Positions 1-22,751 of a stretch of 22,751 bases of DNA are shown here, in pieces. The stretch comes from a virus, in the IMG/VR virus record IMGVR_UViG_3300044624_002111, positions 1 to 22,751 of that record; one strand, written 5' to 3'. The number at the start of each line of letters is the position of its first letter. Within the stretch, counting starts at the first letter, position 1. The position numbers were made by a program, and so were the translations under genes. The notes under the pieces are model-generated. The model was not told where the DNA came from. It was given only the letters and a program-made list of their open reading frames with translations, and made no database searches.

Positions 1-738
1 CAGATTTGGCAGGGTGCTGTCGAGGTATTTCACCCGGTCCTCGCGGGCACGGTTACCGATCTTCTCCTCGGCCGCCGTGATCTTCGGCAGGGCGTAATTC
101 AGGAAGCCCGGCGACGCAGTGTCGAGCCCGTACTTCTCGGTGAGCTGCTTGATGTAGCCCGCTTGCACCTGCGCCAGGGCCGCTTGCCCCTTGTCAGGCG
201 AGAGGAACGCGGCCGGCCCCATCTGCTCGTAGGCGCCCAGCATCCCGGCCTCAGCCTCGGCGCCGGCCAGCTTCGCCAGCCCCCGCTGCACCCCCTGCTC
301 CCGGTAGGGGTTAAGCAGGTTCATCAGGATGCCGCCTTCCGGGTCTCGCTTGCCCAGCTCGCGGTTGGCCTTGGCGTAATCGAAGGCGCCTGCCTCGTTG
401 GTCGCATCTGCCTGGCTGAGGGCCCGCAGCGCCATGTTCTTGGCGAAGACGCTGGCCTCCCCCTGCTGCGATGCCCAGCCGGCCGCAGCCTCCCCCGTGC
501 CCTGGAGCACGCTGGTGATGTTGGCGTTGAATGGCGCCAGCGCCTGCGCCAGCTCCTGGAATCGGTTGACGCCGCCGTAGCTAGCCTGCTCCGGCCCTCG
601 CAGCGTGGTGATGCCCTGCAGCTGTGGCATCCCCGGCGGCCCTGCAACCGCACCCGGCTGAAACTGCGCCGGCTGGATGAAGGCCTGCACCGGCCGGGCT
701 TCCGGGTTGACCTGACCCAGGGGGAGATTGGTTTCCAT
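1..738 (-). CDS. Internal virion protein, T7 gp15-like position (partial, 3' end outside window)
   Basis: An open frame of 246 codons starts with ATG at 738 and runs off the left edge without a stop. The start overlaps the stop of the upstream gp14-like gene by one base (TGATG), which supports it. The product begins METNLPLGQVNPEARPVQ and is rich in Ala, Gln and Gly, with helical stretches and no membrane segment. Position directly after the gp14-like gene is that of T7 gene 15, whose product is an ejected core protein that helps move DNA across the cell envelope. The assignment rests mainly on gene order; I see no diagnostic motif in the visible part. A cyanophage-specific internal core protein is the alternative. 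Confidence 0.7.
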   Translation of the reverse strand, partial: METNLPLGQVNPEARPVQAFIQPAQFQPGAVAGPPGMPQLQGITTLRGPEQASYGGVNRFQELAQALAPFNANITSVLQGTGEAAAGWASQQGEASVFAKNMALRALSQADATNEAGAFDYAKANRELGKRDPEGGILMNLLNPYREQGVQRGLAKLAGAEAEAGMLGAYEQMGPAAFLSPDKGQAALAQVQAGYIKQLTEKYGLDTASPGFLNYALPKITAAEEKIGNRAREDRVKYLDSTLPNL

Positions 739-1553
739 CAGTTGCCCTTGGGCTCAGCGGCCTTCTTCATCCCGGCCGCGCTGTTCATGTAGGTGCCCAC
801 ACCATTCAGCAGGGCCGATCCGATCCGCAGCGCCGCCGGGCCGCCGCCGGGCCCAGGGCCGGTCATCGACGGGGCCGCCGGTTGCATCAGCGCTGGCATC
901 GGCGCAAACGGCTCCATTGGCTCGATGTAGACCGTTGGCGTGTAGAACTGCTGGCTGTTCCACTGGCTCAGATACCGGCCCACCAGGGCGGTCTGCTCCC
1001 GGTTGAACTGGTTGCGCTGCAGGCCCTCGTTGATCTGCGCGATCGTGTTGTAGTCGCCGGCCTGCTTGGCATAGTTGTTGATCAGCCGATCAACGGACAG
1101 ACCCTCGGCATCCATGGCCTGCACCGAGGCCCTGGCCTGCAGCGTCCGCCAGCCGTACTGCTGCTGGGCCACCGCCGCCTGCATCGCCACCTCCTGCAGG
1201 CGGTTCGATGCGGCTTGCGAATTGCCGATGAACTCCGCGCCAGCGGCGGCCCTGGTGTCGCGCACCAGTGCCGCCTGGTTGATCTGCTTCGCCAGCTCGA
1301 AGCTCTGCAGCTGATGCACATAGCCCAGCTGCTGCTGGTACTGCACCTGCTGCCCCCAGAACTGATACCGGGCATTCGCATCACTGAAGCGCTGATTCTG
1401 ATCGGCCTGCCACTGCGCGAACCGATTGGTCGCCTGCTGGAATGCGCTCTGATTCAGGTAGTCCTGCTTTGCGGCCGCGCTTTGTTGCCCGGCCCCGAAC
1501 AGGTTCAGCGCCGTGCTGACACCCGCAACCCCTGCGCTGATCGGATCGATCAC
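738..1553 (-). CDS. Internal virion protein, T7 gp14-like
   Basis: A 271-residue protein starts at a GTG at 1553. This overlaps the previous stop (GTGA) and has AAGGGG a few bases upstream. It begins MIDPISAGVAGVSTALNLFG, a hydrophobic glycine-rich N-terminus typical of gp14-type proteins. Residues about 25-180 are Gln/Ala-rich and probably form long helices or a coiled coil. The C-terminal third is Pro/Met/Gly-rich and ends with a short Gly/Ala-rich hydrophobic stretch. T7 gp14 (196 residues) is an ejected core protein that sits in the outer membrane; this one is longer. Gene order (gp12, gp13, this, gp15) supports the call more than direct sequence identity does. Confidence 0.75.
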   Translation of the reverse strand: MIDPISAGVAGVSTALNLFGAGQQSAAAKQDYLNQSAFQQATNRFAQWQADQNQRFSDANARYQFWGQQVQYQQQLGYVHQLQSFELAKQINQAALVRDTRAAAGAEFIGNSQAASNRLQEVAMQAAVAQQQYGWRTLQARASVQAMDAEGLSVDRLINNYAKQAGDYNTIAQINEGLQRNQFNREQTALVGRYLSQWNSQQFYTPTVYIEPMEPFAPMPALMQPAAPSMTGPGPGGGPAALRIGSALLNGVGTYMNSAAGMKKAAEPKGN

Positions 1554-2005
1554 TTCGGCACCCCTTCAAACCTGCAGAACAGGGCGCAGCTGGGGCCGAA
1601 TGGTGCCGGAGGGTGAACCGTGAACCCCAGCGATTTCAGCCACCGAATCGAGTCCATGTTTTTGGCAAAAACCCAGTTGCTGAGCGGACCATAGCGCTGG
1701 AGGCAGCGGTCCACCCAGCCCCGCCCCTCCCGGATGAATTGCCGCCGGTTGGCTGCCGTGGCCAGCAGTCCATCCGTGCAAAGCATCCAGATCACGCCAC
1801 CCTCGCAGACCCCGCACAACGCCATTGGCACGCCGCCGTCGTCAATCACGGCATGGCATTCGTGGCTGAGACTGGCCTGGTAGCTCTGCCGCACGGCTTC
1901 GAGGGGGCTCAGGTGGTCGCTCAGCCACACCTCACGGCAATCCGCTTCCCGCAAGTTGTGGCCGATGAAATCCACCACATCGGTGGTGGCCATGGCCCAT
2001 CTCAT
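1550..2005 (-). CDS. T7 gp13-like virion-assembly protein, GNAT-like fold
   Basis: I chose ATG 2005 (MRWAMATTDVV) because it overlaps the stop of the tail tube gene as ATGA; MATTDVV, four codons later, is possible. A longer frame upstream lies inside the tail gene and is rejected. The 151-residue product matches T7 gp13 (about 138 residues) in its C-terminal half: LSNWVFAKNMDSIRWLKSLGF corresponds to the T7 segment around LWNYVWVGNTSHIRFLKTIG. This segment also resembles the last part of GNAT acetyltransferases (Asn/Ser-x-x-Ile-x-Trp/Phe-Leu-x-x-x-Gly-Phe). In T7, gp13 is needed for virion assembly. Whether this protein binds acetyl-CoA cannot be judged here. Confidence 0.8.
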   Translation of the reverse strand: MRWAMATTDVVDFIGHNLREADCREVWLSDHLSPLEAVRQSYQASLSHECHAVIDDGGVPMALCGVCEGGVIWMLCTDGLLATAANRRQFIREGRGWVDRCLQRYGPLSNWVFAKNMDSIRWLKSLGFTVHPPAPFGPSCALFCRFEGVPK

Positions 2006-4443
2006 TGCTGCACCGCCCGGCCCTTGCCGGTGATCAGCCCGGTCCATTCCAGGCTCGAAAATTTGCAGGGATGCGCCGTGTCGTTTTCGATCGTGACCGC
2101 GATGTTCTCCCCCCGGCCGAACATCGGGATGCGGAACACCCCCTCTTGCCCCTGGTCCACACCCTGCAGCAGGCCCACAGTGCTGCCAGGAAAGGTGTAA
2201 ACCGCCTCATCGCGGTTGCCGGTGGGCTTAACCCGCACCTGGAAATAGCCGGTTTCGTGGTACCGCAGCCGGGCCTGGCGGATCTGTGCCCGCAGCGTGT
2301 TGCTGACCACTTGCCCGCCGCCCTGGGTCCGCATCGCCTTGAACCGCGATGGCCGGTAGCGGAACGGGTAGAGTTCTCCGAACCAAACCTGCGCTGCGGA
2401 CCAGTCGCCGCGGGCCGTGATTGTGTTGCCGCTGCTGGCAGCTCCCAGCAGCACCCCGCCCTGATAGCCCGGCTGATAGGCGGACCATGCCTGGGTCGCG
2501 GCTCTGATGGTGAACGGAAGGGTCCAGGTCGTCGCCCTGGTGACGGAGCTGTAGACGCCGGCCGGCACCCGCACACCAGCGGGGCTTGCGGCAGTGGTGC
2601 TCACCCAGCGATCAAGCAGCAGCGGGTACGGTGCCGCTGCGATCGACTGCCGATCGAGCACCGGCATCTTCTCCAGAAACACCTCCGGCCCGCGCTGGAC
2701 CAGGAGGTAGAGCGTCTCCTGGATCGCCAAGATCGACAGGATGCCGTCAGCACCAGGCAGCTCCCAGTAGCCCCAGCTGGACTGGGCACGCTCTACCCCG
2801 CTGCCACTGTTGCGGTACAGGAATTTGTACGTATAGATCCTGTTCGTGTAGCCCGCCTTGCTGCTGATGCAGTACAGCGAACTGCCCGTGTCGTTCGCCG
2901 CAAGCTGAAACACCCCAGACGGGATGTAGCTGCTTACGTGATCAGTAATGCTGTCAGCGTCGCCTACCAGCGCAGTGCCGGCGCCACGCACGGAGAACTG
3001 CCGCAGCTGGCTCCAGTCCCCGTTGGACTGGCAGAACACAACCGACCCGCCCATCTGGATTGGTCGCACTCCTGTGTCAATTTCATAGCTTGTGAGGATT
3101 GTAATTGCATCCGTCGCTGGCGTTAGCGCGGCATCAGTTGCATAGGATCTAAATTGATAATCATCGCTAAATAGCAACATCTCCCCCTGGAAGGGGACCG
3201 CATAGCGCAGCACGGAAACCTTCGAGCTGCTGGCGGTCTTATCGATCGGGTCCGAATCCAGAACCGTTGTCACGGTCTCCGGGAAGAACGCAAAGAAGTC
3301 CTTGACCCGGCTGTAGATGCGCTTCTCGTCCGCCAGGATCCCCAGCCGGCCCCGGTGCACAAAGATGTCGTTCACCGTTTGGCCAACGAAGCTCGGGTCC
3401 GGGGCCGATTCGCTGTCGCCGGCTGTCCGCTGCCCCCACGTCGGAAGCGTCAGGCCCGTCAACGCCGCACCGTTGAGGGGCCCGAAGTACCACGTTCCCG
3501 CCGGCAGCCGCACCAGCACCTGCGGCATGGTGGCGGGATCCAGCTTGTACCGAGTCCCCGGCGCCACGGTCTCCTCCCAGGCGCCCTCGCCAAAGGTGCC
3601 GGCGCCAGAGCGGGGCGCGAACTTCAGGTAATAGCCGTCGAAGTTGTTCGTCGGGTCGCCCGTCACCTCCACCTGGTAACCCTCTGGCGCAATCGCTGGC
3701 AGGCTGGTGAATGACTGCACCGAATTGGTGATCGCGGTGATGTCCGCGTTGGCCCGGGCATCGGTGGCGCTGATCGTGATTGTGCTCGCGCTGGTGAGGT
3801 GCAGCACCGATCCAGCTCGGGCGATCGAGACACCAGCCACGCCGGCCAGGGCCGCCTTGATCTGCTCGGCGATGTCTGCCGTGCTGATCGCCGTGCCGGC
3901 CGTCGTCGTCGTCGTCACCGTGGCCAAGGTGCCGTTCACGTTCACCCGGTAGGACTGGCCGTAATTGGCGGCCTTCACCCACACCAGGGCTTCATTGGCC
4001 GCCGGCCTGGCCACAGCGGGGGCCACCGCCGCGTCCATCGCGACCACCTTCAGCGAGCTGGCCACGAACGTGAAGTCGGCCACGGTGCCGCACCGGACCT
4101 GCCGCTTGGCGTCCGTCACGCCAGAGAGGTAGCCGTAGCCACTGGGGGCGCTGACGGTCTGCGCCACGCCGTCGAGATCGAACACCTTCACGGTGCTGCT
4201 GCTGATCACCGCCAGATAGCGCTCGCTGCGGTCGCGGAGGATCGCGTGAACGAACACGTCGCCCAGGCTGGTGGAGCTGACCCTGGCCAGGGTTTGCGTG
4301 GGATCCCGCTTGCGCAGGCCCTCGGCGCTGCTGCTGACCGCGTTGATCTGCAGCTCCGCCTGGGTGGGATCCCGCTGCGCGTCCGGTTGCTGGCTGACAC
4401 CCTGGATCAGGTTTGGGACCAGGGATGTGAAGAGTTCGGCCAT
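2002..4443 (-). CDS. Tail tubular protein B, T7 gp12-like (nozzle)
   Basis: The 813-residue product is close to T7 gp12 (794 residues), which forms the nozzle of the short tail. It begins MAELFTSLVPNLIQGVSQQPDAQR, and LIQGVSQQP is characteristic of this family. Residues about 150-250 form a Thr/Ala/Val-rich beta domain (with a run of five Thr encoded by a GTC-type triplet run near 3901-3915), followed by the GYYLKF and RLPAGTWYFGPLNG segments. The start ATG at 4443 overlaps the tail tube A stop by one base, and the stop overlaps the gp13-like start. The gene belongs to the late structural operon. Confidence is high from length, the N-terminal motif and synteny. Confidence 0.93.
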   Translation of the reverse strand: MAELFTSLVPNLIQGVSQQPDAQRDPTQAELQINAVSSSAEGLRKRDPTQTLARVSSTSLGDVFVHAILRDRSERYLAVISSSTVKVFDLDGVAQTVSAPSGYGYLSGVTDAKRQVRCGTVADFTFVASSLKVVAMDAAVAPAVARPAANEALVWVKAANYGQSYRVNVNGTLATVTTTTTAGTAISTADIAEQIKAALAGVAGVSIARAGSVLHLTSASTITISATDARANADITAITNSVQSFTSLPAIAPEGYQVEVTGDPTNNFDGYYLKFAPRSGAGTFGEGAWEETVAPGTRYKLDPATMPQVLVRLPAGTWYFGPLNGAALTGLTLPTWGQRTAGDSESAPDPSFVGQTVNDIFVHRGRLGILADEKRIYSRVKDFFAFFPETVTTVLDSDPIDKTASSSKVSVLRYAVPFQGEMLLFSDDYQFRSYATDAALTPATDAITILTSYEIDTGVRPIQMGGSVVFCQSNGDWSQLRQFSVRGAGTALVGDADSITDHVSSYIPSGVFQLAANDTGSSLYCISSKAGYTNRIYTYKFLYRNSGSGVERAQSSWGYWELPGADGILSILAIQETLYLLVQRGPEVFLEKMPVLDRQSIAAAPYPLLLDRWVSTTAASPAGVRVPAGVYSSVTRATTWTLPFTIRAATQAWSAYQPGYQGGVLLGAASSGNTITARGDWSAAQVWFGELYPFRYRPSRFKAMRTQGGGQVVSNTLRAQIRQARLRYHETGYFQVRVKPTGNRDEAVYTFPGSTVGLLQGVDQGQEGVFRIPMFGRGENIAVTIENDTAHPCKFSSLEWTGLITGKGRAVQQ

Positions 4444-5102
4444 CAGTCGAACCAGCTCGGGCTGCCGCGACCGGCCAGCCCGGCAGCAGGGTTGAAGGTG
4501 CCGAATGGCATCACGCCGCGCTGGCCGCTCAGGGCATTGGGCTGGAGCTGCTGCAGCTCGTTCCGGTCCAACTCGGCCCTGGCCATCAGCAGGTCCTGCT
4601 CGGTGTACCTCTCGATCGAGTCGGACCCCAAGAATCGATTGGCGAAGGCCCTGGCGCCCAGGATGCTGATGTACCGATTGAACACCTCCGGGCAGTCATT
4701 CCACGGCAGCGTCCACACCACATCGGCGGTGAGCTGTGTGACGGCGGCACCCGTCAGCACGTAGCTGCGGCTCACCCGGTCGTAGACCCGTTGCCCCCGG
4801 AGGATGAAGCGCCCATCCCACTGGAACGGATCGGGGGCAAAGCGGGTGAGGTTCGACGGCACGGTAATGGTGCCGTCCGTGGCCACGGCGAAGGGGTAGT
4901 CCTCCTCCGAGTTCCAGCTCCAGCCCCTGGTCTGCTCCTGCTTGTGGAACTCGAGAAGGGTCCGCTCGGCGATGCTCGATTCCGTCATCACCGGGTCATC
5001 GAGGCCGTTCACCGGGGCCTCACCGATCACGGCCAGCAGGATGTTGACGGCATCCAGCAGGGTGGTGCGGCCTGGCGTCGCTGACTGGTTGGCCAGGCCC
5101 AT
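4443..5102 (-). CDS. Tail tubular protein A, T7 gp11-like (adaptor)
   Basis: I prefer ATG 5102 (MGLANQSATPGRTTLLDAVN; 219 residues) over an in-frame GTG at 5126, because gp11-type proteins begin a few residues before the LLDAVN...IGEAPV motif. That motif is visible here as LLDAVNILLAVIGEAPVNGL. The family forms a ring between portal and nozzle (T7 gp11 has 196 residues). Other typical elements are GWSWNSEEDYPF, a FNRYISILGARAFANRFLGS helix and a C-terminal RG/FNP tail. It follows the capsid gene after an intrinsic terminator and precedes the gp12-like gene with a one-base overlap. Confidence 0.92.
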   Translation of the reverse strand: MGLANQSATPGRTTLLDAVNILLAVIGEAPVNGLDDPVMTESSIAERTLLEFHKQEQTRGWSWNSEEDYPFAVATDGTITVPSNLTRFAPDPFQWDGRFILRGQRVYDRVSRSYVLTGAAVTQLTADVVWTLPWNDCPEVFNRYISILGARAFANRFLGSDSIERYTEQDLLMARAELDRNELQQLQPNALSGQRGVMPFGTFNPAAGLAGRGSPSWFD

Positions 5103-5144
5103 GAACGATCCAGTGGTGCAGAGCACATGCTATCGGCTGCCATG

Positions 5145-5171
5145 AAAAAGGCCCCCGGCAAACCGAGGGCC
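5145..5171 (-). terminator. Intrinsic terminator after capsid gene (T-phi position)
   Basis: On the minus strand a 9-bp stem with one G-U pair is formed by 5171-5163 and 5158-5150. It has a 4-base loop (TTTG) and is followed by five T (5149-5145). It starts 23 bases after the capsid stop. T7 has its major late terminator T-phi in the same place, between genes 10 and 11. It would give partial termination so that capsid mRNA exceeds tail mRNA. Confidence 0.85.
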
Positions 5172-5194
5172 AAGTCGCTCCGTCCGACCAAACC

Positions 5195-6211
5195 TTAGGG
5201 GAGCACGATGCAGGCAGCGCATTCATCCCGCAGCCGGCCGATGCCGATCGATTGCGTGGCCACGCCAAGGGTGGACTGGTACATGATGTCGAAGTCGCCG
5301 TCCTTGCCGGTCATCTGGAACTTGGGGGCCCGCAGCGTGAGCATGCCGACTGCTTCCCGGCTGAAGACCAATGCCCGGCACTTGGTCAGGTCCTGAGCGT
5401 AGTCAAGGTTCTTGTCGAACGTGCTCAGCGTGTAAGCGGGCTGGATCACGTGGTTGGATTCATAAATAGGAATTCCTTTCACTCGGCCAACAGCGCCACT
5501 GGCAATGGTGCCGTTACTCTGGCCGCCGTTGAAGTCCGTGTTGATCACACGGGTCCCCTCGTTGAGGAAATCGTATTCATCGGGCGGCACTATGCAAACC
5601 AGCGAGGAAACGGGCACGTCCTTTTTCTTCATGGCGACCTTGATGTCGCCGAGGGCGGATGCCAACTCGTCGCCCTTGGCCTGCTTCGATGCGGCGGCAT
5701 AACCGGCCGTTAGGGTCTTCTTGAAGCCGATCCGGCCAGTGTTGATCGTTCGGGCCTGGGGTTCGACGGTGCTGTTGGCCGCTGCAAACAGGATGCGAGC
5801 GATGCGCTTGTCCCGCTCCCAGGCCAGAGCGATGCCCAGCTGCTCGAAGTATTCACTGCGCACATCGGCGTAATTCATTAGCTCGTCGAGGCTGAAGATC
5901 GCCTGGTCAGCGGCCATGAGGCCATCAACGGCGATCGTCTTGACGTTGGCGTCACTGGGGGAGTTGCCGCCCAGGCCACCCAGCAACGGCACGCCAGGCT
6001 GTACGTACGCCGCAGTGGCGCGGCCGGTGATCTGGAACTCAGCGGACTTGCCCCTCTTGATGTTCCGAGTCTTCACGAATCTCTCGAAGAGGCACTCACG
6101 CTTCATCGCGTTCAGAATCTCGGATTGCCCGAGGCTCTTGAACACTTCATCAACTGCGCCGGTTCCCCGGATCTGGCCAAGCCTGGCCAGCAAGGCATCG
6201 TTAATCGCCAT
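5195..6211 (-). CDS. Major capsid protein, T7 gp10A-like (HK97 fold)
   Basis: The 338-residue product is near the length of T7 gp10A (345). The protein has the usual Autographiviridae arrangement: an N-terminal arm (MAINDALLARLGQIRGTG), then FVKTRNIKRGKSAEFQITGRATAAY with the conserved gKS.qFp.tG-type segment. After that come FSLDELMNYADVRSEYFEQLG, an E-loop/spine-like region and a C-terminal beta region (KGIPIYESNHV). The start ATG at 6211 has no Shine-Dalgarno sequence and sits directly against one arm of an 8-bp inverted repeat (6212-6257). The gene is preceded by a 195-bp non-coding leader and followed by a strong terminator. I see no obvious slippery site for a gp10B-type frameshift product. 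Confidence 0.95.
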   Translation of the reverse strand: MAINDALLARLGQIRGTGAVDEVFKSLGQSEILNAMKRECLFERFVKTRNIKRGKSAEFQITGRATAAYVQPGVPLLGGLGGNSPSDANVKTIAVDGLMAADQAIFSLDELMNYADVRSEYFEQLGIALAWERDKRIARILFAAANSTVEPQARTINTGRIGFKKTLTAGYAAASKQAKGDELASALGDIKVAMKKKDVPVSSLVCIVPPDEYDFLNEGTRVINTDFNGGQSNGTIASGAVGRVKGIPIYESNHVIQPAYTLSTFDKNLDYAQDLTKCRALVFSREAVGMLTLRAPKFQMTGKDGDFDIMYQSTLGVATQSIGIGRLRDECAACIVLP

Positions 6212-6406
6212 GGTTGCAAAAAGCGTTTGGGTTGTTTGCCCGTGGCTTCTTGCAACCTGTGTTCAGCGTTTCCCCTTGAGGGGCCAAACGATGCAGAGAC
6301 GCTGTAGCTGTAACGGCTGACTTGACCGGTGAGATGTGTGCGAACCTCTCCCGCAGGGAGGCCAGCACTACACGGATGTAGCAGCCGCTGCGCTGATGCT
6401 ACGGCT
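6212..6406 (-). promoter_or_regulatory. Capsid leader with three hairpins
   Basis: This is the only sizeable gap in the structural block. Reading towards the capsid gene it holds a CTCCC/GGGAG hairpin (6348-6360), a CCCC-TTGA-GGGG palindrome (6272-6283), and a perfect 8-bp inverted repeat GGTTGCAA/TTGCAACC (6212-6219 with 6250-6257, 30-base loop) whose inner arm abuts the start codon. A phage promoter for the capsid gene is expected here by analogy with T7 phi10, but I could not identify one by sequence. Confidence 0.55.
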
Positions 6407-7429
6407 TCAAGCCCAATTTGGCGAGATGGCGATGGCCTGCATCACCCGGTTGGAATAGACGGGATCGACGTGCATCAGCCGTTCGCCGGCAGCATTGCGC
6501 CGATCGACGGCCTCGTTTTGCTGCTCGACCGAGGCAAAGCGCATCGGCGCCTGGCCCCGCCCACCCCTGGCCAGCTGCGGCTCACTGCGGGGCCGTGGGT
6601 TGCTGCCGGCGGCTGCCGCCTGTGCCTGGAGGGCCTTCACCGCGAAGGCGGCCAGCGCCTTGTTGCCGGAGTCAATGGCAGCGTTGTAGCCGGCCAGGTC
6701 CCCTTCGCTCAGGTTGGCGATGGCCCAGCCGCTCAGCGCCCGGAACTTCTCATCGCCGCCGACCGATTGCCGGATTGCCGCACCATCTTCCGCGCTCAGC
6801 TGGGGGGCGGCAGCCGGCGAGCTGGCCTTGACCCCATCGAGGTAGGTCTGCACCACGGCCTTTGGTAGGCCAGCCTTGGTGGCCAGCGCCTCCACTTGCT
6901 GGCTCACGTCGCCCCCGGCCCGCAGGGTTGCATCGAGCTGCAGGGGGTTCACCTCGGCGGCGGCGAACACGTTGGTCAGTGCCTCGCCGTACAGCGCCTT
7001 GCCCAGCTCGGGGGTGTAGGCCTCCGGAGGAAGCGTGTTCCCGGTGGCGGGCGCCGCCTTGGCCTTGGCTTCGGCCAGGGCGATCACCTCCTTTAGCGTC
7101 TTGCCCCGGTATTCCTCCGGGATCCCGTCGTCGGCGGCCTGGTCGCCGTCGGTGGTGGTGTCGTCCTCGGCCGGGCTGAGCAGATCGGCCAGCGGGTCGT
7201 CTGCGTCCTCGCCCTCGGCTGGCGCGGGGGCAGTGGGCCGCCGGGGGGGCGTGGCCTGCTTCCGATCGGCCTGTTCCTCGGCCGCCAGCATCCGATCGAG
7301 GGGGTGGGACATATCCCACTCCTCGCGGGTGGGCTGGCTGCCCTCCGCTCTGATCTCATCCAGTGCAGCGACGAGGCGATCCTCCTCGCCTGGGCGCACC
7401 AGGTTGAGGAGCTGTTCGGGGGTGCTCAT
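6407..7429 (-). CDS. Capsid assembly scaffolding protein, T7 gp9-like
   Basis: The 340-residue product begins MSTPEQLLNLVRPGEEDR, followed by an acidic, Pro-rich low-complexity region (about 55-115). Next is an Ala-rich helical middle (YTPELGKALYGEALTNVFAAAEV, 'LSGWAIANLSEGDLAGYNAAI'), and it ends with DPVYSNRVMQAIAISPNW. That end matches the scaffold C-terminal signature (a P-x-Y-x-x-x-x-x-V-x-x-x-I-x-x-S type helix). T7 gp9 has 307 residues and guides procapsid assembly, then leaves. The start overlaps the portal stop by four bases (ATGA), and the gene lies between portal and capsid as in T7. Confidence 0.9.
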   Translation of the reverse strand: MSTPEQLLNLVRPGEEDRLVAALDEIRAEGSQPTREEWDMSHPLDRMLAAEEQADRKQATPPRRPTAPAPAEGEDADDPLADLLSPAEDDTTTDGDQAADDGIPEEYRGKTLKEVIALAEAKAKAAPATGNTLPPEAYTPELGKALYGEALTNVFAAAEVNPLQLDATLRAGGDVSQQVEALATKAGLPKAVVQTYLDGVKASSPAAAPQLSAEDGAAIRQSVGGDEKFRALSGWAIANLSEGDLAGYNAAIDSGNKALAAFAVKALQAQAAAAGSNPRPRSEPQLARGGRGQAPMRFASVEQQNEAVDRRNAAGERLMHVDPVYSNRVMQAIAISPNWA

Positions 7430-9117
7430 GGTTCAGTGGGTTGTTGAGTGGGCGGCGGTTCGCCCTGCATCTGCTGGGCGGTGGCCGCAGCGGCTGCGAG
7501 CTTTGCCGGGTCCGCCATGGGGGATTGCATTAGCTGCTGCTGCTGCGCCGCCTGCGCCTGCTGCGCCTTGATCTTGTTGACCTCCTCCTCCGTGCGCACC
7601 AGGTCGATCGCTTCGAGGCCCAGCCCGTTGCTGAGCCTGGTGATGGCAGCGCTCACATTGACGCGAGCGGCAACCTCCTCGGGGCCCACGATCTTGGCCA
7701 GCGCATCGAGGCCCTGGATAAAGCGCATCGCCTTGTCGAGGTCGTTGCCACGGCCAACGGCAGCCAGGCCAACCGATACCACCGGCTTCACCAGATCCTT
7801 GGGCAGCTGGACCTTTCCCTGGAGGGTCAGGACGTGCAGCTTGCGGGTGATGTAGGGGTTTTGGAACTCAGTCGTGAGGATGCTGTAGATCCCGACTTGC
7901 CCCTCGTCCATCTGCATCGCCACCATCCGGATTTCCTCGGCGGTGGTCCGCTCCGAATCCCGAACGTTGGACATCATAAAAGCCCGCTTCAATGCGGCCT
8001 CCTTCCGTTGCAGGAAGGCCTCGGCCACCACCAGGCCCTGCCCCCTGCGGCCATCGGATCCCAGCTCCTTCACATCATCGGGGTGGCCGATCACATAGCC
8101 GCCGTTGCGGCACGCCACCAGGTCCTTGATCGAAGTGACCCCGCCAGGGCGCACCACGTTTTTGGATTCAGCGGCGATCATCGCCCCCTCGGTCAGCGCC
8201 TGGCTCAGGGATTCGGCGGTCTGCAGGTCGGCCAGGCACCGGGCTTCGATGTAGCCGGGGCCGTAGTCGCAGCTATCGATCCTCGTTGCCCGCAGCGGCA
8301 TCCAGGGGGAAATCTCAAGGCCGACTTCCTTGTCTTGCCCCTCGATCTCCTGCCCTTTGCATTCCTGGCACCATTTGACCTTCTTTGTCCGGTAGTCCCA
8401 TTTCACCGTGGTGTAAACCTTAATCGCCTCCTCCTCCGCATCCAGCACCTTGTTAGGTGCCAACGGATCGGGGCTGTAGTCCTCGCTCTCCTCGTCCTCG
8501 AGTAGGCCCAGGTGCTCGGCCACCTTCTTCGGCAGGCTGTTCTCGGTGTAGCTCTCGCAGATCACCAGCTCCAGCGGCCGACCCATCGGATCCCGCTTGA
8601 TGCAGTAGCGGTTCAGGTGGTAGCAGGTGAGCCCGTCCTCCTCGTCGTCGTAGAGAACGACGTTGCCGGGGCCGATCAGGTGGACCATCGCCTCCAGTAC
8701 CACGGCGCGATCGGCGGTGCTGTTGATTTCGCGCAACACCGACTGCTCCAACGCCAACAGGCTGCGGTCGAACTCCACCATGGATCTGGCGATTTCATTC
8801 TCGGTCTTTTTGGCCTGCCGGGCATCGCTGATCAGAGTGGCCCGCTCCCGCTCGTCAATCGTGTACTTAAAGAACGACTCGGAGGCCGGCATTACCGCCA
8901 GCAGCCAGCGGCTGGCAAGGTGCTGGTGACCTTCCTGGCCGATGCCATTCCAAGGCAGCGGGTAGGTCTCGGGTTGCCCCTGGTCCGGGTCATTGGCGGC
9001 CGGCACCAGCCAGGGCAGCGTCAGCCGGCAGGACCGCCGGGCACGCGACAGCCAGAGATCACGATCGGATCGGAGCTTCTCGTAGAGCTGTTCAGCTGGG
9101 CCCTGAGTGGTGTCCAT
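7426..9117 (-). CDS. Portal (head-tail connector) protein, T7 gp8-like
   Basis: I chose ATG 9117 (MDTTQGPAEQLYEKLRSDRD, 563 residues); the longer frame to 9174 would overlap the preceding gene by 55 bases and adds an unlikely Arg-rich leader. T7 gp8 has 536 residues and forms the dodecameric portal through which DNA enters and leaves. Family features seen here: YEKLRSDRDLWLSRARRSCRLTLPWLVP near the start, GQEGHQHLASRWLLAVMPASESFFKY, and RRGQGLVVAEAFLQRKEAALKRAFM followed by RDSERTTAEEIRMVAMQMDE. The C-terminus is Gln/Ala/Pro-rich (QAQAAQQQQLMQ), encoded by CTG/TGC triplet runs. The stop TGA at 9121-9119 of the preceding gene is one base from the start, so coupling is likely. Confidence 0.95.
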   Translation of the reverse strand: MDTTQGPAEQLYEKLRSDRDLWLSRARRSCRLTLPWLVPAANDPDQGQPETYPLPWNGIGQEGHQHLASRWLLAVMPASESFFKYTIDERERATLISDARQAKKTENEIARSMVEFDRSLLALEQSVLREINSTADRAVVLEAMVHLIGPGNVVLYDDEEDGLTCYHLNRYCIKRDPMGRPLELVICESYTENSLPKKVAEHLGLLEDEESEDYSPDPLAPNKVLDAEEEAIKVYTTVKWDYRTKKVKWCQECKGQEIEGQDKEVGLEISPWMPLRATRIDSCDYGPGYIEARCLADLQTAESLSQALTEGAMIAAESKNVVRPGGVTSIKDLVACRNGGYVIGHPDDVKELGSDGRRGQGLVVAEAFLQRKEAALKRAFMMSNVRDSERTTAEEIRMVAMQMDEGQVGIYSILTTEFQNPYITRKLHVLTLQGKVQLPKDLVKPVVSVGLAAVGRGNDLDKAMRFIQGLDALAKIVGPEEVAARVNVSAAITRLSNGLGLEAIDLVRTEEEVNKIKAQQAQAAQQQQLMQSPMADPAKLAAAAATAQQMQGEPPPTQQPTEP

Positions 9118-9118
9118 C

Positions 9119-9532
9119 TCAGGTGCCGATGTTGAGGCCAGCGCCGGCCGCTGCCGCCGCGCCAGCCGGCGCAATCGTGAGCCCGGCCGCCGGCTTCTTC
9201 TTCTTCTTCTGCTGCTGGGCTGGATCAGTGGTCAGAGCGAGCCCAGCAGCAGGCGCCTCGTAGGTGGTGGCGGTGGCATAGGGCGCTGCTTGCGCCACCA
9301 CAGCCGCCGCTTCCGTGGCCATGGCGGTGGTCTGCTCTGCCAGCGATGCACGCACCCGCTCGCTCTCGGCATTGGCAGCAGCGATCTGCTGGTCCAGCTG
9401 GGACTGCATCCGCAGGTTGGCCTCCTCCGCCTGCCGCCGGGCCATCTCCATCTGCTGGTTCTGCGCGTCGATCTGGGCCTGGCTGGGGCCCTGGTAGACG
9501 ACTTGCGGGGATCGCGCCCTTCCTGCACACAT
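9119..9532 (-). CDS. MCAG protein 2, small podovirus virion-associated protein
   Basis: The 137-residue product begins MCAGRARSPQVVYQGPSQAQ. A Gln/Glu/Ala-rich coiled coil follows at about 20-75 (AQNQQMEMARRQAEEANLRM), then an Ala/Thr-rich part, a run of five Lys (encoded by TTC repeats on the plus strand) and a Gly/Ala tail ending GAGLNIGT. I recall small proteins with an MC-G start and a VVYQGPS-type motif upstream of the portal in T7-like marine phages, but their function is unknown to me. Together with the next upstream gene it shares both termini (MCAG start and GAGLNI end), suggesting duplication. It lies between that gene and the portal with 2-base spacers. Confidence 0.75.
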   Translation of the reverse strand: MCAGRARSPQVVYQGPSQAQIDAQNQQMEMARRQAEEANLRMQSQLDQQIAAANAESERVRASLAEQTTAMATEAAAVVAQAAPYATATTYEAPAAGLALTTDPAQQQKKKKKPAAGLTIAPAGAAAAAGAGLNIGT

Positions 9533-9534
9533 GA

Positions 9535-9942
9535 TCAGTACCCCGTGGTGATGTTGAGGCCGGCACCAGGGCCGGCGGAGATCGTTGCGGCTGCTCGATC
9601 GATTCGCAGCGCCGCCTTACCGGTCGGACGCTTTTCTCCAGTGCGGTCGGAGCCGATCACCGGGGCCGCAGCCGGCTTCTCCGGTGGCGGTGCGCCGACA
9701 AGTGCCGCGAGCCTGGCCGCCTGGGCGGTCGTGTTGTTGGCGCGCGCCGTGGCCACCGCCTGCTCCTGGGTCTGCAGTGCAATCCGGTCGCGCACCAGGG
9801 CATCGAGCTGACCCTGCTTGAGCAGAACATCGGGACTCTGGGCCTGCTGCATCAGACCCAGCTGCTGGCTGGCCATCGCGTCGTAGGCCCTGGTGTCGGG
9901 CGCGTAGATGGTTGACCGGGATTCCCCGCCGCCCGCGCACAT
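9535..9942 (-). CDS. MCAG protein 1, small podovirus virion-associated protein
   Basis: The 135-residue product begins MCAGGGESRSTIYAPDTRAY, has a helical Gln/Ala/Leu-rich centre (about 25-90) and ends GPGAGLNITTGY. The start ATG at 9942 has a strong ribosome-binding site, GGGAGGAG, seven bases upstream. Same ends as the following gene but a different centre: likely an old tandem duplication or a pair with shared targeting ends. The Cys at position 2 follows Met directly, without a signal peptide, so a classical lipoprotein signal is not supported. Location just before the portal suggests a virion or assembly role. Confidence 0.75.
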   Translation of the reverse strand: MCAGGGESRSTIYAPDTRAYDAMASQQLGLMQQAQSPDVLLKQGQLDALVRDRIALQTQEQAVATARANNTTAQAARLAALVGAPPPEKPAAAPVIGSDRTGEKRPTGKAALRIDRAAATISAGPGAGLNITTGY

Positions 9943-9945
9943 GGA

Positions 9946-10155
9946 TCAGCTCCTCCCGGTATCGAAGGAGGGCGGGTAGACCGTGGGGTCGTCGGCATCG
10001 CTGGTCAGCAGCTCAGACCGGAGCCACCGCACCACCTGAACGGCGCCGATCTGCTGCTGGATCTCGCGGTCTGTGGCCTCAGGGTGCGGGGCGATGTCGG
10101 GCCACATCGCTTCGAGCCTTTGGACCAGCTCCTCAGCATCAACAGGCTTCGGCAT
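9946..10155 (-). CDS. Small hypothetical protein, first gene of morphogenesis block
   Basis: A 69-residue acidic protein, beginning MPKPVDAEELVQRLEAMWPD and ending with YPPSFDTGRS. It looks soluble with one or two helices. No family is recognised. The start lacks a clear Shine-Dalgarno sequence; the stop lies 3 bases before the next gene, whose ribosome-binding site overlaps the end of this frame. A 26-base gap separates it from the exonuclease gene. Being the first gene after the DNA-metabolism block, it may mark a transcript boundary, but I see no convincing promoter. Confidence 0.65.
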   Translation of the reverse strand: MPKPVDAEELVQRLEAMWPDIAPHPEATDREIQQQIGAVQVVRWLRSELLTSDADDPTVYPPSFDTGRS

Positions 10156-10181
10156 TACAGGGCTGCAGAGTTTGCCCCATG

Positions 10182-10940
10182 CTACGGGGTGCCGTCAGGT
10201 GGGCTCCACAGGATCGGCAACTCTCGATTCACGTCATACTCGCCAGCCCGCAGAATCCGGGCCAGTCGCACCTGGGTGATGGCGTCCAGGCGGGTGAGGC
10301 CAGCCTTTTGGAAGGCATTCAGCACGGCCGCCCACATCGCGGCAGCATCGGGCCGCCCGGCAAGGATGCCCTCGGCCGTTACCTTGCCGATACCAGGGCA
10401 GCCGGGGTAGTTGTCCGTGGTGTCGCCGCACAGCGCCTGCGAGAACACATTCAGGTCGGCCTGGTGCTCGGAAACCTCCACGAACTCGGTGCCTCGAAGG
10501 TGCAGGCCGGGGATCCCCAGCATGTCCTTGTCCTCCGAAACGATCACATCACCAGGGCGGTAGAGAATGCCCATCACATCGTCGGCCTCAACCTCGGCCA
10601 GCATGGCAATGTTCCAGCCACGCAGCTCTCCGGCTGCGATGACCCACTGGATCAGCTGGCTGTAGCCGGCCGGCTTGCGGCTGGCCTTGCGGTTCGCCTT
10701 GTAGGGGGAGAACAGGGAGTAGCGGAAGCTGGCAGCAGTGCCGAGGCACAGGTGCAACTGGTGGTCGGGCAGCGCATCACGCACGGATGCGAGGAAGTCC
10801 TGGAAGCGGGCCTTAGCCTCGCCGTGACGGCACGCATAGGTCCAGTCATCCTGCGCCCACTCGATCTCGTATTCGGACACGGCGGTGCAGCGGCGGAGGT
10901 ATAACTCCGCATCCACCAGGGCCCTGGGTTGGTCGGTCAT
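10182..10940 (-). CDS. 5'-3' exonuclease, T7 gp6-like
   Basis: The 252-residue product (T7 gp6 has 300) has the FEN/5'-nuclease architecture. Visible elements are D10 in ALVDAELYLRR, the arch-region motif YKANRKASRKPAGY (about 80-93), and the metal-binding groups VEADDVMGI (E118, D120, D121), SEDKDM (E136, D137, D139) and GDTTDN (D173, D176). The helix-hairpin-helix segment GCPGIGKVTAEGIL follows. It ends ARILRAGEYDVNRELPILW, like the T7 gp6 C-terminus. In T7 this enzyme removes RNA primers, degrades host DNA and feeds recombination. The start ATG has GAGGA nine bases upstream and overlaps the stop of a 16-codon frame (ATGA). Confidence 0.92.
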   Translation of the reverse strand: MTDQPRALVDAELYLRRCTAVSEYEIEWAQDDWTYACRHGEAKARFQDFLASVRDALPDHQLHLCLGTAASFRYSLFSPYKANRKASRKPAGYSQLIQWVIAAGELRGWNIAMLAEVEADDVMGILYRPGDVIVSEDKDMLGIPGLHLRGTEFVEVSEHQADLNVFSQALCGDTTDNYPGCPGIGKVTAEGILAGRPDAAAMWAAVLNAFQKAGLTRLDAITQVRLARILRAGEYDVNRELPILWSPPDGTP

Positions 10941-10987
10941 GGTTCAAAGTCCTCAAGGATTCCGAGGATTCCGTGGGTGTCAGGCAT
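10937..10987 (-). CDS. Possible 16-residue coupling peptide before the exonuclease gene
   Basis: The frame MPDTHGILGILEDFEP fills the gap between the 79-residue upstream gene and the exonuclease start, and ends as ATGA on the exonuclease ATG. It contains an 8-bp direct repeat (GGAATCCT twice), and its last codons carry the ribosome-binding site of the exonuclease gene. It has no Shine-Dalgarno sequence of its own. It may be a chance frame or a coupling leader; the evidence is only positional. Confidence 0.25.
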   Translation of the reverse strand: MPDTHGILGILEDFEP

Positions 10988-10991
10988 GGCA

Positions 10992-11231
10992 TCAAAGAAT
11001 GGTGGAAACAAAGCCGACGTGATCGGCGGCTGTGCGCTTGTGGAAAGCTTCCATGTCACGGAAGAACATGTCGGCGAATCGTGGGTGAGCGTCTAAAAAA
11101 TCCCACGTGGGCAAGCAGAGTGGGGTATTCGGCGGCAGATCGTGATTGAAGTCTTCGATTGACCAATACCCAGCGAGGAGACCGCGCTGCATGACAATTC
11201 GGCGTTTCAGCATCCTTTCTTCAGGGAGCAC
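10992..11231 (-). CDS. Small hypothetical protein
   Basis: A 79-residue frame beginning at GTG 11231, preceded at a good distance by GAGGGG and overlapping the upstream gene by 11 bases. An in-frame ATG at 11213 (MLKRRIVMQRGLLAGYWSIE) has its purine run directly against the start, so the GTG is preferred. The protein has a basic N-terminus and an aromatic, acidic rest (LPTWDFLDAHPRFADMFFRD). No family is recognised. Its place between the loader-like gene and the exonuclease suggests DNA metabolism, without direct evidence. Confidence 0.6.
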   Translation of the reverse strand: MLPEERMLKRRIVMQRGLLAGYWSIEDFNHDLPPNTPLCLPTWDFLDAHPRFADMFFRDMEAFHKRTAADHVGFVSTIL

Positions 11232-11754
11232 GTGATCCCCTCTTCGCCTGCTTCCTCAGCTGCGCCTGTTCCCGCAGGTGCATGCGCCACTGCTCCGCCG
11301 TCAGGCCTCGGCTGGCCTCAGCGGCCGGCAGCAATCGCTGCCCGTCGCTGCCGGCTGTCACCAGGTTGTAGGCGGCGGGACCTTCGGCGCCAGCCGGCGG
11401 GAGCGAGGGCGGCCTGGAGGGCAACATGGCGAGCTGCTGCCGTGTTGGTTGGAGCGATCGAGGCAGGTCCTCCTTGAATCCCCACGCTCGCATCGGGATG
11501 CCAGCGCTGCACCGGTACAGCGGCACCATGAGCTGCTGCCACGTCGGGAACCGAAGGAATTCGCCGGTCGCCCCCTGGATCCAGCGCTCGCAGGCCCAGA
11601 GGAACTGCGGTGTGCTGACCTCGGGGAATTCGGTGCTGAAGCTGACAAACTTGAGCTTGAAATCCTCGGTGTTCCATGCCGCATCGGGCCGGATCCTGAT
11701 GTGCCGCTCGATCATGCGGCAGCCACGGGTGAAGGCCTCGGGATCAAGCAGCAT
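11221..11754 (-). CDS. Possible helicase-loader-like replication protein
   Basis: The 177-residue product has a helical N-terminal half: RIRPDAAWNTEDFKLKFVSF, then TPQFLWACERWIQGATGEFLRFPTWQQLMVPLY. The pattern of a helical pair followed by a short 'F-P-T/P-x-x-x-[LI]' segment resembles the loader domain of phage replisome organisers and helicase loaders (G40P/lambda P type). The resemblance is by eye and weak. The C-terminal half is Pro/Ala-rich and ends in a basic helix (HLREQAQLRKQAKRGSR). The start has GGAGAAGG upstream and overlaps the zinc-ribbon gene by 11 bases. The O-like/P-like pairing with that gene is an inference. A plain unknown phage protein remains quite possible. Confidence 0.4.
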   Translation of the reverse strand: MLLDPEAFTRGCRMIERHIRIRPDAAWNTEDFKLKFVSFSTEFPEVSTPQFLWACERWIQGATGEFLRFPTWQQLMVPLYRCSAGIPMRAWGFKEDLPRSLQPTRQQLAMLPSRPPSLPPAGAEGPAAYNLVTAGSDGQRLLPAAEASRGLTAEQWRMHLREQAQLRKQAKRGSRAP

Positions 11755-12373
11755 CGGCCTTCTCCAGCATGTCCCGGATAGCCGCGGCGTCCGGATCGCC
11801 CGCGGGGGCGGCGGCCCGCAGTGCTGCGCTTTGCCATGCGGGTGAGGTGATGCCGCCTAGGTACTCAAGCTTCAGGGCCTGCCAGCCGTGCTCGATGCCA
11901 CCATCCACCAGGGTGCGGGCGGTGTCGTACTCGCCTTCGCGGCACAGACCCCCCACCCGATTGGCGGACAGGATGAATGCGGCCTGGGTCCAGGTGGCCT
12001 GCGTCCGGTGCTTGCCCCAGCGGCTTTCGTTCCACCACCGGAGCAGGTCGCGAAACAGATACACTGGCATCTCGTGTGCGAAGACTCTCAGGAAGTCCTC
12101 GTCCCCGATCAGCGGATGCAGTCGATCCGGGGCGGGACTGGCGGCCCGCCTCCGGGGTGCGACCGGTGCCGGCGGGGCCGGCTGCGGATCGGGCACGACA
12201 ACCAGGGGCACCGGCTGCCAGGCGCCATCCTGGTAGGTCTCGACCCGTTGGACCGTGGTGAACGACTTGCCGCACCCCCGGCAAGCGTGGCGGCGGCGGA
12301 CGGCGTTTTCGCTCGCGCTCTCGCGGGTTTCAAGCACCCGGCTGCGAGGGTGGCCGCAGTGAGGGCAGTTCAT
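11744..12373 (-). CDS. NrdR-type zinc-ribbon protein with unrelated C-terminal domain
   Basis: A 209-residue protein. Residues 1-45 closely follow the zinc ribbon of the bacterial regulator NrdR: C3-P-x-C6-G-H at the start, an Arg-rich RRRHAC segment, C31-x-x-C34 and GKSFTT. The ATP-cone domain that normally follows is absent. Instead there is a Pro/Ala linker (55-85) and a helical domain (about 90-205), with LLRWWNESRWGKHRTQATWTQ and a final GWQALKLEYLGG segment like the tail of DnaD/O-type replication proteins. It may bind DNA and help start replication, or regulate transcription. The start overlaps the upstream stop by one base. Confidence 0.6.
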   Translation of the reverse strand: MNCPHCGHPRSRVLETRESASENAVRRRHACRGCGKSFTTVQRVETYQDGAWQPVPLVVVPDPQPAPPAPVAPRRRAASPAPDRLHPLIGDEDFLRVFAHEMPVYLFRDLLRWWNESRWGKHRTQATWTQAAFILSANRVGGLCREGEYDTARTLVDGGIEHGWQALKLEYLGGITSPAWQSAALRAAAPAGDPDAAAIRDMLEKADAA

Positions 12374-13380
12374 CAGACCCGGCTCCAGTCGATCGTGATG
12401 GCCGGGTGGAGGGTGCCGGCGATCAGGGCATCAACAACTCCCAGGCGCGTCCTGCCGGCCAGGCTCGCGCCCAACTCACACCGCAGCTTGTGTTCTGCGT
12501 CGGCGACCGCCGCTGTCGCCTCGGCCTCGGTTGTGATGGGGCCGACGGCAGCCTCCAGCTCTTCGAGGTGCATGGCCCGATCCTCGGAGTCGGCAGCCCT
12601 GGCCTCCGCCGCTGCGGCCCTGGCCTCGGCGTCGGCCGCCTTCTGCTCGGCCTCCTGGATCGCCAGCAGCGCTGCAGCATCGGCCGCCTGCTGCGCCTTG
12701 CGGGCCGCTTCGGCGATGGCTTCTTGCTGTGCCTTGATGCGCGCGTCCTCGGCTTCCCTCTCCACCTGGATTCGCTGCTGCTCGCGCAGCTGGGCCAGTT
12801 CGGCGGCGGCGGCCTCGTCGGCCAGGGCCTTGGCGTGGGCGGCCTCGAGGAGGCGGATCGTTTCCAGCAGGGCGCCGGCAGCCTCGTCCTTGAACTCCTG
12901 CAGTCCGCCGATGTCGGTGTTCTTGGCGCTTTCGAGGCTGATGGCCAGGGACTCGGCGCTGGCACCCAACCGCACCCGGCCCAGATCCGTGATGAAATGG
13001 ATCCTGTCCCGATGCCGCCGCACCCGATCGGCCTCGGCCTTGGTGATGGCGTCGAGCGCATCCTGGTGCGGCTTGATCAGCGCTTCCACCTGATCCTTTA
13101 GCATAGCGGCCTGCTCATCGACCTTGCGGCCATAGGCCAATGCGTAGGACTTGGCATCGGTGCGGGCCAATTCGATCCGGCTCTTGAGCTTGCGCTGGGC
13201 GAACACATAGGACCGGGCTTCCTTGTTGCCGGCCTTTGTGCCGTAGTCGAAGACTGCCTCGGCAGCTTTCTCCTTGGCGTCCTTGATGTCACCCAGCAGC
13301 ACATCAAACTGGCTGATGACGATGGCCTTGGGCGCCGTGGCCAGCGCCTCGGCTTTGGGGGGTGGTGCAGTGGTGGTCAT
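12373..13380 (-). CDS. Coiled-coil phage protein (possibly DUF1351-like)
   Basis: I chose ATG 13380 (MTTTAPPPKAEALATAPKA; 335 residues) because it overlaps the preceding stop as ATGA; an upstream extension to 13434 is Arg-rich and lies within the previous gene. Residues about 20-120 hold a mixed helical region (KSRIELARTDAKSYALAYGR); about 120-290 is a long Ala/Glu/Gln coiled coil; the last 50 residues (AVADAEHKLRCELGASLAGR) end with DALIAGTLHPAITIDW. The layout is like DUF1351-type proteins near recombination and ssDNA-binding genes in other phages; the assignment is tentative. Automatic tools may label it TolA-like because of the Ala-rich coil, which would be misleading. Confidence 0.7.
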   Translation of the reverse strand: MTTTAPPPKAEALATAPKAIVISQFDVLLGDIKDAKEKAAEAVFDYGTKAGNKEARSYVFAQRKLKSRIELARTDAKSYALAYGRKVDEQAAMLKDQVEALIKPHQDALDAITKAEADRVRRHRDRIHFITDLGRVRLGASAESLAISLESAKNTDIGGLQEFKDEAAGALLETIRLLEAAHAKALADEAAAAELAQLREQQRIQVEREAEDARIKAQQEAIAEAARKAQQAADAAALLAIQEAEQKAADAEARAAAAEARAADSEDRAMHLEELEAAVGPITTEAEATAAVADAEHKLRCELGASLAGRTRLGVVDALIAGTLHPAITIDWSRV

Positions 13381-13847
13381 TTCGGTTGGTTGAGAACGTG
13401 ATGGGCGTAGACGGCAACGGCAAGCGCTGCCCACATATCTTTTTTGATTCCGTAAGTCGGGCCAGGATTTCTCTTGACACCAGCGGGGCCCAGTAGATCA
13501 ATCAATGCCCGGCGAACATTGGAATCCCTGGCCCGGTTGCTGCCGCATAGATGCAGCTTGATGTCCTTTCGGAAATAACGAGCAGTCAGATCCGAGTGGG
13601 CATAGGCCTCTTCAAACCGACCAATCCACGTGCAGGTATTGAAGACCTCGGCCCCCACGGGCATCCCGTAGGAGGCAATCATCTCGATTGCCAAGTAGGG
13701 AAAACCTTCTAAAGAATTCAATCCATACCTGAGACATTTGGCAATCCGGTCGTTGTCCTCAATACTGGCCTGAATGATCTTTCGATTAGGGCTCAGCGTT
13801 ACAAGCGCCGATTGTACCGGGCCTGGATCAATCGCCACGATTTTCAT
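13377..13847 (-). CDS. RuvC-like Holliday junction resolvase / RNase H-fold nuclease
   Basis: I chose ATG 13847, with GAGGTGG about seven bases upstream; a GTG at 13862 would add five residues. The 156-residue product begins MKIVAIDPGPVQSALVTLSP, the first strand of the RuvC/RNase H fold with catalytic D7 and the DPG turn. E55 lies in YLAIEMIASYGM, and D137 in KKDMWAALAVAVYAHHVL (the last acidic residue plus the helix typical of RuvC). D108 in ARDSNVRRALIDLLG may contribute. Such enzymes cut branched DNA before packaging. T7 uses an unrelated PD-(D/E)XK enzyme (gp3) for this, so this is a functional replacement. Confidence 0.82.
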   Translation of the reverse strand: MKIVAIDPGPVQSALVTLSPNRKIIQASIEDNDRIAKCLRYGLNSLEGFPYLAIEMIASYGMPVGAEVFNTCTWIGRFEEAYAHSDLTARYFRKDIKLHLCGSNRARDSNVRRALIDLLGPAGVKRNPGPTYGIKKDMWAALAVAVYAHHVLNQPK

Positions 13848-13858
13848 CGCTTGCCACC

Positions 13859-14185
13859 TCACTGGTCGTAGGTGTCGGCATTGATGATCGTGAGACGATC
13901 GCCACCACGCGCCGCAAACGGTCTATGCAGCAGCGATGGATCCTTCCTGGCGATATGGATCCCCTGCTGAATCCCATCCAGGTAGGCCACCCTGGAATCG
14001 AGGGCCATCGCCTTGCTGCCTGTTAGCAGTCCGGCCCAGAGCCAACGGGCAACCCCGCATGGCAGAGCCAGGGGGATGGGCAGTGCATAGTATCCGTCCC
14101 TCACCCAGTCGTACCAAGCGATCGCGTACCAAACCGGAATGGCTTGGCCGGGGCCTATGAATTGGAGCAGTTTGAAGCGCTTCAT
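13859..14185 (-). CDS. Hypothetical protein with hydrophobic centre
   Basis: A 108-residue protein starting MKRFKLLQFIGPGQAIPVWY at an ATG that overlaps the previous stop (ATGA) and has GGAGG seven bases upstream. An aromatic hydrophobic region spans about 15-60 (AWYDWVRDGYYALPIPLALP, then VARWLWAGLLTG) and could include one short membrane-associated segment. The rest is soluble. No family is recognised. It lies just before the resolvase gene. The frame contains a GCGATCGC octamer at 14118. Confidence 0.65.
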   Translation of the reverse strand: MKRFKLLQFIGPGQAIPVWYAIAWYDWVRDGYYALPIPLALPCGVARWLWAGLLTGSKAMALDSRVAYLDGIQQGIHIARKDPSLLHRPFAARGGDRLTIINADTYDQ

Positions 14186-14511
14186 TCGTCGCCCTCCACG
14201 CTGTCGAACAGGTCGCCTTGCTGGTGTTGGGCAAAGCCCTCTAGCTCCTCGGCGAACTTGCGGGAATAGGCCACCTTGGCCTTGATGGATGTCCGACCGG
14301 CCAGCCGGTCGAAGGTCAGCGACAGGCTCATGGTGAAGCGGCCCGCATTGCTGGTCTTCGCAGCTTCGGCCAGGTGCTCCTTGAGCATGTAGCTCGTCAG
14401 CTCCTGCGCCTTAATCAGCTCCCGCCGTTCGACGGCCATCTGATCAAAGGGTGTCGTGCAATCGACACCGTTGATTTTGACGGTTGTTTTGCCCACGGAT
14501 GATTTAGCCAC
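14182..14511 (-). CDS. Hypothetical protein of the DNA-metabolism block
   Basis: I prefer a GTG start at 14511, with GAGGAG eight bases upstream, giving 109 residues that begin MAKSSVGKTTVKINGVDCTT. A TTG at 14532 would add seven residues, lacks a site and overlaps the upstream gene further. The product has a beta start (TVKINGVD), a helical middle (VERRELIKAQELTSYMLKEH), a strand pair (RFTMSLSLTFDRL, TSIKAKVAYSRKF) and an acidic tail ending DLFDSVEGDE. Acidic C-terminal tails are common in DNA-mimic and ssDNA-binding accessory proteins, but no family is recognised. Confidence 0.65.
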   Translation of the reverse strand: MAKSSVGKTTVKINGVDCTTPFDQMAVERRELIKAQELTSYMLKEHLAEAAKTSNAGRFTMSLSLTFDRLAGRTSIKAKVAYSRKFAEELEGFAQHQQGDLFDSVEGDE

Positions 14512-14767
14512 TGGATCGCTCCTCACCTTCAAGATTGTTGGGATACCGCTGCTCTAGCGCCTCGGTTACCGCTTGGCGCACGGCGGCGCGACCAGGGCCA
14601 TTGGGGAGGAAGAACTGCTGGACCTCCTCCCTAAGCACTGCATCCAGTTGCAACTGGGCTTCGCGTCGCACGATGGCGTCAATGTGACCATCGGCGCAGA
14701 ATTCCTCCACCGCTTGTTGGATTGACTTGCCTATCAGGGCGGCATGCTGAGTCAGCGCTAAAGTCAT
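14504..14767 (-). CDS. Small helical hypothetical protein
   Basis: An 87-residue, mostly helical protein starting MTLALTQHAALIGKSIQQAV at ATG 14767. The sequence VRREAQLQLDAVLREEVQQF and RAAVRQAVTEALEQRYPNN suggest amphipathic helices and possible oligomerisation. It ends eight bases inside the next gene. Upstream is a 49-base gap holding a perfect 7-bp inverted repeat. No family is recognised. Confidence 0.65.
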   Translation of the reverse strand: MTLALTQHAALIGKSIQQAVEEFCADGHIDAIVRREAQLQLDAVLREEVQQFFLPNGPGRAAVRQAVTEALEQRYPNNLEGEERSSG

Positions 14768-14793
14768 TGTGCGCTTCAGCCCCTACACTTCAA

Positions 14794-14822
14794 GCCTGAT
14801 GATCGGCACATTGAAATCAGGC
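14794..14822. repeat. Inverted repeat (GCCTGAT/ATCAGGC) in an intergenic gap
   Basis: Perfect 7-bp arms at 14794-14800 and 14816-14822 are separated by 15 bases. One arm overlaps the stop codon of the 69-residue gene. There is no T-run, so it is not a standard terminator; an mRNA processing or stability hairpin, as in the early and middle T7 transcripts cut by RNase III, is a possibility. Confidence 0.5.
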
Positions 14823-15026
14823 ATTAGCACCACCCTTGCGACGCTTGATTTCTTCAACTTCGCTCCGCACTTGATCGCGGCAGAAGTCTCGGAGAAAAGC
14901 GCTTTGCGCGGCCATCTGTTCTTCGGGCACAATCGCTTCGGCCGCGCAAGCGATGTCCACGTTTTCGTAGTTGCCCATGTTGACCTTGGCGGAGAACTTC
15001 CGTGAGATCTTGATTTCTTGGCTCAC
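14817..15026 (-). CDS. Small hypothetical protein downstream of the ssDNA-binding protein
   Basis: A 69-residue protein (beginning MSQEIKISRKFSAKVNMGNY) with a GTG start at 15026 that overlaps the upstream stop (GTGA) and is preceded by GAGGAGG, seven bases away. The first part looks like beta strands; the second is a charged helix (AAQSAFLRDFCRDQVRSEVE) with a basic end (KRRKGG). I recognise no family. Tight coupling to the gp2.5-like gene suggests a role in DNA replication or recombination. Confidence 0.65.
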   Translation of the reverse strand: MSQEIKISRKFSAKVNMGNYENVDIACAAEAIVPEEQMAAQSAFLRDFCRDQVRSEVEEIKRRKGGANA

Positions 15027-15670
15027 CAGGGCACCTCCTCGGTGCTGCCGGGGCCTTGATCACCATCGAATCCGAACGGATCCGCAGCAGCAGGGGCCAG
15101 GGCGGTGGCGTCCGTGCCCTCCTCCGGCGCACCAAAGACACCGGGGTCCACGGCTTGCATGGTGTAGGGAACGTGCTGGAGCACACGAACGCCTTGCAAC
15201 TGCAGGGTTAGTCCCTTGCCGCCAACCGGGTGGTCCCACGACCAAATGGAATAAGCAATCTTGCAAACCGAACCATTGCCGATCGCCACATCAACCGGCC
15301 AGGGATTCCCTTTGGCGTCCTGCACCAAGGGAGGTGGTAATGGGGTGCCGAGAGATGTTGCAATGTCCCTGGAAAACGTGATACGGAGAAGTCCGGTAGG
15401 GACTTCGATGCCTTGTTCGTTGGTAATCGTTTCCCGCTTCCATTTCCTGCCGTTGGTCCCGTACTTGGCGTTACCGCCAAAGTCTTCCATGAATGCTTTA
15501 TGCAGGAAGCCGATGAATTGCTTCGATACCGGGTCCTGCTCGGGGTCTGCTTGAAGCAGCACAATTCCGTACTGCAATTTGTCGCCCGAATCGTTCTTGA
15601 CGAGTTTGGGCTTGAGTACGTTTGCATACAGGACCTCGCCGGCCGGAGTGATCAGCGTTTCGGATGCCAT
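15023..15670 (-). CDS. Single-stranded DNA-binding protein, T7 gp2.5-like
   Basis: I chose ATG 15670 (MASETLITPAGEVLYANVLK; 215 residues; T7 gp2.5 has 232), which aligns with the T7 N-terminus. A GTG at 15712 would add 14 residues but lies within the CTAG repeat array. The OB-fold core is visible: DKLQYGIVLLQAD, a basic KRETITN stretch, then GNGSVCKIAYSIWSWDHPVGGKGLTLQLQGV, which parallels the T7 GGSKLKVKYSLVPYKW...VKLQLESV segment. The C-terminus is acidic and ends in an aromatic residue (GSTEEVPW), the tail by which gp2.5 contacts polymerase and helicase. Here those partners would have to be host proteins or lie outside the window. Confidence 0.85.
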   Translation of the reverse strand: MASETLITPAGEVLYANVLKPKLVKNDSGDKLQYGIVLLQADPEQDPVSKQFIGFLHKAFMEDFGGNAKYGTNGRKWKRETITNEQGIEVPTGLLRITFSRDIATSLGTPLPPPLVQDAKGNPWPVDVAIGNGSVCKIAYSIWSWDHPVGGKGLTLQLQGVRVLQHVPYTMQAVDPGVFGAPEEGTDATALAPAAADPFGFDGDQGPGSTEEVPW

Positions 15671-15698
15671 GCTCTGCAGGGGTGTAGGGCTCCCGGAT

Positions 15699-15734
15699 AC
15701 TAGGGCATCCACTAGCGCCTGCGCTAGTCCCTAG
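15699..15734. promoter_or_regulatory. CTAG array B between RNA polymerase and ssDNA-binding protein genes
   Basis: CTAG occurs at 15700, 15712 and 15724, exactly 12 bp apart, with a fourth at 15731 that includes the RNA polymerase stop codon. The units on the plus strand are ACTAGGGCATCC, ACTAGCGCCTGC and GCTAGTCCCTAG. The second and third form a perfect inverted repeat ACTAGCGC-CT-GCGCTAGT (15711-15728). The array fills the 60-bp gap ahead of the gp2.5-like gene, where an operator or promoter would sit. A second array with the same spacing lies at 19780. Confidence 0.6.
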
Positions 15735-18151
15735 CTGAACAGATACGGGTTACTGCCGATCTCGCTGATCTCCAGCGCTCCCCGTGGCGGGGGTGGTGGC
15801 AGCGCCTTCAGCGTTGCGCCGCAACGGATCTCCTCGGCGATGGCCTCCAGCCAGTCGGTGGCATAGAGGGCCCGGAACTCGGCGAGCAAGGTCTTCTGCA
15901 ACCAGCTGGCGTTGGCTGGATCGGTGGCGAAACAGTCATGGTTGGTCAGCAATGGCACACCCTGCTCTCCAGCTCTGCAGGCCACGGCATGCACCAGGGC
16001 CGCATCGAAGCTATGGACCAGGTTGGCGGTGATGCTGCCGTTGGTTCGCCGGGCGCTCAGCTCCCCCTCCGGCGGGTCCTCCTCGAAGGTGACGGCCGCG
16101 AGCTTGCCGAGGAGGTGCGTGCGGATCTGGGACTTGCTGGGTGTCGGCCGGCCTACCTGCATGGGCCAGCCCATCGGCGTGGTCCACCTGATCTGTTGCT
16201 GGTGGTGGCCCACCACCTCCCTGCCCACATCGCAGAGCCAGCGGCGGAGCTGCATCAGGGATGCGGTTTCGGTGCCGAGCACCACCCGCAGCCTGGATTC
16301 CAGGTATCTGCTGGGCCGGTAGATCCGGCCTGCCCAGTCATCGACGGGGCCCAGCCGCTCCTGCAGCTGATCCCGGATGCCATCGGCCACGGTGCGGGAG
16401 GTGCTGCCGAACGGCGTGTGCATTACGGCGGCCTTCACCCAGCTGCGATCGATGCCAAGTTCCAGCCAGCCGGCGGCGAGCTGGTGGGTCCGCGCATCCC
16501 CGCAATGCAGATCGATCTCCAGCTGCTGCTGCAGTCGCTTCACCACAACGGAATAGAGGTCGTTCGGCCCGGTGCCGCAGACATTGCACAGCTCGGCCAT
16601 CGCTCGATCCCGGAGCAGGGTTGCGATAATCCCGGCGCCGGAGCAGGTTTGGTCCAGGCGGATGGGCACCCCGCTTGAGGGCCCGTCGATCGGTTCTGTC
16701 CAGCCCTTGGCCATTTGCAGAAACTGCCAGGGCTGCTTGGCCTCGCGCCACAGGTCGGCCCGGCCGATGGGATCCTTGGCGATGGCCTCCAGCCGCCTTA
16801 TTTCCTGTTCGCCCCACTGCAGCCGAGCGCTCCATTCGTGGCGCGTCAGCCCCCAGTGCCCTGCGGCAGCCTTCAGGATCCAGTCCAGTCCTTCGGCTCC
16901 AATGCTTTCCCCCCTTGAGCCAAACCGCAGCAGCGCCTTCTGGTGGTCGGGGCCCTGGTGCGTGAGGCCTCGGTTCGCGGTGAAGGCCCTGCCTCTGAAA
17001 TCGAGGAAGTGTGCCTGATAGATCGGCCGGCCCGCCAGCGCCTCGGCGGTCTGCAGGGCCCGCTCGATCGCCAGCCGCTTGGAGCTGTTGTCGCGCAGGT
17101 CTTGGTGGTGCCGAGCTTGGTCGCGCCGCCAGGCATCCTGCACATCTGGCGGTTCGGATGTGGGGAACGGCCCCGCATCGGGAACCGGATCCCGCTCGAC
17201 CGGGAACAGGCCGGGGATGTTCCGGTCCCACGCCTCCCGCTGAACCTGCAGCATCCACGGGTCCACCTCCAGCTGCTGCCGCTGCAAAACGTTGACGGCT
17301 GCCAGCTGCGGACCGATCCGGCCCGACAGGTAGCTGATCGCCGCGTGGTCGCGCGCCGCCCGGATCTGCACCACCGGGGATGTATTGGCCAGGTGGCCAC
17401 CGCCTACCAGTCCCTCCCAAGGGATTGGCTCGATCACCATCGGCCCCCGGTTCGGCTGGAGACTGCGGGGAGGGTGGCGCCGGATGAAGTCCAGGGCCTT
17501 GGTTGATGGCAGTACCCGCCAGTGGGCGCGCCGGTTGGGCTGATCGCTCTTGTCGATAATCACCAGCCCGGTTTCCCGCCGCACCACTTCGAGCAGCAAC
17601 AGCCCCACGGTGGCCCGCTCAATCCGGCTCCAGATCGGGCTGGATCCCTCGATGGGCCGGGCGGCGATCGCCATTACCGCCTTTCGCTTCTCTGCTGTGG
17701 TCCGGTCGAGCAGTCGATCCAGGCTGGCCGGGGATCGCCGGCCGATCTCACCCGCTTTCACCTCGGCATCCACGGCCACACCGATGGACAGGGCCAGCCC
17801 TTGGAAGCTGACGGCATGGGAGAGGCGATCAAGGATCGTGACCAGGGCCACCGCCGCGACGCGTTGCGGGCTGCCGAGGGCGGCCACCAGCGGCAGGGCC
17901 CCATAACCAGGGCCGCCCAGCTGGGGGTTATCGCCCCAGCGGTAGAGGATCGCCTCGATCTCCCGGCTGACGGGATCAGCGAACTGCTGGAACAGGGCGG
18001 TTCCGTATTCGGTGCAGCTCTCGCGCCGATACCGGCGAAGCACCTCCCGCATCACCTTTGCTCGCTGCTCAGCGTTGGTGGCCTCCTGCCATTCCAGCCG
18101 CTGCTGAAGGTCCCTGTCCACCGTGGTGGATTTGCCGCTTGGCGGATTCAT
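15731..18151 (-). CDS. Single-subunit DNA-dependent RNA polymerase, T7 gp1-like, with Phe at the T7 Tyr639 position
   Basis: The 806-residue product (T7: 883) has the full palm-finger core. DFRGR is at 384-388. Motif A is RLDQTCSG with catalytic D500 (T7 D537). Motif B is DRSWVKAAVMHTPFGS, with R569 and K573 matching T7 R627 and K631. NLVHSFD has H713 (T7 H784), and motif C TNHDCFATDP has D739 (T7 D812). The C-terminal foot ends NPYLFS, as expected for the family. Position 581, aligned without gaps to T7 Y639, is Phe (codon 16411-16409). The N-terminal domain is shorter than in T7 and cannot be aligned by eye. The enzyme should transcribe the late phage genes. The gene follows the attP region, and its 89-base leader has no Shine-Dalgarno sequence. 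Confidence 0.96.
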   Translation of the reverse strand: MNPPSGKSTTVDRDLQQRLEWQEATNAEQRAKVMREVLRRYRRESCTEYGTALFQQFADPVSREIEAILYRWGDNPQLGGPGYGALPLVAALGSPQRVAAVALVTILDRLSHAVSFQGLALSIGVAVDAEVKAGEIGRRSPASLDRLLDRTTAEKRKAVMAIAARPIEGSSPIWSRIERATVGLLLLEVVRRETGLVIIDKSDQPNRRAHWRVLPSTKALDFIRRHPPRSLQPNRGPMVIEPIPWEGLVGGGHLANTSPVVQIRAARDHAAISYLSGRIGPQLAAVNVLQRQQLEVDPWMLQVQREAWDRNIPGLFPVERDPVPDAGPFPTSEPPDVQDAWRRDQARHHQDLRDNSSKRLAIERALQTAEALAGRPIYQAHFLDFRGRAFTANRGLTHQGPDHQKALLRFGSRGESIGAEGLDWILKAAAGHWGLTRHEWSARLQWGEQEIRRLEAIAKDPIGRADLWREAKQPWQFLQMAKGWTEPIDGPSSGVPIRLDQTCSGAGIIATLLRDRAMAELCNVCGTGPNDLYSVVVKRLQQQLEIDLHCGDARTHQLAAGWLELGIDRSWVKAAVMHTPFGSTSRTVADGIRDQLQERLGPVDDWAGRIYRPSRYLESRLRVVLGTETASLMQLRRWLCDVGREVVGHHQQQIRWTTPMGWPMQVGRPTPSKSQIRTHLLGKLAAVTFEEDPPEGELSARRTNGSITANLVHSFDAALVHAVACRAGEQGVPLLTNHDCFATDPANASWLQKTLLAEFRALYATDWLEAIAEEIRCGATLKALPPPPPRGALEISEIGSNPYLFS

Positions 18152-18190
18152 GCTGCAGGAACAGGGCCGTTCGGCAGAAAATCCACCTGG

Positions 18191-18213
18191 ACCCTGTAGA
18201 GGTGAGTCGTCCC
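18191..18213 (-). promoter_or_regulatory. Candidate phage promoter ahead of the RNA polymerase gene
   Basis: On the minus strand this stretch contains ACGACTCAC followed, after CTC, by TACAGGG. T7 class III promoters contain ACGACTCAC followed directly by TATAGGG. The 8-mer CTACAGGG recurs in the leader of the MarR-like gene at a similar distance from its start (41 versus 36 bases). The 3-base insertion relative to T7 means this is only a candidate. Confidence 0.35.
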
Positions 18214-18256
18214 ATCCTCGCCCCAGTCACGGGAACTGTTCTGCAGGGTCGTAAAG

Positions 18257-18306
18257 GTGGACAGCGGATTTTAAGTCCGCTGCGTATGCCATTCCGCCAT
18301 GCCCCC
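18257..18306 (-). other. 5' half of tRNA-Leu(UAA), putative attP core
   Basis: Reading the minus strand from 18306 one finds the acceptor 5' strand (GGGGGCA), U8-G9, a D arm (GCG/CGC stem, loop with GGC), and a perfect anticodon arm: stem GCGGA/TCCGC with loop CTTAAAA, anticodon TAA at 18273-18271. No variable arm, T arm (no TTCRA loop) or 3' acceptor strand (TGCCCCC) follows, so it is not a complete tRNA gene. It lies 125 bases downstream of the integrase gene. In cyanophage P-SSP7 a tRNA-Leu match directly downstream of int was proposed as the attachment site. Confidence 0.75.
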
Positions 18307-18323
18307 GGTCAGTCCTGGCCTGG

Positions 18324-18400
18324 GTTCTCGGGTTTTCGGCTGCTGCTTCTGCTGCTTGGAAAAGCAGCAATTCGGCAGCAAAAAACGGCAACCAGAGAAC
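18324..18400. repeat. Long interrupted inverted repeat between integrase and attP
   Basis: A perfect inner stem TGCTGCTT/AAGCAGCA (18350-18357 with 18362-18369, loop GGAA) is nested inside further matching arms: GCTGC/GCAGC, TTTT/AAAA and outer GTTCTC/GAGAAC (18324-18329 with 18395-18400). No T-run follows the stem on the minus strand. It could be a processing hairpin for int mRNA, or a set of arm-type or accessory sites for the recombinase. Confidence 0.55.
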
Positions 18401-18430
18401 GGGTGGACGCATCCACAGTACGGGATCCCA

Positions 18431-19438
18431 TCACCCGGCCTCCAGTGCTTCCACGCATGCCGAGAGGGCATCGGTGGAGAGGTGCAGGTAGCGCTTCACG
18501 GCAGCCGGCGAGGTCCAGCCCCCGAAATTCATTAGCACCGCCAGGCTGATTCCTTTGGTGGCCAGCTTTGAGGCGCAGGTGTGGCGGGTGGTGTGGATCG
18601 TGAAGGCTTGATCGTGGGCCAGGCCCAGGTGCTCCTTGGCTCGATCGAAAAGGCCCCTAAAGCGGTCGTAGCTGTAGGGGAAGACCCGGGCGTTTGGCAC
18701 CGGCACGCCGCAGGCCTTCAGCGCATCGAGGGCCCGTCTGGTCAGCGGCACGGTGCGTGGGTTTTTGTTCTTTGTTTTCCAGAAGGTCACCCGGCACAGC
18801 TGGAAGTCCACGTCGCTCCAGCGCAACCGCTCTACCTCCCCGAACCGGGTGCAAGTTTCCAGTAGGAACACCAGCACCAGGGCCGCGGCGGGCTCCCCGA
18901 TCGCATGAAAGTATTCACACAGCCCGTCCCGCTCGCGGTCGCTCATCACTCGATCCTTTTCGTTGACCTCCTTGATCTGCTTGGGCATCGCCGGCCGGGT
19001 TGTGATGCGGCCATGCAGTTGGGCATCGCTGAACATCGCCTTCAGGGCGGAGAGCTTCCGGTTGATGGTGGCCGGCCGGTTGCCCTGGCTCCTGAGCCTG
19101 CCCCGCCACTGCTCCACCGCTGTGGCGTTGATCGATTCGAGCGGTGTCGAGGGGCCGAAGAACTGCACCGCCGCAGCGCTGTAGATGGCGGCCGTTCGCT
19201 CATAGGGCAGCCCAGCCCAGCGAACCTCAAGCGATAGCTGCCGGGCCTGCGCCAGGGTGAAGCCCGCGGCGTTCACCACGGGTTCGGCCATCAGGTGGTC
19301 CCGCAGCTCTTTCCGCTTCCGCTCGGCCTCGGCCTTGGTGCGGCCGGAGGCCTGCCGCCGTTTGCCGTCAACAGTGACATCAGCGATCCAGCGGGCCTGG
19401 CCGCTGGCATCGATTCGTTTCCGAACTGCTCCGGTCAT
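18431..19438 (-). CDS. int: Tyrosine-type site-specific integrase
   Basis: The 335-residue product has three parts. An AP2-like arm-binding N-terminus comes first (about 1-50: RKRIDASGQARWIADVTVDG). A SAM-like core-binding domain follows at about 60-155. The catalytic domain is at about 160-335, with R198 (ETCTRFGEVERLRW), K223 (KTKNKNPRTVPL), H282-x-x-R285 (IHTTRHTCAS), W308 (GGWTS, in place of the second His) and nucleophile Y317 (VKRYLHL). All key residues are present, so it should be active. Its ATG at 19438 lies 21 bases after the MarR-like stop and is preceded by a C-rich leader motif instead of a Shine-Dalgarno sequence. The tRNA-Leu half downstream is the likely attP. No excisionase is recognised. 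Confidence 0.95.
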   Translation of the reverse strand: MTGAVRKRIDASGQARWIADVTVDGKRRQASGRTKAEAERKRKELRDHLMAEPVVNAAGFTLAQARQLSLEVRWAGLPYERTAAIYSAAAVQFFGPSTPLESINATAVEQWRGRLRSQGNRPATINRKLSALKAMFSDAQLHGRITTRPAMPKQIKEVNEKDRVMSDRERDGLCEYFHAIGEPAAALVLVFLLETCTRFGEVERLRWSDVDFQLCRVTFWKTKNKNPRTVPLTRRALDALKACGVPVPNARVFPYSYDRFRGLFDRAKEHLGLAHDQAFTIHTTRHTCASKLATKGISLAVLMNFGGWTSPAAVKRYLHLSTDALSACVEALEAG

Positions 19439-19446
19439 GGTGTGGT

Positions 19447-19459
19447 GTGGGTAGGTGGT
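19447..19459 (-). repeat. C-rich leader motif, copy 1 (before int)
   Basis: The minus strand reads ACCACCTACCCAC just upstream of the integrase start, followed by ACCACA. The same 13 bases occur at 21788-21800, ahead of the 209-residue early gene. Neither start has a Shine-Dalgarno sequence. Confidence 0.5.
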
Positions 19460-19777
19460 TCACAGGCTCTTGATCTGGCGCAGGAGGGCCCGCCCCCGAC
19501 TCGAGAGTGAGCACAGGTAACGGCGCCGCTCCTCGGGGTCCTTTTCGACCTTGAGCAGGCGGAGCCCCTCTCGCCCGGTCCTGTGAACGTCGCTGAGGGC
19601 ATTCACAGTCCGGGACACAGACGCATTGGATAGACCCAGGGTCCGTTCAATGTCGTCGTAGAGAATGGGCTCTTTTTGCGCGACTACTAGGAACACCTGG
19701 ACGTGGTGGAGCGGGAGCGCGGTCGGCTCCAGAACTGAGAAAGCGGCCAGAGCGGCTTCAAGTTTGCCCAGATCCAT
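19460..19777 (-). CDS. Winged-helix MarR-like transcriptional regulator
   Basis: A compact 105-residue protein. Helix 1-2 (LPLHHVQVFLVVAQKEPILY) is followed by the helix-turn-helix YDDIERTLGLSNASVSRTVN, a wing LRLLKVEKDPEERRRYLCSL and a final helix SSRGRALLRQIKSL. This is the MarR order without the long dimerisation helices, as in other small phage regulators. It lies directly upstream of int, and three CTAG repeats at 12-bp spacing abut its start codon, so autoregulation is plausible. Candidate roles are lysogeny repressor, control of int or directionality control; the sequence does not decide. Confidence 0.82.
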   Translation of the reverse strand: MDLGKLEAALAAFSVLEPTALPLHHVQVFLVVAQKEPILYDDIERTLGLSNASVSRTVNALSDVHRTGREGLRLLKVEKDPEERRRYLCSLSSRGRALLRQIKSL

Positions 19778-19779
19778 GG

Positions 19780-19808
19780 ACTAGCGGGGACACTAGAGTG
19801 AACACTAG
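19780..19808. promoter_or_regulatory. CTAG array A at the start of the MarR-like gene
   Basis: Three plus-strand units, ACTAGCGGGGAC, ACTAGAGTGAAC and ACTAGTGCAGCC, have ACTAG at 19780, 19792 and 19804, exactly 12 bp apart. The array begins two bases upstream of the start codon. A bound protein would block translation initiation sequences and any promoter just upstream. The spacing equals that of array B at 15699. Confidence 0.62.
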
Positions 19809-19813
19809 TGCAG

Positions 19814-19829
19814 CCCTGTAGCGTGATCC
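19814..19829 (-). promoter_or_regulatory. Candidate promoter ahead of the MarR-like gene
   Basis: The minus strand reads GGATCACGCTACAGGG. The 8-mer CTACAGGG and the TCAC a few bases before it recur upstream of the RNA polymerase gene (18191-18213). It lies between the two winged-helix genes, 36 bases before the start codon and next to CTAG array A. It could be a phage or host promoter; no good -35 hexamer was seen. Confidence 0.3.
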
Positions 19830-19879
19830 TGGAACGACTGCGGGACCGATGCAGCCATGCAGCAATGTGAAAAGGGGCC

Positions 19880-20302
19880 TTACGGGTCGGTACCTCGATC
19901 GAGAGAATTAGGGTTCTGGTTTCCATGATTAGGCCTGGTTTGCAGGGGTGGAGTTGCCCCCCCTAGAAGCTCTTCAGCCTCTGGTGTCAGGGCCAGGAGG
20001 TAGCCGCGGCGGTGCGGGTGCCGGCGGGTCTTGATCAGCTGGAAGGGGGCCGGCACCCATTTCCCGGCCGCCATCCGATCCCGGCCACGCAGGGCCGAGA
20101 GGATGCGATTGGTGCTGGCCGTGGCCTGGGGGCGCCCCGGCTGCCCCATGGCCGTGCCGAGGTCCTTGGTGTTGTCCACGCCGGCAGCGACCCACAGCAG
20201 GGCCTCCACGGTGGCAATCGTCACCCGACCGCACCCGACGGTTTCGATCGCCGACATCCTCAGCCGGTGCAGCATCTCGGCCTGGTGCTGGTAATGGTTC
20301 AT
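19880..20302 (-). CDS. Winged-helix DNA-binding protein
   Basis: The 140-residue product starts MNHYQHQAEMLHRLRMSAIE at ATG 20302, which overlaps the upstream stop (ATGA) and has GAGGAG nine bases upstream. A winged-helix domain spans about 25-115: VTIATVEALLWVAAGVDNTK, a turn and recognition helix in LGTAMG...ATASTNRILSAL, and a wing LIKTRRHPHRRGYLLALTPEAEELL. The last 25 residues are Pro/Asn-rich and probably disordered. It precedes the smaller MarR-like gene by a 102-base gap that holds the CTAG array. Two different winged-helix proteins in a row recall repressor/antirepressor switches, without proof. Confidence 0.75.
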   Translation of the reverse strand: MNHYQHQAEMLHRLRMSAIETVGCGRVTIATVEALLWVAAGVDNTKDLGTAMGQPGRPQATASTNRILSALRGRDRMAAGKWVPAPFQLIKTRRHPHRRGYLLALTPEAEELLGGATPPLQTRPNHGNQNPNSLDRGTDP

Positions 20303-20490
20303 GCGTCCCGGCTCCTCTCGTTGCGGAACACCACGACGAGATAGCGGACCGGTGGCCGGCGCCTTGGCTGGAGCTGGCCTCGAACCTTTCGGCGGCGCTT
20401 CCGCTTGTGGTGCTGCTGGTATGCGATCAGCAGAACGGGGCCCAGGGTGAAGGCCGCGGCGATCGCCACGGCTGCAGTGGTGGGGCTCAT
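20299..20490 (-). CDS. Tiny single-pass membrane protein
   Basis: The 63-residue product begins MSPTTAAVAIAAAFTLGPVL, one clear membrane helix (about 5-25), followed by a very basic stretch (HHKRKRRRKVRGQLQPRRR), which would lie on the cytoplasmic side. The start overlaps the upstream stop (ATGA) and has AGGAGG seven bases upstream. Small early membrane proteins often act in superinfection exclusion or host takeover; nothing here proves that. Confidence 0.7.
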   Translation of the reverse strand: MSPTTAAVAIAAAFTLGPVLLIAYQQHHKRKRRRKVRGQLQPRRRPPVRYLVVVFRNERSRDA

Positions 20491-20690
20491 TGGCCTGCCT
20501 CCTTGCTGATGTTCGTGAGCTTTACCCAGGCTTTGTGGTAAGTCGCCCTTAGCTCACTTACTTTTGTCCAGTCGATGATCCCTTCCGGCAGGCCGTCCGG
20601 TGCGTTGTCCATCAGGTGCTCCAGCGCAAGCACTTTTGCCCCAACTGCCGCAGCGGCGATTAAAGCCTCATCTTTACTGAGTTGAATCAT
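20487..20690 (-). CDS. Small early hypothetical protein
   Basis: A 67-residue protein starting MIQLSKDEALIAAAAVGAKV at ATG 20690, with GGAG four bases upstream and ATGA overlaps at both ends of the gene. It appears to be two or three helices (IDWTKVSELRATYHKAWVKL). No family is recognised. Confidence 0.65.
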   Translation of the reverse strand: MIQLSKDEALIAAAAVGAKVLALEHLMDNAPDGLPEGIIDWTKVSELRATYHKAWVKLTNISKEAGQ

Positions 20691-20851
20691 TTCGCTCCGG
20701 GGGTGAGGTTGAACAAGGGGCCCAGCTGGCTCCCATCACTGAACGACAGCCAGCCCTGTGCTGGTTTCTCGGTGCGCTGCACCGGTGGCGACCATTCGCG
20801 GGGCTCGGCCCCAGGGACTGGCAACGGCTCTTGTCTGTAGCGGTGCTTCAT
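20687..20851 (-). CDS. 54-residue early protein
   Basis: A 54-residue frame beginning MKHRYRQEPLPVPGAEPREW and ending LSFSDGSQLGPLFNLTPGAK. It fits exactly into the gap and overlaps the next start as ATGA, the pattern used by most neighbouring genes. It is Pro-rich and basic at the start, with a possible short beta segment (GWLSFSDGSQLGPLF). It has no clear Shine-Dalgarno sequence. A competing 95-residue frame over the same DNA (20736-21023) overlaps the next upstream gene and looks spurious. Confidence 0.5.
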   Translation of the reverse strand: MKHRYRQEPLPVPGAEPREWSPPVQRTEKPAQGWLSFSDGSQLGPLFNLTPGAK

Positions 20852-20929
20852 TGGTATCCAGCGGGTAGGTGAGCAGCGGTTGAGCGCTGCAGGGTGGCCG
20901 AGGGTTCCCCCAGGGCCACGGTGCAGTGG

Positions 20930-21145
20930 TCAGGCTTCGACTGATAGGCCGCGCTGCCTGAACCATTCCGGTTCTGTCCCGAACAGTTGCTCTGGGAGCG
21001 TCTCCAAAGGAATGGGGTGGCAATAAAGCCGGATCCGTTCACACGCAAAGAGCGGCGCCGGATCATCAGCCAGCCGGGTAAAGGTCCGGCCGAGAGCCTC
21101 GAACGTGTCGCCTATTGCGATGGGTTTTGCCTTTTGCCTGTTCAT
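20930..21145 (-). CDS. Small early hypothetical protein
   Basis: A 71-residue protein starting MNRQKAKPIAIGDTFEALGR at ATG 21145 with AGGAGG seven bases upstream, overlapping the previous stop (ATGA). The sequence suggests a small beta-rich fold (GDTFEALGRTFTRL, CERIRLYCHPIPLETLP). No family is recognised. A 78-base gap follows, which in one frame holds a possible 23-codon GTG frame ending as ATGA on the 54-residue gene; I do not count it as a gene. Confidence 0.65.
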   Translation of the reverse strand: MNRQKAKPIAIGDTFEALGRTFTRLADDPAPLFACERIRLYCHPIPLETLPEQLFGTEPEWFRQRGLSVEA

Positions 21146-21771
21146 TTCGCTGCCTCCTTGCAGCCCTTCGCCACGGACGGCAGCTCGTCATTCATCAGTG
21201 GAGAAGCCAGGAGCAGTTTTGACACCAAATCAGCCCATTCCTTTTGTCTGTCGGGGTTTACTTTGAAGATCTCAATGCCAAATTGAGGTGCAGTCCACGA
21301 GATCAGGTTCACCCTTGCCTTGATGACTGCATGTTCCGCAACCAGTAAGGGGCAGTAGTCGTCCGGCATCGTTTCGGGCTTGATGCCGGCCAAGCGCTCG
21401 CGGCAGCTGATCTCCAGGCAATAGACGCGATACGCCTCCCTCGATGCCATCCAAGCCTGCTCGGGCGTGGTGATCGGCCGGCCGTCTTTTTCGCTGAGCA
21501 AAGGATGGCCGCTGTGGGCCATTTCAAGCAGTCGGGTTCGCTGGATCGCTTTCACTTTGGGCCGGATTACATCAGCGGCCGCCGTTGCGGCTTGGTAGGC
21601 CAGCACGCGTTCAAGGTTGGCCTCGGTGACCAGCTCGGCCTCGAGGGCGCAAGTCAGCCAAGGCTGGATAGGGGGTGATGCGGTTGCGGCTTCCATGTCG
21701 TCGGCAGGCGTGACGCCATGGGCCAGGCTTGTCACATCGTGGGCTGGGATAGCAATCAGTTTCGGATTCAT
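21142..21771 (-). CDS. Early hypothetical protein, 209 residues
   Basis: The largest early gene product starts MNPKLIAIPAHDVTSLAHGV at ATG 21771. It is mainly helical: ALEAELVTEANLERVLAYQA, ADVIRPKVKAIQRTRLLEMA, then PEQAWMASREAYRVYCLEIS, and a C-terminal part with CPLLVAEHAVIKARVNLISW and KEWADLVSKLLLASPLM. There is no membrane segment or recognisable enzymatic motif. The leader carries the C-rich motif shared with int and no Shine-Dalgarno sequence, suggesting it is first in its transcript. A host-takeover role would fit its position only by analogy. Confidence 0.7.
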   Translation of the reverse strand: MNPKLIAIPAHDVTSLAHGVTPADDMEAATASPPIQPWLTCALEAELVTEANLERVLAYQAATAAADVIRPKVKAIQRTRLLEMAHSGHPLLSEKDGRPITTPEQAWMASREAYRVYCLEISCRERLAGIKPETMPDDYCPLLVAEHAVIKARVNLISWTAPQFGIEIFKVNPDRQKEWADLVSKLLLASPLMNDELPSVAKGCKEAAK

Positions 21772-21787
21772 CGGTCCCGTGTGGTAG

Positions 21788-21800
21788 GTGGGTAGGTGGT
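21788..21800 (-). repeat. C-rich leader motif, copy 2 (before the 209-residue early gene)
   Basis: The minus strand reads ACCACCTACCCAC followed by CTACCACA. It is identical over 13 bases to the copy before int (19447-19459) and lies 16 bases before the start codon. A related C-rich stretch (CACCTGTTCCCCTACCACC) precedes the start at 22094. Confidence 0.5.
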
Positions 21801-21809
21801 GGGCAGGGC

Positions 21810-22094
21810 TCAGGCCAGGGCGGCTAGCAGGTCAGCACGGCGGCCGTTGCGAGCTAGGCCACGGTGACCAGCAGCACGGGCCAGTTGCCGCAGCTCACGC
21901 ACTGGCAGCGATGTCACGGCAACAAGAGGAGCCACGGTTGCAGGTGCGGTCACTGATGCCACGGCTGCCGGTGCTGCCGGCCTCCAGCCGGCCACGGTCA
22001 GAACTAGGGCGACGCATGGCACCAGCACGGCGCGGGCCAGGCGGATCAGGGCAACGGCGCCGATCGCAGCCGCATCGATGGGATGGGTCTTCAT
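21810..22094 (-). CDS. Membrane-anchored SAP-like domain protein, first early gene
   Basis: A 94-residue protein starting MKTHPIDAAAIGAVALIRLA. A hydrophobic region at about 10-45 could form one membrane helix, with a second hydrophobic Ala/Val stretch at about 45-60. The last 32 residues (LPVRELRQLARAAGHRGLAR, followed by NGRRADLLAALA) match the SAP/Rho-N helix-turn-helix pattern L-x-V-x-x-L-R-x-L-A-x-x-x-G-x-x-G-x-x-x-x-x-R-x-x-L-L-x-x-L. Such domains bind nucleic acid and are common in cyanobacterial proteins. A nucleic-acid-binding domain on a membrane anchor could tether phage DNA or host DNA to the membrane; that is inference. It is probably the first phage gene transcribed after entry. 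Confidence 0.65.
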   Translation of the reverse strand: MKTHPIDAAAIGAVALIRLARAVLVPCVALVLTVAGWRPAAPAAVASVTAPATVAPLVAVTSLPVRELRQLARAAGHRGLARNGRRADLLAALA

Positions 22095-22107
22095 TGGTGG
22101 TAGGGGA

Positions 22108-22237
22108 ACAGGTGGTGCCAGGCTCCGCAGTCAGCAGCGGATCCCCTGGCTTCCAAAGGATACACAGGTGGAGTGGTTGAGTGCGGGGCCTTTTGCTGTC
22201 CTGTTGTAAATCGTTGCAAAAGGGGGTTGACAGGTGG
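22108..22237. repeat. Three dispersed ACAGGTGG repeats upstream of the first early gene
   Basis: Exact copies are at 22108-22115, 22164-22171 and 22230-22237 (CCACCTGT on the minus strand). The first lies 14 bases before the start codon of the SAP-like gene. They could be regulator sites or a reiterated leader element related to the CCACCTAC motif before int and the 209-residue gene. Confidence 0.4.
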
Positions 22238-22549
22238 CTTTAGCCCCGTCCGATGCTGGCTGCATGGCCTCGCAGCGGATGTTCAATCCACCGAGCCCCC
22301 CTGCAGTACGGTCAACCTGTCCTGACTGCTGCTGATCCCCTGGTTGCGACCGCTGCCCAGGGTGGATCGACACCCCCCGCCGGGGGGGGATTGCGCGTCG
22401 AGCGCTTCAGGGTTCCCCCCGACCAAATGCGCCACATTTTTTCGGGGTGCTGGGGGTGAGTGGGCACCAGGGCTGCAGCGGTTGCGGTGGATCCCGTTGT
22501 CGTTGGGCTGGTGTCTCGTACGGCTTCGCCCCACAGCGCCCCTGAACAG

Positions 22550-22597
22550 CCCGCCTCGCCGGCGGGGCATCCCGTCTCCGCTTCGCTCCGTCGGGAT
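22550..22597. repeat. Tandem GC-rich palindromes, REP-like
   Basis: CCCGCC/GGCGGG (22550-22555 with 22561-22566) is followed at once by ATCCCG/CGGGAT (22569-22574 with 22592-22597), whose loop holds the CCGCTTCGCTCCG sequence. Adjacent palindromes of this type are common extragenic repeats in high-GC cyanobacteria; the family assignment is by general appearance only. Confidence 0.4.
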
Positions 22598-22751
22598 TCG
22601 CGAGGAGAAAGAGGGGATGTGTGTGCTCGGGGGGTGGAGAGCAGCCGAGAGACCCGGCATCCGGGGAGGGCCTTGGATCGACGGTTGCTATGGGAGCACT
22701 AGAGAGATCATCAGATCAATTACCAAACGGGCCTGTGGTGGCGTGGCGTTT

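Follow-up and report, generated by a model that had tools for sequence, protein, structure and literature searches.

The marine T7-like cyanophages carry attP sites consisting of 39-bp motifs that match the first half of tRNA-Leu, and perfect matches to the host tRNA have been reported (PMC8776855). Integration of P-SSP7 and S-TIP37 at tRNA-Leu has been seen by PCR and needs both the integrase gene (int) and attP, with no stable lysogens obtained (PMC8776855). In this marine module (P-SSP7, P-SSP2, S-TIP37, and S-CBP1; PMC8776855) the order is marR-int-attP-RNAP, and the tRNA-Leu 5' half extends from base 1 of the tRNA to the anticodon loop; for S-TIP37, the annotation of the first gene goes no further than a DNA-binding domain protein. 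The P-SSP7 site as read here, GGGAGTGTGGCGGAATTGGTAGACGCGCCGGACTTAAAA, is such a 5' half. Among genomic islands in general this geometry is uncommon, as the Islander collection of 3919 islands has 159 with a 5' fragment versus 3760 with a 3' fragment, or about 4% (PMC4383910). The closest described freshwater phage is Synechococcus phage S-SRP02 (MW822601; PMC8790148), for which the available sections of that paper report no attP. In the tRNA-dependent lysogeny of mycobacteriophages (PMC10865867), the integrase also targets a tRNA whose function must be spared.

The DNA analyzed here (the window) is a virus record of 22,751 bases representing part of a genome. On its minus strand, the 45 nucleotides at 18306→18262, GGGGGCATGGCGGAATGGCATACGCAGCGGACTTAAAATCCGCTG, are the 5' half of a cyanobacterial tRNA-Leu(UAA). 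The first letter is base 1 of the tRNA, and the acceptor 5' strand, the D arm, and the full anticodon arm follow. The T arm and 3' acceptor strand are absent, and past TCCGCTG the DNA is unrelated to a tRNA. Neither ARAGORN nor Rfam called a tRNA anywhere in the window, and thus the half is not a complete tRNA gene. The initial annotation had described this same anatomy and had assigned it to 18257-18430; the fragment is real, but it is shorter and lies on the minus strand, and the remainder of that span is intergenic DNA.

The half sits in a 279-bp gap between the stop of int at 18431 and the start of the RNA polymerase gene (RNAP) at 18151, with everything on the minus strand. The integrase (18431..19438, 335 amino acids; Phage_integrase PF00589, E value of 5.9e-22; phrog_1) has an intact frame, as judged by its family match, and a MarR-like regulator (19460..19777, phrog_9665) lies directly upstream of it. 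On the other side of the half is a T7-like RNA polymerase (15731..18151; phrog_414, E value of 2.4e-131; PF00940), and so the window has the polymerase of a T7-like phage adjoining int. Other genes in the window encode a head-tail adaptor (phrog_449), a gp10-like major capsid protein (PF21703), an exonuclease, a Holliday junction resolvase, and an ssDNA-binding protein. An open reading frame of 140 amino acids upstream of the MarR-like gene (19880-20302, minus strand) had no match in Pfam or PHROGs; similar frames occur at two related loci (L009 and L114).

The marR-int-attP-RNAP order is common to the window, S-SRP02, P-SSP7, and a phage contig from a cyanobacterial genome described below (G344:C17). 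The parallel with P-SSP7 drawn in the initial annotation is therefore borne out, since the P-SSP7 site is also a tRNA-Leu 5' half. However, the window differs from the marine module in its integrase, which is 25% identical to that of P-SSP7 and falls in a separate clade of the int tree, and in that the terminator-like hairpin seen between attP and RNAP at the marine-type sites was not found here. S-TIP37, S-CBP1, and S-SRP01 further differ in carrying a different tRNA-Leu, with the loop TTTCAGG. The closest isolate integrase is that of S-SRP02 (56.5% identity), which shares the lineage, the gene order, and a tRNA-Leu(UAA) 5' half before RNAP but has a KilA-N gene and two small genes between int and attP. 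By its closest isolate integrase and gene order, the window belongs to this S-SRP02-type freshwater cyanopodovirus lineage; no phage records close to it in DNA were found.

The site is not a conventional 3'-half tRNA attP, as both the T arm and the 3' acceptor are missing, and it does not belong with the P-SSP7/S-TIP37 integrase subfamily. The initial annotation was right about the geometry, which is no anomaly of this phage, as it had already been published for T7-like cyanophages. Given the marine precedent (PMC8776855) and the 5' fragments in Islander, the window is a freshwater example and not a new kind of system. Islands with 5' tDNA fragments and pTN3-like archaeal integrases likewise have a crossover inside the tRNA and take the 5' part from the element, but they are integrated or archaeal, whereas the window holds a free phage attP. 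In the mycobacteriophages, in turn, a complete phage tRNA complements the target, whereas here the tRNA would be rebuilt from halves.

Host genomes were reached with a psbA query, and 350 Cyanobiaceae genomes formed the comparison set. The half of the host tRNA-Leu(UAA) is typically GGGGGCATGGCGGAATTGGTAGACGCAGCGGACTTAAAATCCG, with small variants; 141 of the 350 genomes match at three mismatches or fewer, some of these matches being tRNA-Leu(CAA). The half in the window has one T fewer in the D loop than usual, and this short D loop, GGAATGG, occurs in tRNA-Leu of only three genomes (G344, G192, and G268). When three mismatches were allowed, a 42-mer of the window half had only four sites in the 350 genomes, namely, three tRNA-Leu genes and one phage attP, and reversed-pattern controls gave none, which rules out chance similarity to tRNA-Leu. 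An exact-pattern scan of viral contigs for the half found no match, and neither did a degenerate-pattern scan of genome contigs, because the hosts carry GGTAGACGC and not GGCANACGC. An extra tRNA-Leu copy in genome G330 was considered as an att pair and rejected, as it consists of two whole genes. The cyanobacterial tRNA-Leu(UAA) sharing the stretch that the initial annotation had called for, with the host-derived attP core it proposed, was thus found.

Aligned from base 1 exactly, the half differs from the tRNA-Leu(UAA) of G344 by two substitutions over tRNA bases 1 to 43 (T to C and G to T), both at D-loop positions, and identity ends at the start of the variable arm. G344 is the best host found, and its imperfect match contrasts with the perfect ones reported for marine sites; the true host strain may differ. 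Joined in silico, the phage 5' half and the G344 3' half give a normal tRNA-Leu(taa); attP alone does not fold in this way. G344 also contains a phage contig of 44.8 kb (C17) whose main aligned stretches are 83 to 94% identical to the window (about 90% in the long ones), with an integrase 95% identical in protein and an identical placement of attP between int and RNAP. The shared short D loop and this related phage with the same attP make G344-like picocyanobacteria the likely hosts of the window phage. G344 has an intact tRNA-Leu gene, and no host DNA adjoins its phage contig. In the genome and viral contigs covered here, the attL and attR junctions that the initial annotation had proposed looking for were not found for the window phage or its nearest relatives.

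A tRNA-Leu half occurs at the equivalent position in 12 of 15 related integrase loci. Across six divergent loci, mean identity was 92% over bases 1 to 15 and 94% over the last 22 bases up to the end of the loop, compared with 44% and 63% upstream, 70% in the 3' strand of the anticodon stem, and 63% and 48% farther downstream. This difference between the half and its flanks indicates that the constrained piece is the 5' part of the tRNA up to the anticodon loop. Such constraint would be expected if recombination took place in the loop and the phage had to supply a working 5' half.

The site very probably serves as attP in a freshwater cyanophage of the T7-like kind (Autographiviridae) that infects picocyanobacteria and would use it to integrate into and rebuild tRNA-Leu(UAA). 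The integrase would recombine the attP core, CTTAAAA flanked by the stem strands, with the identical core in the host gene. On the int side of this presumed crossover, the attP has tRNA sequence running from base 1 through the anticodon arm; the int-side junction would then join the phage 5' half to the host 3' half and so yield a complete tRNA-Leu preceded by phage DNA. At the other junction, the host tRNA promoter and host 5' half would lead into the phage RNA polymerase gene.

Several elements of the site can be assigned putative roles in this scheme. The anticodon loop itself (CTTAAAA, 18269..18275, minus strand) is the likely 7-bp overlap region, as identity among the phage half-sites holds to the loop and then decays and identity with P-SSP7 stops there; anticodon-loop overlaps are well documented among tyrosine recombinases (PMC8371274). 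The 3' strand of the anticodon stem, TCCGCTG (18262..18268, minus strand), is an inverted repeat of CAGCGGA and may be a second core-type integrase site; its conservation in relatives is below that of the 5' half. Directly upstream of the half is a phage leader, CCGAAAACCCGAGAACCCAGGCCAGGACTGACC (18307..18339, minus strand), which differs from the host leader and is related to CTGARATCCCTT of other attPs; it is a candidate integrase arm site or tRNA leader. A near-palindrome right after int, GTGGATGCGTCCACC (18402..18416, minus strand), is a candidate arm-type site, and ATGCRTCCACC from this region is found again close to int in some relatives. A k-mer search for arm-type sites returned weak shared motifs only.

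Several points count against this explanation: no attL or attR turned up, the tRNA-Leu gene of G344 is intact and free of phage DNA, the match to the best host is imperfect, and no sigma70-like promoter that could transcribe the rebuilt tRNA was found upstream of the half in the window. P-SSP7 has TTGTTA-16-TATAAT at the corresponding position. On the other side of the core, a terminator-like hairpin was present about 30 to 40 nucleotides after attP and before RNAP in all five marine-type phages examined (L017, 5898-6038; L158; L159; L160; L162), some shuffled control sequences also matching in the case of S-TIP37. The same scan detected none in 11 loci of the window's clade, although rho-dependent or GC-rich terminators would escape it. 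This pattern suggests that the RNA polymerase gene is insulated in the marine-type phages but not in the window's clade.

It is improbable that the half is instead a decaying relic of tRNA capture, either a fossil attP or a piece of captured tRNA that has ceased to function. The two substitutions relative to the best host, the mismatched 3' stem strand in some relatives (L004-L006, L012, and L013), and the absence of stable lysogens in work on the marine cousins (PMC8776855) would fit such a relic. However, the 5' half is much better conserved than its flanks, the substitutions are confined to the D loop and leave a hybrid that still folds as a tRNA, the length of the D loop follows a host lineage, and the integrase frame is intact.

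We consider it highly improbable that the phage expresses the half as a tRNA gene of its own, divergent or split, as no tRNA is called in the window and no 3' half follows TCCGCTG, in agreement with what the initial annotation had argued, even though a whole tRNA occupies this place in L009 and S31-C1 (tRNA-Met) and in YIMV22061 (tRNA-Leu). There is just as little to recommend the reading that the contig is not free phage DNA but a prophage or an attL/attR junction. Some members of the clade do seem to integrate in their hosts, and in one (L115) int lies beside host aroQ, tRNA-Tyr, and tRNA-Thr, but in the window the half has phage genes on both sides in the order of phage genomes, with no host flank; the unintegrated configuration proposed in the initial annotation therefore stands.

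A Prochlorococcus-type genome contains a locus (L153; G189:C25, 5000-15220) with two tRNA-Leu 5' halves, at 5716 and 6740, 1,024 bp apart. The first has the native upstream sequence seen in relatives and is cut after the loop (AAAATCTCAATG); about 1 kb that is absent from the other loci compared follows, and then a complete tRNA-Leu. The leader of the complete copy, CTGAGATCCCTT, resembles attP leaders (L012, L014, and P-SSP7) and is unlike host leaders. This locus is probably the scar of a 5'-half integration from which most of the phage was then lost, and it speaks for the attP reading given above.

Within the window's clade, Leu 5' halves are found in the window, L002-L006, L008, L010-L015, and the G344 phage. 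In two Cyanobiaceae genomes, a related integrase gene is followed downstream by the 5' half of tRNA-Met(CAU) (L116, around 3762-3720 on the minus strand; L117, 1859-1900), an apparent target switch between Leu and Met, and the integrases of L008 and L009, which are close in the tree, likewise appear to use different tRNAs (Leu and Met, respectively). In L009, a complete tRNA-Met lies between int and RNAP (5234-5306), with a second CTCATAAT core at about 5465. S31-C1 (L163), outside the 22-row clade, likewise has a complete tRNA-Met ahead of RNAP, there overlapping the end of int (3504-3576), followed by a second CTCATAAT core. These whole tRNA-Met genes may represent tRNA-dependent lysogeny in cyanophage-like podoviruses. 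In the Limnohabitans phage YIMV22061 (L169), the DNA between int and RNAP contains a full tRNA-Leu(TAA) gene in antisense orientation (3743-3831), with extra GACTTAAA cores beside it at about 3721-3736. S-SRP02-type integrases also lie beside intact host tRNA-Thr(GGT) genes in L115 (G197:C71, 6814-8717), where host aroQ and tRNA-Tyr also adjoin int, and in L114 (G002:C123, 3440-4896). Both have the appearance of genuine junctions of integrated prophages or elements at a conventional tRNA 3' end in Cyanobiaceae genomes, which would imply a 3'-half attP. In ProddE, outside the clade, a 3' half is antisense to int. In the half-sites, the Thr junctions, and ProddE alike, the rescuing part lies on the side of the loop that faces int.

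The tRNA-sparing mode may have switched repeatedly within one clade (sense 5' half of Leu or Met, whole Met, and antisense 3' end of Thr), with the rescuing part on the int side where readable. Integration in the sense form would put RNAP downstream of the host tRNA promoter, no terminator having been found in this clade, and could drive the lytic program from the integrated state and so make integration transient. We put this forward tentatively, as a reading more doubtful than probable; in the int tree, branches beyond the window's clade are long and forks within it remain open, leaving the number and order of target switches uncertain.

What is new here is a distant integrase clade with varying apparent targets and modes of rescue (Leu 5' half, Met 5' half, whole Met, and tRNA-Thr 3'-end junctions). 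The tRNA-Leu integration module of the marine T7-like cyanophages is extended to a freshwater lineage, and an uncultured freshwater virus is tied to a picocyanobacterial host lineage through a variable tRNA position. The apparent tRNA-Thr junctions suggest that some viruses or elements of the clade seem to stay integrated in Cyanobiaceae. Comparison of the Leu, Met, and Thr forms could show how a tyrosine integrase changes its target and which half of the tRNA must be carried.
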